Source of the DNA: Novosphingobium sp.
GTDB lineage: Bacteria; Pseudomonadota; Alphaproteobacteria; Sphingomonadales; Sphingomonadaceae
Assembly (NCBI RefSeq): GCF_027486195.1
Contig: NZ_JAIXPP010000001.1
Location: 1 to 64,000, forward strand
Direction: 5' to 3'
DNA length: 64,000 nucleotides
The notes under the pieces were generated by a model. That model had not been told where the DNA came from and ran no database searches. It was given only the letters and a program-made list of their open reading frames with translations. Of this stretch, positions 1-64,000 are shown piece by piece. Numbering within the stretch: position 1 is the stretch's first letter; each line of letters opens with the position of its first letter. Both the position numbers and the translations under genes were made by a program.

Positions 1-211
1 CACGGCAGCCTCAGTCACCCCGATCCACACCAAAGCCCTTTTACCCATAGACCATTGGATGGGGCCCGCGGGTTCCTCCATGTCAGGATTCCGTACGCAA
101 GCGCCCGAAATCCTTAGACTTACCGGACGTTTCCACCCGTCATTTCGAACGGCAGCTTCCATACAAGGCCGACATTCAGCGTTGCCCAGCCCTTCTGACT
201 AACAATCCATG

Positions 212-1210
212 TCAAGGCAGCTGCGTGATCGTCCCGCCGCCCGCGCTGTAGTCCTGCACCCGGTCCGGCTTATCGACATAGCCCGCAGGCAGATGGACCA
301 CCGATTGCTCTCCGGCAAAAGTCACCCGCACGCGCGCGGCCTGCAACGGTCCGGGCACTTTCACGCGGCCGATCCCTGCGCCTGACACGATCGAGACGCC
401 GGTTCCTGCCACTGTCGGATAGACATGGCCCGTCCCGTCGGGCTCGACCGCCAGCGATGCACCTTCGTCGACACCCACTCCGATCAGCGGCGGGGCATCG
501 GCCGGGCGACTTGCCTGCGCCTTGGCGATGAAGGCGAAGAGACGGCCGAGCCGGCCGCGCTCGGTGAAGTGACTGTCAGTGATGACCGCCTTGAGCAGGT
601 CGAGATGGAGGAACCCCGTTTCTATCGTTGTGCCTTTCCCGTAGGGGTCGGCAAGGCCCTCGGGGCTCGTCAAGCTGTGTCCATCCATGCAGCCATAGAG
701 ATACTCGCCCAGCATCGCGAGACCTGCGCTGGTGCCCGCCAGTGGCTTGCCCGCCCGCACATGGGCATCGAGCGCCTCGGCAATCGGTGTGCCACGCCAG
801 CGCCGCACATAGCGCGCCTGATCACCGCCTGCGATGAACACGCCGTCCGCCTTGCGCAGTGCTTCGAGCAGATGCTTGTCATAAGAGGCGGAGCGGCGGT
901 GGGTGACGAACGTCTCCGCTGAAAGCACGCCGCCGAGTTCTCGATAGAACTCGGTGCTCGCCTCGCCATGCTGCGAGGCGCGCAGGATCACGATATGACC
1001 GTGTCCAGCCTTGGCGATGAACCAGCGCATGGCGTCGATATCGTGGTCGCCCCCGCCCATCAGCAGCAGCCCGCCCGAAACCGATGCAGGAGCCGGGCCG
1101 GAAGGATCGCCCTCGAGATAGACGTCCAGCGCCTTTGCCTGCACCGAACCCGCTGAAAGCGGCGCCAAGCCCGCAATGGCCAGCAAACCAATGATGCTCC
1201 GCTTGCGCAC
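212..1210 (-). CDS. Cyanophycinase-like serine peptidase (S51 family), secreted
   Basis: 332 aa ORF with signal peptide; GTSAG nucleophile motif, GGDQ segment and overall cyanophycinase layout. Confidence 0.85.
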   Translation of the reverse strand: MRKRSIIGLLAIAGLAPLSAGSVQAKALDVYLEGDPSGPAPASVSGGLLLMGGGDHDIDAMRWFIAKAGHGHIVILRASQHGEASTEFYRELGGVLSAETFVTHRRSASYDKHLLEALRKADGVFIAGGDQARYVRRWRGTPIAEALDAHVRAGKPLAGTSAGLAMLGEYLYGCMDGHSLTSPEGLADPYGKGTTIETGFLHLDLLKAVITDSHFTERGRLGRLFAFIAKAQASRPADAPPLIGVGVDEGASLAVEPDGTGHVYPTVAGTGVSIVSGAGIGRVKVPGPLQAARVRVTFAGEQSVVHLPAGYVDKPDRVQDYSAGGGTITQLP

Positions 1211-1298
1211 TTGCCCATCCCCTAATCCATTGATGCAACAGCCATTAAATATACAGTCGCCTGGCTTGCGAACGTCGGGCTCACCGCGGGGGCCCGCA

Positions 1299-1746
1299 TC
1301 AGGTCGCCAAAAGTGTCTGATAAAGGCGCGATCCAGTCAAATCCTTGAACTCGAGCGAAAGGCCGGCCTTCCCGACCGTCATGGCGGCAAAACCCGATCG
1401 CGCGGCGACATTGCGGGCGATCACGCTGTCGACCTCGTCCCGGTACTTGTGGACGGTCGGCGAGGTGTCGATCACGAACAGGTCGAGCTGCGGCACGCCG
1501 GATTCTGCGCCGGAGACCTGATAATGGCGCTGCGGCATGCGCCAGCGCGGGCTGGTCCGGGCATAGTCGAGCTGCGCCTGCGGATTGCCGCGATAGTCGT
1601 GGTTGCCGATCGCGCTCGAATACGTCGCACGCGCGATGAGGGCCGGCAATCGAGCCGGCAATCTCGTAGGACGGCGGCGGCGCCGCAGCGACCAGCCCGA
1701 GCGAAAACGCGGCGAGGGACATCTGGGAGATGCGAATTCGGCGCAT
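1299..1746 (-). pseudogene. Remnant of a secreted calcineurin-like / purple-acid-type phosphoesterase
   Basis: Signal-peptide start MRRIRISQMSLAAFSLGLVAAAPPP in one frame, then AIGNHDYRGNPQAQLDYA..LFVIDTSP in another frame, joined to a C-terminal-looking GFAAMTVGKAGLSLEFKDLTG; most of the domain is missing. Confidence 0.7.
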
Positions 1747-2000
1747 GGGGCAATTCGCAATCAGGGAGGGCGGGACCCCGCGTGAATGCCCTGCCCCTGC
1801 CGCGCTTGCCAGCGGCGATTGCCCGGGTGGGCAGTACATTGGGAAGATACAAGCTTGCGGTCCTGCCGCAGCGGCCGTTCATGTACATTGGGATTTTAGA
1901 AGACCATTTCGATGCATCGCCAATCTATAGCGGTGCAACACTCTGCCGGACCGCACCACCTGCGACTTCGCGGAGAACTCACATCACGAGAAAGGGGCCG

Positions 2001-2678
2001 GTGCGAGTTCTGATCGCCGACGATGACAGCGGAACCGCCGAGCTCGTCGCCATGACGCTTGGCGACAAGGGCCATGTCGTCGCCTGCGCCGCCACGGGCG
2101 ATGCGGCTTTGCGCCTGGGCCTTGCCGAAGGCTACGACGTCATCGTGCTCGACCGCATGATGCCGGGGCTCGACGGGCTGGAGGTGCTGCGGCGATTGCG
2201 CGGCGATGGAGTCGGCACGCCGGTTCTGCTGCTGACCGCGCTAGGGGGGATCACCGACCGGGTTGCGGGGCTGGAAGCCGGGGCGGATGATTATCTGGTC
2301 AAGCCCTTTGCGATGGCCGAACTGCTTGCCCGGCTCACCGCGCTGATGCGCCGCCTACCGATCAACGAGGCGACCACGCGGCTCGAAGTGGGCGCAATCA
2401 CGCTGGATCTGCTGAAGCGCGAAGTGCGGCGCGAAGGCCGCGAGGTCCATCTCCAGCCGCGCGAGTTCGCCCTGCTCGAACAGCTCATGCGCCATGCAGG
2501 CAAAGTGGTCACGCGGACGATGTTTCTCGAGAGCATCTGGGGCTTCCACTTCGACCCGCAGACCAACATCGTCGAAAGCCATCTGAGCCGCCTGCGTTCG
2601 AAGCTCAACGAAGGGTTCGGCAGCGATCCCATCGAAACCTTGCGCGGGATCGGCTACCGCATGCGTGCCCGTGGCTAG
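2001..2678 (+). CDS. OmpR-family response regulator
   Basis: Receiver domain (ADDDSG, LDRMMPGLDG, KPF) plus winged helix; GTG start at 2001 behind a purine-rich RBS inside the longer ORF 1176..2678. Confidence 0.9.
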   Translation: MRVLIADDDSGTAELVAMTLGDKGHVVACAATGDAALRLGLAEGYDVIVLDRMMPGLDGLEVLRRLRGDGVGTPVLLLTALGGITDRVAGLEAGADDYLVKPFAMAELLARLTALMRRLPINEATTRLEVGAITLDLLKREVRREGREVHLQPREFALLEQLMRHAGKVVTRTMFLESIWGFHFDPQTNIVESHLSRLRSKLNEGFGSDPIETLRGIGYRMRARG

Positions 2679-4026
2679 ACGGCTGATGGCAAGCGCTGCC
2701 TACCGCGTGGCCTTCACCTATTCGGCGGCCTTTGCGCTGGCGATCCTCCTGCTCGGCGTGGCGGTCTACTACGCCGCCGATGCGGACTTCAGGAACCAGC
2801 AGGATATCGGCATCGCCGAGGAAACCGCAGGGCTGCAGCGCGAATTCGACGAGGGCGGCATCGCCGATCTCGCCGCCGCCGTCGCCAAGCGAGAGGCGAT
2901 GAACCCTGAGGACGGATATCAGTATGCCCTGGTCGACAAGGCCGGGCACAGGCTTGCCGGCACTCTCGCGATCAACGAGGTCCGGGTGGGTGCCCAGGAT
3001 CTGATGCTCGACGACCCTAGCGAAGGCCCCGACCCGGCACGGGCGCTTGTGAGTGCCTTGCCAGACGGCTCGCGGCTGGTCGTTGCCATCGACAGCGAAG
3101 GTGTCGAGCGGATCGACCGCACGATCCTCACCCTGTTTGCCGCCGCCTTCATGCTGGTGATTGCGCTCGGGGTGATCGGGGCGCTGCTGCTCGGCGGTTA
3201 TCTGCGCCAGCGGCTCGCGCGGATCAGCGGCACGGCGCAGACGATCATGGCTGGCGACCTTGCCCCGCGCATTCCAGTGGGGCCGCGCGGCGACGAGTTC
3301 GACCAGCTCGCGATCGCGCTCAATGCCATGCTCGACCGCATCGGCGCGCTGCTCGACAATCTGCGGCAAGTCTCGACCGACGTCGCGCATGATCTGCGCA
3401 CCCCGCTCGCACGCCTGCGCAGCCTGATCGAGGGCGCGCTCGACGGCAGCGCCGATCCACAGACACATCGCCAGGCGCTCAAGCGCGCACTAGCGCAGAG
3501 CGATGATCTGCTTGCGCTGTTCGCAGCAATCCTGCGCATCTCCGAGGTCGAGGCTGGCGAGATCAGGCGGCATTTCCGCCCTGTCGACATCTCTGACCTC
3601 GCAGCCGACCTTGCCGAAAGTTATGCGCCCGCGGTGCTCGACGGCGGACGCATCCTGACTGCCGAGATCACACCGGCGCTGGCCATCATGGGGGACCGCG
3701 AGTTGCTGGCGCAGGCCGCGATCAATCTCCTCGACAACGCCCAGCGGCACACCCCGGCCGGAACTGCGATCAACATGGTGGTCCGTGCCGAGAGTGACAC
3801 CATCCTGCTTGCCGTCGCCGACAATGGCCCCGGTGTTGCCCCCGGCGATCATGCGCGGATCGCCCGCCGTTTCGCCCGGCTCGAAGCGAGCCGCACCACC
3901 CCCGGGCATGGGCTGGGGCTGAACCTTGTTGCCGCCATTGCGGCAGCGCACGGCGGCCAGCTGAAGATCGAGGACAACCACCCGGGCTTGCGGGTCACGC
4001 TCGTGCTGCCAAAGCTTGCCGCGTGA
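2665..4026 (+). CDS. Membrane sensor histidine kinase
   Basis: Two TM segments, HAMP, H-box DVAHDLRTPLARLR, N/G boxes NLLDNAQRH, DNGPGV, GHGLGLNLV; overlaps the regulator gene by 14 bp. Confidence 0.92.
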   Translation: MPVARRLMASAAYRVAFTYSAAFALAILLLGVAVYYAADADFRNQQDIGIAEETAGLQREFDEGGIADLAAAVAKREAMNPEDGYQYALVDKAGHRLAGTLAINEVRVGAQDLMLDDPSEGPDPARALVSALPDGSRLVVAIDSEGVERIDRTILTLFAAAFMLVIALGVIGALLLGGYLRQRLARISGTAQTIMAGDLAPRIPVGPRGDEFDQLAIALNAMLDRIGALLDNLRQVSTDVAHDLRTPLARLRSLIEGALDGSADPQTHRQALKRALAQSDDLLALFAAILRISEVEAGEIRRHFRPVDISDLAADLAESYAPAVLDGGRILTAEITPALAIMGDRELLAQAAINLLDNAQRHTPAGTAINMVVRAESDTILLAVADNGPGVAPGDHARIARRFARLEASRTTPGHGLGLNLVAAIAAAHGGQLKIEDNHPGLRVTLVLPKLAA

Positions 4027-5363
4027 TCATGCGGCCGCCTTGGCCTTTCGCCGCCGTCCTGTTGCTTTCGGCCTGTGCCAGCTACACGCCTCATCCGCTG
4101 AACTCCGCGCTGGACGACTCGGCTACTCAGCAGGCGCTGACGCGCGATGCCGCGAGCCTTGGCAGGCCCGATCTTGCGCCGGCAGCCATCGATCTGGCCA
4201 GCCCGCTCGACAAGAATGCCATCGCGACGATTGCCGTGATCGCAAACCCCGATCTCAAGGCCCTGCGCGCGCGCGCCGCGATTGCCGATGCGCAGGCCTT
4301 TGCCGCGCGCCTGCTGCCCGATCCCAGTTTCAGCCTGGGCGCGAACAAGGTGCTTTCAGGGCCAGACCCCTTCCTTGATCTCGCTGGTGCGCTCGGCCTG
4401 GATATCAATGCCTTGCGCACCGCCAGAGTGCGGCACGAAGGAGCCGAGGCGCTGGCGCGGCAGGTCCGGCTCGATCTCGCCTGGGCGGAATGGCAGATTG
4501 CGGGGCAGGCGCGACTTCAGGCCGTGCGGATCAGCAGCCTTGAGCGCTTGCTGCCGATCGTCAGTGCGTCAGAGGCAACTGCGCGGTCGCAACTGGAACG
4601 CGCAATGCGCGCCGCAGGCCGGGGCGATCTCGCCGCAGATCAGGTGCAGGCCGCCCGGATTGCCGCCTTCGATGCGCTCGACCGCCAGCGCACCACCGCG
4701 CGAGACCTGGCCGCCGCCCGGCTCGAACTGTTGCGCCTGCTCGGCCTGCCGCCGTCTACCGCGCTCGTGCTCGCGCCGCCCCAGCTGATGGCGAGCGCGC
4801 CCGAACCAGGGCGCCTGTTCGATCTTGCCAAGGAGCGCCGTTTCGATCTCATGGCCCTGCTGGCGGGCTACGGCGCGCAGGAAGCCGCGCTGCACAAGGC
4901 GATCCTCGATCAGTTCCCCAACCTCCAGCTCACGATCAACGCCGGGCGCGATTCGGGCGGCAACCTCTCGCTCGGCCCGGCGGTGAATTTCGACTTGCCG
5001 GTCTGGAACCGGGGCCGCGGCGCGATCGCCACCGAACGCGCGACGCGCGAGGCGCTGCGGAGCGAATACACGGCGCGCCTGTTCCAGACACGTGCCGACA
5101 TTGCGGCGGCGGTGAACGGCCTTGCCATCGCGCGCCAGCAACGCAGCGCGGTGCTCACCGATCTGCCCGCCCTGACACGCTTTGCCGAAGCCGCCCGCAG
5201 CGCTGCAACGCGCGGCGATCTGCCGCTCGCCAATGCAGAGACCGCCGAACAGGCACTGCGCGATAAGCAGGTGCTGCTGGCGCAGGATGATCAGGCCATC
5301 GCCGAGCAAACGATCGCGCTGGAACTGCTGACCGGCACCCTGAACGAGACATGGACCCGATGA
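4023..5363 (+). CDS. TolC/OprM-type outer-membrane efflux lipoprotein
   Basis: Lipobox LLLSACAS, repeated OEP helical pattern, GTGA overlap with kinase stop. Confidence 0.88.
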   Translation: MIMRPPWPFAAVLLLSACASYTPHPLNSALDDSATQQALTRDAASLGRPDLAPAAIDLASPLDKNAIATIAVIANPDLKALRARAAIADAQAFAARLLPDPSFSLGANKVLSGPDPFLDLAGALGLDINALRTARVRHEGAEALARQVRLDLAWAEWQIAGQARLQAVRISSLERLLPIVSASEATARSQLERAMRAAGRGDLAADQVQAARIAAFDALDRQRTTARDLAAARLELLRLLGLPPSTALVLAPPQLMASAPEPGRLFDLAKERRFDLMALLAGYGAQEAALHKAILDQFPNLQLTINAGRDSGGNLSLGPAVNFDLPVWNRGRGAIATERATREALRSEYTARLFQTRADIAAAVNGLAIARQQRSAVLTDLPALTRFAEAARSAATRGDLPLANAETAEQALRDKQVLLAQDDQAIAEQTIALELLTGTLNETWTR

Positions 5364-6382
5364 TCCGAATTGCTGCACCTTTCGTTGCCCTCCTGTTGTT
5401 GGCCGGCTGCTCCACTGGCAGCGATGGTGAAGTCGCGACCGATCCGGTCGCGCTCGTTACTCTGGCACGCGCTGAACCCGGCGCCATCGCCGCCGAGGTC
5501 ACGCTGTTTGGCACGGCGGAGAGCGGGGCCACCGGCAGGCAGGGACTGACCGCCGCCGCAGATGCGGTGGTGACGCGGATTGTCGCCCCTGTTGGCACGC
5601 GCGTTTCGCGCGGCGATCTGATTGCCGTGCTGACACCCGCGCCTGCCGCGCGGCTCGATCTCGCCAAGGCGGCGACCGATGCGCGCACCGCCGAGGCGGC
5701 ACTGGCACGGGCGCTGCGTCTGCGCAGCGATGGCCTGTTGAGCGATGCCGACGTCGAGGCCGCACGCGCCGCTGCGGCGAGTGCGCGCACGACACAGGCG
5801 AGCCTTGCCATCCGTGCCGGGGCACTCACCCTGCGTGCGCCCACCGCCGGTTTTGTCGAAACGCTGGCGGCAAAACCGGGTGACATGGTCACAGCGGGCA
5901 CTCCGATCGCAACGATCGGCAGCCTCGAGGACGTGCGGGTGCGCTTTGGAGCCGATCCTGCCACCGCGCGCGCATTACGCCCCGGAACGCCGATTGCGAT
6001 CATGCCGACAGCTGGCCGGTCGGCACTGTCGGTCCCCGTCACATCGGTAGATCCCGTCGTCGATCCGCAGATCAGGTTGGCCGCGGTCTTCGCCCGCCTG
6101 CCGGCCGGCACCGGCATCGCCACTGGCGAGACGGTGCAGGGCAGGGTTCGTGTCGGCACCGGTGTAAGCGGCCTGACCGTGCCTTATGCCGCGTTGCTCG
6201 ATGATGGCGGGCAGCCGTTTGTCTTCTTGGTCAGCGGGGGTATCGCGCATCGCCGCGATGTCGAGACCGGGCCGGCGACCGCTGACCGGATCGCCATCGT
6301 CAAGGGCCTTTCCGCCGGTGATCTGGTTGTGACGCAAGGCGGCACCGCACTTGAGGACGGCATGAAGGTGCGTACCAAGTGA
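5360..6382 (+). CDS. RND efflux periplasmic adaptor (HlyD/MFP family) lipoprotein
   Basis: Lipobox LLAGCSTG, lipoyl-like APTAGFVETLAAKPGDMV, operon context; ORF track starts at 5351, ATG 5360 preferred. Confidence 0.88.
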   Translation: MIRIAAPFVALLLLAGCSTGSDGEVATDPVALVTLARAEPGAIAAEVTLFGTAESGATGRQGLTAAADAVVTRIVAPVGTRVSRGDLIAVLTPAPAARLDLAKAATDARTAEAALARALRLRSDGLLSDADVEAARAAAASARTTQASLAIRAGALTLRAPTAGFVETLAAKPGDMVTAGTPIATIGSLEDVRVRFGADPATARALRPGTPIAIMPTAGRSALSVPVTSVDPVVDPQIRLAAVFARLPAGTGIATGETVQGRVRVGTGVSGLTVPYAALLDDGGQPFVFLVSGGIAHRRDVETGPATADRIAIVKGLSAGDLVVTQGGTALEDGMKVRTK

Positions 6383-9300
6383 CGCGCTTGCTGACCAACC
6401 ACGCGCGTGCGTTGTTGCTGGCGCTCGTGCTGCTGACCGCAGGCGGCCTTCTTGCCGCGACGCGCCTTCCGGTCAGCCTGTTCCCGCCGATCGATTATCC
6501 GCGTGTGACCGTCGCGATCGATGCGGGCGAGCGCGATGCCGCGCAGATGGCGGCTGAAATCACCCGGCCGATGGAAATCGCGCTGCGTGCGGTTCCCGGC
6601 GTCTCGCATATCCGTTCGACCACGAGCCGCGGTTCGGCCGAAGTCGCACTCACCTTCGACTGGGGGCATGACATGGCAGCCGCCACGCTCGCCACGCAGG
6701 GCGCGCTGGCGAACCTGCTTACCGATCTGCCGCCCGGCACCCATTTCGAAGTGCGCCGCTCCGATCCGACCCTGTTTCCCGTGGTGGGCATTGCACTGAC
6801 CTCGCGCTCGCTCGACAGCGCCGCGCTGCGCCAGATTGCCGAACTCACCATCCGCCCTGCGTTGACTGCGGTAACCGGGGTCGCGGGCGTCGATGTGCTG
6901 GGCGGCGGACCGCGCGAATTTGCCGTTGATGTTGACCCTGCGCGGGCGCAGGCGATCGGGCTGAGCTTAGCCGATATCGCTGCCGCCATCGGCAAGGCCA
7001 ACGACGTGCGCGGTGTCGGCAAGCTTGAGGACCGCCACCGGCTCTATCTCGTGCTGGCGCAAAGCCGGATAGCCGCGCTTGCCGACCTCGCCGCAACGCC
7101 GCTCAAGGCAGGGCCGACCGGCGTCGCCACGCTGGGCCAGATTGCGACGATCCACCCTTCGGTGGAACCCAGCTTCATCCGCGTCACCTCCAACGGGCAG
7201 CCTGCGGTGCTGATCAATATCCGCCAATCGCTTGCCGGGGACACGGTCAAGATCGTTCACGAGGTCGAATCCCGGCTCAAGGCGATAGGGCTGCCGCCCA
7301 GCGTCACCGTCAGCACATTCTACGATCAGTCGGAACTGGTCACAGGCGCCGCTGAAGCTGTGCGCGACGCTATCCTTTTGGGGGCGGTGCTTGCTGGCCT
7401 CGTGCTGTTCGCGTTCCTGCGCTCGGGCCGGCTCATGATCATGACCGGGTTGATGCTTCCCGCGGTGCTTGCGGGCACCTGCCTCGTGCTCGCCAGCATG
7501 GGCATGGGCTTCGACATGATGACGCTTGGAGGGATGGCGGCAGCGGTCGGGTTGGTGGTCGACGATGCGGTGGTCATGCTCGAACATATCATGCGGCGCA
7601 TGCAGGACGGGACGGCGAAAGGCCCGGAAGGCCTGCTCCATGCCTCCGCCGAGATGGGCCGCCCGCTGATCGGGTCGACCCTCGCCACCATCGTCGTATT
7701 CCTCCCGCTGGCATTCATCACCGGCGTGACCGGCGGGTTCTTCAAGCCGCTCGCGCTCACGATGGTCGCGGCGCTCGGCCTTTCGCTCGTCTATTCCCGG
7801 CTGGTGATCCCGCTCGTCGCCGCCCGCTGGCTGCGCGACAAGGATGCCAAGACCGCCGAGCGGGCGGGCGGTTTCCAGCTATGGCTCGCGCGCGGCTACA
7901 GCCGCGCCGGCGACCGGGCCTTTGCGCGGCCTGCCCTGTTCGTCGCGGTGCTCGGGATCGGCATGGCCGCGCTCGGCCTTGCCGCCTGGTCGCAGGTCCC
8001 TTCCGGCTTCATGCCCGCCATGGACGAAGGCGGATTCATCCTCGACTACAAGGCGCAGAGCGGCGCTGCGCTGAGCGATACCGACCATCTTCTGCAACAA
8101 GTCGAGGCGATCATCATCGCGACGCCGGAAGTGGCGAGCTATTCGCGGCGGACCGGCGTCCAGCTCGGTGGTGGGCTGACCGAAGCGGATGAAGGGGACT
8201 ATTTCATCCGCCTCAGGAACGGCTCGCGCCGCCCGATCGACGAGGTGATGTCAGATATCCGGCGCCAGATAGCCACCAATGTCCCGGGGATCGAGATCGA
8301 GACCGCACAGCTGATGGAGGACCTCATTGGCGATCTCACCGCCGTGCCCCAGCCGATTGAAGTCAAGCTCTTCGGCGATGATCCCGCTTCGCTCGAAGCC
8401 GCCGCAAGGCGGGTGGGCGAAGCCGTCGGCAAAGTTGACGGTGTGGTCGAGGTGGTCGACGGACTGCGTGTTGCCGGCGATGCGCTCAGCATCAAGCTTG
8501 ATCCCGGCAGCGCAGCACAGCACGGGCTCGATCCGGACGCTGCAGCGACCCAGCTCGAGGCGCTGATCGGCGGCACCCGCGCCACGCAGGTGCGCATCGG
8601 CGAGCAGCTAGTCAGCGTGCGGGTGCGCACGCCTGAAGACCTGCGCCGGCGGGCGGCGGACCTTGGGCGGATGGTACTGACCGCGCCTGATGGCCACGCA
8701 GTCTACCTCTCCCAGATCGCGGGAATTTCGGTCATCGCCGGCCAGAAACAGCTGACGCGCGAGGACCTTGCGCCATTCATCGCCGTCACCGCGCGGCTCG
8801 AAGGGCGCGATCTCGGCTCGGCGATGAAGGATGTCCGGGCGGCCGTGGCCGGGCTGCAGCTGCCGCGGACGATACGCGTGGACTTCGGCGGGCTCTACGC
8901 ACAGCAGGAGCGCAGCTTTGCCGATCTCAGCCTCGTGTTCGCCGCTGCGCTGCTGCTTGCCGCGCTGCTGCTGACCTTCCTCTTCGAACGCATGGTCTGG
9001 ACGATCGCGGCCATCGCCACCGTCCTTCTATCGGCAGCGGCGGTGATCTGCGGTCTGTGGCTGACGGGTATCGAGCTTGATATCTCCGCGCTGATGGGCC
9101 TGACCATGGTGGTCGGCATGGTGGCCGAACTCGTCATCTTCTTCCTCGCCGAAATCGACCCGGCCGCGCCTGTCACGCTGGAGCGGCTCCGTGAGGCGGG
9201 CGCCCGCAGGCTCCGGCCGATCCTTATGTCGGCGCTGATCGCCATCCTCACGCTCAGTCCGCTTGCCCTTGGCGTCAGCCGCGGTGCGGGCCTTCAGCAG

Positions 9301-9417
9301 CCGCTCGCGACGGCGATCATTTTCGGACTGCTGGCGGCAGTGCCATTGGTGCTGCTGTTCCTGCCGGCGATGATCGCTGCAATCGGATCAGTGAGCCTGC
9401 GCGGCGTTCAGCGCTAG
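6379..9417 (+). CDS. RND efflux transporter permease (1012 aa)
   Basis: AcrB/CzcA-like sequence, TM4 GLVVDDAVVMLEH, two large periplasmic loops, ATGA-like overlap with adaptor. Confidence 0.92.
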   Translation: MTRLLTNHARALLLALVLLTAGGLLAATRLPVSLFPPIDYPRVTVAIDAGERDAAQMAAEITRPMEIALRAVPGVSHIRSTTSRGSAEVALTFDWGHDMAAATLATQGALANLLTDLPPGTHFEVRRSDPTLFPVVGIALTSRSLDSAALRQIAELTIRPALTAVTGVAGVDVLGGGPREFAVDVDPARAQAIGLSLADIAAAIGKANDVRGVGKLEDRHRLYLVLAQSRIAALADLAATPLKAGPTGVATLGQIATIHPSVEPSFIRVTSNGQPAVLINIRQSLAGDTVKIVHEVESRLKAIGLPPSVTVSTFYDQSELVTGAAEAVRDAILLGAVLAGLVLFAFLRSGRLMIMTGLMLPAVLAGTCLVLASMGMGFDMMTLGGMAAAVGLVVDDAVVMLEHIMRRMQDGTAKGPEGLLHASAEMGRPLIGSTLATIVVFLPLAFITGVTGGFFKPLALTMVAALGLSLVYSRLVIPLVAARWLRDKDAKTAERAGGFQLWLARGYSRAGDRAFARPALFVAVLGIGMAALGLAAWSQVPSGFMPAMDEGGFILDYKAQSGAALSDTDHLLQQVEAIIIATPEVASYSRRTGVQLGGGLTEADEGDYFIRLRNGSRRPIDEVMSDIRRQIATNVPGIEIETAQLMEDLIGDLTAVPQPIEVKLFGDDPASLEAAARRVGEAVGKVDGVVEVVDGLRVAGDALSIKLDPGSAAQHGLDPDAAATQLEALIGGTRATQVRIGEQLVSVRVRTPEDLRRRAADLGRMVLTAPDGHAVYLSQIAGISVIAGQKQLTREDLAPFIAVTARLEGRDLGSAMKDVRAAVAGLQLPRTIRVDFGGLYAQQERSFADLSLVFAAALLLAALLLTFLFERMVWTIAAIATVLLSAAAVICGLWLTGIELDISALMGLTMVVGMVAELVIFFLAEIDPAAPVTLERLREAGARRLRPILMSALIAILTLSPLALGVSRGAGLQQPLATAIIFGLLAAVPLVLLFLPAMIAAIGSVSLRGVQR

Positions 9418-9611
9418 AACCCGGCCGCAGCGCGCTTTGTGCGCCGCGATTTCGGCCTTGGCCCGACATTGCAGCATGAGCAATCCTGGCGGCCTTCAAA
9501 GCAGCGACGCTGGTTGCGAATGGAGATGCGGCCTAGCATCATTTGGCTCCAGCGTCCGATGGCGGAGCTACGCTGCCGCAGCCATGCGCAACTTCTGTCA
9601 GGAACAGACGT

Positions 9612-10370
9612 TCACATTGGCTGATCCGAGCGACCGGTCTGGTCGTTACCGCGCTTGACTGCCATGATGATCACATGCTGTTCGCCGTGCCCGGTCGGGG
9701 ACGCACCCGGCCCCCGATCGGTCTCGATCACCGTGACAGCGAAGCCGCTGCGGGCGAGTGCTCCAGCAAATCTGTCGTCGTGCGAGGCAGACCAGACGCC
9801 GAGAATTCCGCCCTCCTTCAAGGCAGACCATGCGGCCGCTACCCCTTCCCGGGAATAGAGCCAATCGTTCGCCCGACGCGTGAGGCCTTCTGGTCCGTTG
9901 TCGACATCGAGCAGGATGCAATCGTAACCTTGCGCCGCGGATTCAATCAAAAAGGCAACGTCGTCCTGCACCAGTTGCACGCGCGGGTCATCGAGGCACC
10001 CATCGGTGATGCGCGCCATGGGCCCTTTCGCCCACTCAACGATCTTCGGCACGATTTCCGCAACTGTCACTTCAGCATCGCGTCCGAGCGTCCGGAGAGC
10101 GGATCGCAGCGTGTAACCCATGCCGTAGCCGCCGATGAGCATGTGAACCGGGTCGCGGCCGCCGAGTTCGGCGCAGACCGCGCTGGCGAGCACACCTTCC
10201 GAGGCCGAAAGGTCGGTGCTCATCAATTCATTGTCGTCGAGCAGGATCGCAAAATCAGTCCCATTCCGGATGAGGCGGAGCCTGCTCCCATCCGGAACGA
10301 AAGCGGTGTCGACGAGGTGCTCGCCGGCATTCAAAGCGGATAGGCCGCTGGCGTTGGCAAGATGCTTCAA
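9612..10370 (-). CDS. Spermidine-synthase-like SAM-dependent methyltransferase fold protein
   Basis: MLIGGYGMGYTLRSALR SAM motif, DCILLDVDNGPEGL; 252 aa. Confidence 0.75.
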   Translation of the reverse strand: MKHLANASGLSALNAGEHLVDTAFVPDGSRLRLIRNGTDFAILLDDNELMSTDLSASEGVLASAVCAELGGRDPVHMLIGGYGMGYTLRSALRTLGRDAEVTVAEIVPKIVEWAKGPMARITDGCLDDPRVQLVQDDVAFLIESAAQGYDCILLDVDNGPEGLTRRANDWLYSREGVAAAWSALKEGGILGVWSASHDDRFAGALARSGFAVTVIETDRGPGASPTGHGEQHVIIMAVKRGNDQTGRSDQPM

Positions 10371-10373
10371 GCG

Positions 10374-10682
10374 CTACTTCTTGCGTGCCTTGCGGGCCGC
10401 ATACTTTGCGTCCCGAGCCGCCTTGCGCTCCGCTTCGGTAAGTGCTGGCGCTACCTTGGCAGCGCGCTCGGCCTTCTCGGCAAGTTCCTGCGCCTTTTTC
10501 GCGGCGAGCAACGCGCGCTTCTCGGCCTGGATTTTCTCACGCGCCTCAGCCGCGGCAATGCGTTCGGCCTGCGCTGCGGGATCCAGCGGGGCTCGTGCCT
10601 TGAGCTTTGCGAGTGCCTGTTCTCGCGCAGACGCTGCCGCCGCGCGCCGGGCCTCGAGCCCGGGTTCCTTGTAACCTGCCAT
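10374..10682 (-). CDS. DUF6481 family small Ala/Lys-rich protein
   Basis: MAGYKEPGLEARRAAAASAREQALAKLKA... charged coiled protein; start at 10682 within ORF 10374..10787. Confidence 0.65.
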   Translation of the reverse strand: MAGYKEPGLEARRAAAASAREQALAKLKARAPLDPAAQAERIAAAEAREKIQAEKRALLAAKKAQELAEKAERAAKVAPALTEAERKAARDAKYAARKARKK

Positions 10683-11033
10683 AAACGGGGTCGTCTCCGA
10701 AGGGGGGCGCTTGCTTTCCCGTGCGATGGGATCGCAATCCGCCAGGATGCATCTGATGGCGAGCGACGCCCACGCCTGCAAACACAACCGGCGTGGCGGC
10801 GTGGCTGCACCGACATCGCGGCGCCCTACGCCGTGTCTCGGCCTATGTCACGGATTGTTGTTCAACGGGATCCAAGCGGTGTGTACGCGCAGAGCGCGTG
10901 GTATGGCCCGTGTTGCCATAAACAGAGTTCCGACGCTGAGACTGGAATGTCGATATCTGGGGGAAAGCGGCCACCGAACCACGCATGCTCGCGAGCGGAG
11001 GTAACGCCCACATTAGCCCCTTCCAAACCCGCA

Positions 11034-11066
11034 ACAAAAAAACGCCGCCCCCTTCCGGGAGCGGCG
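11034..11066 (-). terminator. Rho-independent terminator for the cytochrome c gene
   Basis: CGCCGCTCCC-GGAA-GGGGGCGGCG followed by TTTTTTT on the minus strand. Confidence 0.85.
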
Positions 11067-11093
11067 CTCTTTCTGTGCTGAAAGCAGCGAGGC

Positions 11094-11612
11094 TTACTTC
11101 GTCGCGCTGGTCAGGTAGGCGATCACGTCCGCGCGGTCCTGGCCCTTGGCGAGGCCGGCGAAGGCCATCTTGGTGCCGGGGACGACGCGGGCCGGCTTTT
11201 CCAGATACTGGTAAAGCTTCTCGGGCGTCCAGGTGATGCCGCTTTCCTTGTTCGCGCTCGAATAGGAGAAGCCGGCGATCTGACCAGCCTTGCGGCCGAT
11301 GATACCGTGCAGCGACGGACCGATGCGGTTCACGCCCGGATCGATCACGTGGCAGGTCTTGCACTGGGTGAACACCTTCTCACCCGCAGCCGCATCGCCC
11401 TTCATGTCGGCGAACTTGGTGCCGTCGAGGGTGTCGGTCGCGTCGGCAGCAACCTTGGTTGCAGCAGCAGGTGCAGCAGCATCAGCAGCCGGTGCGGCCG
11501 CCGCAGGAGCTTCGGCAGGCGCCGCAGCTTCTTCCTTCTTGCCGCCGCAAGCCGCCAGGGCGGCAGACAGGGCGATCAGACCGAGGTATCCTCTCAAATT
11601 GCTCATGGCCAC
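11094..11612 (-). CDS. Class I cytochrome c (c2/c550-like) lipoprotein
   Basis: Lipobox AACGGK, Ala/Pro linker, CKTCH haem motif, distal PGTKMAFAG. Confidence 0.9.
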   Translation of the reverse strand: MAMSNLRGYLGLIALSAALAACGGKKEEAAAPAEAPAAAAPAADAAAPAAATKVAADATDTLDGTKFADMKGDAAAGEKVFTQCKTCHVIDPGVNRIGPSLHGIIGRKAGQIAGFSYSSANKESGITWTPEKLYQYLEKPARVVPGTKMAFAGLAKGQDRADVIAYLTSATK

Positions 11613-11869
11613 TCCTCTACGAAACTGGGACAGTTCAAAACTGCCGAACGATTATGACGAAAAATCCGGACCGGCAACCGACAAACGCGGCTTGGCGGCC
11701 ATGGACAGGCTTCCTTACACACATTTAATCTTCACCCGGATCAGCGCCCGGGCAATTGTCCTCAAGGGCATGTCGCGCGGGGCCGCCTGATCTGCCATCG
11801 CGCCGCAGTTTTGCGCGGTGCCCAGCACCCTTTGACAGCAGCGCCGGAGCGACCGTAAAGGCGGATGGG

Positions 11870-13435
11870 ATGAGGGTATGGCCGTTCTCGGTACTGGTTG
11901 ATACGCGCACCGCAGCGGCGCGCGAAAAGCCCTTGGGCGAGCTGGCGGTTATTCTCCTGCTCAGCGCGCTGGCCGCCCTGCCCGCGATTGCAGCGCCGGT
12001 GCTGCCGCTGATCGATCTTGGCGGACACATCGCGCGCTATGCGGTGCAGCTCGATGCCGGCCGATCCGAAGTACTCCGCAATTGGTACAGCTTCGAATGG
12101 GGGCTGCTGCCCAACCTCGGCGTCGATCTGCTGGTGCAGCTGCTCGCGCCGGTCATGGGGCTGGAGCCGGCGGTGCACCTCATCGTCGGATCGATTCCGC
12201 CACTGACGGTTTCGGGCATGCTGCTGCTTTCGCGCGCAGCACACGGGCGGATCGGAGTGAACGCGCTCTATGCGCTGCCGCTCGCGATCTCGCTGCCCTA
12301 TCTCTACGGTTTCGCCAATTTCGCACTTTCGATCGCGCTGGCCTTCCACGCCATGGCACTGTGGATTGCGCTGGAGCGGCGGCCGGTGCTGCGCACGGCG
12401 CTGTTCGTGCCGATCGGGTTCCTGCTGTGGGTGTGCCATCTCGTCGGCTGGGCGGTGTTCAGCCTAGTGGCGGGGATGACCGCACTGGTGGCGAACTGGC
12501 GCAGCGGTCCGGGGGGCCGCAAGGGTTTCGCAACCACGGTGATCGCGACGGGCCTGATGACCGCGCCGCTGCTGCTTGGCCCGATCATCGGCGTGCTGAC
12601 GCAGCGGCCGGGCAAGGAAGCCATCGCGCTGCTGGCCAACAATGATGCGCCGCGCAAGATCGTCTGGCTGATCATGGCGATGGCGGATCGCTGGCTGGGA
12701 TGGGATGCAGCCTGCGCGGGGGTGATCGCGCTGGTGCTCTATATCAGCCTGCGCACGCGCGGCTTCGTTGTGAACTGGGGGCTGATGGCCGCGGCGCTCG
12801 CGCTGCTGGGGCTCTATCTGCTGATGCCCGATACGATCATGGGATCGCGCTTTGCCGACATGCGGCTGGGCCCGGTGATTCTGGCGCTGCTGGTGCTGGC
12901 CAGCGCGCCGGGCGAACACGTCGATCCGCGGCTGACGCGCTGGCTGCTGATCGGCGGTCTAGTATTCTCCGGGGCGCGGCTGGCCACCAACACTGCGAGC
13001 ATGGCGCTGGCCGGCCACCAGTTTGCCGAGACGCTGACCGCGATCGAGGCGGCACCGCGCGGGGTGAACCTCGTCTCGCTCTATATCGACGAGTGCAACG
13101 GCTGGAACACCGACCGGCGGCGGCACATCATGGGTTATGGCCTGGCGCGGCGGCACTTGTTTGACAACGGGCAGTGGCAGCTGCCGAGCGGACAGCTGAT
13201 CAGCATCCACAATCCGCGCCTTGCCCCGTTCGACCGGGACCCTTCGACGATCACGTTCATGGAGCCCTGCGGCGATTCGCCCGCCCTGCCCGAAGTTGTC
13301 GCCGCGATCCCGCGCGCGGCGCGCTTCCTGTGGGTGATCCGGATCGATCCGGCGACGCGCCTGCCCGGCTGGGAACCGCTGCGCAAGACGGCGGACAGCG
13401 TGCTCTATCGTCGCTTGAAAACTCCACCAAATTGA
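11870..13435 (+). CDS. Polytopic membrane protein of unknown function (glycosyltransferase-C-like topology)
   Basis: Many hydrophobic segments; ATG at 11870 inside ORF 11756..13435. Confidence 0.6.
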   Translation: MRVWPFSVLVDTRTAAAREKPLGELAVILLLSALAALPAIAAPVLPLIDLGGHIARYAVQLDAGRSEVLRNWYSFEWGLLPNLGVDLLVQLLAPVMGLEPAVHLIVGSIPPLTVSGMLLLSRAAHGRIGVNALYALPLAISLPYLYGFANFALSIALAFHAMALWIALERRPVLRTALFVPIGFLLWVCHLVGWAVFSLVAGMTALVANWRSGPGGRKGFATTVIATGLMTAPLLLGPIIGVLTQRPGKEAIALLANNDAPRKIVWLIMAMADRWLGWDAACAGVIALVLYISLRTRGFVVNWGLMAAALALLGLYLLMPDTIMGSRFADMRLGPVILALLVLASAPGEHVDPRLTRWLLIGGLVFSGARLATNTASMALAGHQFAETLTAIEAAPRGVNLVSLYIDECNGWNTDRRRHIMGYGLARRHLFDNGQWQLPSGQLISIHNPRLAPFDRDPSTITFMEPCGDSPALPEVVAAIPRAARFLWVIRIDPATRLPGWEPLRKTADSVLYRRLKTPPN

Positions 13436-13473
13436 TTGACTATAATCATAACCTTCCAGAGCAGGATGCCCCG

Positions 13474-14769
13474 ATGACCGACCTCAGCAAAGCCAAGCCC
13501 GAAACCCTCGCCCTCCACGCCGGCTGGCGCGCCGATCCGACGACCGGCTCGGTCGCGGTGCCGATCCACCAGACGACCTCGTACCAGTTCCATTCGACCG
13601 AGCACGCCGCGAACCTCTTTGCGCTCAAGGAACTGGGCAACATCTACACCCGGCTGATGAACCCGACGACCGATGTGCTGGAACAGCGCATGGCCGCGAT
13701 CGAAGGCGGCGTGGCGGCGCTGGCAGTCTCGTCCGGCCAGTCGGCGACGACGCTTGCCATCCTCAACCTTGCCAAGGCGGGCGACAATATCGTCGCCTCG
13801 ACCAACCTCTACGGTGGGACCTGGAACCTGCTGGCGAACACGCTGCGCGATCTGGGCATCGAGACGCGGTTCGTCGATCCGGCGGACGTGGAAGGTTTCC
13901 GCCGCGCGACCGATGACAAGACGCGCGCCTACTATGCCGAATCGCTGCCCAATCCGAAGCTGGAGGTCTTTCCGATTGCCGAGGTGGCCGCGATCGGACG
14001 TGAATACGGCATCCCGCTGATCATGGACAACACAGCGGCGCCGCTGCTGATCAAGCCGTTCGAGCATGGCGCGGCGGTGGTGGTCTATTCGGCGACCAAG
14101 TACATCGGCGGGCACGGCACCTCGATCGGCGGGTTGATCATCGATGGCGGCAACTTCGACTGGGAAGCCTTCCCCGAACGCCAGCCGCACCTCAACACGC
14201 CGGATGCGAGCTATCACGGCGCGGTCTGGGCGCGCGACATCAAGCCGCTGGGACCGATTGCCTACATCATCCGCGCGCGGGTGGTACTGCTGCGCGATCT
14301 GGGCAACGCGCTCTCGCCGATGAGCGCGTTCCAGCTGATCCAGGGGCTGGAAACGATGCCGCTGCGCATCGAGCGGCACTGCGAGAACGCGGTGAAGGTG
14401 GCGGCGTTCCTTGCCGCGCATCCCAAGGTGGCTTCGGTAATCCATCCTTCGGTTGCGACAGGCCGGGCGGCGGACCTTGCCGCCAAGTACCTGACGCGCG
14501 GCCAGGGCGGGCTGGTCGGCTTCGAACTCAAGGACGGAGCCGAAGCGGGCAAGCGCTTCATCGATGCGCTGGGGCTGTTCTACCACGTGGCGAACATTGG
14601 CGATGCGCGCAGCCTTGCGATCCATCCCGCCTCGACCACGCATTCGCAGCTTTCGGTGGAAGAGCAGGCCGCGAGCGGCGTGACGCCGGGCTATGTGCGG
14701 CTTTCGATCGGGATCGAGCATATCGACGATATCCTCGCCGATCTGGGCACAGCGCTGGACGCGGCGTAA
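13474..14769 (+). CDS. metY: O-acetylhomoserine sulfhydrylase / aminocarboxypropyltransferase (Cys/Met PLP family)
   Basis: Conserved QTTSYQF, YTRLMNPTTDVLEQRMAAIEGG, YSATKYIGGHG PLP-lysine motif, IGIEHIDDI. Confidence 0.9.
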   Translation: MTDLSKAKPETLALHAGWRADPTTGSVAVPIHQTTSYQFHSTEHAANLFALKELGNIYTRLMNPTTDVLEQRMAAIEGGVAALAVSSGQSATTLAILNLAKAGDNIVASTNLYGGTWNLLANTLRDLGIETRFVDPADVEGFRRATDDKTRAYYAESLPNPKLEVFPIAEVAAIGREYGIPLIMDNTAAPLLIKPFEHGAAVVVYSATKYIGGHGTSIGGLIIDGGNFDWEAFPERQPHLNTPDASYHGAVWARDIKPLGPIAYIIRARVVLLRDLGNALSPMSAFQLIQGLETMPLRIERHCENAVKVAAFLAAHPKVASVIHPSVATGRAADLAAKYLTRGQGGLVGFELKDGAEAGKRFIDALGLFYHVANIGDARSLAIHPASTTHSQLSVEEQAASGVTPGYVRLSIGIEHIDDILADLGTALDAA

Positions 14770-14789
14770 GGGCTGCCTGCCCCCACTAT

Positions 14790-14874
14790 CGTCATTGCGA
14801 GCGTAGCGGAGCAATCCAGAGCGTCAGGCACGACCGCTCTGGATTGCTTCGTCGCTTAGCTCCTCGCAATGACG
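14790..14874. repeat. Intergenic palindromic repeat element (CGTCATTGCGAGCG...CAATCCAGAGCG type)
   Basis: CGTCATTGCGAGCG / CCTCGCAATGACG outer arms and CAATCCAGAGCG / CGCTCTGGATTG inner arms. Confidence 0.85.
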
Positions 14875-14905
14875 AGGTTTGGAGGTGGGTTTGGGGTCCG
14901 CGCTC

Positions 14906-16627
14906 CTAGTACCCCACCGCCATGCCGTCCTTGCGGTGGTCCGAACCGGCGCGGTAGGCGCCGGTTTTCGGATCGATCATGATGCCCTGATAGCCGCCCA
15001 TTTCCGAACCATCGTCGCGCATCACCTTGTGGCCGCGCGCGGCGAGATCGGTGCCGACGAGATCATAGAGGCCGCTTTCGAGGCGCAGCACGTTGGACTG
15101 CTGGCTGTGGTTGAAACGGGCGGCGTCGCTGGCGCTCTGCACATTGGCCCCGAAGGCGAGGAGGTTGGCGAGGACCTGTGCCTGCCCCTGCGCCTGCTGG
15201 CCGCCCTGCATCACGCCGAACGAATAGTAAGGCTTGCCGTCCTGCGTCACGAAGCCGGGGATGATCGTGTAGAACGGGCGCTTTCCCGGGGCCAAGGCAT
15301 TGGGGCTGGCGGGATCGAGCGAGAAAGCATTGCCGCGGTTGCTCAGCGTGAAGCCGTAGCCGGGCACGGTGATGCCGGAGCCGAAGAAATCATAGACCGA
15401 GTAGATCAGCGAGACGACGTTGCCGTCCTTGTCCGCCGTCGTGATATAGGCGGTGCCGCCCAGCGCGGGCGCATCGGGGCCAATGGCGGCGGCCTTTTTC
15501 ATGTCGATCCGGCTGCATTGCTGCGCGGCGTATTCCTTCGAAACGAGGCGGGCGACGGAGATCGCGGAATAGTCCGGATCGCCATTGAAGCGCTTGAGAT
15601 CGGCGTAGGCGAGCTTCTTGGCCTCGACCATCAGGTGCCAGTAATCGGCGGAGCGCGGGCCGAGTTTGGCGGGATCGAGCCCGAGTTTGGCCGGGCAGAC
15701 TTCGAGCATGTTCATGATCTGGAGCACGGCGAAACCCTGCGTGCTCGGCGGCATTTCGTGGATGGTGTAGCCCTTGAAGGTGGTGCTGATCGGTTCGACC
15801 CAGCGAGCGTGGATCGTATCGAAGTCCTTCAAGGCAAAACCGCCGCCAAGGCTCTGGGATTTGGCGACAATCGCATCGGCAATCGGCCCCTTGTAGAAGG
15901 CATCGCGCCCGCCGCTGGCGATGAGGCGGAAGGCCTTGGCGAGATCGGGATTGCGGAAGATATCCCCCCAGCCGAGCGACTTGCCGCCGGGCATGTAGGT
16001 CTTGGCCGAGTCCGGATCCTTCGCCAGCAGCTTCGCGCTGACCTGCCATTCGCCGCCGATCCGTTCGGTGAGCGGGAAACCCTGCTCGGCGATGCGGATG
16101 GCGGGCTGGAGCGCTTGCGCCATGCCGAGCTTGCCATAGCGGGCGAGCAGCACAGACCACCCATCGACCGCGCCGGGGACAAGCGCGGTGTGGATGCCTT
16201 CCTCCGGCATCGCCGCGCCGAACATCTTGCGGTAGCGTTCAAGGCTGGCACCGCTGGGCGCACGGCCCGCGGCATCGAGCGCGACGAGGCGCTTTTCCTT
16301 GGCGACCCACGCAATCACGAACATGTCCCCGCCGATGCCGGTCGCTTCGGGCTCCACCACGTTGATTGCGGCGGCAGTGGCCACGGCGGCATCGAAGGCA
16401 TTGCCGCCAGCATGCAGCACTTCAAGCCCGGCTTCGGCGGCGAGCGGCTGGCTGGTCGCGACCATGCCGTTCATCGCCATGACTTCGGAGCGGCTTTGCG
16501 CGGTCCAGCCCCCTGCCCGGTCGCCGCGCACGGCGTCGAAGGGTACGGGATCGGCGCGGCTGGCAAGCGGGGTCAGCGCGAGCAGCGCGGTTCCAGCAAG
16601 AAGGCGAAGGTTGAGGCGAAGGGCCAT
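14906..16627 (-). CDS. ggt: Gamma-glutamyltranspeptidase (GGT), secreted
   Basis: GGNAFDAAVATAAAINVVEPEATGIGGDMFVI, catalytic-Thr region GGTAYITTADKDGN; start MALRLN at 16627. Confidence 0.88.
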   Translation of the reverse strand: MALRLNLRLLAGTALLALTPLASRADPVPFDAVRGDRAGGWTAQSRSEVMAMNGMVATSQPLAAEAGLEVLHAGGNAFDAAVATAAAINVVEPEATGIGGDMFVIAWVAKEKRLVALDAAGRAPSGASLERYRKMFGAAMPEEGIHTALVPGAVDGWSVLLARYGKLGMAQALQPAIRIAEQGFPLTERIGGEWQVSAKLLAKDPDSAKTYMPGGKSLGWGDIFRNPDLAKAFRLIASGGRDAFYKGPIADAIVAKSQSLGGGFALKDFDTIHARWVEPISTTFKGYTIHEMPPSTQGFAVLQIMNMLEVCPAKLGLDPAKLGPRSADYWHLMVEAKKLAYADLKRFNGDPDYSAISVARLVSKEYAAQQCSRIDMKKAAAIGPDAPALGGTAYITTADKDGNVVSLIYSVYDFFGSGITVPGYGFTLSNRGNAFSLDPASPNALAPGKRPFYTIIPGFVTQDGKPYYSFGVMQGGQQAQGQAQVLANLLAFGANVQSASDAARFNHSQQSNVLRLESGLYDLVGTDLAARGHKVMRDDGSEMGGYQGIMIDPKTGAYRAGSDHRKDGMAVGY

Positions 16628-16631
16628 CGGA

Positions 16632-17033
16632 TCAGGCCTGCGCCGCAAGCAGCAGGCACCAGCCGGCAAGCACCAGCATCGTCAGCCACGTACCGATCAC
16701 GCCGAGCGAGCGCGGCAGCGGCGGCTTGGTATCGACCGGCGCGTAGAGGCCGACGATATGCGCAGCGCGCGCGGCGAGAAACAGCCCTGCCACGACCTTG
16801 AGCCCGAGCGGCGAGGCATGCGCCAATTCGAGCACGCCGAGCATCAGAATCACGATCGGCGCATGCTCGGCCAGATTGGCGTGCGAGCGGCTCGCGCTGA
16901 TCAGTTTGGCATCGCCCTTGTCACCAAAGGCGGCGCCGATCCGCATGCGCTGGCGCACGGTATCGATAGCGGTGATCAGAAGCATGATCGCACAAACGGC
17001 AGTGACGAAGGCAGTAACGGGCAGGATGATCAT
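16632..17033 (-). CDS. MAPEG-family membrane protein
   Basis: Four TM helices, RSHANLAEHAPIVILMLGVLEL motif. Confidence 0.8.
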   Translation of the reverse strand: MIILPVTAFVTAVCAIMLLITAIDTVRQRMRIGAAFGDKGDAKLISASRSHANLAEHAPIVILMLGVLELAHASPLGLKVVAGLFLAARAAHIVGLYAPVDTKPPLPRSLGVIGTWLTMLVLAGWCLLLAAQA

Positions 17034-17058
17034 GCAGTGTTCCTTGTGGCGGTGCAGG

Positions 17059-17484
17059 TCAGGCCTTGGTCCAGCCGTGCGAGAGCAATTTTACGGTGAC
17101 TTTGCCGGTGGCGACGGTGACGCCGTCTGCGTCCACCATCGGAAATTCGGCAAGATAGCCCGCGCTGCCCTTGCGTTCGAGATCAGCGAGGAGGCCTTCA
17201 AGCGCGGGTTCGTCGAGGCTGAATTCGGCGAAGACGTCGGTCGCGGCCATCTTGTGGAAGGCAACCGCGATATCCTTGATGATCGGGTAGAAGCGCTCAG
17301 GTTCGAGGATCGAAATGCCGGGGATGGCGGCAGTCGCTTCGGCCAGTACGGTGAAGGCGCCCATGTACATCACGCCGACGTGGTTCTCGTTGCCCGCAAG
17401 CGGCATGCGGTAGCGCGCATGGCCGCGCCCGGATTCGAGGAGTTGAATGCCGGTGCGTTCGACGAATTCGACGCGGTAGGTCAT
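17059..17484 (-). CDS. Hotdog-fold thioesterase-like protein (DUF4442/PaaI-like)
   Basis: GNENHVGVMYMGAFTVLAEATAAIPG hotdog helix motif. Confidence 0.65.
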   Translation of the reverse strand: MTYRVEFVERTGIQLLESGRGHARYRMPLAGNENHVGVMYMGAFTVLAEATAAIPGISILEPERFYPIIKDIAVAFHKMAATDVFAEFSLDEPALEGLLADLERKGSAGYLAEFPMVDADGVTVATGKVTVKLLSHGWTKA

Positions 17485-17494
17485 TTGGAGGTCC

Positions 17495-19234
17495 TTATGC
17501 CTTGTACTTCACGTCGCCGCCGACAAGCGTTTGCTGGACGCGGATATCCTTGATTTTTTCGGGATCGACGGCGGCGGGATCGCCATCGAGAATGACCATG
17601 TCGGCCAGCTTGCCGGGGCTGAGGGTGCCCTTGAGGTCTTCCTCGAACGAGGCGTGCGCGCCGTTGCTGGAGAGGACTTTCAGGCCTTCCATCACGGTGA
17701 TCTTCTGGCTGGGGCCCCAGATCTCCCCGTTCCAGCCCTTGCGCGTGACCATGCCCTGGAGGCCCATGAGCGGCGCGAACGGCCCGGGCGGAAAATCGGA
17801 GCCGGCGCAGACCGGGACGCCCGCGTCTATCATCATGCGGTAGGCCATCATGTGTTCCATCATCTCCGCGCCGTAGAAATGGAACTTGTCGGCATTGTAG
17901 TAGGCGTAGCTGGTGAACAGCGCCGGGACCGCGCCCAAGGCCTTGATCCGGCCGACAAGTTGCGGCGAGACATTGGTGCAGTGGGTGATCTTGGGGCGGC
18001 GGTCGGCGGGGCCGAGCAGCTTCATGCCGCGTTCGTAGGCGGTGAGCACCATGGCGATGGCGACATCGCCGTTGGCGTGGAAATTGGGCTGGATCCCGGC
18101 GCGCATCTGCTTTTCGACGAGGGCATCGAGGCCCTCCTGCGTCTGCATGATATTGCCGTAATAAGCCGGCGTGCGGCCCGGATAGGGCGTGGCGCGCGAC
18201 ATCGTGCGTTCGGAGAAGGAGCCGTCGGAGAACTGCTCGGCAGTGGCGCCGAAGCGGATCCATTCATCGCCGAAGCCGGTTCGCACGCCATTGGCGATCA
18301 TGGCATCGAGCATGGCGCCCGAGGTTTCATAGGTCACGCGGTGGTTGAGGCGGCCCTCGCGCCGGATTTGCTGGATCGCGGCGAAATCGTCGGCAAGGCC
18401 GGTACTCCCGCCGACGAGGCCCGGAGCGGTGTGGCACACGCTGGTGAGGCCGTAACGGACGAATTCGGCGCTGATCTTGGCCTGTCCGGCAATGGCGCGG
18501 GCGCGCAGCTGTTCGGGCGTGAGGTCGGGCTCCTTCGCGGCATCGCGCACGAAATTGAGTGCGGCATCGGTGAGGCGGCCAGTGAGATTGCCATTGGCAT
18601 CGCGGTCATAGGTGCCGCCGAAGGGATTGGGCGTATCGCGGGTGATCCCGGCGTTCTTCAGCGCAAAGCCATTGACCACGCCGGTGTGCCCGCCGCGGTG
18701 GGTGACGATGACCGGATGCGTGGTGGAAACGCGGTCCAGATCGGCCATGACGAGCGGGCGGCCGTCCTTGATCTTGGTATCATCGTAGAATTCGCCGCGC
18801 ACGAGGCGGCCCGGCGGGGTTTGCAGGGCGCGATCGCGCAGCAGCGTGATGATACGGTCGATGGTGAAGAACTCGACCTCGAACGGATTGCCGACAAGCA
18901 CATCGCCAAGGAGGCTTTCACCGACGGCGTGGAGGTGCGCATCGTTGAAGCCGGGGACAATGGCTTGCCCTCCTAGATCAATCACTTCGGTGCGGGACGT
19001 GGCAAGCGACTTGAGCTCGGCCCAGGTGCCGACGCCGACGATGCGGCTGCCCGCGATGGCGAGTGCATCGGCGGACTGGATCGCGGGATCGAGCGTGTGG
19101 ATGCGCGCACCCTTGTAGATGCGCGTGGGCGCGGGATCGAGCACGGCGGCCATGGCGCGGGGCGAGATGCCGGCCAGCGTAAGCGCACCGCCGGACCCGA
19201 TAAAACCGCGCCGCGTGATTGCCAGTGATGCCAT
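17495..19234 (-). CDS. Tat-exported amidohydrolase, YtcJ-like
   Basis: Twin-arginine start MASLAITRRGFIGSGG; VPGFNDAHLHAVGE metal motif; CAGSDFPPGPFAP. Confidence 0.85.
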   Translation of the reverse strand: MASLAITRRGFIGSGGALTLAGISPRAMAAVLDPAPTRIYKGARIHTLDPAIQSADALAIAGSRIVGVGTWAELKSLATSRTEVIDLGGQAIVPGFNDAHLHAVGESLLGDVLVGNPFEVEFFTIDRIITLLRDRALQTPPGRLVRGEFYDDTKIKDGRPLVMADLDRVSTTHPVIVTHRGGHTGVVNGFALKNAGITRDTPNPFGGTYDRDANGNLTGRLTDAALNFVRDAAKEPDLTPEQLRARAIAGQAKISAEFVRYGLTSVCHTAPGLVGGSTGLADDFAAIQQIRREGRLNHRVTYETSGAMLDAMIANGVRTGFGDEWIRFGATAEQFSDGSFSERTMSRATPYPGRTPAYYGNIMQTQEGLDALVEKQMRAGIQPNFHANGDVAIAMVLTAYERGMKLLGPADRRPKITHCTNVSPQLVGRIKALGAVPALFTSYAYYNADKFHFYGAEMMEHMMAYRMMIDAGVPVCAGSDFPPGPFAPLMGLQGMVTRKGWNGEIWGPSQKITVMEGLKVLSSNGAHASFEEDLKGTLSPGKLADMVILDGDPAAVDPEKIKDIRVQQTLVGGDVKYKA

Positions 19235-19309
19235 GGACTGCCCTCCCCCAATAAGCCTCCACATCGTGCGGGGTTGAGGCGCTACTGGCAAGGGGGATGG
19301 TGGCCGCCG

Positions 19310-21085
19310 CTAGAGCACGCGCAGCAGTGCAGTTCCTTCGGCGCCGCCTTGCCCATCGAGCGCGGCGCGCAGCAGGGCTCGGGTGACCTTGCATTGATCC
19401 GAGGGGCTGCCGCTGTTGCTGATCGCATCGCGCACGCGCTTTTCCGGCAGGCCGGTTACAGTGATGACCTTGCCGATGAGCGCCCCCGGAATCCGCGCGC
19501 TGGTGACCGAGGGCGGCTTTGGCGCCGCGAGCAGGCCCTTCTCGACCATTTCGGCCGCCAGGGCGCGTTCCCTGGTGCGGATTTCATCTGGCACGACGAG
19601 GTCTTGCATCTTCTCCATCTTGAGCACGCGCATGCACAGATCGGGGCCCTGCTTGCTCGCGGCGTCGAGCATCGCGAGGCGAAGGGCGACTGTCTTGCGC
19701 AGGATCGGGCCTTGCGCATTGCGGCCATCGAGCTGGGCGCGCAGCCGGACATATTCGAGCACATCGGCCATGACACCAGCTTCGCTGCGGCCTTCCCGGC
19801 GCGAGGCGCGGATGCGGTCTTCGAAATCCGAGGCGAGGCTGGCCTGCTGCTCGCGCAGTCGCTCGATCGTGGTGCCCTGACCGAACACTTCTGCAAGCGC
19901 CCTGTCGCGGATCGTGATGAACTGCGGATCGGGCGATGCGAGGGCAGCTGGCGGGCCGAACACGTTGGCGGGCGGCGCAACAGGATCGGGCGCGATGCCG
20001 CGCAGCACGGCCATCAGGATCTGCAAGCCGACGACCACCGAGATCGCGTAGCCAGAGTTGAAGGTGAAGCCGGTGCCAAAGATGCGGAACACGCCGAAGC
20101 CCTGCCCACGCGCCGCCGCGCCGTCGTCCCACGAAACCACGCGTTCGCGCGGGAAGTGGTTTTCGAGTTCGGGGAAGTGCTTGCGCACGCCTTCCAGAAG
20201 CTGGTTGATTTCGGCGCGTTTGACCCGGAACCTGTCGATCACGGTGGCGCTGCCCGGGCGCGTCAGTTCGGTCCAGGCCTTGTGAAGCTGGTGATCGGGC
20301 TCGGTCACCTTGTCCTGGAAGCGCAGCCCGCGCAGGCGCGCGTTGAGCCAGGCGATCGAGGGTCGCTCGGTGATCTGGCCGCGTTCGTTCTCCCAGCCAA
20401 ACGCTTCGGCACTGGGGCGCAGAAGCGGCGCGCTGCGGGGCCAGGTTTCGGCGAGGAGATCAGCGAGCCACTCCTCGATCCGCGCATGGCGGGTAAGATC
20501 GGCGGTGGCCGCTTCGGCGAGCAGCACTCGCAAGCAGCGCTGGGCGAAGGCATCCTGCTCGTCGGTCAGCGGGCCAAGCTCCGCCTCAGGATCGTGGAGC
20601 AGCCGCGCCAGATCGCCATCGGGGTGGGCGAGATAGCCGACATCGGCGCGCAGCGGCTGGGCGCTTTCGATGAGCGGCGGACCGGCGATCGCGCGCAGGG
20701 CGGCTGCGGGGGTCGCGGGGGCGTGGATCGGCTGCGGCGCGAGCACAGCGGGTTCGGCATGGGGCACCGCCCCTGCATTGAGGAGCGGCAGGTCCGCCGC
20801 CTGCGGGTGCGCCAGCGTGGGCGCTCCATAGAGCCACGGCTCGGCCGGGTGCGCGGCGGTTTCTTCGGGCACATCCGCAGCTTCGACCGGCTGCTGAGGC
20901 GGCGGGGCAGCGGCGACCTTGGCGGCGCGCAGGGCAATGTCGCGGGCCTGACGCAGGCGCGCGTAGCCTTCCGGATCGGCATCCGGGTCCATTGCCTTGT
21001 AGAGCGCGGCATAGGCCTTGCGGATGGCGGGGACATCCGCGCCGGCGCGAAGCCCAAGGTGCCGGAGCGCGGCGGACGGCGTCAC
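19310..21085 (-). CDS. J-domain-like membrane protein lacking canonical HPD
   Basis: N-terminal AALRHLGLRAGADVPAIRKAYAALYKAMDPDADPEGYARLRQARDIAL resembles a J-domain with DPD in place of HPD; one C-terminal TM; overlaps the Hsp70 gene by 4 bp. Confidence 0.65.
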   Translation of the reverse strand: MTPSAALRHLGLRAGADVPAIRKAYAALYKAMDPDADPEGYARLRQARDIALRAAKVAAAPPPQQPVEAADVPEETAAHPAEPWLYGAPTLAHPQAADLPLLNAGAVPHAEPAVLAPQPIHAPATPAAALRAIAGPPLIESAQPLRADVGYLAHPDGDLARLLHDPEAELGPLTDEQDAFAQRCLRVLLAEAATADLTRHARIEEWLADLLAETWPRSAPLLRPSAEAFGWENERGQITERPSIAWLNARLRGLRFQDKVTEPDHQLHKAWTELTRPGSATVIDRFRVKRAEINQLLEGVRKHFPELENHFPRERVVSWDDGAAARGQGFGVFRIFGTGFTFNSGYAISVVVGLQILMAVLRGIAPDPVAPPANVFGPPAALASPDPQFITIRDRALAEVFGQGTTIERLREQQASLASDFEDRIRASRREGRSEAGVMADVLEYVRLRAQLDGRNAQGPILRKTVALRLAMLDAASKQGPDLCMRVLKMEKMQDLVVPDEIRTRERALAAEMVEKGLLAAPKPPSVTSARIPGALIGKVITVTGLPEKRVRDAISNSGSPSDQCKVTRALLRAALDGQGGAEGTALLRVL

Positions 21086-22788
21086 AGCAGCGAATTTCCG
21101 CTGGCCGCCTCCAGCTGCTGCTGAAGCAGGCCGCGCGCCTCGGCGATGCGGCGGGGATCCTGGCTATCGAGCGCGCCGGCGAAATCGGTGATCCACTGGC
21201 CGATCATCCGGCGCTCCTCGCCCACGAAATCTTCGTAGATGCGTTCGGCGCGGGCCATCAGCGCAACGTTCTCGGCATCCTCGCGCGGATGGAACTTGAG
21301 TTTGGCCAGCGCATCGCGCCGCGCGGCAACTTCGCGGTCGGTCAGCGTCTCTGCCTCGCCCGCGATCACCAGAGTGCGGGTGACGCCGGTTTCGTGGACA
21401 GTCACATCCACTTCGAGCAGGCCGCTGCTATCATAGCTGAAGCGCACGTCTGCCCCCGCTTCGCCCGCCGGGCGCGCCGGCACCGGTACCTTGATCGCGC
21501 CGAGGTGGATATTGCCCGAAACCTCGCGCGCCTCGCCCTGATAGATGTTGAACAGGATTTCCTTCTGGTTGTCCTGCACGGTGCGGTAGTTGCTGACCCG
21601 GCTGACCGGGACGGGCGTGTTGCGATCGATGATCGGCGAGAATACGCCGTGCTGCATGCCGCCGCGCGAATCGCGTTCGACCGAATCGACGCCGAGCGTG
21701 AAGGGGCAGACATCGGCGATGCGGATCTCATCAAGCGCGGCATCGCGGCTGAGCAGGCCCGCCTGGATCGCGGCACCCAGCGCCACCGCGTGATCCGGGT
21801 GGACATTGCTGTTGGGGAAGCGGCCGAACATGCGCGTGATCGCCTTGCGCACGATGGGCATGCGGGTCGACCCGCCGACGAGGACGATATCGCCCAGTTC
21901 CGCCACATCGAACGCACAATCGCGCAAAGCCCGCGCGACAGGCTCGCGTAGGCGGCGCAGCAGGTCTTCACAGGCAGCCTCGAACATGTCGGCAGAGACT
22001 TCCGCGGTCAGGCGGTCTTCGCCGATCACGACAGCGAAGGTGGCCTTGTCCTCGACCGAGAGCTGGCGCCGGGCGGTTTCGGCAGCGCGGTGGAGCATCG
22101 CCTCGCGCTGGCGGGCGTCGAGCTTTTCCAGCCGGCCTTCGGGATCGACCAGCGGGCGCATGCGCGCGGCGAGCGCAGTGTTGAAATCATCGCCGCCGAG
22201 CCGGTTGTCACCCGCCGAGGCGCGCACTTCGACAACGCCTTCGAACTTTTCGACGATCGAGACGTCGAACGTGCCGCCGCCGAGATCGAAGACAAGGAAG
22301 GGCTCGCGGTCTTCCTGATCCTGCAGGCCGAAGGCGAGCGCGGCGGCAGTCGGTTCATTGATCAGGCGGCGCACGGTGAGGCCGGCAAGCTCACCCGCAT
22401 GGCGCGTTGCCTTGCGCTGGCGGTCGTTGAAATAGGCCGGGACGGTGATCACCGCTTCAGTCGGGCGGCTGCCGAGGTAGGCCTCCGCATCGTCGCACAG
22501 CGCGCGCAGGACGAGCGCGGAGAGGTCCTCCGGCCGCCAGTCCTTCTTGCCGAGCCGCAACTTGCGCTCTGTCCCCATGTAGCGCTTGAAGCTGGTCGCG
22601 GTGCTTTCTGGCTGAGTCGCCAGCCGGTCGAGCGCAGCAGCCCCGACATAAGTCGTGCCGTCGCGGCCGACCGAGACCGCCGAGGGCGTGAGCATTTCGC
22701 CCAGCGCATTGGGGATCAGCTGCGGTGCATCGTCCTGCCAGACGGAAATGGCGCTGTTGGTAGTCCCGAGATCAATTCCGACGATCAT
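21082..22788 (-). CDS. hscC: HscC-like Hsp70 chaperone
   Basis: VGIDLGTTNSAISVWQDD, FDLGGGTFDVSIVE, LVGGSTRMP; FKRYMG..RLG..LSALVLRALCDDAEAYL resembles E. coli HscC from memory; short C-terminal region. Confidence 0.85.
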   Translation of the reverse strand: MIVGIDLGTTNSAISVWQDDAPQLIPNALGEMLTPSAVSVGRDGTTYVGAAALDRLATQPESTATSFKRYMGTERKLRLGKKDWRPEDLSALVLRALCDDAEAYLGSRPTEAVITVPAYFNDRQRKATRHAGELAGLTVRRLINEPTAAALAFGLQDQEDREPFLVFDLGGGTFDVSIVEKFEGVVEVRASAGDNRLGGDDFNTALAARMRPLVDPEGRLEKLDARQREAMLHRAAETARRQLSVEDKATFAVVIGEDRLTAEVSADMFEAACEDLLRRLREPVARALRDCAFDVAELGDIVLVGGSTRMPIVRKAITRMFGRFPNSNVHPDHAVALGAAIQAGLLSRDAALDEIRIADVCPFTLGVDSVERDSRGGMQHGVFSPIIDRNTPVPVSRVSNYRTVQDNQKEILFNIYQGEAREVSGNIHLGAIKVPVPARPAGEAGADVRFSYDSSGLLEVDVTVHETGVTRTLVIAGEAETLTDREVAARRDALAKLKFHPREDAENVALMARAERIYEDFVGEERRMIGQWITDFAGALDSQDPRRIAEARGLLQQQLEAASGNSLL

Positions 22789-22872
22789 GCCGCGCGCTTG
22801 CCCCTGTCCCCGCATCGGCCAAGGACTTGCCCAAGGGCGGCGGTCAGCGCAAGCCCGCGGTGCGCCCGCTCT

Positions 22873-24309
22873 TCAGGCCTGATGCTCCAGCGCGCTGCGG
22901 GTGGCGCGGGTCCAGGTTTGGCTGCCGGTGAGGAAGGCGTACCAGCCGAGCGCGGCGCCGGCGTGGCGCAGGAGCTGGAAGCTGAAGGGTTCAAGCAGCG
23001 CGGCGACGAGTGCGGGGCCGAAGCGCAGGCCCTCGGGCCGGCCGGTCCAGCGCTTGTAGATGCCGAGCGACCAGAGGTGGAAGGTCAGGTCGATCACGAT
23101 CTTGGCGATCATCACGAGGAGGATCGGGAAGGCGAGATAAAAGCGGCCCGTCACCACGAGAAAGATGAGGATCGCGAAGGCGGCGAGGCCGTAGATCGGC
23201 TGCAGCGTATCGAGCGCTTTAACCGGCAGCATGCGCGTGCCGACGAGGCCGTAGCGGCTGTTGCCGACCATATCGCGGTTCCAGTACTGCGTTTGCAGGA
23301 AACCGCCGAACCAGCGCTGGCGCTGCTTGAGGAAGCCGCGGATGGTGGCGGGGGCATCGGTGCGGGCGAGCGCGCCGCCGACGACGCTGACCTGCCAGCC
23401 AAGGCCGTGATCGTTGGAATGGCGGTGGAGGCGGTGGATGAGCTCGTAATCCTCCACCATGCAATCGGGATCGAACCCGCCGACGCTGAGCACCGCCTCG
23501 CGCCGGAAGGCGGCGAAGGCGCCCGAGATCAGCAGCAGTCCGTTGAGTTGCATCCACGCGTGGCGCGAGAGGAAATTGCGCACGTATTCGTAGGACTGGA
23601 ACCATTCGAACAGGCGGCCCGGGAGCGACGGCCCGCAGATCGGCTGGAGCACGCCGGTGGCGGCGACCAATGCGGGATCGCGCAGGAAGGCGGTGCGCAT
23701 GGCGGCAATCGCGCCGGGCTCCAGCAGGGTATCGGCATCGACGGTGAGCACGACATCGGTGCGCGCGTGCTGCAGCGCCTGATTGAGCGCGCGGGCCTTG
23801 CCGCCATGGGGCAGGCGCAGCCATTGCAGGCGGGTCGCGCCGATCACCGTCTCGGCCATGCCGCCGATGCAGGGCGCGGGGAGGCCGTAAGTCTCGAGCA
23901 TGACCGCGGGGGTGGTGTCGGTGGAGCCATCGTCGGCGATGAGGATCGCCTCGGGCGGCTGGGCCTGCGCGAGGAGGCGGTTGATCGTGAGGTGGATGAC
24001 GCCCGCTTCGTTATGCGCGGCGACGATGACGCCGAGGGAGGGCGCGTCAACCGTGTGGGGCACCGGGCGGCTGGAATCGGCCACCAGCTTGCGGATCTGC
24101 CACGCGGTGAACAGCAGCAGCGCGGTATCATAGAGGATATAGGCCACACCGACCGACCACATGCCGAGGCCCTGCCGATAAAACGCCTGCGCGGTGAGCA
24201 GGATGAACAGCAGCGGCGCGGCGATCCCGATCAGGCGGCTGACGAGCGGAATGGGGCGCGGGGTGAAGCGCGGGGACTCGGCGAGGAGAACGGCATTGAG
24301 TGGCGGCAT
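22873..24309 (-). CDS. Membrane-bound family 2 glycosyltransferase
   Basis: VIVAAHNEAGV, ADDGSTDTT, TVDADTLLEPGAI, QRRRW-like RQRWFGG motif; TM segments at both ends. Confidence 0.88.
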   Translation of the reverse strand: MPPLNAVLLAESPRFTPRPIPLVSRLIGIAAPLLFILLTAQAFYRQGLGMWSVGVAYILYDTALLLFTAWQIRKLVADSSRPVPHTVDAPSLGVIVAAHNEAGVIHLTINRLLAQAQPPEAILIADDGSTDTTPAVMLETYGLPAPCIGGMAETVIGATRLQWLRLPHGGKARALNQALQHARTDVVLTVDADTLLEPGAIAAMRTAFLRDPALVAATGVLQPICGPSLPGRLFEWFQSYEYVRNFLSRHAWMQLNGLLLISGAFAAFRREAVLSVGGFDPDCMVEDYELIHRLHRHSNDHGLGWQVSVVGGALARTDAPATIRGFLKQRQRWFGGFLQTQYWNRDMVGNSRYGLVGTRMLPVKALDTLQPIYGLAAFAILIFLVVTGRFYLAFPILLVMIAKIVIDLTFHLWSLGIYKRWTGRPEGLRFGPALVAALLEPFSFQLLRHAGAALGWYAFLTGSQTWTRATRSALEHQA

Positions 24310-24407
24310 GGGTGCGGGCCATAGCCTTGCCAACCTGAACCGGCTATTGCGTTTGAAGGGCAAGTACGTGAACAATCGGCAATGGTCCGATCGGAGCTGA
24401 GACTATC

Positions 24408-24962
24408 ATGATCAAGAAATACAGCGGCGTAGCCATTGCTCTTCACTGGATCATCGCGCTGGGCATTCTGGTGAACCTGCTGCTGCCCAACATCTGGGAA
24501 GCGGTGGGCGACGAGAACGTGCGGCCGCTGATCGATGCGCACAAATCGATCGGGGTGACGGTGCTGGGCCTTGCCGTGATGCGGCTCTTGTGGCGGCTGA
24601 CGCATACCCCGCCTGCGCTCCCCGCCAGCTACAAGCCGTGGGAAGTAAAGGCGAGCCATGTGGCGCACTGGGCGCTCTATGCCTTCATCTTCGCGATGCC
24701 GCTGACGGGCTGGATCATGGATTCGGCATGGAAGGACGCCGCGACGCATCCGATGCAGTGGTTCGGCCTGTTCGAATGGCCGCGCATCAGCATGGTGATG
24801 GGGCTCGACGAGGTGACCAAGAAGAGCGTGCACGACAGCTTTGGCGAAGCGCACGAGATCCTGGGCTATGCGCTGTGGGCGCTGTTTGCGCTGCACGTGA
24901 TCGGCGCGCTGAAGCACCAGTTCCTCGACGGCGAGAAGGAATTGCAGCGCATCATGCCGTGA
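24408..24962 (+). CDS. Cytochrome b561
   Basis: SGVAIALHWIIALGIL, HKSIGVTVLGLAVMRLLWRLTH, HVAHWALYAFIFAMPLTGWI. Confidence 0.9.
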   Translation: MIKKYSGVAIALHWIIALGILVNLLLPNIWEAVGDENVRPLIDAHKSIGVTVLGLAVMRLLWRLTHTPPALPASYKPWEVKASHVAHWALYAFIFAMPLTGWIMDSAWKDAATHPMQWFGLFEWPRISMVMGLDEVTKKSVHDSFGEAHEILGYALWALFALHVIGALKHQFLDGEKELQRIMP

Positions 24963-25050
24963 GGGGCGGCCCGCACAGTCCCGTCGCTGCTTGACAGCGC
25001 GGGGCGTGGGCGTACCCCTTGGCGCATCGGGTGGCTGAGGGGGCATTGTG

Positions 25051-26775
25051 ATGCGGAAGATCGCGGTTTCGGGCGCGCTGGCGTTGGTTCTGGCGGTGTC
25101 GCCAGCGGGGGCGAAAACTGCGCCGGCTGATACCGTGCTGCGCGGCGGGACGATCCTGACAGTCGATGCCAAGGACCGCGTGGTGGAAGCCATGGCTATC
25201 CGGGGCGGGCGGATCGTCGCGCTGGGGAGCGACAAGGCCATCCGCGCCTACATCGGCAAGCGCACCAAAGTGATCGATCTGGCGGGCAAGACCGCGACGC
25301 CGGGGATGATCGATGCCCATGCCCATGCGCTGGAAGGCGGGATCGACGAGGTTGCGAACCTGCAATTGGGCGAGGCTTCCTCCGTCGCCGATTTCCTCGC
25401 GCGGGTGAAGGCGCGCGCGGCGGAATTGCCGGCGGGCGCTTGGGTGACAGGTTCGGGCTGGAACGAGAGCCGCATTGCCGAGCACCACCCGCCGAGCCTT
25501 GCCCAGCTGGACGCCGTTTCGGGCGGGCATCCGGTCGCGCTGGGGAACACGACGGGGCACTATACGCTGGTCAACAGCGCGGTGCTCAAGCTGGCGGGGG
25601 TTGACGCCAAGACGCCCGATCCTGCGGGCGGGCGCTTTGACAAGGACGCCAGCGGCGCGCTGACGGGTGTGATTTATGACAGCGCGCAGGACGTGCTCGA
25701 CAAGCTGGTGCCACCGGTAGATGCGGCGACACGGACCAAGGGGCTGACCCATGTGATCGAGGGCGCGCTGTCCGAAGGGCTGACCGGCTTCAAGGACCCG
25801 CGCACCGGGCGTTTGCAGTGGGATGTCTATGCCGCTGCGGCGAAGCAGGCGCCGCTGAACGTCCATGTCTGCACGCTGACGTTCGCGCAGACCGACATGA
25901 CGGCGGCGCGGGCGGCAGTGGATGACTATCGCCAGCGTAAGCGGGAATTGCTCGCGCTCAAGGGTCGCAACCTTGATGTGTGCGGGGTGAAGATCTTCCT
26001 TGATGGATCGGGCGCGGGGCGCACGGCGTGGGTTTATCAGCCGTTCGAGACCGATGCTTCGCATGCTAATCCGGGCACGGGCTTTCCGATGATGGGCACC
26101 GATGTCTACCGCCAGATGGTGGACCTGTTTACCAGGGAAGGCATGCCGATCGGCACCCATGCGATTGGCGACCGGGCGATTGATACGGTGGTCGATGCCT
26201 ATGCCGAGGCGCTGAAGAAGTGGCCGAAGCAGGGCCTGCGCCACAGCCTGATCCACGCCAACTTGCCGACCGACCACGCCATCGACGTGATGGCCGACCT
26301 GCAGAAGAAGTACGATTCCGGCTATCCCGAAGCGCAGGCGGAATTCCTGTGGTTTCTGGGCGATGCGCTGGCCGCGGGATGGGGGCCGGAGCGCAGCGTC
26401 AAGATGATGCCCTACGCGACCTACGTGAAGCGCGGCATCCTCTATAGCGACGGATCGGACTATCCGGTGACGCCTTATGCGCCGCGCTATGGCCTGTGGT
26501 CCTCCGTGGCGCGTGAACCCGATGGCAACCGCTTTGGCAAGGCACCGTTTGGCACGGCAGAAGCGGTCGATATTCACACGGCGATGAAGAGCCACACGAT
26601 CTGGGCGGCGCGGCAGCTGTTCCTCGAGAAGGAGACGGGCTCTCTCGAGGTTGGCAAGCTGGCGGACGTGGCCGTGTGGGACCGCAATCCCTATGCGGTG
26701 CCCACGGCGAGCCTCAAGGACATGACCTGCATTATGACGCTGTTTGGCGGAAGGGTTGTGTTTGTGAGGAAGTGA
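25051..26775 (+). CDS. Secreted amidohydrolase, YtcJ-like
   Basis: Signal peptide, TPGMIDAHAHALEGG, IGTHAIGDRAID, YSDGSDYPV. Confidence 0.88.
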   Translation: MRKIAVSGALALVLAVSPAGAKTAPADTVLRGGTILTVDAKDRVVEAMAIRGGRIVALGSDKAIRAYIGKRTKVIDLAGKTATPGMIDAHAHALEGGIDEVANLQLGEASSVADFLARVKARAAELPAGAWVTGSGWNESRIAEHHPPSLAQLDAVSGGHPVALGNTTGHYTLVNSAVLKLAGVDAKTPDPAGGRFDKDASGALTGVIYDSAQDVLDKLVPPVDAATRTKGLTHVIEGALSEGLTGFKDPRTGRLQWDVYAAAAKQAPLNVHVCTLTFAQTDMTAARAAVDDYRQRKRELLALKGRNLDVCGVKIFLDGSGAGRTAWVYQPFETDASHANPGTGFPMMGTDVYRQMVDLFTREGMPIGTHAIGDRAIDTVVDAYAEALKKWPKQGLRHSLIHANLPTDHAIDVMADLQKKYDSGYPEAQAEFLWFLGDALAAGWGPERSVKMMPYATYVKRGILYSDGSDYPVTPYAPRYGLWSSVAREPDGNRFGKAPFGTAEAVDIHTAMKSHTIWAARQLFLEKETGSLEVGKLADVAVWDRNPYAVPTASLKDMTCIMTLFGGRVVFVRK

Positions 26776-26782
26776 GGCTCCC

Positions 26783-28066
26783 TCATCTGCGCGCCTTGAG
26801 CCACGCCTTCCCGGCATTCTGGATCGTAAGCAGCGCCTTGAAGGGCGAGATGCCGATATTGGCCTTGCCGGTGCGGGCGATGGCATCGATCTGGGCGTAG
26901 TACCAGTAGGTGACGGCAAAGCCCTCCACGGCGCGCATCATCTTGAGGCCGCCGAGGAACGAGAGCCACGGGGGCAGCAGCTTGAGCTTGTTTTCCCAGC
27001 GGTCGAGTTCGTCCGCGCCTGCGAGCAGCTTGGCGGGGCCGGCGGTATCGACGCAGAGCGGGCGGCCGAGGCCGATGACGTCTGCCCCGCCCTGCTCCAG
27101 CGCGGTGTTCATGGCGCGGCGGGTGCGGAATCCGCCGGTGACCAGGAGGGGCATTGTGAGCGAGGCGCGCATGGTCTTGGCGAAATCGACGAAATAGGCC
27201 TCGCGCGCGGCGGTTGAGGCCTTTTGCGGAGGCGCATCAGGGGCTTCCATGCCCTGAATGTCCATCATCGCGGGCTGTTCGTAGGAGCCGCCCGAGATTT
27301 CGAGGAGATCGACGCCCGCATCCTGAAGCCAGCGGGCCACGATCACGCTTTCCTCGAAGGCGAAGCCGCCTTTCTGGAAATCGGCGGAATTCAGTTTCAC
27401 GCCGATGGGGAATTCCGGGCCAACCCCGGCACGGACGCGCGCGACGACGGCCATCAGCATGCGCGCGCGGTTTTCGAGGCTGCCGCCCCATTGATCGCTG
27501 CGCAAGTTGGAACGCGGGCTGAGGAACTGCGAGAGGAGATAGCCGTGTGCGCCATGGATCTGGACGCCGGTGTAGCCGGTGGCCTTGGCGATTTCTGCCG
27601 CCACGCCGAAGCGTTCGATGAGATCGAGGATCTCCGGCTCGGTCAGCGCTTCGGGCAGGCCGAATTGCTTGCCGGGGAGGCCGACGGCGACGGCGGAAGG
27701 CGCCTTGGGGTGCGGGTTGACGGTGACCTGCGTCTGGCGGCCGGCGTGGCTGATCTGCATCCAGATGTGGCCGCCCGCGCGCGTTCCGGCGCTCGCCATG
27801 GCGCGAAGGCCCGCAAGCGCGGCTTCGTCCTGCGTGCCGTGGATGATCACGTTGCCGGGGCGCTCAAGGTGGTCGCGGTCGATCTGGACGTTGCCGGTGA
27901 TGAGCAGGCCAGAGCCGCCATCGGCCCACAGGCCATAGAGCCGCGCGAGTTCAGGGGTGGCGCGGCCTTGCGGATCGGCCAGCCCCTCGGTCATCGCGGC
28001 CTTGGCGAGGCGATTGGGCAGGACCGCGCCGCAGGGGAGAACGAGGGGTTCGGCGATGGACGGCAT
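26783..28066 (-). CDS. NADH:flavin oxidoreductase (Old Yellow Enzyme family)
   Basis: QISHAGRQT, GVQIHGAHGYLLSQFLSPRSNLRSDQWGGSLENRARM. Confidence 0.92.
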   Translation of the reverse strand: MPSIAEPLVLPCGAVLPNRLAKAAMTEGLADPQGRATPELARLYGLWADGGSGLLITGNVQIDRDHLERPGNVIIHGTQDEAALAGLRAMASAGTRAGGHIWMQISHAGRQTQVTVNPHPKAPSAVAVGLPGKQFGLPEALTEPEILDLIERFGVAAEIAKATGYTGVQIHGAHGYLLSQFLSPRSNLRSDQWGGSLENRARMLMAVVARVRAGVGPEFPIGVKLNSADFQKGGFAFEESVIVARWLQDAGVDLLEISGGSYEQPAMMDIQGMEAPDAPPQKASTAAREAYFVDFAKTMRASLTMPLLVTGGFRTRRAMNTALEQGGADVIGLGRPLCVDTAGPAKLLAGADELDRWENKLKLLPPWLSFLGGLKMMRAVEGFAVTYWYYAQIDAIARTGKANIGISPFKALLTIQNAGKAWLKARR

Positions 28067-28178
28067 GGCTGGGCTCTCCGGATAGGCCTCACTCGCGGAG
28101 ACCTTGCGCGCACTCTTTAAGCGCGGTTGCGCCAGACCGACAATTCGCGTTTGCTGTGCTTGAACAGGTTTCGGGGGA

Positions 28179-29513
28179 ATGATGGTGCGGCAGTTGCGGG
28201 CTGATGTGCTGGTGATCGGCGGGGGCACGGCGGGTTTTGGTGCGGCGCTGGGCGCGGCGCGGCAGGGGGCGCAGGTGCGGCTCATCGAGGGGACCAGCAA
28301 GATCGGCGGGGTGATGGCGTTCTGCCCGGGGATGCCCTGGGGCGGCGGCTATCCGACCGGGCGGAGCATCGGCGGCGTGTTTGGCGAGTTGACCGACCAG
28401 TTGCTGGCGATGAACCCGCCAAAGGCCGAAGTGCGGCCCTCCACGCTGGAAAACTTTGGAGCCGAAGTGATCTACGACCACGAAGCGGCTGTTTTCGCGA
28501 TGTTCCAGATGCTGGAGGATGCCGGCGTCGAGGTGCATCTGGGCACCTTTGCCGGCGCGCCGGTGCTGGAACAGGGGCGGATTGCCCGCGTGGAATGCAC
28601 CGACCGCACCGGGCCGATGGTGATCGAGGCCGGGATGGTGATCGACTGTTCGGGCGACGGCGATACCTCGGCGCGCGCCGGCGTGCCCTTCATGGTGGGC
28701 GACGGGCGCGGGAACATGATGGGCGTGACGCTTTCGTTTTCGATGGTGGGCGCGGACTGGGCGCGCGTGTTTGCAAAAGGCGATCCCTATTTCGAGGAAG
28801 AGGCCGCTGCCGGGATCGCGGCGGGGCTGCTCCATCCCGATCTCGCCAAGCTCTATCTGATGAAGGGTTTTCACCGCGACGCGGTGTTCTGCAATTCGGT
28901 GCATATCCGGGGGGTAGACGGGACCGACCCGCAAGGCGTAGCGCGCGCGACGCAGGAGGGGCGGCGCAGGTGCCATCAGCTGGCACAGTTCCTGGTGGGC
29001 CATGTGCCGGGGTTTGAGCGGGCGCGGATGAGCGAACTGGGGCCGACCGTGGGCGTGCGCGAGACGCGCAAGCTGGAGGCGGTTCACCGCATACTGGCGC
29101 GCGATCTGCGTGCAGGGGCCAAGCCCGCGGACGGCATCGTGGCCTGCGACAATCCGATCGATGACGTGATGCGCGGGGATGCGGACATGACCCACGATGC
29201 GATCGTGGCCGATGGCGATTACTACACGATCCCCTTCCGCGCGATGGTGCCGGAAGCGCCCGCCAACCTGCTGTTTGCCGGGCGGCTGGTCTGCGCCGAT
29301 CCGGCCGCCTTCGCCTCGGTACGCGGGATGCCGCAGTGCATGGCGATGGGGCAGGCAGCGGGGACGGCGGCGGCGCTGGCGCTGGCGGAGGGCATCGCGG
29401 TGCAGGCGCTTGATCCGGCGCGGGTGGTTGCCTCGCTCGCCGCGCAGGGGATGCGCGGGATCGGCGGGGATGCGCTGGTGCGGCATGCGCGCGCGCTGGA
29501 GGACGTGGCATGA
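28179..29513 (+). CDS. FAD-dependent oxidoreductase (FAD_oxidored type)
   Basis: ADVLVIGGGTAGFGAALGAARQG dinucleotide fold, MVIDCSGDGDTSARAG. Confidence 0.85.
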   Translation: MMVRQLRADVLVIGGGTAGFGAALGAARQGAQVRLIEGTSKIGGVMAFCPGMPWGGGYPTGRSIGGVFGELTDQLLAMNPPKAEVRPSTLENFGAEVIYDHEAAVFAMFQMLEDAGVEVHLGTFAGAPVLEQGRIARVECTDRTGPMVIEAGMVIDCSGDGDTSARAGVPFMVGDGRGNMMGVTLSFSMVGADWARVFAKGDPYFEEEAAAGIAAGLLHPDLAKLYLMKGFHRDAVFCNSVHIRGVDGTDPQGVARATQEGRRRCHQLAQFLVGHVPGFERARMSELGPTVGVRETRKLEAVHRILARDLRAGAKPADGIVACDNPIDDVMRGDADMTHDAIVADGDYYTIPFRAMVPEAPANLLFAGRLVCADPAAFASVRGMPQCMAMGQAAGTAAALALAEGIAVQALDPARVVASLAAQGMRGIGGDALVRHARALEDVA

Positions 29514-31918
29514 CGCGGCGGCGCTGGATGCTGGCGCTCGCGCTGGCGGGGCTGCCGACCGGAGCGCCGGCGCAAGAGGCGCCCTCCCCTGCCCTTTCCG
29601 TGCGGATTGACCGCGACGGGTTTGGCGTGCCGCACGTGTTTGGCGAGACTTCGGAAAGCGTGCTCTTTGGCGCGGGCTATGCCGAGGCGCAGGACCGGCT
29701 GGCCGATATGGAGCAATCGCGGCGGCGGGCCTTGGGGCGGCTGGCCGAAGTGCTCGGACCTTCGGCGGTGGCTTCCGACGTGGTTTCGCGCCAGCGGTTG
29801 CCAGACAAGGCCGAGCTTCTGCGCATGTATGGTGCGCTGGGGGGCGAGTATCAGCGGATGATCGCGGCCTATGTGGCAGGGGTGAACCGCGCGATTGCCG
29901 AGATCGAGGCCGACCCGTCGAGACGGACGCCGTATGAATTCACCCAGTGGGGCGTGAAGCCCGAACGCTGGGTGCTGACCGATTTCCTCGCCATGATCGC
30001 AAGCTTTCCACGCGGGCGCGGCGGATCGGAAGTGACCAACCTCGCCTATCTGCAGGCGATGACCCTGCAGCATGGCGAGGCCAAGGGGCGGCAGCTGTTC
30101 AACGATTTGGTGCCGGTGCGCGATCCCGAGACGCCGACGGTGATCCCGCCGGGCGAGGATCTGGCCCCTGCCCAGCCCCTGCCGCAGGCCACATTCCTGA
30201 CGCTGGCACCGCGTGCCAAGCCTGCCGAGCCGATCCCCGCACCGGGCAAGGATCACAGCCGCTGCCTCGTGCTAGGACCGCAGCGCACCGCGAGCGGCAA
30301 GGTGATCATGATGGAAGCGACGGCGGACGGGCCGGAAATCCATCTGCACGGCGGGGGGTTTGACAGCGCGGGGTTCACGATCCCGGCCTTTGGCGTGCCG
30401 ATCATGGGGCGCGGGCCGCATCATGGCTGGCTGGTGACATCGGGCCATGGCGACACGACCGACACCTTCGCCGAGAAGCTCGATCCGAAAAATCCGGACC
30501 GCTACTGGTTCAAGGGCCAGTGGCGGCAGATGGTGCGGCAGACACAGACCATTGCCGTCAAAGGCGCAGCGCCGGTTGTGCGCGATATCCGCTGGACTGT
30601 GCACGGGCCGGTGGTGAGCGAGGACCGGGCCGGCGGCGTTGCCTATGCCCAGCGCTTTGCGATGCGCGGGCATGAGCTGGAGAACTGGGCAGCGTTCGTT
30701 GACATGCAGCGGGCGCGGTCCCTGGCCGAGTTTGGCGCGGCGATGGGCCGGGTCTCGACCAATTTCGGCATTTGCTATGGCAATGAAGGCGGCGAAATCG
30801 GGTTCTGGGAGACGGGGATGATGCCCCGGCGCGCGCCCGGCACCGATCCGCGCCTGCCCACCCCCGGCACCGGCGAGTACGAGTGGCAGGGCTTCCTCTC
30901 GCCCGCCGAGCGGCCGCACATGGTGAACCCGAAACAGGGCTGGATACACGCGTGGAACAGCAAGGCGACCACGTGGAGCCGCGAGGGCGATGACGCACGG
31001 ATGGGGGCGACGTTCCGCACCTGGCTGGGAGCCAAGCTGGCGGCGGGATCAAAGGGCGCGACGCTCCTCGACATGGTGGGCTACAACCGCCAGATCTGGA
31101 ACGCGTTTGGCGCGCGCGACCGGGCCAATGCGCCCCCTGCCATGTTTGCGCCATTCTTGCGCGCGGCCGCGGCGAGCGCGGATGATCCCGAGGTGCGGGA
31201 AGCGGTCGAACTGATGATCGCGTGGAACGGACGCTATGAAGACCGCGATGGTGACGAACGCTATGACAAGGCGGGGCTGACGCTGTTCCGCGCCTGGCTC
31301 GAGATCGCGCCCGAGGTGCTGTTCGGCCCGGTGATGGGCACGTGGTGGAGGGACATCGACGCCAAGCGCTATCAGAAATACCGCACCGCGCTGCTTTACC
31401 GCGTTCTGCAGGGCCCGGTGGCAGGCCTGCCGGTGGAGTTCGACTATCTTGCAGGGCGCCCGCGCGAGGCTGTGGTGGCCGAGACGATCAGGCGCACGAT
31501 TGCGGCAGTGCGGCCGCAGTTCGGCTCTGCCGCGATGGCCGAGTGGAAGCGGCCGATCTTCTGGAAATACTTCACCGACGATGCCGAGGACCCGGCCCGC
31601 CCGCCGCTGCCCGATGATGACGAACGCGGCAAGGCGCTGTGGGGCGAGCTTGGTCTGGGGCCGAAGATGATCCCCCTGAACGGCGGCGAAGGCTGGGTGG
31701 GGATGATGGAGCTGACCCCGGGCGCGCCCGCGATCTACACGATCACCGAAGTGGGCGGGCAGAACCAGTTCATCGATCCGGCGGGGCGCGGCACGGTGCA
31801 CCTGACCGATCAGGTGCAGATGCATGCGCAGAACAGGTTCAAGCGGATCGATCTGACGCCTGAAGCGATTGCGGCGGGGCGGGAAAGTTCGGTGACGCTG
31901 ACTTACGCGCCCCAATAG
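29510..31918 (+). CDS. Penicillin-acylase-family Ntn hydrolase, secreted
   Basis: Signal peptide, RDGFGVPHVFGETSESVLFGAGYAEAQDRL; starts within the stop of the FAD oxidoreductase (ATGA). Confidence 0.85.
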   Translation: MTRRRWMLALALAGLPTGAPAQEAPSPALSVRIDRDGFGVPHVFGETSESVLFGAGYAEAQDRLADMEQSRRRALGRLAEVLGPSAVASDVVSRQRLPDKAELLRMYGALGGEYQRMIAAYVAGVNRAIAEIEADPSRRTPYEFTQWGVKPERWVLTDFLAMIASFPRGRGGSEVTNLAYLQAMTLQHGEAKGRQLFNDLVPVRDPETPTVIPPGEDLAPAQPLPQATFLTLAPRAKPAEPIPAPGKDHSRCLVLGPQRTASGKVIMMEATADGPEIHLHGGGFDSAGFTIPAFGVPIMGRGPHHGWLVTSGHGDTTDTFAEKLDPKNPDRYWFKGQWRQMVRQTQTIAVKGAAPVVRDIRWTVHGPVVSEDRAGGVAYAQRFAMRGHELENWAAFVDMQRARSLAEFGAAMGRVSTNFGICYGNEGGEIGFWETGMMPRRAPGTDPRLPTPGTGEYEWQGFLSPAERPHMVNPKQGWIHAWNSKATTWSREGDDARMGATFRTWLGAKLAAGSKGATLLDMVGYNRQIWNAFGARDRANAPPAMFAPFLRAAAASADDPEVREAVELMIAWNGRYEDRDGDERYDKAGLTLFRAWLEIAPEVLFGPVMGTWWRDIDAKRYQKYRTALLYRVLQGPVAGLPVEFDYLAGRPREAVVAETIRRTIAAVRPQFGSAAMAEWKRPIFWKYFTDDAEDPARPPLPDDDERGKALWGELGLGPKMIPLNGGEGWVGMMELTPGAPAIYTITEVGGQNQFIDPAGRGTVHLTDQVQMHAQNRFKRIDLTPEAIAAGRESSVTLTYAPQ

Positions 31919-31940
31919 TCCTGCCGGAACCCTCCACCAC

Positions 31941-32024
31941 AACCCGCTCACCCTGAGCTTGTCGAAGGGTGTTGGCGCGACTGTTGCGCCTTATGCTTCG
32001 ACAAGCTCAGCATGAGCGGGGTTG
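31941..32024. repeat. Long imperfect inverted repeat with CCTGAGCTTGTCGAAG arms
   Basis: AACCCGCTCACCCTGAGCTTGTCGAAG and its inverse CTTCGACAAGCTCAGCATGAGCGGGGTT. Confidence 0.9.
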
Positions 32025-32041
32025 GGAACCCCTGCTCGGAG

Positions 32042-32401
32042 CTAGAAGATCACGTGTTCCTGACCCAGCCAGAGGGGGGAGCGGGGCAGATCGATGAACT
32101 TGCGTTCGTCTTCCAGCAGGAGCGCGCCGGCGGCGATGGCTTCGGGACTGCTGCTGGCGAGGTCTTCGAGGCTGTCCCACCACAATTGCGCGACGCCGTC
32201 GTAGGGCTCGGGCGCACCGCGGGCCATGGCGAAGGGGGCGTTTTCGGTATCGGCTAGCGAATGAAGCTGGACGTAGCGCCTGATCTTGAGCGCATCGCGG
32301 ACGCTGGCAACGAGGGGCCCGTGGGTATTGAGCCAGTAGTCCTGAAATTCGGCGCGGCTGAGGTGCGGCAGGCGGTGGAGGCAGAAGGTGAGCTTGATCA
32401 T
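32042..32401 (-). CDS. EthD-domain protein
   Basis: MIKLTFCLHRLPHLSRAEFQDYWLNTHGPLV. Confidence 0.8.
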   Translation of the reverse strand: MIKLTFCLHRLPHLSRAEFQDYWLNTHGPLVASVRDALKIRRYVQLHSLADTENAPFAMARGAPEPYDGVAQLWWDSLEDLASSSPEAIAAGALLLEDERKFIDLPRSPLWLGQEHVIF

Positions 32402-32430
32402 GGCTTTCTCCCGGATGGGCTGGGCGGCAA

Positions 32431-32892
32431 TCACATCGGTGGCAGCGGCAGGCTGGTGGTGTGCTTGATCCGATCAAGCACCACGCTGGAGCGCACGCTG
32501 GCGACATCGCCGTGGCCAAGCAGCTGTTCGTTCATCAGCTTGGAATAGCTGGCGAGATCGCGCGCGACGATGCGCAGGAGATAATCGGAATCGCCAGTGG
32601 TGGCGCGGCAATCGAGCACTTCGTCAAGCGCGGAAATGCGGTTGTGAAAACCGCGCACGACATCGGGCGCGTAGCTGGCCATCGCAACGGCGACAAAGGC
32701 TTCGACCTGCAGGCCAAGCGCCGCTTCGCTGAGCAGCGCGACGGTGGCGCGGATATAGCCTTCCGCTTCAAGCCGGGCGATGCGGCGGGAGACCTGGCTA
32801 GGGGAGAGATTGACCAGCTTGGCAATGTCGGCATGCGCGCGCGAAGCATCGACCTGAAGCAAGGCGAGCAGCTGGCGATCAAGTTTGTCCAT
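32431..32892 (-). CDS. Lrp/AsnC family regulator
   Basis: MDKLDRQLLALLQVDASRAHADIAKLVNLSPSQVSRRIARLEAEGYI. Confidence 0.93.
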   Translation of the reverse strand: MDKLDRQLLALLQVDASRAHADIAKLVNLSPSQVSRRIARLEAEGYIRATVALLSEAALGLQVEAFVAVAMASYAPDVVRGFHNRISALDEVLDCRATTGDSDYLLRIVARDLASYSKLMNEQLLGHGDVASVRSSVVLDRIKHTTSLPLPPM

Positions 32893-32906
32893 GCGCAGGG
32901 TCCTTC

Positions 32907-33509
32907 CTAGCCGGCCAGCGCGGCGACAATGGCGCGCTCGACAATCGCGCCGGCCAGATCGGCAGTGGTCATGGCGCCGGGCATGGGGCGGATCACGCCC
33001 TTGCGGCGCATCGAGGCGAAACCGTAGATCGCGGACCAGAATGCAAGGGTGCGCAGGTCTGCCGCTTCGCCATCAAGGCCGGGCATGCTGGCAGCGACTG
33101 CCGCGCGCACAGCGGCGTGCCCGATCTGCTGGAACGCAAGAAGATCTGGATCGAGCGCGGGGGACGTCAGCTCGCTTTCATACATCAGATCAACGAGATG
33201 CGGGTTCTCTTCGGCAAAGCGGATGAATTGTGTGCCGAGCGCGCGCAGCTTGTCCGCAGGGTGATCGGCAGTGGCCGCAACCGCGTCCGACCGGGCGAGC
33301 ATTTCGCGAAAGCCATCGAGCGCGAGCGCGAGGAGGAACGCGCGGCGATCCGGGAAGTGGTGATAGGGCGCGCCGGGCGAGACACCGACCTGCTGCGCAA
33401 GGATGCGCATCGAGAGGCCGAGATGGCCGTGCGCTTCCACCCAGGCGCGGCCGGCCCTCAGCAGATCGCCCCTCAGGTCTTCCTTGTGGTACGGCTTCTT
33501 CGTGGACAT
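32907..33509 (-). CDS. TetR family regulator
   Basis: LSMRILAQQVGVSPGAPYHHFPDRRAFLLAL HTH. Confidence 0.9.
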   Translation of the reverse strand: MSTKKPYHKEDLRGDLLRAGRAWVEAHGHLGLSMRILAQQVGVSPGAPYHHFPDRRAFLLALALDGFREMLARSDAVAATADHPADKLRALGTQFIRFAEENPHLVDLMYESELTSPALDPDLLAFQQIGHAAVRAAVAASMPGLDGEAADLRTLAFWSAIYGFASMRRKGVIRPMPGAMTTADLAGAIVERAIVAALAG

Positions 33510-33560
33510 GCGCCTTCCCGGTCGTGACGCATCCGTACCATGTTTGCAGCGAGGCGCCAG

Positions 33561-33965
33561 TCAGGCCACGCAGAGCGTCGCGAGGCGGGCCTCGTGCATC
33601 GGGAACACGTGTACGTCGGGCGGAAAATAGGAATAGCGGATGCGGGCGAGCACTTCGACCTTGTGAATGCCGGGTTCGAGGCCGCCGGGCTTGTCGACGA
33701 GGATTTCGCCCCATTCGAGCAGGCCCCAGCGCGCGGTGGTTTCCTCGCGCATTTCGGCGAGCACATAGACTTCATCGCGGATACCGAGGCGGTTCTGCTC
33801 GAAGCCGTAGACCTCGCCATCGACGGTGACGGTGAAGCCATCGAGCTGCGAGAGGCGAGTGCCGTGGTAGTTGGGGATGCGGATGCGGACCGCAAAGCCG
33901 GTGCGCGCGCCGACAGGGCCGATGTTGCGGAAGCCGGTGCTCTGGATGAGCTGGTGTTCGAGCAT
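33561..33965 (-). CDS. DUF6379 / C-glycoside deglycosidase beta-subunit-like protein
   Basis: TVTVDGEVYGFEQNRLGIRDEVYVLAEMREETTARWGLLEWGEILVDKPGGLEPGIHKVEVLARIRYSYFP matches the remembered CGDB pattern. Confidence 0.75.
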   Translation of the reverse strand: MLEHQLIQSTGFRNIGPVGARTGFAVRIRIPNYHGTRLSQLDGFTVTVDGEVYGFEQNRLGIRDEVYVLAEMREETTARWGLLEWGEILVDKPGGLEPGIHKVEVLARIRYSYFPPDVHVFPMHEARLATLCVA

Positions 33966-34000
33966 CTTGATGTTCCTATGGATTGTGCCGAGGGGTGCGC

Positions 34001-34906
34001 TCAGGCGAGCAGACCGAGATCGTATTCGCGCTCCAGCTTGCGGAGCAGGACCTGCTGGCGGCGGACCTGATCGATGGCGCGCCAGGGGCTGCGCAGGCCT
34101 TCGTATTCGCTGGAGAGGTAACCGGAGTAGCCCGAGCGCTTGATCGCCGCGATGACCGGGCGCCACGGGATGTTGAGGTCTTCCAGAGTGTCGTCGATAT
34201 CGTGGAACTTGGCCTGAATGAACACGACGTACTGCGCGATATCGAGGAACTGTTCGGGCGGCACCTTGATGCCGTTCAGGAAAGCCATGTGCTCGCGCAT
34301 CTCGTCGTTGATCTGGTGCGAGCCCCAGTGGGTGAGCGGACGGTCCTGAAAGATGCCGGTATCGATCATCAGGCCGAAGTTCCTGGTGCCGGTGCGCTCG
34401 ATGAAATCGATATAGCCTTGGGTGACGCGGTGCTTGATCGGCGTGGGCGCGTGGATTTCCGGGCAGATGATGATGCCAAGCTGGTGCGCGAGATCGAGGT
34501 TGCGCTCGACATAGGCCTGCCATTGCGGATCGGGATCAAGCTCGTGCGAAGTGACGCCGAACTTGGGGCGCAGGAACTTGAAGCCGAGGCGGTGGGCGAG
34601 CCGCAAGTCCCGCGCCAGCTCGGCCGCGCCTTCCGCGATGGTGAGATTGCGGGTTAGCGTGATGCGGGTATCGACCCAGGCACAGAAGTTGGTCGGTTCG
34701 AGCTTGTAGCGATCGACGAGCGCGAACCATTGATCGAGCCACGCCGATGACGGCTCGGGATAGCCTTCGACTTGCCCTTCGCCAAGGATCTCGATGCCGG
34801 TCGCGCCGGTATCGGCGATGTGATCGAACGCGTCTTCCAGCGTCATCACCGAACCGTAATCGTTGACGTAGCTGTAGACCGAGACGCCGTATTGGAGAGA
34901 GCCCAT
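34001..34906 (-). CDS. Xylose-isomerase-like TIM barrel (sugar phosphate isomerase/epimerase fold); candidate C-glycoside deglycosidase alpha subunit
   Basis: MGSLQYGVSVYSYVNDYGSVMTLEDAFDHIADTGATGIEIL; candidate metal ligands in CPEIHAP, MIDTG, KFHDID, SSEYEG; gene pair with DUF6379. Confidence 0.78.
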   Translation of the reverse strand: MGSLQYGVSVYSYVNDYGSVMTLEDAFDHIADTGATGIEILGEGQVEGYPEPSSAWLDQWFALVDRYKLEPTNFCAWVDTRITLTRNLTIAEGAAELARDLRLAHRLGFKFLRPKFGVTSHELDPDPQWQAYVERNLDLAHQLGIIICPEIHAPTPIKHRVTQGYIDFIERTGTRNFGLMIDTGIFQDRPLTHWGSHQINDEMREHMAFLNGIKVPPEQFLDIAQYVVFIQAKFHDIDDTLEDLNIPWRPVIAAIKRSGYSGYLSSEYEGLRSPWRAIDQVRRQQVLLRKLEREYDLGLLA

Positions 34907-34970
34907 TGCCTGCAAAACCCCTGCGCGCACGAGGGCGCGATGTGTGGACGGCAAGGTGCCGTCGGCGCGA

Positions 34971-34999
34971 CATCTAATCGCTGATTAAATTGCGCGCAA
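34971..34999 (-). promoter_or_regulatory. Candidate promoter of the CGD-like pair with embedded 5-3-5 palindrome
   Basis: Minus strand TTGCGC-N17-TAGATG; spacer/-10 holds TAATC-AGC-GATTA (34975..34987). Confidence 0.4.
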
Positions 35000-35091
35000 G
35001 CCCTGCCATTCGGGCGCTGTGCCGGAAAAACAGCCCAACTCCGTCTGAAGCACTGCGTGACGGAAAGCCGATCCGCGTAAAGTCGTCAGGC

Positions 35092-36900
35092 TCAGTGATT
35101 GTCGCGCGGTAGACCCATGGTCTGCGCGATGCGCTGGTACTTTTCCGCGCCTTCGAGGATGCCGCCGGCTTCGAGCTGGCCAACGCGCTCGCGGTAGATT
35201 TCCTGCCATGGCGTCTGCGAAGGGGGATAGGGATAGCCCCCGGCTGCTTCGAGTGCGGCGCGGCGGGAGGCGAGTTCGCAATCCGGCAGCAGGATATCCG
35301 CCGTGCCCTTGCGAAGATCGATGCGCACCCGGTCGCCCGTCCGCAGCAAGGCAAGGCCGCCCATCGCGGCGGCTTCGGGGCTGGCGTTGAGGATAGAGGG
35401 GCTGCCCGACGTGCCCGACTGGCGCCCGTCACCGATGCAGGGGAGCGCATTGACCCCGGCCTGGATCAGATAAACCGGCGCGCGCATGTTCACGACTTCG
35501 GCCGAGCCCGGATAGCCGATGGGGCCAGTGCCGCGCATGAACAGCACCGATTCCGGGGTGATCCCGGTCGCCGGATCGTCGATGCGGGCGTGGTAATCCT
35601 CCGGCCCATCAAACACCACGGCGGGGCCTTCGAAGGCTTCGGGATCATCGGGGTTGGAGAGATAGCGCGCGCGGAATTCCGGGCTGATCACGCAAGTCTT
35701 CATGATCGCCGAGTTGAACAGGTTGCCCGAAAGCACGATGAATCCGGCATCGTGGACCAGCGGCTGATCGAACGGACGGATCACGCGCTCGTCCTCGATC
35801 TCCGCGTCGCGGCAGTTTTCGCCGATGGTCCGGCCATTCACGGTCATCGCACCTTCGGCGATCAAGCCCTGCGCCATCAACTGCGCGACGACGGCAGGGA
35901 CACCGCCGGCGCGGCAATAGTCCTCACCGAGGTATTCGCCCGCCGGCTGGAGATTGACCAGTAGCGGCACCTTGTGGCCGAGCCGCTGCCATTCGGTGAG
36001 CGGGAGATCGACGCCAACGTGGCGGGCAATCGCGGCCAGATGGACCGGCGCGTTGGTCGAGCCGCCGATGGCCGAATTGACGACAATGGCGTTGTGGAAG
36101 GCCTCCAGCGTCATGATGTCGGACGGCTTCAGATCTTCATGCACCATTTCGACCGCGCGCTTGCCGGTGCGCCAGGCGCATTCCTGCCGGTCGCGGTAGG
36201 GAGCAGGGATGGCGGCTGAACCGGGCAGCATCATGCCGAGCGCCTCCGCCAGGCTGTTCATCGTGGTCGCCGTGCCCATCGTGTTGCAATAGCCGGTCGA
36301 GGGCGCGGAGCTGGCGACGAGCTTGATGAAGCCCATCTCGTCGAGTTCGCCCTTGGCCAGCAGCTCGCGCGCTTTCCACACGATCGTGCCCGAGCCGGTG
36401 CGCTCGCCCTTGAACCAGCCATTGAGCATGGGGCCGACCGAGAGCGCGATGGCGGGAATGTTGACCGTCGCTGCGGCCATCAGCAGCGCGGGCGTGGTCT
36501 TGTCACAGCCGGTGGTGAGGACGACGCCGTCGATGGGATAACCATAGAGCGCCTCGACAAGGCCGAGGTAGGCGAGATTGCGGTCGAGCGCGGCGGTGGG
36601 CCGCTTGCCGGTTTCCTGGATCGGATGGACCGGGATTTCGAGCGCGATGCCGCCCTCCTCGCGGATGCCTTCGCGCACGCGCTCCGCGAGCACGATATGG
36701 TGGCGGTTGCAGGGTGAAAGGTCGCTGCCCGTCTGCGCGATACCGATGACCGGCTTGCCGGAGCGCAATTCCTCGAGGCTTAGCCCGAAGTTCAGATAGC
36801 GCTCGAGATAGAGCGCGGTCATGTCGATGTTGGACGGATTGTTGAACCAGGCCTGCGAGCGCAGCTTGCGGGTGGGCGGGACGTCATGCGTATCGGTCAT
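35092..36900 (-). CDS. xylD: D-xylonate dehydratase-like IlvD/Edd family enzyme
   Basis: [59 protein letters not shown] and C-terminal [27 protein letters not shown], as in Caulobacter XylD from memory. Confidence 0.85.
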
Positions 36901-36932
36901 GGCAGCTTTCCAGGGTCTTGATGCAGCAGGTA

Positions 36933-37145
36933 TCAGCGGGCCTTGGCCGCCTTGCCGACGCGGAAGATCATCACGTGGCGATAGGGCTTGCTGGGATCGA
37001 CGCGGGCAGAAAGGAAGCCCGGCTGTTTGGGCGCATCGGGGAACTTTTGCGCCTCCAGTGCGCTGGCAGATACGAAGAGCCTTGCGCCGCAGCGCGGTCG
37101 GCCTCTGGATTCCATCCTGGTGTCCCTCTTCAACCCGCGCCGCAA
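36933..37145 (-). pseudogene. C-terminal stump of an aldose 1-epimerase (GalM)-like gene
   Basis: [35 protein letters not shown] resembles the GalM C-terminus (E-Q-FPD-PN-P-FPS..L.PG..Y). Confidence 0.55.
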
Positions 37146-37240
37146 AGCACCATTGACGCTTGCTTATCCCGAATATAGTCTGACAAATGGAATGCGCGCA
37201 AGACCGATGCTCTTCGCCCCGCGCAAGGACCGAGCAGAGG

Positions 37241-37642
37241 ATGCGACCGCCCATGCCGCCTGCGGCCCCAGCCCAGACTAATGCCCAGATAACCGAGGAA
37301 TCCACCCAGAACTCCGGCCCGGCGCTGACATTGCTGGCGAGCCTTTTCTTCATGTGGGGCTTCATCACAGTGATCAACTACACGCTGCTGCCGCACCTGC
37401 GCAGCGTGTTCGATCTCAACTATACGCAGACAATATTGATCAAATCCATGTGGTTCATCGCCTACTTCGTCGCGTCGATCCCTTCGGCTCGGCTGATCGA
37501 ACGGGTGGGTTACAAGAAATCGCTGGTGATCGGCCTTGCCATCATGGCGGCGGGCGCGCTGGGCATGGTGGTGGCGGCCTCGATCCCGTCCCACGACGTG
37601 ACGCTGGCGATGCTGCCCAGTGCGACGGCGCGCCGCGCCTGA
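37241..37642 (+). pseudogene. N-terminal stump of a FucP-like MFS sugar transporter
   Basis: [78 protein letters not shown] then abrupt end after about 3 TM helices. Confidence 0.75.
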
Positions 37643-37678
37643 TCGACGGCATGCTCACACTCTGAAGGACTGCACACC

Positions 37679-38680
37679 ATGGCAAATCGTCTGCTTCAGC
37701 ACCGCGCCGAGGACGGCACGAGGTCGGTCGTTTTCGCCGAGGGTTCGGCGGCTCATGTGCTGCTCGGCGTGGGCTCGGTGCGCGAGCTCGCGCTCCGTGC
37801 GATTGCGGGCGGCATCAGCCTTGCCGCAGCCGCGCGGGCCTGCGGCACGGGCGCGGTGGTCGATCTGGCGGCGGAGTTTGCCTCGGGGCGCTTTCTGGCA
37901 CCGATCGACCATGAGGACCAGGCGCATCTGGTGCTGAGCGGCACCGGTCTCACCCATCTCGGTTCTGCCGAGGGGCGCGACAAGATGCACCGTGAGGCGG
38001 CGGTAGCGGCGCACCAGACCGATTCCATGCGCATGTTCCTCGAAGGGCTGGCGGGCGGGAAGCCCGCTGATGGCGGCGTCGGCCAGCAGCCCGAGTGGTT
38101 CTACAAAGGCGATGGCGGCCAACTGGTGGGGCCGGACGAAGCGCTGGAAATGCCGTGCTTCGCGCAGGATGGCGGCGAGGAACCGGAGCTGGCGGGGATC
38201 TACCTGATCGGGCCGGACGGTACGCCCTTCCGCCTGGGCTTCGCGCTCGCGAACGAGTTTTCGGACCATGTGACCGAGCGGCACAACTACCTCTGGCTCG
38301 CGCATTCCAAGCTGCGCCGCGCGGCGCTTGGGCCGGAACTGCTGATCGGTGAGGCGCCTGCAGATATCCGCGGCACCAGCCGGATCGTGCGCGGCGGCGG
38401 GGTGATCTGGGAGAAGCCGTTCCTCACCGGCGAGGCGAACATGAGCCACAGCCTCGCGAACCTTGAGCGCCATCACTTCAAGTATGGCCTGTTCCGCCGG
38501 CCCGGGCAGGTCCACGTGCATTTCTTCGGCACCGCGACGCTCTCTTACAGCGACGGCGTGCGCACCGAGCCGGGCGATGTGTTCGAGATCGCGGCAGCGC
38601 CGTTTGCGCTGCCTTGCCGCAATCCGCTGACCCGCGCGGCGGGCGATGCGGCGGAGGTGCAAGGTGTGACGGCGCTTTGA
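37679..38680 (+). CDS. FAH-superfamily protein, GguC/AraD1-like (putative 2-keto-3-deoxy-sugar acid dehydratase)
   Basis: QPEWFYKGDGGQLVGPDEALEMP, GEEPELAGIYLIGPDGTPFRLGFALANEFSDHVTERHNYLWLAHSKLR. Confidence 0.75.
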   Translation: MANRLLQHRAEDGTRSVVFAEGSAAHVLLGVGSVRELALRAIAGGISLAAAARACGTGAVVDLAAEFASGRFLAPIDHEDQAHLVLSGTGLTHLGSAEGRDKMHREAAVAAHQTDSMRMFLEGLAGGKPADGGVGQQPEWFYKGDGGQLVGPDEALEMPCFAQDGGEEPELAGIYLIGPDGTPFRLGFALANEFSDHVTERHNYLWLAHSKLRRAALGPELLIGEAPADIRGTSRIVRGGGVIWEKPFLTGEANMSHSLANLERHHFKYGLFRRPGQVHVHFFGTATLSYSDGVRTEPGDVFEIAAAPFALPCRNPLTRAAGDAAEVQGVTAL

Positions 38681-38684
38681 GGCG

Positions 38685-38845
38685 ATGATGCGGATTGGCG
38701 TCATCGGGCGGGGCAAGATCGCGCGGGATCAGCATCTGCAAGTGATTGCCGCGAGCGAAGCGGACTTTCGCCAGCGTCGAGGCCCTGCTGGCAAGCGGCA
38801 TCACCATCGCTTGCCGAGCAGAATAGGTAGCGCTATCATAAATCG
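38685..38845 (+). pseudogene. N-terminal stump of a Gfo/Idh/MocA oxidoreductase
   Basis: MMRIGVIGRGKIARDQHLQVIAASEADF (Rossmann start) then loss of homology. Confidence 0.6.
38811..38839 (+). promoter_or_regulatory. Candidate sigma70 promoter overlapped by a LacI-type operator, upstream of the GH43-stump/xylB/xylA unit
   Basis: TTGCCG-N17-TATCAT with GGTAGCGCTATC (38826..38837, 10/12 palindromic) over spacer and -10. Confidence 0.5.
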
Positions 38846-38902
38846 GCAATCGAGCGGCATACCGCAAGAAAAAGTGCCGGATACGAGGAGGGATGCGGGG
38901 CA

Positions 38903-39052
38903 ATGAAGGCAGGACTCACCCTGGCAGCGCCATGCCCTTCCCGCGCTCTGGCCGCTGCTGCGTGCACGCAGGCCGCAACACCTGCCCCGGGCCCTGCCCC
39001 GAGCAATGCGGACGGCACGATCCAGACGATCGATCCGCTGAAAGCGAAGTAG
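38903..39052 (+). pseudogene. 49-codon in-frame remnant: lipoprotein-like signal fused to GH43-like C-terminus
   Basis: MKAGLTLAAPCPSRALAAAACTQAATPAPGPAPSNADGTIQTIDPLKAK*; RBS-like GAGGAGGG upstream. Confidence 0.5.
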
Positions 39053-39059
39053 GCCGCGC

Positions 39060-40508
39060 ATGCACCTTGGCATCGATATCGGGACGAGCAGCGTAAAGGC
39101 GGTCGTCACGGCCGAAAGCGGCGAAGTCCTCGCGCAATCGAGCGCGGACCTCACTGTTTCCCGGCCCCATGCCCTGTGGTCCGAACAGGCACCGGCGGAC
39201 TGGATTTCCGCCACGCACAAGGCCGTGCTCGGGCTCGATGCTGCGTTGCGCGCGGGAGTGCGCGGGATCGGCCTTGCCGGGCAGATGCATGGTGCGACCT
39301 TGCTGGGATCGGACGACAAGCCGCTGCGGCCGGCGATCCTGTGGAACGACGGCCGCAGCTTCGCCGAATGTGCGACGCTGGAGGCGGACGAACCGCGCAG
39401 CCGCGCGATCACCGGCAATATCGCAATGCCCGGCTTCACCGCGCCCAAGCTGGCGTGGGTGCGCGCGCACGAGCCCGACGTCTTTGCCGCGACGCGAACG
39501 GTGCTGCTCCCCAAGGACTATGTGCGGCTTGCCCTGACCGGCGAGAAGGCGAGCGATATGTCTGACGCGGCGGGGACGCTGTGGCTCGATGTGGCGGCGC
39601 GGGCATGGTCTGGCGAAATGCTGGCGGCGACGGGCCTCGATGAGACCCATATGCCGCGCCTTCACGAAGGACCGGACGTGACCGGAGTGCTGCGCGAGGA
39701 TGTGGCGCGCGACTGGGGCATGGAGCGGGTGCCGGTGGTGGCGGGTGCGGGCGATAATGCGGCGGGTGCACTCGGCGTCGGCGTGCTGGGTGAAGGCCAA
39801 GGCATGCTTTCGCTCGGCACTTCGGGCGTGATCTTCGTGGCGAACGATGCGTTCCGGCCCAATCCGGCGCAGGCGGTGCATGCCTTTTGCCATGCGCTGC
39901 CCGGGGTCTGGCACCAGATGAGCGTGCACCTGTCGGCGGCCTCGTGCATCGATTGGGCCGCGCGCGCGTGCAACGTTCCGGGTCCGGCGGAGTTCTTTGC
40001 GCTCGCCGAACAGGCTGGCGCTGCTTCAGGGCCGGAGCTCTTCCTCCCTTACCTTTCGGGCGAGCGCACCCCGCACAACGACCCGCATATCCGCGCGGCG
40101 TTCCTCAGCCTCGACAACGAAAGCACGACACCGCGCATGGCCGCAGCCGTGCTCGAAGGCGTGGCCTTCGCGCATGCCGACGGAATCGACGCGCTACGCA
40201 GCGCAGGCACGGTGATCGAGGAGCTTTGCGTCATCGGCGGGGGTTCGCGCTCGGCGCATTGGGGCCGCATCCTGGCCAGCGTGCTCGGCGCGCGGCTGGT
40301 CTACCTCCACGGCGGCGAAGTCGGCCCCGCGCTTGGCGGTGCGCGGCTGGCGCAGATGGGCATCACAGGTGCCAGCGCCGCCGAAGTCTGCACCCGCCCA
40401 CCCGTTAGGGCCGTGATCGAGCCCGATCCCGATCTCGCCGCCCGTCTCGCGCCAAAGCGCGCCCGTTTCCGTGCTGCCTATCGGGCGCTTCGCGCCATCC
40501 AGGAGTAA
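39060..40508 (+). CDS. xylB: Xylulokinase (FGGY family)
   Basis: [57 protein letters not shown]. Confidence 0.95.
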
Positions 40509-40515
40509 CTCCGCC

Positions 40516-41823
40516 ATGTCTGCTGCCTACTTCGATGCCTTTCCGACCATCCGCTACGAAGGCACTGATTCCACGAATGATCTGGCCTACCGCTGGTACG
40601 ACAAGGACCGCGTGGTCTTCGGCAAGCGCATGGAGGACTATCTGCGCTTTGCCGTGTGCATGTGGCACACCTTTTGTTGGCCGGGCAGCGACGTGTTCGG
40701 CGCGGGCACTTTCGATCGGCCCTGGCTGAATGGCCCGCAGGACGAGGCAGCAGCGCGGGCCAAGCGCGAGGCCGCGCTAGCCTTTGTCGAAAAGCTCGAC
40801 CTGCCCTTCTACTGCTTCCATGATGTCGACGTGATGGCGCCTGCCGAAAGCATCGGCGCGTTTCGGGCCAGCTTTGCCCGCGCGGTCGATCATCTGGAGG
40901 AACTCCAGGCCGCGCATGGCCGCAAGCTGCTGTGGGGCACGGCGAACCTGTTTGGCCATCCGCGCTATCTGGCGGGTGCGGCGACCAGCCCGCGCCCCGA
41001 AGTCTATGCCTGGGGCGCGAGCCAGGTGCGCGATGCGCTTGAGGCGACGTACCGGCTGGGCGGTGCAAACTACGTCTTGTGGGGCGGGCGTGAGGGTTAT
41101 GACACGATCCTCAACACCGACCTCAAGACCGAGCAGGACAACTTCGGCCGCTTCCTCAGCCTTGTCGTCGAGCACAAGCACAAGATCGGGTTTGCCGGGA
41201 CGATCCTGATCGAGCCCAAGCCGCACGAGCCGACCAAGCACCAATACGATTTCGACACGCAGACGGTCTACGGCTTCCTCAAACGCTACGGGCTGGAGGA
41301 CGAGGTCCGCGTCAATATCGAGGCGAACCACGCCACGCTTTCCGGCCATACCTTCGAGCACGAGATCGCGATGGCCGGCGCGCTCGGCATTTTCGGTTCG
41401 ATCGACGCCAACCGCGGCGATCCGCAGAACGGCTGGGACACCGACCAGTTCCCCAACTCGGTCGAGGAGCTGACGCTCGCCTGCATCGAGATCGAGCGCG
41501 CGGGCGGGTTCACCACCGGCGGCTTCAACTTCGATGCCAAGGTCCGCCGCCAGTCGGTTGATGCGGAAGACTTGTTCCACGGCCATATCGGCGGGGTGGA
41601 CGTGATCGCGCGGGCGCTGCTGCGCGCCGAGGCGGTGATCGCGGATGGCCAACTCGATGCCTTCCGCGCCGCGCGCTATGCCGGCTGGCAGGGCGAACTG
41701 GGCCAGACGATCAAGAGCGCGAGCCTCTCCGAAATCGCCGACCTTGCCGTGGCGCGCGATCTGGCGCCGGGGCCGGTTTCGGGCCGGCAGGAGTGGCTGG
41801 AGAACCTGCTGGGCCGCTTCTGA
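40516..41823 (+). CDS. xylA: Xylose isomerase
   Basis: [69 protein letters not shown]. Confidence 0.98.
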
Positions 41824-41971
41824 TACATACGATTCTGGCTGCGGCCAGACCTGCCGCCCGCACCGGTTGTGCCTCGTCGGTACGGGCGGCTTGAACCGGC
41901 CCGATATCCCTGCAAGCGCTGGACTTTGGCGAATTTGCGCCCAAATAGAGCGAGGGCGCAAGGAGCACAGG

Positions 41972-42712
41972 GTGTCGCGTAGCAAGGAACAGGGCGGAGA
42001 CGGGATCGACCGGTCTGACAAATCGCTGCGCCTGCACGGGAGCATCGCGCGCGATCTTGGCATCGCGATCGTCACCGGCGAATACCCGCCCGGCCACGTG
42101 CTGAGCAGCGAGCTCGATTTTGCCGAGCGCAACCAGATCTCACGCACCGCCTACCGCGAGGCGATCCGGATTCTGGCAGCGAAAGGTCTGGTGGAAAGCC
42201 GGCCCAAGGCGGGCACGCGCATCACCGATCCTTCGCGCTGGCATATCCTCGACCCCGATGTGCTGGCCTGGACTTTCGCGGGCGAGCCGAGCGTGACGGC
42301 GATCAACGACTTGTTCGAACTGCGCATGATTATCGAACCGGCAGCGGCGGAACTCGCGGCAAAACGGCGCAATGGCGCGCAATTGGCGCAGATGGGGCAT
42401 GCGCTGGAGGAAATGGCGAAACACACGCTGGCCTCCCCGCTGGGGCAGGCGGCGGATCAGGCGTTCCACACCACGGTGCTCAAGGCGACCGGCAATGCGG
42501 CGCTGATCGCGCTCGCCAGCACGATTTCGGCAGCGGTGCGCTGGACCACGATCTACAAGCAGCGCAAGCGCAAGCTGCCGCGCGATCCGCTGCCCGATCA
42601 CCGCGTGCTGTTCGATGCCGTGGCCAATGGCGATGGCCCCGGCGCACGCACCGCGATGCACAGGCTGATCGAGCTGGCCCTTGCCGATATCGACTTGCCC
42701 GAACGACAGTAG
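41972..42712 (+). CDS. GntR (FadR subfamily) regulator
   Basis: wHTH LDFAERNQISRTAYREAIRILAAKGLVESRPKAGT; GTG start after AAGGAGCACAG. Confidence 0.88.
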   Translation: MSRSKEQGGDGIDRSDKSLRLHGSIARDLGIAIVTGEYPPGHVLSSELDFAERNQISRTAYREAIRILAAKGLVESRPKAGTRITDPSRWHILDPDVLAWTFAGEPSVTAINDLFELRMIIEPAAAELAAKRRNGAQLAQMGHALEEMAKHTLASPLGQAADQAFHTTVLKATGNAALIALASTISAAVRWTTIYKQRKRKLPRDPLPDHRVLFDAVANGDGPGARTAMHRLIELALADIDLPERQ

Positions 42713-42978
42713 ATCCGGTGCATCGGACCGGGCTTTCGGCAGTATAATCGTACTTATTCTGCAGGGGCGCGGAGTGATCCACCTAGTGCCCGGCTGAGTC
42801 CTGTTTCGGCAGATCGACCACCGAGATCGGCGGGGCGGAATTGGGCGAGGAATCGTTGCCGCACAGCACGCGCGTCGCATCGCCTTGCGGGCCGCCCATG
42901 CCCGTCATTCCTGTAGCAATCGCGCTTGCCAAGGGGCGGCGGCACAGTCAGGAAATCGCCAGCCGGAGCTCTTGCAAC

Positions 42979-44031
42979 ATGAACGAACCCCGATCGCGCC
43001 GCCGCCAGTCTGGCCGCCCCACTGTCAGCGATGTGGCGCGCCTCGCGAAGTGTTCGCAGATGACGGTGAGCCGCGTGGTCAACGGCGGCGCGGGGGTGCG
43101 AGAGGAGACGCGGCTGGCCGTGGAGGCCGCGATCAAGGAACTGGGCTACGCACCCAACCGGGCTGCGCGCAGCCTTGCCGGCGCCTCGCAGCTGCGGATC
43201 GTGCTGCTCTATTCGAACCCCTCCGCCGCCTACCTCAGCGAACTGCTGATCGGCTGCATGGATGCGGCAACCCGGCTCGATGCCAACCTCGTGGTCGAGC
43301 GCTGCGATCCGGAGCGCGACCAATCGCGCATGATCCAGCGGCTGATCGAAAGCGCCGTGGACGGCTTTCTGCTGCCGCCGCCGCTGTGCGACGACACCGC
43401 GCTGCTGACACGCCTGCGCAGTGCAGGCACCCATGCCGTGCTGATCGGGCCGGGGCAGGCCGAGGCGCACCACGGTGTAGTGATGATCGACGACTATCAG
43501 GCCGCGCACGACATGACGCGGCATATCCTCGGACTAGGGCACAAGCGCATCGGCTTCATCATCGGCAACCCGCAGCAATCCGCCAGCGCGCTGCGCCTTG
43601 CCGGTTTTCGCAATGCCATGGCCGAGGCGGGTGCGGATGTGGACGAAGCGCTCGTGCGGCAGGGCCAGTTTACCTATCGCTCCGGCCTTGATGCAGCGAT
43701 CGACATCCTGGCGCTGCCCACCCCGCCAAGCGCGATCTTCGCCTCGAACGACGACATGGCGGCGGGCTGCATTGCCGCCGCGCACCGGCGCGGGCTCGAT
43801 GTGCCGCGCGATCTCACTATCTGCGGGTTCGACGATACCGCGCTCGCCTCAACCATCTGGCCCGAGCTGACCACGATCCGCCAGCCGATCCGGCAGATGG
43901 CAGAAACCGCGCTCGATCTGCTGGCGCAAGAGATCCGCAGCGACCGCGCGGCCGATGCGACAAGGCCGCGGCTTGCAACGCTCGATTACGAGCTGGTGCA
44001 GCGCGATTCCGACGCACCGCCGCGCACCTGA
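42979..44031 (+). CDS. LacI family regulator
   Basis: PTVSDVARLAKCSQMTVSRVVNGGAGVREETRLAVEAAIKELGYAPNRAARSLA. Confidence 0.95.
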   Translation: MNEPRSRRRQSGRPTVSDVARLAKCSQMTVSRVVNGGAGVREETRLAVEAAIKELGYAPNRAARSLAGASQLRIVLLYSNPSAAYLSELLIGCMDAATRLDANLVVERCDPERDQSRMIQRLIESAVDGFLLPPPLCDDTALLTRLRSAGTHAVLIGPGQAEAHHGVVMIDDYQAAHDMTRHILGLGHKRIGFIIGNPQQSASALRLAGFRNAMAEAGADVDEALVRQGQFTYRSGLDAAIDILALPTPPSAIFASNDDMAAGCIAAAHRRGLDVPRDLTICGFDDTALASTIWPELTTIRQPIRQMAETALDLLAQEIRSDRAADATRPRLATLDYELVQRDSDAPPRT

Positions 44032-44290
44032 ATCAAGACGCGACGGGCAACTGGAAGCCGGGAACAGGCAAGACCCGCTAAGTCGCTTCACCCGCCGCAT
44101 CGCAGATTGGCCACTGCGGCCAAGCCAGAGCGCCGGGTGCCCCGTCCTAATGCCAGCCCAGACAGATTCGGCAGGACCATCCACGCGCCGAAAGCTGATA
44201 AGCATGCCGGTGGGCACAATCACCGGACCAAGGTGCTGGCACCACATACGGCGGGGACCAAGGCGTGCTCCGCGAGCGAGGGGAAACCGA

Positions 44291-45403
44291 ATGAGCGACG
44301 CGACACTGTTCCTGACCGACGAGCGTACCTTCTGGCATTGCACCGGGGTGCAGGCGCTGTTCTTCCCGATCGGCGACTGGGTCGAGCCGCCTTCGGGCAG
44401 CTACGGTGCCGATACGCCGGCCTCGAAGCGCCGCCTGCTCAATCTGGTGCGCGCGGCAGGCCTCGATCAGCATATGGAAGTGCGCAGCGCCGCACCGGCC
44501 ACGCGCGAGGACCTGCTGCACATCCATCCCGCCAGCTATATCGACGAGTTCAAGCGGGTGAGCGATGCCGGCGGCGGCGAGCTTGGCCTGTTTGCCCCCT
44601 TCAGCAAGGGCGGCTTCGAACTTGCGGCGCTCTCTGCCGGGCTTGCCATCGAGGCGGTGGACGCGGTCGTGACGGGCCGCGCGCGCAATTCCTATGCTCT
44701 GTGCCGTCCGGCGGGGCACCATTGCCTTGCCGATCAACCGATGGGCTTTTGCCTGCTGGCCAACATTCCCATCGCCATCGATGCGGCCAAGGCGCGGCAC
44801 GGGCTCGGCAAGGTCGCAGTGGTCGATTGGGACGTGCACCACGGCAACGGCACGCAGAGCATTTTCTATGATCGCGGCGATGTGCTGACGATCTCGATCC
44901 ATCAGGACCGCTGCTTCCCGCCGGGCTACACCGGCCATGAGGATCGCGGGACAGGCGAGGGCCTGGGTGCCAACCTCAACGTGCCGCTCCCCGCCGGTAG
45001 CGGCCACGAAACCTACCTCAGGGCGCTGGACCGCGTCGTGATCCCGGCGTTGCAGCGCTACCAGCCCGATCTGATCGTGATCGCGAGCGGGCTCGACGCC
45101 AATGCCGCCGATCCCCTCGCCCGGCAGATGCTGCATTCGGAAAGCTTCCGGGCAATGACCGAACGCATGATCGCGGTGGCAGACGAACTGTGCGGCGGGC
45201 GCCTCGCGGTGGTCCACGAAGGCGGCTACTCGGAAGCTTATGTGCCGTTCTGCGGCCTTTCGCTGCTCGAGGCGCTGACGGGCGTGAAGACCGAAGTCGT
45301 CGATCCCGAAATGGATTTCTTCGGGCCGCAGCAGCCGGATGAGCGCATGCTGGCGTTCCACTTCGAACTGATTGAGGAAATGCGCGCGGGCGCAGGGCTG
45401 TAG
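44291..45403 (+). CDS. Class II histone deacetylase / acetylpolyamine amidohydrolase family
   Basis: CRPAGHHCLADQPMGFCLLANIPIA, VVDWDVHHGNGTQ, GLDANAADPLA. Confidence 0.9.
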   Translation: MSDATLFLTDERTFWHCTGVQALFFPIGDWVEPPSGSYGADTPASKRRLLNLVRAAGLDQHMEVRSAAPATREDLLHIHPASYIDEFKRVSDAGGGELGLFAPFSKGGFELAALSAGLAIEAVDAVVTGRARNSYALCRPAGHHCLADQPMGFCLLANIPIAIDAAKARHGLGKVAVVDWDVHHGNGTQSIFYDRGDVLTISIHQDRCFPPGYTGHEDRGTGEGLGANLNVPLPAGSGHETYLRALDRVVIPALQRYQPDLIVIASGLDANAADPLARQMLHSESFRAMTERMIAVADELCGGRLAVVHEGGYSEAYVPFCGLSLLEALTGVKTEVVDPEMDFFGPQQPDERMLAFHFELIEEMRAGAGL

Positions 45404-45602
45404 AGCCCCTCACCGCTGCCGCGCCGGGCCGGTTCACCGCATGGGGACCGGCCCGGCGCAGCAATGCCGCAAGGCGAATGGCAGCCCCGGCCAGTTAGTT
45501 GGCAGGCTGCGACGTTGCATCGCGCGTCATCTTGGCGAAATTCGTGACCATAGCCGGAGCGATACGTGTCGCGACCGGACTCAGGCCGAATGGGAGCGTG
45601 AT

Positions 45603-47111
45603 GTGACCGATGTAATGGAAAAGCCGCAGCTGGATACGAGCGCGGCAACGCAGGATTTCGACGTCCTGATCGTGGGTGCCGGTATTTCGGGCATCGGCAG
45701 CGCCTATCACCTCAAGACCCAGAACCCCGGCAAAAGCTTCGTGATCCTCGAGGCGAAGGACGACATCGGCGGCACGTGGCACACCCACAAGTATCCGGGC
45801 GTCCGATCGGACTCCGATCTCTATACCTTCGGCTACCGCTTCAAGCCCTGGATCGGCCCGCCGATCGCCACCGCCGAGGAAATCCGCAAGTATCTGCGCG
45901 ATGTGCTGGCCGAGAACGATCTGGACACGGCCATCCGCTTCGGCACACTGATCACGCGCTGTTCGTGGTCCACGGCCGAGAAGCTGTGGACCGTGGAAAC
46001 GCGCAAGACCGATGGCTCGGCCGGGCCGACCTATCGCGCCAACTTCCTGTGGATGTGCCAGGGGTACTATGACCACCACAACCCCTATCTGCCCGAGTGG
46101 CCGGGCATGGCGGACTACAAGGGGCAGCTTGTCCACGCGCAGTTGTGGGACGACAGCATCGACTATGCCGGCAAGGACGTTGTCGTCATCGGTTCTGGCG
46201 CGACCGCTGCAACGGTGATCCCGGTGCTGGCCGACAAGGCGAAGCACGTGACGATGCTGCAGCGCTCGCCCACCTACTTCTACTGCTATCCCAACCGCAG
46301 CGATCTGGCTGACAAGCTGCGCGAGATCGGCGTGGACGAGGATACCGTGCACCGCGTTGTGCGGCTCGATTATCTGCACAACCTCAAGATGCTCGATCAC
46401 CGCGCGCGGGCCGAGCCCGATCTGGTGTTCGAGGAACTGAAGGAACTGATTCGCCAGTATGCCGGGCCGGACTTCGAGTTCGAGCCGCACTTCACCCCGC
46501 GCTATCGCCCTTGGCAGCAGCGGCTGGCATTCATCCCCGATGGCGACATGTTCGAGCGCATCCGCGACGGCAAGGTCTCCGCGATCACCGATACCATCGA
46601 CCATTTCACCGACAGCGGGATCAAGCTCGGCTCGGGCGACGAGCTCAAGGCCGACATCGTCATGGCGGCAACCGGCTTCAAGCTGCTGATGATGGGCGGC
46701 ATCGAATTCCAGGTGGACGGCAAGACCATCGATTGGTCCGAGAAGGCGACCTATCGCGGCATGATGTTCGAAGGCGTGCCCAACATGGTCTGGGTCTTCG
46801 GCTATTTCCGCGCGGCGTGGACGCTGCGGGTCGATCTGCTCGGTGATTTCGTCTGCCGGATGCTGCGGCACATGGACGAGAAGGGCACGTCCGAAGTCAA
46901 CATCGTGATCCCGCCCGCGCTGGCGAATGAGCCGCTCATGCCGTGGATCGAGGACGACAACTTCAACCCCAGCTACCTGATGCGCGACATGGACAAGCTG
47001 CCCAAGCGGCTTGGCGAGCAGCCGGAATGGCGCCACACGCAGGATTACTGGCGCGAGGCGGAAGACATCCCGGCTATCGATCTGGAAGGCGCCGAGTTCG
47101 CCTACAGCTGA
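45603..47111 (+). CDS. Flavin-containing (Baeyer-Villiger type) monooxygenase
   Basis: LIVGAGISGIGSAYHL, GGTWHTHKYPGVRSDSD, VIGSGATAATVIP; GTG 45603 or ATG 45615 start. Confidence 0.88.
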   Translation: MTDVMEKPQLDTSAATQDFDVLIVGAGISGIGSAYHLKTQNPGKSFVILEAKDDIGGTWHTHKYPGVRSDSDLYTFGYRFKPWIGPPIATAEEIRKYLRDVLAENDLDTAIRFGTLITRCSWSTAEKLWTVETRKTDGSAGPTYRANFLWMCQGYYDHHNPYLPEWPGMADYKGQLVHAQLWDDSIDYAGKDVVVIGSGATAATVIPVLADKAKHVTMLQRSPTYFYCYPNRSDLADKLREIGVDEDTVHRVVRLDYLHNLKMLDHRARAEPDLVFEELKELIRQYAGPDFEFEPHFTPRYRPWQQRLAFIPDGDMFERIRDGKVSAITDTIDHFTDSGIKLGSGDELKADIVMAATGFKLLMMGGIEFQVDGKTIDWSEKATYRGMMFEGVPNMVWVFGYFRAAWTLRVDLLGDFVCRMLRHMDEKGTSEVNIVIPPALANEPLMPWIEDDNFNPSYLMRDMDKLPKRLGEQPEWRHTQDYWREAEDIPAIDLEGAEFAYS

Positions 47112-47129
47112 TATCCTCGGCGGCAGGCC

Positions 47130-48176
47130 TCAGGCGAGACGTGTGTTGCTCGTCTGGGACTGCCGCCGGAATTCCAGGGCGCCCATGCCCGACCAGCGCT
47201 TGAACGCGCGGGAGAAGCTCGACGGTTCGGCGAAGCCGACCGCAACGGCGATCTGCTCGATCGCCATGTGCCCTTCCATCAGCAATTCACGCGCGCGGCA
47301 GTAGCGCGCTTCGTCGATCATCGCCGAAAACCGGGTGCCTTCCTCCGCCAGCCGCCGGTGCAGCGTGCGTTCGGAAAGGGCGAGCATGCGCGCCGCCTCA
47401 CCGGCGGTCGGAAAATCGCTGTCGCTGCGGCTAAGCCGCGCGGCGAGCCGGCCCTTGATCGTGGCATCGGTCTGCGCGCGGCGCAGCATGGTGTCGCACC
47501 GCGAGCTGTAGAGCGTGACGAGATCGCTGTCGGCCATCGGCAGCGCCAGGTTCGCCGCGCCCGGCAGGAACAGCCACTGCGTCTGATCCGCGTTGAACTG
47601 CACCGGGCAGGGGAAATGGTGCTGCTGCTGCGCCCAGTCCGGCGGGGGCGGCGTGGTGAGGGTGACGCGCTCGAGCGGCAGAACGCCCCCCATCAGATCG
47701 GCCACAAGCGTGCGGATCGCGCCAAGATCGCGGTAGTGGGTGAAATCGTGCAGCGGCCCCGCCAGCTTGCTGCAGCTGCCGATCAGCGCGAGAGCGCCAT
47801 TGGGCGCAGAGGCATAGCGATAGTTGATCAGCGAATACGTGAGCGACTGGCAGCGGCAGGCGATCTGCATGGCTTCGCCCAGCGTACGCGCCGTCATCAT
47901 CGCAAGCCCAAGCTCGCCATACTTGATCGCCCGGTAGCGCAGGCCGATATCGAACCAGATGTTGCGCGCACCCGCCGTGCAGGCCGCGAACGACTTCTGC
48001 AACTGCAGTTCCTCCTGCGCGAGAAGCTGCCCCGAATAGGCGTCGAAACGCACGGGCCGGACATGGCTGTTGCGGCAGAAATCATCCCAATCGACCCTGG
48101 TTTCGCTCGCCAGGGCGCTGCGCATGATCCGTGCGCTCAGATCCGGCAACGTCGCGTAGAGTGCATTGGAGTCCAT
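47130..48176 (-). CDS. AraC family regulator
   Basis: C-terminal LALSERTLHRRLAEEGTRFSAMIDEARYCRARELLMEGHMAIEQIAVAVGFAEPSSFSRAFKRWSG. Confidence 0.92.
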   Translation of the reverse strand: MDSNALYATLPDLSARIMRSALASETRVDWDDFCRNSHVRPVRFDAYSGQLLAQEELQLQKSFAACTAGARNIWFDIGLRYRAIKYGELGLAMMTARTLGEAMQIACRCQSLTYSLINYRYASAPNGALALIGSCSKLAGPLHDFTHYRDLGAIRTLVADLMGGVLPLERVTLTTPPPPDWAQQQHHFPCPVQFNADQTQWLFLPGAANLALPMADSDLVTLYSSRCDTMLRRAQTDATIKGRLAARLSRSDSDFPTAGEAARMLALSERTLHRRLAEEGTRFSAMIDEARYCRARELLMEGHMAIEQIAVAVGFAEPSSFSRAFKRWSGMGALEFRRQSQTSNTRLA

Positions 48177-48305
48177 GCTCCATCCCCTCCTCTTTACCCT
48201 TGTGCTGCCTTTTTTGGAGGAACGTAGCGGGCGCTGGCCACATCCGTCAATAACTTGGCGCGCAGCGACATGGTGCCCAGCCGCCCATTCGCCTAGCTTT
48301 CCTGA

Positions 48306-48317
48306 TACATGCATGTA
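48306..48317. promoter_or_regulatory. Perfect 12-bp palindrome TACATGCATGTA in AraC/esterase intergenic region
   Basis: Self-complementary AT-rich site in a GC-rich divergent intergenic region. Confidence 0.35.
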
Positions 48318-48478
48318 GCTTTTGGAGTTACTGTTATTTTTCAGATGTTTGCCGCAAGACCCGATCAGATGGACTCCTTCAGTCCAAAACCGGCCGGGAT
48401 GCGGCAATTCATCCTCGGTGCCCGCGCGCCTCTCCGCAGCGGGCTGAACGTGTTTTTGCAGATGGCAGGAGCCTCTTG

Positions 48479-49405
48479 ATGGAAGAACCCTTTGTCTTGC
48501 CCGAGACGGCGGCTGTGCTGGCGGGAATTGCCGAACAGGGCGGCCCGCACCTGGCCGATCTCTCGGCGGCGGACATGCGCGCGACCTACCTGCAGATGGG
48601 CGCGCTATTCGATACGCCGCCCGAGGAAGGGGTGCGCTGGAAGGATATTGCGGGTCCCACCTGCATGCTCCGCGCCTATTTCCCCGGTGAAGCGGCAGCG
48701 GGGCCGGTCGTGCTCTACATGCACGGCGGCGGCTGGGTGATCGGAGACCTCGAGACCCATCATCCCGTCTGCACGACGATTGCCGCGATCACCGGGCTGC
48801 GCGTGGTCGCGGTCGATTATCGCATGGGGCCGGAAGCCCCCTTCCCCGCCGGCCATGACGACTGCGTAGAGGCCGCGCGCTTCGTGCTCGGCAGCCCGGC
48901 GGACATGGAAGCGCCGGTCACCGGGCTCGCCACAGCGGGAGACAGCGCGGGCGGCAATCTGGCATTCTACGTGGCAGCCGCGCTCGGCTCCGCTGCGGTC
49001 AAGGCGCAACTGCTGGTCTATCCCTGGCTCGATTGCACGGCCCCGGATCGCGGATCGTACAAGGCCTTCGGCGAAGGCTTCATCCTCGATGCCAAGCTCC
49101 TCGCCCGGTTCGCGGCGGATTACCTGCCCGGCGAAGGCATGACCGCAGGCGCGGCTGCATCGCCGCTGCTGCACCCGCTGCCGGCAGACCTTGCCCCGGC
49201 GGTCATTCTCACCGCCGGGCTCGATCCCTTGCGCGATCAGGGCCGGGCCATGGCCGGCCGCATGGCAGAGGCCGGGATGGAAGTTCATTTCATGGAAGCG
49301 AAGGGCCTGATCCACGGGCTTGCCACGATGCGGGCCGCCTTCCCGACCGCCGATCGCATCCTGCGGCGCGCCATCGGCGTTTTCGGAGATCTGGTGAACG
49401 GCTGA
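48479..49405 (+). CDS. Alpha/beta hydrolase, HSL-type esterase
   Basis: VVLYMHGGGWVIGDL, ATAGDSAGGNLAF, Asp/His C-terminal region. Confidence 0.92.
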   Translation: MEEPFVLPETAAVLAGIAEQGGPHLADLSAADMRATYLQMGALFDTPPEEGVRWKDIAGPTCMLRAYFPGEAAAGPVVLYMHGGGWVIGDLETHHPVCTTIAAITGLRVVAVDYRMGPEAPFPAGHDDCVEAARFVLGSPADMEAPVTGLATAGDSAGGNLAFYVAAALGSAAVKAQLLVYPWLDCTAPDRGSYKAFGEGFILDAKLLARFAADYLPGEGMTAGAAASPLLHPLPADLAPAVILTAGLDPLRDQGRAMAGRMAEAGMEVHFMEAKGLIHGLATMRAAFPTADRILRRAIGVFGDLVNG

Positions 49406-49458
49406 CCACAACAACAACTGACCACAACAAAAAAACGACAACCCAAAGGAGAGGGAAA

Positions 49459-51870
49459 ATGAGCAAAATCAGGCGCACCGTTCTGGTGGCATCCACGGCA
49501 ATCGGCTTGGCCGCCATCGCGCAGCCGGCATTCGCGGCTCCGGCGGCGGAAACCGCTGCCGCCGCAGAGGAAGCCCCCGTCGGCGAAATCATCGTTACCG
49601 CCAACAAGCGCAGTGAAAGCATCAGCAAGGTCGGCGCGAGCGTCGCCGCGTTCGACACCACCTTGCTCGACAAGCGCAACATCGTGCGGCTGGACGAACT
49701 CGCCAAGGCCGTGCCGAACCTCGCGCTCGCCCCGTCCACCCACGGCACGCCGGTGTTCACCTTGCGCGGCATCGGCTTCAACTCTGACTCGCTCGGCGTC
49801 TATCCGGCGGTCAGCCTCTCGCTCGATCAGGCACCGATGCCCTTCCCGGTGCTGGCAGGCCACTCGCTTTATGATCTGGAGCGCGTCGAAGTGCTCAAGG
49901 GTCCGCAGGGCACCCTGTTCGGCCAGAACTCGACCGGCGGTGCAATCAACTTCGTCGCGGCCAAGCCAACCAAGGAGCTGCAGGCCGGCTTCAACCTTGA
50001 TTACGGCCGCTTCAACGAAGTCCACGGCACGATGTATATCAGTGGCCCGGTCAGCGAGACCGTCGGCATGCGCCTCGCGGTCGATGCGATGCACCGCGAT
50101 GACTGGCAGTACAATTTCACGCGCAAGGACTCGAATGGCGAGCAGAACTACATCGCCGCCCGCCTGATCACCGATTGGCAGGCCTCCGACAAGCTGAAGT
50201 TCGAGCTCAACCTCAATGGTTCGGTCGACCGGTCTGACCCGCAGGCGCTGCAGATCATCGCCTCGCTGCCGTCGAACCCCGCCGCCCCGACGCCCGAGGA
50301 GCTCAATGCGCCGCTCGCCCCGCGCGATCTGCGTGCGGCCAACTGGTCCAATTCGGGCCGCCGCGGCGTGGGCACGCAATCGGATACCGAATCCGCCCGC
50401 CCGCGCGGCAACCGCAAGCTGTTCCAGGCTTTCCTGCGCGCCGACTACAACGTGACCGACGATGTCGCGCTGACGTCGATCACCACCTACAACCACCTCA
50501 AGCAGAACATGGCGTTCGACCTCGATGGCTCGCAGTACGAACTGGTCGACAACCCGCGCGGTGATGGCACGATCAGCGATTTCAACCAGGAACTGCGCCT
50601 CTCGAACGCTTCGGCGCCGGGTGCGAAGTTCCGCTGGACCGTGGGCGCAAACTACAACCACAGCAAGGTCGACGAACTTCAGATCATCACTTACGGTGCC
50701 AACTCGCTGAGCAATGCCGGCACCAACTTCATCCACGAATCCAACGTGCAGAACCGCGGCCGGATGGACAACTACGCCGCCTTTGCCAACGGCGAGTACG
50801 ACCTGACCGACCAGCTGACCTTCAAGGCCGGCATCCGCTACACCAGCTCGAAGAACAAGAACCGCATGTGCGGCTCGGACACCACGGGCGACCAGCAGCT
50901 TTCCTCGCTGTTCCGGCTGCTCGGCAATCTGCTGGGCGGGAAGGACATCCCGATCGGTCCGGGCGATTGCATCTCGCTCAACGCGCAGAACCTGCCGGGC
51001 GATCCGATCAACATCACGCTGAAGGAAGACAACGTCTCTTGGCGCGCGGGGCTGGACTTCAAGCCCAACTCCACCACGCTGCTCTATGCGAACATTTCGC
51101 GCGGGTACAAGGCGGGCGCGTTCCCGGTGATCACCGGCGCGACGCAGGAAGTGTTCACGCCGGCCAAGCAGGAATCAGTGACTTCGTATGAAGCGGGCGT
51201 GAAGACCCGCCTGATGAACAACGCCATCTCGCTCAGCGGCGCGGTGTTCTATCAGGATTACCGCGACAAGCAGATCCAGGGCACGGTCAACACCGCGCTG
51301 TTCGGCCTGCTCCAGCGGCTCGACAACGTGCCCAAGTCGCACATCTTCGGCGTCGAGGCTGAAGTGACCATTCGTCCGACGGCAGGCCTGACGCTGTCGG
51401 GTTCGATGAGCTACCTCAAGACCAAGGTCGACGAATACTCGGGCATCACGGTGTTCGGCGATCAGCGCAACTTTGCCGGCAGCCGCCTGCCCTTCGCGCC
51501 GTCGTGGTCGCTGGTCGGCGATATCGACTACCGTGTGCCGACCAGTGCCGGCGGCGAAATCTTCGTGGGTGCGGGGATCAACTACCGCACCTATCAGGAT
51601 GCCTACATCGCCGGCAGCCAGTTGCAGATCCCCGACAACGGGGTGAACCGCTGGATCGACCGCACCGCGTTCCGCATCGAAGGCTATGCGCTCGTCGATG
51701 CCCGGATCGGCTACGTCTTCCCGGGTGAGAAGCTGACCGTTTCGGCCTGGGGCAAGAACGTGTTCAACACGTTCAACGTGCAGAACAAGATCTCGTACAA
51801 CAACATCATCACCCAGGCGACCGGCATGCCGGCCACCTATGGTGTCTCGCTCAAGGTGCGCTTCAAGTAA
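49459..51870 (+). CDS. TonB-dependent outer membrane receptor
   Basis: Signal peptide, EIIVTANKRSES TonB box, plug RVEVLKGPQGTLFGQNSTGGAINF, C-terminal YGVSLKVRFK. Confidence 0.95.
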   Translation: MSKIRRTVLVASTAIGLAAIAQPAFAAPAAETAAAAEEAPVGEIIVTANKRSESISKVGASVAAFDTTLLDKRNIVRLDELAKAVPNLALAPSTHGTPVFTLRGIGFNSDSLGVYPAVSLSLDQAPMPFPVLAGHSLYDLERVEVLKGPQGTLFGQNSTGGAINFVAAKPTKELQAGFNLDYGRFNEVHGTMYISGPVSETVGMRLAVDAMHRDDWQYNFTRKDSNGEQNYIAARLITDWQASDKLKFELNLNGSVDRSDPQALQIIASLPSNPAAPTPEELNAPLAPRDLRAANWSNSGRRGVGTQSDTESARPRGNRKLFQAFLRADYNVTDDVALTSITTYNHLKQNMAFDLDGSQYELVDNPRGDGTISDFNQELRLSNASAPGAKFRWTVGANYNHSKVDELQIITYGANSLSNAGTNFIHESNVQNRGRMDNYAAFANGEYDLTDQLTFKAGIRYTSSKNKNRMCGSDTTGDQQLSSLFRLLGNLLGGKDIPIGPGDCISLNAQNLPGDPINITLKEDNVSWRAGLDFKPNSTTLLYANISRGYKAGAFPVITGATQEVFTPAKQESVTSYEAGVKTRLMNNAISLSGAVFYQDYRDKQIQGTVNTALFGLLQRLDNVPKSHIFGVEAEVTIRPTAGLTLSGSMSYLKTKVDEYSGITVFGDQRNFAGSRLPFAPSWSLVGDIDYRVPTSAGGEIFVGAGINYRTYQDAYIAGSQLQIPDNGVNRWIDRTAFRIEGYALVDARIGYVFPGEKLTVSAWGKNVFNTFNVQNKISYNNIITQATGMPATYGVSLKVRFK

Positions 51871-51886
51871 GCACCGGCTTCAAGGG

Positions 51887-51919
51887 GGGAGCAGTGCCGC
51901 TGGCGCTGCTCCCTTTTTG
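51887..51919 (+). terminator. Rho-independent terminator after the TonB receptor
   Basis: GGGAGCAGTGCC-GCT-GGCGCTGCTCCC followed by TTTTT. Confidence 0.85.
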
Positions 51920-51963
51920 CTGCTTATCGCCCCCCTCTCCACCAGCCATTTCAAAGGGTTCCC

Positions 51964-53526
51964 ATGTCAGCGGAAGCGCATTCTGATCCGGTTATCGCCC
52001 GCGCGCGGGCGCAATCGCTTTCGGCCATGCTCACCCGCGCGGCGGAGCGACATGGCGCAAAGACCGCGATCATCTGCGGCGATGTAACGTGGAGCTATGC
52101 CGGTTTTCACCGCGAAGTGGAGCGGCTGGCTTCAGGCTTGCGCCGGCTGGGGCTGCAGCCGGGCGACCGCATCGCGATCCTCGCGCGCAACAGCCATGCC
52201 TTCATCGCGCTGCGCTTTGCGATTGCGCGGGCCGATGCCGTGCTGGTGCCGATCAACTTCATGCTGAACGCAGAAGACGTGCGCTATATCCTCGATCATT
52301 CGGGCGCGCGGGTGCTGTTCGTGGATGAGACCACGCTGGCGACGGGCCTTGCCGCGCGCAGCGCTGCTGTAGAGCACATGTTCGGCATGGCGGGTGAGCT
52401 TGTGTCACCGCCGGCGGGCCTTCCTGCCTGGACCGAACTGCTGAGCGACGAACCGCTCGCCCCGCAGGAGCGCGGCGGCGAGGACCTGTTGCAGATCGTC
52501 TATACCAGCGGCACGGAATCGCGGCCCAAGGGCGCGATGCTTTCGCACAACAGCGTGCTGTGGGAATATCAGAGCTGCATCATCGATTGCGAATGGACGG
52601 CGGGGACGGTCGCGCTCCACGCCATGCCGCTGTTTCACTGCGCGCAGCTCGATTGCATGATCGGTCCCGCGCTACATGTCGGCGCGACCAACGTGATCAC
52701 CGGATCGCCTGCTGCAGACAACGTGCTGCAGCTTCTGGCGCAGCACAGGATCACCTCGTTCTTCGCACCGCCGACAGTGTGGATCTCGCTTTTGCGTTCA
52801 CCGCTGATGGAGACCTGCGATCTCTCGGCGCTCGAAAAGGGCTACTACGGCGCCTCGATCATGCCGGTCGAAGTGCTGCGCGAAATGAACGCGCGGATCC
52901 CCCAGCTGCGGCTGTGGAACCTCTACGGCCAGACCGAAATCGCCCCGGTCGCCACGATCCTGTTTCCGGAGGAACATGCCGCGCGGCTGGGTTCGGCAGG
53001 GCGGCCGACGCTGCATGTCGAGACGCGCATCGTCGATGACGTGATGGAACCGGTGGCGCCCGGCGAAGTGGGCGAGATCGTCCACCGCTCGCCGCAATTG
53101 CTGAGCGGCTACTGGAACGATCCAGAACGCACCGCAGATGCCTTTGCGGGCGGCTGGTTCCACAGCGGCGATCTCGGTGTGGCGGATGCCGAAGGCTACA
53201 TCACCGTGGTCGATCGCAAGAAGGACATGATCAAGACCGGCGGCGAAAACGTCGCCTCGCGCGAGGTGGAGGAAGTGCTCTACCAGCACCCCGCAATCAG
53301 CGAAGTGGCGGTGATCGGGATGCCCGATCCCAAGTGGATCGAGGCAGTGACCGCCGTGATTGTGCTGCGCGAAGGGCATGCGCTGGAAGCCGAGGCCGTG
53401 CTGGCCCACTGCGGCGAGCACCTCTCCGCCTTCAAGATCCCCAAGAAGGTGGTGTTCGCGCAGAACCTGCCGCGCAATGCGAGCGGCAAGATCTTGAAGC
53501 GCGAACTCAGGCTTTCGCTGCTTTAG
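51964..53526 (+). CDS. AMP-forming acyl-CoA synthetase
   Basis: YTSGTESRPKGAMLSH, NLYGQTE, DRKKDMIKTGGENV, PRNASGKILKREL. Confidence 0.93.
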   Translation: MSAEAHSDPVIARARAQSLSAMLTRAAERHGAKTAIICGDVTWSYAGFHREVERLASGLRRLGLQPGDRIAILARNSHAFIALRFAIARADAVLVPINFMLNAEDVRYILDHSGARVLFVDETTLATGLAARSAAVEHMFGMAGELVSPPAGLPAWTELLSDEPLAPQERGGEDLLQIVYTSGTESRPKGAMLSHNSVLWEYQSCIIDCEWTAGTVALHAMPLFHCAQLDCMIGPALHVGATNVITGSPAADNVLQLLAQHRITSFFAPPTVWISLLRSPLMETCDLSALEKGYYGASIMPVEVLREMNARIPQLRLWNLYGQTEIAPVATILFPEEHAARLGSAGRPTLHVETRIVDDVMEPVAPGEVGEIVHRSPQLLSGYWNDPERTADAFAGGWFHSGDLGVADAEGYITVVDRKKDMIKTGGENVASREVEEVLYQHPAISEVAVIGMPDPKWIEAVTAVIVLREGHALEAEAVLAHCGEHLSAFKIPKKVVFAQNLPRNASGKILKRELRLSLL

Positions 53527-53543
53527 CGAACTATCCCTCCACA

Positions 53544-53628
53544 TTCGTCACCCCCGCGAAGTCGGGGGTCCAGAGCGGCTTGCGCATTGGTTGCGGCTCT
53601 GGATTTCCGCCTGCGCGGGAGTGACGAA
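53544..53628. repeat. Intergenic inverted repeat (CCCGCG...CCAGAGC type)
   Basis: TTCGTCACCCCCGCG / CGCGGGAGTGACGAA outer arms, TCCAGAGC / GCTCTGGA inner arms. Confidence 0.85.
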
Positions 53629-53657
53629 GGGCTTTGAGGGCGAACGGCGGTCAGACG

Positions 53658-54398
53658 CTACGCCGCGAGATATTCCCCGCCCGTAACGAACACCACCTGC
53701 CCCTGGATCATCGCCGCCGAGGGGCTCGCGAGGTATTCGATCAGGCTGCAATAATCGTCATGCGTCACGTTGCGCCCGCTCGGGCTGGCGGCGGCGGCGG
53801 CGGCAAGGATTTCCTCGGTCTTCTCGCCGTAAACCTGCCGGAGCGCCTCGGTATCGACCGCGCTGGGGGCGACGCAATTGGCCCGCACGCCGAGCGGAGC
53901 CAGCTCACGCGCGAGATAGCGGATCAGGCTTTCCGCGAGCGACTTGCCTGCGCCGACCGCAGCATAGTTCGGAATGACCGTGCGGCTGCCCCGGCTCGAC
54001 AGGAAGAACACCGTGCTGCCCCGGCGGAACAGCTTCACGGCGGGCTGCACCAGATAGACAAGCGCCGTGCCGTTCAGATTGATTGCCTCGGTAAAGGTCA
54101 CCGGATCGACCGTCAGCAGCGGTTCGGGCAGCACTTTCACCGCGCAATGGACAAGCTGGTCGAGCCGGTCCGTCTTCGCTGCGACCTCAGCCACTACCGC
54201 CTGCGCCCCTTCCGGCGTGCTCACATCACCCTGAATCAGATGGCAGCGCGCGCCGAGCGCCTCGATCTCCGCCTTGGCGCTATCCGCCGAGGCCTGATCG
54301 GCGCGGAAGTTCAGGAACACATCGGTATCGGGCTTCGCAAAACGCTTGGCGATGGCAAGCCCGATACCCTTCGTGCCGCCGGTGACGAAAATGGACAT
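53658..54398 (-). CDS. SDR-family oxidoreductase
   Basis: IFVTGGTKGIGLAIAKRFA, YAAVGAGKSLAESLIRYLARELAPLGVRANCVAPSAVDTEA; ends VVFVTGGEYLAA. Confidence 0.85.
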   Translation of the reverse strand: MSIFVTGGTKGIGLAIAKRFAKPDTDVFLNFRADQASADSAKAEIEALGARCHLIQGDVSTPEGAQAVVAEVAAKTDRLDQLVHCAVKVLPEPLLTVDPVTFTEAINLNGTALVYLVQPAVKLFRRGSTVFFLSSRGSRTVIPNYAAVGAGKSLAESLIRYLARELAPLGVRANCVAPSAVDTEALRQVYGEKTEEILAAAAAASPSGRNVTHDDYCSLIEYLASPSAAMIQGQVVFVTGGEYLAA

Positions 54399-54410
54399 GG
54401 CCCCAGCTCC

Positions 54411-54728
54411 TTAGCCGACGTTGCCGATGGAGGACGTCAGCGTCACGCCGAAACGCTCGATCATCCCGCCGGCATCGGTGCGCAGCGCGAGCCATTCCGG
54501 CGTATGCTCATCGCGCTCCATCGCGGCCTTGTCCGCCCAGGTCATGATCGCGAAGCGGTAGGCCCCGGCCTCGGCGCCTTCGAGGCCTTCTGCCACCAGA
54601 ATCGTCTCAAGGCTGGTGAGGTTCGGCAGCGCCCGAGCGAGCGGCGCGTGGACATTGGCATAGGCGGTTTCGAAGGCCTCGCGGTCTTCCGGCTTGGGCG
54701 CCGACCACACGGCAACGAGCTTGAGCAT
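54411..54728 (-). CDS. EthD-domain protein
   Basis: MLKLVAVWSAPKPEDREAFETAYANVHAPLARALPNLTSLE. Confidence 0.75.
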   Translation of the reverse strand: MLKLVAVWSAPKPEDREAFETAYANVHAPLARALPNLTSLETILVAEGLEGAEAGAYRFAIMTWADKAAMERDEHTPEWLALRTDAGGMIERFGVTLTSSIGNVG

Positions 54729-54798
54729 CTGTTCTCTCCCGCGGCGCATGTCGCTGATAGGGCACTTTGCTGCGCCCCTTGCGCCTTCGGCCGGAGGC

Positions 54799-54843
54799 TA
54801 CCAAACAAGTGTTTGCTATGGCAAGGGCGCAATGATAGCAAAC
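54799..54843. promoter_or_regulatory. Candidate TetR-type operator in P450/EthD divergent promoter
   Basis: TACCAAACAAGTGTTTGCTA (16/20 palindromic, core CAAAC-N4-GTTTG) plus third half-site ATAGCAAAC at 54835..54843. Confidence 0.6.
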
Positions 54844-54871
54844 CGTCCTGCCGGGAGCTTTTTCGAACGCC

Positions 54872-56092
54872 ATGTCCAATACCGCACTCGTCTTCGATCC
54901 GCGCGATCCGGACGTCATCCAGCGCCCGCTGGAAACGTTGCTGCGCTTGCAGGCGCAAGATCCGGTGCACTGGTCGCCGCTGCTCAAGGGCTGGGTGCTG
55001 ACGCGGCACGACGACGTGAAGTCGGTGCAGATGAACAGCGGGATCACCTCGGACCGGTTGACCCCGTTTTTCGAAAGCCAGCAGGGCGAAGAACGCGCGC
55101 GGCTGAATGATCTGATCCGCTATCTGAACACCTGGGTCGTCTTCAAGGATCCGCCCGATCACACCCGCCTGCGCACCTTGCTCAACAAGGTGGTGACGCC
55201 CGCGGTGATGCGCGATCTGGAAGGCGGGATCACCGAACTGGCCGACGGCCTGCTCGACCGGATTGCAGCACGCGGTGATGGCCGCTTCGAATGCATCAGC
55301 GAGTTTGCCAATCCCCTCCCCGCCAGTGTGATCATGGATCTGCTCGGCGTGCCGCGCGAGGATATGGAGAACTTGCGCGACTGGTCGATGCAGTTGCAGC
55401 CCTTCCTCGGCAATGCCACCAGCACCGGCGACAAGTATGAGACCGGGCGCGCAGGCATTGTCGCGATGGCGGATTACTTCCGCGATGCGGCGAAGGACCG
55501 GCAGGCCAACCCGCGCGGCGATGTTATTTCGCACTTCGTGATGCTGCAGCAAACCGGCCAGATCACCGAGGATGAGGTTCTCGGCTCGTGCATCCTTTTC
55601 CTGTTCGCCGGGCATGAGACGACCACCAACCTCATCGGCAATGGCATCCGTGCGCTGCTCGAAAACCCTGACCAGAAGGCGCGGCTGCTCGCCGATCCTT
55701 CGCTTTCCGCCAGCGCGGTAGAGGAAATGCTGCGCTTCGAAGGGCCGACCGGCGCCGTCGTGCGCGTGGTGAAAGAGCCCTTCGAAATGCGCGGCAAGAC
55801 GCTCAACAAGGGCGACCGGGTCTATGCCATGGTCAATGCCGCCAACCACGATCCCGCCGTGTTCGAAGCTGCCGCGCATTTCGATATCGGCCGCACGCCT
55901 AACCGCCACCTTACCTTCAACCACGGCATCCACTTCTGCCTTGGTGCACCGCTGGCCCGGGCCGAGGCCCGCATCGCGATAAGCCGCTTCTTCGCGCGCT
56001 TCCCCGACGCAGCCATGGCGAGCGATACAGTGGAATACATGGACACGCTGACCATGCGCGGCGTGCGCGAAATGCCGATGGTGACCGGATAA
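54872..56092 (+). CDS. Bacterial class I-type cytochrome P450
   Basis: LFAGHETTTNLIGNG I-helix, EEMLRFEGP, FNHGIHFCLGAPLARAEARIA haem Cys. Confidence 0.97.
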   Translation: MSNTALVFDPRDPDVIQRPLETLLRLQAQDPVHWSPLLKGWVLTRHDDVKSVQMNSGITSDRLTPFFESQQGEERARLNDLIRYLNTWVVFKDPPDHTRLRTLLNKVVTPAVMRDLEGGITELADGLLDRIAARGDGRFECISEFANPLPASVIMDLLGVPREDMENLRDWSMQLQPFLGNATSTGDKYETGRAGIVAMADYFRDAAKDRQANPRGDVISHFVMLQQTGQITEDEVLGSCILFLFAGHETTTNLIGNGIRALLENPDQKARLLADPSLSASAVEEMLRFEGPTGAVVRVVKEPFEMRGKTLNKGDRVYAMVNAANHDPAVFEAAAHFDIGRTPNRHLTFNHGIHFCLGAPLARAEARIAISRFFARFPDAAMASDTVEYMDTLTMRGVREMPMVTG

Positions 56093-56099
56093 AAGCACG

Positions 56100-57635
56100 A
56101 TGATCGAAGCCCCCGCCTTTGGCATGGCCAGCATCTGGGCCGCCCACGCCCGTTTCGCGCCCGATCGGATCGCGGCAATCTGCGGCACCCGGCAGCTGAC
56201 CTGGGGCGAATTCGACCGCGCGACCTGCCGGGTGGCCAATGCCCTGCGCGCGATCGGCGCAGCGCATGACGAGCCGGTCGCGCTGGTCATGACCAATTCT
56301 CTCGAAATGCTGGAAGTGATGTTCGGCATCGTACGCGCCGGGGCCTGCATGGTGCCCATCAGCGGCATGCTGACAGGTGCGCAGATCGCGACGATGATGG
56401 CCGACAGCGGCGCGCGCACCGTTTTCGTCTCTGCCGGAAACCGCGCGTTGGTTGAAGCTGCGGAGCTTCCCGTCAGCGTGCGGCGCATCGCCATCGGCTT
56501 TACGGGCGAAGGCTGGGAAGCGGGCGACGCGCTGCTCGCCGCCGCGCCGGAAACCGACCCCGGCGTGCGCAACCGCCCGGAAGACCGCTTCAACATCATC
56601 TACAGCTCCGGCACCACGGGCCTGCCCAAGGGCATCGTGCAGAGCCACGGCGCGCGCACGCATTTTGCGTGGTCCAATGCGCTGGAGCTGGGCATGTCGC
56701 GCGACAGCATCGCGCTCGTCACCACCGCGCTCTATTCGAACGGCACGATGTTCATGGTCCTCCCGCCATTGCTGCTGGGCGCGACCGTGGTCATCATGGA
56801 ACAGTTCAGCCCCGCCGGCGCGCTGGCGCTGATCGAGCGGCAGCGCGTGACCCACGCGTTCATGGTGCCCACCCAGTGCATCGTCACGCTCGATGATCCC
56901 GCGCTGGGCACGCATGATCTTTCGAGCCTCAAGGCGCTGCTTTCCGCCGGTTCCTCGCTGCGGGCCGATACGCGCGAGGCGGTGATCGAGCGGATGACCC
57001 CGCATGTCTACGAGCTCTACGGCTTCAGCGAGGGCTTCGCGACGATGCGCAAGCCCGGCGACGCGCCCGCGCGGCCCGGTGCGGTCGGGCGGCCGGTGAT
57101 CGGCTTCGACCTGCGCATCGTGGGCGGTGACGACCGGGAATGCGCGCGCGGCGACGTGGGCGAAATCGTCGGGCACGGCCTTGGCGTGATGGCCGGATAC
57201 CACAATCGCCCGGATCTCGACGAGGCGATCCTCTGGCACAGCCCATCGGGCGAGGCATTCCTGCGCAGCGGTGATCTGGGTTATGTGGATGAGGAAGGCT
57301 TCCTCCACATCGTCGATCGCAAGAAGGACATGATCCTCTCCGGCGGGTTCAACATTTTCCCGGCAGACCTCGAAGCCGTGATCGGCGAGCACCCCGAGGT
57401 TCAGGACGTGACCGTGATCGGCATTCCGCATCCCAAATGGGGGGAAACGCCGCTCGCGCTGGTCATCCCGCGCGGGAACCCCGATCCGGCGACGCTGCTC
57501 GAATGGGCGAACGCCCGGCTGGCGCGCACACAGCGGCTGGCGGGGCTGGAACTGAGGACCGAGTTTCCGCGCAATGCGCTGGGCAAAGTGCTGAAGCGCG
57601 AACTGCGCGCACCTTGGTGGGATAACGCGAAATGA
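56100..57635 (+). CDS. AMP-forming acyl-CoA synthetase
   Basis: YSSGTTGLPKGIVQSHG, ELYGFSE, DRKKDMILSGGFNIFPADLE, PRNALGKVLKREL. Confidence 0.92.
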   Translation: MIEAPAFGMASIWAAHARFAPDRIAAICGTRQLTWGEFDRATCRVANALRAIGAAHDEPVALVMTNSLEMLEVMFGIVRAGACMVPISGMLTGAQIATMMADSGARTVFVSAGNRALVEAAELPVSVRRIAIGFTGEGWEAGDALLAAAPETDPGVRNRPEDRFNIIYSSGTTGLPKGIVQSHGARTHFAWSNALELGMSRDSIALVTTALYSNGTMFMVLPPLLLGATVVIMEQFSPAGALALIERQRVTHAFMVPTQCIVTLDDPALGTHDLSSLKALLSAGSSLRADTREAVIERMTPHVYELYGFSEGFATMRKPGDAPARPGAVGRPVIGFDLRIVGGDDRECARGDVGEIVGHGLGVMAGYHNRPDLDEAILWHSPSGEAFLRSGDLGYVDEEGFLHIVDRKKDMILSGGFNIFPADLEAVIGEHPEVQDVTVIGIPHPKWGETPLALVIPRGNPDPATLLEWANARLARTQRLAGLELRTEFPRNALGKVLKRELRAPWWDNAK

Positions 57636-58882
57636 CGGACGCCTACATCGTCGGCAGCTATTCGAGCAGCTTCGGCAAGTTCCCCGATCGCAGCTTCAAG
57701 GATCTGACGCGCGAGGTCTATCTTGGCGTTCTGGCCGATGCGGGGCTGGCCAATGGCAACGACATCGGCATGGCCTGGTTCGGCAATTGCGGCATGTGGA
57801 CCGATGGCCAGGGCAGCATTCGCGGGCAGGTCTGCCTCACCCCGCTGGTGCGCGAAGGACTGTTTCCCGAGCGGGTGCCGGTCATCAACGTCGAAGGCGG
57901 CTGCGCCACCGCATCCATCGCGCTCCACGGCGCGTGGAAGGATGTGCTGAGCGGCCAGACCGATCTCAGCATCGCCATCGGCGTCGAAAAGACCTTCAAT
58001 CCCGCCATGCCGGAGCGGACCAAGGCGCTGTTCGATGGCGGAATCGACCAGTATGATCCCGCAGAGTGGATGGCCTACTATTCCGAGGCCGGAGAAGCAT
58101 CGGGCAAGCCGTTCGAACCGGGGCCGGGCCGGACCATCTTCATGGATACTTACGCCATGCAGGCCGCGTGGCACATGCGCACTTACGGCACGACCGAGCG
58201 CCAGATCGCCATGGCCTGCGCCAAGAACCACACGGCATCCGTGCACAATCCCAAGGCGCAGTACCGCTTTGCCCTGACCCCGGAGGATGTTCTCGCGGAC
58301 AGGCCGGTCAGTTGGCCCCTCACCCGCGCGATGTGTGCGCCGATCGGCGATGGCGCGGCGGCGGCGCTGGTCTGTTCGGGCGCATGGCTGGCGCGCCAGC
58401 CCGCAGCGGTTCGTGCGCGCGCTGTCCGGATCGCGGCGAGCACAATGACGGCGGGCAAGTATCGCCGGCTGGACGAGCCGGGGCTTTCCAAGCTCGCCGC
58501 CGAACGGGCCTACAAGGCAGCGGGGCTGACACCGGCCGACATCGATCTCGCCGAAGTGCATGATGCGACATCGTTCTGCGAGATCTACCAGTCCGAGATG
58601 CTCGGCTTCTGCGGCATGGGCGAAGGCGGCCGGCTCGTCGAAAGCGGTGCGACCACGCTCGGCGGGTCGATCCCGATCAACCTTTCGGGCGGGCTCGTCA
58701 GCAAGGGGCACCCCGTCGGCGCGACGGGGCTTTCGATGATCGACGAGCTCATGCTGCAACTGCGCGGCGAGGCCGGACCCCGGCAAGTCAGCGGTGCGCG
58801 CATCGGGCTGGCCGAGAATGGCGGCGGCGTCATGGGCTTTGACGAGGCGGCCTGCTCGGTTACCATCCTGCAGCGGGATTGA
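57632..58882 (+). CDS. Thiolase-family (SCP-x/acetyl-CoA acetyltransferase-like) enzyme
   Basis: NVEGGCATASIALHGA nucleophile Cys, NLSGGLVSKGHPVGATG, ENGGGVMGF; ATGA-type overlap with synthetase. Confidence 0.88.
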   Translation: MTDAYIVGSYSSSFGKFPDRSFKDLTREVYLGVLADAGLANGNDIGMAWFGNCGMWTDGQGSIRGQVCLTPLVREGLFPERVPVINVEGGCATASIALHGAWKDVLSGQTDLSIAIGVEKTFNPAMPERTKALFDGGIDQYDPAEWMAYYSEAGEASGKPFEPGPGRTIFMDTYAMQAAWHMRTYGTTERQIAMACAKNHTASVHNPKAQYRFALTPEDVLADRPVSWPLTRAMCAPIGDGAAAALVCSGAWLARQPAAVRARAVRIAASTMTAGKYRRLDEPGLSKLAAERAYKAAGLTPADIDLAEVHDATSFCEIYQSEMLGFCGMGEGGRLVESGATTLGGSIPINLSGGLVSKGHPVGATGLSMIDELMLQLRGEAGPRQVSGARIGLAENGGGVMGFDEAACSVTILQRD

Positions 58883-58889
58883 GGCGGTC

Positions 58890-59540
58890 ATGCCGAGGGG
58901 AGCTGTGCAAGTGACCAACCGAGTCGCCGAAGCCCCGGCGGATCCCCAGCCCAAGGCCGAAGCGCGTGGGGGCGAAAGCCGACGCGAGGCGCTGCTGGAT
59001 GCGGCCGCCGCCATGTTCGCGGCCAAGGGGTATGACGGCACGTCGATCCGCGACATCGCCGGCGCGGTCGGGATGCTGCCGGGCTCGCTCTACTATCACT
59101 TCAAGTCCAAAGAAGACATGCTGATCGCGGTCTACCGCAAGGGCGTGGCGCGCTTCGAGGCCGCGATCGACGAGGCATTAGGCAAAACTGGGGTCAAAAC
59201 CGTGAGCGAGCCGTGGCAGGCGATCGAGGCGGCCTGTGCGGCGCACCTTTCGATCCTGCTCGATGGCGGCGATTATGCGCGGATCGTCAATCCGGAATTC
59301 GTGCGCTCGTTCCCGCCCGCGATGCTGCCAACGCTGAATGCGGAGCGCGACCGCTACGAGCGCCATTTTGAAAAGCTGATCGCCGCACTGCCGCTTGCTC
59401 CCGAGACGGATCGCTGGCTGTTCAAGGTCGCGCTTTTCGGCAGTCTGAACTGGTCGCAGACCTGGTATCGCAAGGGCCGGTACACACCCGGTGACATTGC
59501 TGCAGCATTCATCGGCATGCTGCGGCAAAAGGGAGCCTGA
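58890..59540 (+). CDS. TetR family regulator
   Basis: REALLDAAAAMFAAKGYDGTSIRDIAGAVGMLPGSLYYHFKSKEDML. Confidence 0.93.
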   Translation: MPRGAVQVTNRVAEAPADPQPKAEARGGESRREALLDAAAAMFAAKGYDGTSIRDIAGAVGMLPGSLYYHFKSKEDMLIAVYRKGVARFEAAIDEALGKTGVKTVSEPWQAIEAACAAHLSILLDGGDYARIVNPEFVRSFPPAMLPTLNAERDRYERHFEKLIAALPLAPETDRWLFKVALFGSLNWSQTWYRKGRYTPGDIAAAFIGMLRQKGA

Positions 59541-59704
59541 TACTGCCCCTGGCTACCCTCGGAAAATGGCACGGAAAGCCAGAAAAATGGCCAGATAAAT
59601 CATCGTGCTGAAGCGCTGTGTATGGTGCAATCAAGCATGGCGGTCTAACCAGTCGATAAACATGGACCCGGGCAACGCCGGGCCGCGAGGAGAGGGATAT
59701 AGAT

Positions 59705-61822
59705 ATGCGCATTTCCTTTGTGCGAAAGCTTGGCCTGGCATCCAGCCTCGCGCTGGCAGTGGGCGCCATCGCGGTCCCGGGTGCGATGGCCACGGTGACC
59801 GAGGCGATGCTGCGCGCCGTGCCGGGCGCCGAATGGCTCACCTACGGCGGCGACTATGCCGAGCAGCGCTTCTCCCCGCTCAAGCTGGTCAACGAATACA
59901 ACGTCGATCAACTGGGCCTTGCCTGGTATGCCGACATGGACACCGCACGCGGGCAGGAAGCCACGCCGCTGGTGCATGATGGCGTGCTTTATGTGACCAC
60001 CGCCTGGTCGATGGTGAAAGCTTACGACGCGAAGACCGGCAAGCCGCTCTGGGCCTATGATCCCAAGGTGCCGCGCAGCACGCTGTACCGCGCCTGCTGC
60101 GATGCGGTGAACCGGGGCGTTGCGCTCTATGGCGACAAGCTGTTTGTTGCGGCGCTGGATGGCCGGCTGATCGCGCTTGATCAGAAATCGGGCAAAGTGC
60201 TTTGGGAGAAGGTCACCGTCCCCAACCAGACCGACTACACCATCACCGGCGCGCCGCGCATCGTGAAGGGCCGTGTGCTGATCGGTGCTGCGGGGTCCGA
60301 ATACAAGGCGCGCGGCTATATCGCGGCTTACGACACCGAGACCGGGAGCGAGGTCTGGCGCTTCAACACCGTGCCCGGCAACCCCGCCAAGGGCTTCGGC
60401 AAGGAAGGACTCAACAAGGCCGCGCACGAAGCCGCGGCCAAGACCTGGGGCAACAAGTGGTGGGAGCTGGGCGGTGGCGGCACCGTCTGGGATTCGATCA
60501 CCTATGATCCGGAAACCAACCTCGTCCTCTTCGGCACCGGCAATGCCGAACCGTGGAACCCGGCGGCGAACGGGCGTGAGGGTGACAGCCTCTACACCTC
60601 CTCGATCGTGGCGGTGAATGCCGATACCGGCCAGTATGCCTGGCACTATCAGGAAACCCCGGAAGACCGCTGGGACTTCGATTCCGATCAGCAGATCACC
60701 ATCGCGGATATCAACATCGGCGGCGAGAAGCGCCATGTCGCCATGCACGCGCCCAAGAACGGGCACGTCTATGTGCTCGATGTGAAGACCGGCAAGTTCA
60801 TCTCTGGCACGCCGTGGGTGCCGGTAAACTGGGCAACCGGCCTCGATCCGGCGACAGGCCGACCCAAGATCAACCCGGATGCGCAATATGAAAAAACCGG
60901 CAAGCCCTTCATCAGCCTGCCCGGCGCGGTCGGCGCGCATAGCTGGCAGCCGCAGAGCTACAGCCCCAAGACCGGCTATCTCTACATCCCGACCAACCTC
61001 GCAGGATGGCCTTACCTTGCCGCCAAGGACTGGAAGCCGGGCACCGTCGGGTGGTCGATCGGAATGGACGGCTATGCCGTGGCGATGCCGGCCGATCTCA
61101 AGGTCCAGGAAGGCGCCAAGGCGGCAACCAAAGGCCAGCTGGTCGCATGGGACGTGGCAAACAAGAAGGCCGCATGGCGAGTTGACCTCACCGGTCCTTC
61201 GAACGGCGGCGTGCTTTCGACTGCGGGCAACCTCGTGTTCCAGGGCACTTCGGGCGGCGAATTCGTGGCCTACACCGCCGACAAGGGCGAAAAGCTGTGG
61301 TCGTTCCCGGCCCAGAGCGGCATCATCGCCGCGCCGATGACCTATGCCATCGGCGGCGAGCAATATGTCGCCATCCTCGTCGGCTGGGGCGGCGTGTGGG
61401 ATGTCGCCACCGGCGTGCTGGCCAACAAGGGCGGCGCCGGGCGCAACATCAGCCGTCTGATGGTGTTCAAGCTCGGCGCTTCGGGCCAGTTGCCCGCGCC
61501 GCCGCCGATGAACCAGATGGTGCTCGATCCGCCGCCGTTCACCGGCACACAGGCGCAGGCGACCCATGGCGGGCAACTCTATGGCCGGTATTGCGCCATG
61601 TGCCACGGCGACGCTGCCATTTCGGGCAGTCTGAACCCGGACCTGCGCCATTCCGGCGTGATCGGTTCGGCTGAAGCGGTGAAGGCGATCGTCATCGGCG
61701 GCCAGTTGCACCAGATGGGCATGGTCTCGTTCAAGGCGGCACTCAAGCCGGCGGACGCCGAAGCCATCCGCCTGTACATCATCAAGCGGGCCAACGAGGA
61801 CAAGGCGCTGGCCAGCCGCTGA
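59705..61822 (+). CDS. PQQ-dependent quinohaemoprotein alcohol dehydrogenase
   Basis: Signal peptide, propeller W-motifs, vicinal YRACCDAVNRG, C-terminal CAMCHG haem c. Confidence 0.93.
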   Translation: MRISFVRKLGLASSLALAVGAIAVPGAMATVTEAMLRAVPGAEWLTYGGDYAEQRFSPLKLVNEYNVDQLGLAWYADMDTARGQEATPLVHDGVLYVTTAWSMVKAYDAKTGKPLWAYDPKVPRSTLYRACCDAVNRGVALYGDKLFVAALDGRLIALDQKSGKVLWEKVTVPNQTDYTITGAPRIVKGRVLIGAAGSEYKARGYIAAYDTETGSEVWRFNTVPGNPAKGFGKEGLNKAAHEAAAKTWGNKWWELGGGGTVWDSITYDPETNLVLFGTGNAEPWNPAANGREGDSLYTSSIVAVNADTGQYAWHYQETPEDRWDFDSDQQITIADINIGGEKRHVAMHAPKNGHVYVLDVKTGKFISGTPWVPVNWATGLDPATGRPKINPDAQYEKTGKPFISLPGAVGAHSWQPQSYSPKTGYLYIPTNLAGWPYLAAKDWKPGTVGWSIGMDGYAVAMPADLKVQEGAKAATKGQLVAWDVANKKAAWRVDLTGPSNGGVLSTAGNLVFQGTSGGEFVAYTADKGEKLWSFPAQSGIIAAPMTYAIGGEQYVAILVGWGGVWDVATGVLANKGGAGRNISRLMVFKLGASGQLPAPPPMNQMVLDPPPFTGTQAQATHGGQLYGRYCAMCHGDAAISGSLNPDLRHSGVIGSAEAVKAIVIGGQLHQMGMVSFKAALKPADAEAIRLYIIKRANEDKALASR

Positions 61823-61921
61823 GGCATTGCTTCAAACTGCCGGCGACGTGGATGCCGGCCCTGCAAATGGGCAGGGCCGGGTCCGCTTCGCCGGCAGTCG
61901 GCATCTCACGAAACCGGCGGA

Positions 61922-62788
61922 TCAGCCGTGCGGGTAGAGCTTGGGGAAATCGGGGTGACGGAACCGGTCGCCCGGAACCAGCCCCTCGTAAAACTCGCTG
62001 ACATCGCGCGAGCCGGATTCCTGCCGGTTGAAACCGACGGCCGATTCCTTGCTGACCCCCGGCCGAGCCACGAAGTTGCAATCGTCGCCGAAGAACCGGA
62101 GCGAGATCGTGCGCCGCTCGCCGTGCGCTTCGGTATGCCCGCCGCCGTGCAGCGTGCTGGGGTGAAACACGAGCGCATCGCCGGGTTCGAACGGCCATGA
62201 CACGATATCGAACCGCTCCCGGTCCGCCTCGATATCCGGCAGCCGGGGCATCTCGCCCACATCATAGAGCGGGGCGGTATCATCATCGCCGGTGAAGGCC
62301 GAGCCATTGTAGAGCCGCCCCCGGTGCGATCCGCGCACGAATTCCAGCGCCTGCGAGGGCGGCACGGGATCGAGGCTGATCCACAGGACCGACATGTCCG
62401 CGCCATCCACGGGGAAGTACGACGTATCCTGATGCCAGGGCGTGCGGCGGCTCGCGCCCTTCTTGTGGAAGACCTGCTCGAAGAAGAACCACACGTTCTC
62501 GCAGCCCCAGAGCCGCGCCATCACCTCGCCGAGCCCTGCCTTGCGCAGCAGCGGATCATAGTGCGGCCAGCTCAGCGTGTTGAACAGGTCCTGATAGAAC
62601 ACCGTGCCGTCCTGCGGGAACAGCTGCTGGGCGGCCGGGCTGGGGTTGGCGAGGCTCCATTCGAAGCCCTGGCGCGCCAGTTCCAGCATTTCGGCATCGA
62701 ACAGCCCGGGCAGGTAGACCACGCCATCCTCGCGGTAGCGCTGCATCAAGGTGTCGGCGTCCCCGGCCTCGGCGGTCATCACGGTCAT
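61922..62788 (-). CDS. Phytanoyl-CoA dioxygenase (PhyH) family protein
   Basis: TPWHQDTSYFP (HxD) and HPSTLHGGGHTEAHGERRTISLRF. Confidence 0.88.
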   Translation of the reverse strand: MTVMTAEAGDADTLMQRYREDGVVYLPGLFDAEMLELARQGFEWSLANPSPAAQQLFPQDGTVFYQDLFNTLSWPHYDPLLRKAGLGEVMARLWGCENVWFFFEQVFHKKGASRRTPWHQDTSYFPVDGADMSVLWISLDPVPPSQALEFVRGSHRGRLYNGSAFTGDDDTAPLYDVGEMPRLPDIEADRERFDIVSWPFEPGDALVFHPSTLHGGGHTEAHGERRTISLRFFGDDCNFVARPGVSKESAVGFNRQESGSRDVSEFYEGLVPGDRFRHPDFPKLYPHG

Positions 62789-62822
62789 GGCTAGGCTTCC
62801 TTGAAGGGGGAGATGGGCGCGA

Positions 62823-63602
62823 TCAGCGCGCTTCGGCCAGCCAGGCGATGCAGCGGCGGAGCAGTTCCTGAAACGCGGCTTCGTCCCAAGGGCCGCGCAC
62901 GACCGGCGCTTCATCCATCAAGGGCCGCGCATCAAAGCGGCCGCAGGCATGGCCAAGCGGGCTGTAGGCCACCTCGCCGCCGCCGAAGCTACGGACATAG
63001 AGCTGCGGGCGCGGCGGATCATCGTCCCACTGCCCCAGCAGGTAGCCGGGCGCCTCGCCCTTGTAGCGCGCGGTCAGCAAGGTGCGGTAGTTGCACAGGG
63101 GCGCCGCGATATAGGGCTCGTCGGTCACGGTGAAATCATCGAGCCCGCGCGTGATCGGGTGATCCGGATCCTCGACATGGATATGCATGGTCTGCGCCGA
63201 AAGATGCGCGACGAAGCGGCTCCCGAGGAGTTCCATGAAGGCCGGTGCCACGGTTTCCGCCGTCGGCTTCACGAGCCCGGGAATGCGCACGCCGCTGGCG
63301 ACGATTTCCGGCCCGTCGGTAAATTCGAGACCGGCGTTCGCGCCATGCAGCGCAAGCAGCCGGCCGCCCGCCGCGACAAAATCGGCGAGCGCCTGCGCCT
63401 CGCTTTCCGAAGGCATGAGATCGCAGGTGTAGAGCACCACGGCGGCAAAGCCCGCAAGATCGCCCACATCGCGGAAATCCGCAGCGCAGCGGACCCGGAT
63501 GCGATCATCCTCGGCCATGAGGTTCAGCAGCACCAGCCGGGCAAGATCGAAATCGTGGTACTTGCCCCCCGAAATGAGGTGGATGCGGACGGGGTCGCTC
63601 AT
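62823..63602 (-). CDS. ThuA-like domain protein
   Basis: LISGGKYHDF, LADFVAAGGRLLALHGANA, HPITRGLDDF, GRGEVAYSPLGH-like GGGEVAYSPLGHACG. Confidence 0.85.
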   Translation of the reverse strand: MSDPVRIHLISGGKYHDFDLARLVLLNLMAEDDRIRVRCAADFRDVGDLAGFAAVVLYTCDLMPSESEAQALADFVAAGGRLLALHGANAGLEFTDGPEIVASGVRIPGLVKPTAETVAPAFMELLGSRFVAHLSAQTMHIHVEDPDHPITRGLDDFTVTDEPYIAAPLCNYRTLLTARYKGEAPGYLLGQWDDDPPRPQLYVRSFGGGEVAYSPLGHACGRFDARPLMDEAPVVRGPWDEAAFQELLRRCIAWLAEAR

Positions 63603-64000
63603 GCGGCGCTCTCCAGGGGAATGAGGAAGGGGGCGCCGCCATCCCACCGCGCGGCGGCGCGCTCGGAGAGATCGAAGAAGGCACGGGTTGCCGCGCAATC
63701 GGTGATCAGCTCGATGTGAAGGCCCAGCGCGGTGCGGCAATCATAGTAGCGCAGCTCGACCTCCTCGTTCAGCTTGCCGGTCGAAACCGGCGGTCCGGCA
63801 TCGAGCGCAGCGCCCGCGCGGTCGAGATCGGTGACAAGGAACGCATGGTGGTGCGACTTGCACGCGCCGGCGGGCAGCGGCCCATCACCATAGACGCTGG
63901 GCCAGGGCCCATGGGGCTGGATCAGCTCGATCATCTTGTCGCCCAGCTGGCCGAAGGCGATGTCGAGCGTGAGCGCCTGCGGTTCGCCGTGGAAAGTCCA
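63599..64000 (-). CDS. VOC/glyoxalase-like protein (5' end beyond window)
   Basis: Reading frame stays open to the window edge; HHAFLVTDLDRAGAAL, GLHIELITD. Confidence 0.65.
   Translation of the reverse strand, partial: WTFHGEPQALTLDIAFGQLGDKMIELIQPHGPWPSVYGDGPLPAGACKSHHHAFLVTDLDRAGAALDAGPPVSTGKLNEEVELRYYDCRTALGLHIELITDCAATRAFFDLSERAAARWDGGAPFLIPLESAA

Follow-up and report, generated by a model that had tools for sequence, protein, structure and literature searches.

In a 64,000-nucleotide stretch of a Novosphingobium-type genome (contig C119 of genome G000; hereafter the window), we characterized two adjacent genes, cgdA and cgdB, that are predicted to encode a TetR-controlled, Mn2+-dependent β-eliminase of 3-keto-glycosides whose sugar would be oxidized elsewhere. 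We place the probability of this reading, whose substrate and activity are predicted, at about 0.8. C-Glycosides withstand ordinary glycosidases, and to our knowledge little is known about their recycling outside the gut. The assignment of cgdAB to the C-glycoside deglycosidase (CGD) family is strongly supported, and the nature of the substrate, C- or O-glycoside, is the least certain part of the explanation. Table 1 lists the features of the region.

Table 1. The cgdAB region of the window and its adjoining genes.
Feature	Coordinates	Strand	Description
tetR	32907–33509	−	TetR-family regulator (TetR_N + TetR_C_33; PF00440, PF13305); presumed repressor
cgdB	33561–33965	−	CGD β subunit; ATG start, 134 aa; PF19906 CGDB (formerly DUF6379)
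cgdA	34001–34906	−	CGD α subunit; 301 aa, short (lid-less) TIM barrel; PF01261 AP_endonuc_2
Operator-like palindrome, ATTTAATCAGCGATTAGAT (minus strand)	34972–34990		Presumed TetR site, 66 bp upstream of the cgdA start codon
ilvD	35092–36900	−	ilvD-type (xylonate) dehydratase, co-directional with cgdA; ends 185 bp upstream of cgdA
galM/MFS remnants	36932–37642		End of galM and first part of an MFS gene, between ilvD and gguC

The CgdA–CgdB pair and its relatives

The first-pass annotation had read these genes as a CGD α/β pair, with a DUF6379/CGDB protein ending at 33561 and a TIM barrel encoded by the adjacent co-directional gene. These assignments hold. CgdB scores 113.5 bits (cut-off 27.6; E = 5.9e-33) in a match that spans the full PF19906 CGDB model. 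CgdA matches PF01261 AP_endonuc_2 (E = 6.9e-16), and its top PDB hits are CGD α subunits whether the comparison is by sequence or by fold. Both genes are real and intact and lie on the same strand, 35 bp apart; the 320-amino acid open reading frame ending at 33561 is merely an in-frame upstream extension of cgdB. We compared the neighborhoods, counted within six genes, of 39 homologous (clade I) pairs that include the window, and cgdB adjoins cgdA in every one. Comparison with the sister genome G073 gives dN 0.04 and dS 0.60 for cgdA (dN/dS about 0.06) and dN 0.05 and dS 0.37 for cgdB (about 0.12), and both genes are under strong purifying selection. An Rfam scan of the cgdAB region returned no family, and neither a σ70-like promoter nor a terminator was found there.

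Using an AlphaFold2 model of CgdA (pLDDT 88.4, pTM 0.88), we obtained CGDs without exception at Foldseek ranks 1–16. The top match is 8QRZ (TM 0.90, 57% identity over the α part), a Microbacterium testaceum protein that its depositors' title claims to be a C-glucosyl deglycosidase. In PDB sequence searches, CgdA matches 8QRZ first (E = 4.7e-110) and then DfgA, and CgdB matches the N-terminal part of 8QRZ, DfgB, and DgpB. Because the window pair combines a CGDB domain with a CGD-type TIM barrel, retains the catalytic His and Glu and the β-subunit Tyr, and has a CGD as its nearest solved structure, we assign it to the CGD family.

The M. testaceum enzyme (8QRZ, 8UN2) shares the short α form and a homologous CGDB part with the window proteins, but it is actinobacterial and carries β and α in one 435-residue chain instead of two gene products. 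A Marinomonas homologue is likewise a natural β–α fusion. These two fusions make an association of CgdA with CgdB likely and support, by analogy, the view that the window proteins would work as one heteromeric enzyme. Next to the fusion gene of Marinomonas spartinae (L076:9566–10891) are genes for Gfo/Idh, a TIM barrel, MFS, and GMC, together with a set resembling aromatic-degradation genes.

Better-described CGDs are more distant. DfgA–DfgB of Eubacterium cellulosolvens (EuCGD; 7BVS, 7DRE), the sister branch of clade I (support 100/97), also has a short α subunit without the lid insert, a β subunit, and the catalytic residues, but it shows 35% identity, has His instead of Gln at one metal-ligand position, and comes from an anaerobe with other gene neighbors. 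The Deinococcus aerius CGD (8QVC, 8UMC) and a second pair on contig C114 of the window's own genome are two-gene α/β CGDs with the same catalytic residues; they differ from the window pair in their long α form, their His ligand, and an identity of 27–30%. DgpB–DgpC of strain PUE (PuCGD/PuCGE) shares the catalytic His, the β-subunit Tyr, and a metal-dependent β-elimination mechanism, whereas it is about 25% identical, specific for C8-glycosides, heterooctameric, and equipped with a His ligand. The O-glycoside eliminase AtOGE of Agrobacterium, in contrast, has no reported sequence similarity to CGDs and no β subunit (PMC10628242).

Active site and proposed reaction

In AgCGD2, the metal ligands are Glu147, Asp179, His269, Lys271, and Glu305, with His149 as the proposed base and Glu307 as its helper (PMC8563793). 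The corresponding metal-site positions of CgdA are E150, D182, Q231, K233, and E267, and H152 and E269, both invariant, occupy the base and helper positions. All of these residues except Q231 are identical in the six CGD structures compared. The first-pass annotation had proposed E150, D182, H235, and E267 as the metal ligands. Three of the four match known ligands; H235 does not, as the family ligand position aligned with AgCGD2 His269 is Gln231. H235 sits two residues past K233 and is not conserved, as a number of other CGDs have F, I, Y, or W there; we reject it as a ligand on this ground.

The Gln at this position counts against our preferred reading. PuCGD and MiCGD lose much of their activity when Ala replaces the ligand His (PMC8563793), and the same exchange at the homologous His leaves AtOGE almost inactive (PMC10628242). 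8QRZ carries the same Gln, by analogy with which the residue may be tolerated in CgdA, predicted here to bind metal. Gln is fixed throughout clade I (which includes the window pair, 8QRZ, and Marinomonas). In a maximum-likelihood tree from which the ligand column was excluded, and which contains long branches, the distribution of His and Gln needs two changes, and a topology constrained to unite the Gln sequences in one clade is rejected (p-AU 0.001). This provides good but not final evidence that the difference arose independently at least twice, possibly in either direction. Gln likewise replaces the ligand His in a second, long-form CGD clade (the α subunits of L007–L032), which is related to the D. 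aerius CGD.

In the reaction proposed for CgdA–CgdB, the sugar of an aryl glycoside would first be oxidized at its C3 hydroxyl by a separate oxidoreductase. The α-subunit metal site would hold the resulting 3-keto sugar, His152, aided by Glu269, would abstract the proton at C2, and the β-subunit residue Tyr33 would stabilize the ionized phenol of the aglycone. Elimination would then split the glycosidic bond to yield the aglycone and a 2-hydroxy-3-keto-glycal.

Tyr33 is invariant across 21 sequences and aligns with PuCGE Tyr39, with an offset consistent with DgpB; loss of Tyr39 abolishes C–C cleavage and hardly affects C–O cleavage (PMC10628242). PuCGE acts on 3-keto-phlorizin in addition to 3-keto C-glucosides (PMC10628242), so the natural task of cgdAB may be something other than C–C cleavage. 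We weighed the possibility that cgdAB encodes a lyase sharing the CGD fold and mechanism but using 3-keto O-glycosides, or both classes, as its substrates in nature, with C–C cleavage absent or incidental. In keeping with this possibility, homologous loci often contain genes for PF06439 3-keto-disaccharide hydrolases and for GH1 enzymes, both of which use O-glycosides, and the His-to-Gln change has the potential to alter specificity. An O-glycoside role is harder to reconcile with the retention of a dedicated β subunit bearing the Tyr that is needed for C–C but not C–O cleavage, with the lack of any β subunit in the O-specific AtOGE, and with the deposition of the nearest solved homologue as a C-glucosyl deglycosidase. 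We regard this role as tenable yet doubtful, and specificity of cgdAB for C-glycosides as likely.

Regulation, neighborhood, and gene loss

The tetR gene lies 51 bp downstream of cgdB in the same direction, and a homologous TetR gene is found near 33/39 clade I pairs. We first spotted a 19-bp palindrome upstream of cgdA in close relatives, and cgdA promoters alone were used for its discovery. Sites matching the consensus ATYTRATCNNNGATYARAT with ≤2 mismatches number 67 in 862 kb of homologous loci, compared to 0.7 in local shuffles. In the clade I set, about 86% of the sequence is coding, yet 64/65 sites fall between genes. They precede cgdA, tetR, PF06439, Gfo/Idh, TonB, epimerase, FAH, and FAD-monooxygenase genes. 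The 64-kb window contains a single site, which is exact (0 expected), and we found no second exact copy in the whole genome. Sites with 1–2 mismatches elsewhere in this genome lie at genes without an evident link to sugar metabolism, are probably due to chance, and were rejected as operators.

The palindrome marks the window and 26 other loci from Novosphingobium, Sphingomonas, and Alteraurantiacibacter. The exact form is absent from 14/38 clade I loci, several of which show, by eye, a GCTTAA/TTAAGC-type variant. Ramlibacter has neither TetR nor palindrome, which fits a link between the two; Alteraurantiacibacter has the palindrome and no TetR in the DNA examined, which such a link does not explain. 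Because of the gene linkage, we consider that TetR probably binds the palindrome and represses cgdAB, so that cgdAB and the downstream tetR would form one unit.

The neighbors of the homologous pairs count in favor of a role in 3-keto-sugar metabolism. TonB receptor genes occur near 17 of the 39 pairs, PF06439 genes near 16, PhyH and GH1 genes near 10 each, aldose epimerase genes near 9, and Gfo/Idh genes near 8; PF06439 and Gfo/Idh are 3-keto-sugar genes. PF06439 proteins have been tied to 3-keto-sugar hydrolysis through the 3-ketotrehalose hydrolase BT2157 and the proposed 3′-ketolactose hydrolase of Caulobacter (PMC9007349). The cgdAB locus itself counts in the other direction, as we found no 3-oxidase, transporter, or TonB receptor within it.

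Other loci of the same genome contain such genes. The C114 pair (L003), which is of the D. aerius type, lies inside a full cluster with genes for a GMC oxidoreductase, Gluconate_2-dh3, Gfo/Idh, a TIM barrel, GH3, GH43, a VanA-type Rieske oxygenase, an MFS transporter, and a TonB receptor. On contig C107 (L118:7151–12420), a TonB receptor, a PF06439 hydrolase, a GMC oxidoreductase, and a Gluconate_2-dh3 subunit are encoded in a row, probably constituting another 3-keto-glycoside locus. As a guess, the two GMC + Gluconate_2-dh3 pairs, which are of the GlycDH type, could supply the 3-oxidation for cgdAB.

The first-pass annotation had placed the pair in a sugar locus, and the immediate surroundings invite that description: beyond the co-directional ilvD lie genes for AraD1 (gguC), XylB, and XylA. 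If cgdAB belonged to this xylose/xylonate pathway, it would act on a xylose-derived or C-xyloside substrate, and in G073 a single contig again carries ilvD and cgdA, separated by 13 kb that include GH10 xylanase and GH5 genes. The wider comparison does not sustain the description. Only 1/39 clade I pairs, the window itself, has ilvD or gguC nearby, and none of the 38 pairs from other genomes does. The palindrome occurs at the cgdA promoter and at none of the xylose promoters of the window, and Novosphingobium fuchskuhlense has cgdA–cgdB–tetR in a genome without a close ilvD homologue. We therefore reject membership in the xylose pathway as very improbable. On this comparative evidence, cgdAB–tetR is a separate TetR-linked unit that appears to have come to adjoin the xylose genes in the window lineage, and C-xylosides as substrates gain nothing from these neighbors.

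The gene order in G073 is gguC, aldehyde dehydrogenase, MFS, galM, ilvD, about 13 kb that includes the GH10 and GH5 genes, cgdA, cgdB, epimerase, PhyH, PF06439, and tetR. Between cgdB and tetR, the window has no counterpart of the epimerase, PhyH, and PF06439 genes; the aldehyde dehydrogenase gene and the 13-kb block are missing as well, and the truncated galM and MFS remnants point to deletions in the window lineage or to an assembly error. A search of the rest of the window's own genome, which is 91.7% complete, gave no close homologue of either the aldehyde dehydrogenase or the PF06439 protein of G073. Together with the one exact palindrome left in the genome, these losses raise the question of whether cgdAB has survived from a larger cluster without any remaining function, its enzyme left with no role after the genes for oxidase, hydrolase, and uptake had disappeared. 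We think this unlikely, given that both frames are intact with dN/dS values indicative of constraint, that all catalytic residues and the exact palindrome are retained, and that N. fuchskuhlense has the same compact arrangement. Elsewhere in the window, a large open reading frame (29510–31918) reads like a penicillin-acylase-type hydrolase and lies beside one for an FAD-dependent oxidoreductase; it is also present in the sister locus L063.

Implications for CGDs in sphingomonads

The kind of enzyme that cgdAB would encode is already known; what merits following is the gene set defined by the operator and the repeated change of a metal ligand. The latter offers a handle, via mutagenesis, on the role of this ligand in C–C bond cleavage. 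Taking both together, we tentatively raise a possibility, itself open to considerable doubt, in which the His-to-Gln exchange in two CGD clades would mark changed metal use or substrates, and the genes linked by TetR and its palindrome (CGD, PF06439 hydrolase, PhyH dioxygenase, Gfo/Idh, aldose epimerase, and TonB receptor) would make up an undescribed sphingomonad pathway for aryl glycosides beyond those of known CGDs. The candidate operator also points to a set of genes that probably work together with the lyase. For this CGD clade of Novosphingobium, Sphingomonas, and a few other Proteobacteria, a candidate regulator and operator are now in hand, and the ligand of TetR could lead to the natural substrate.
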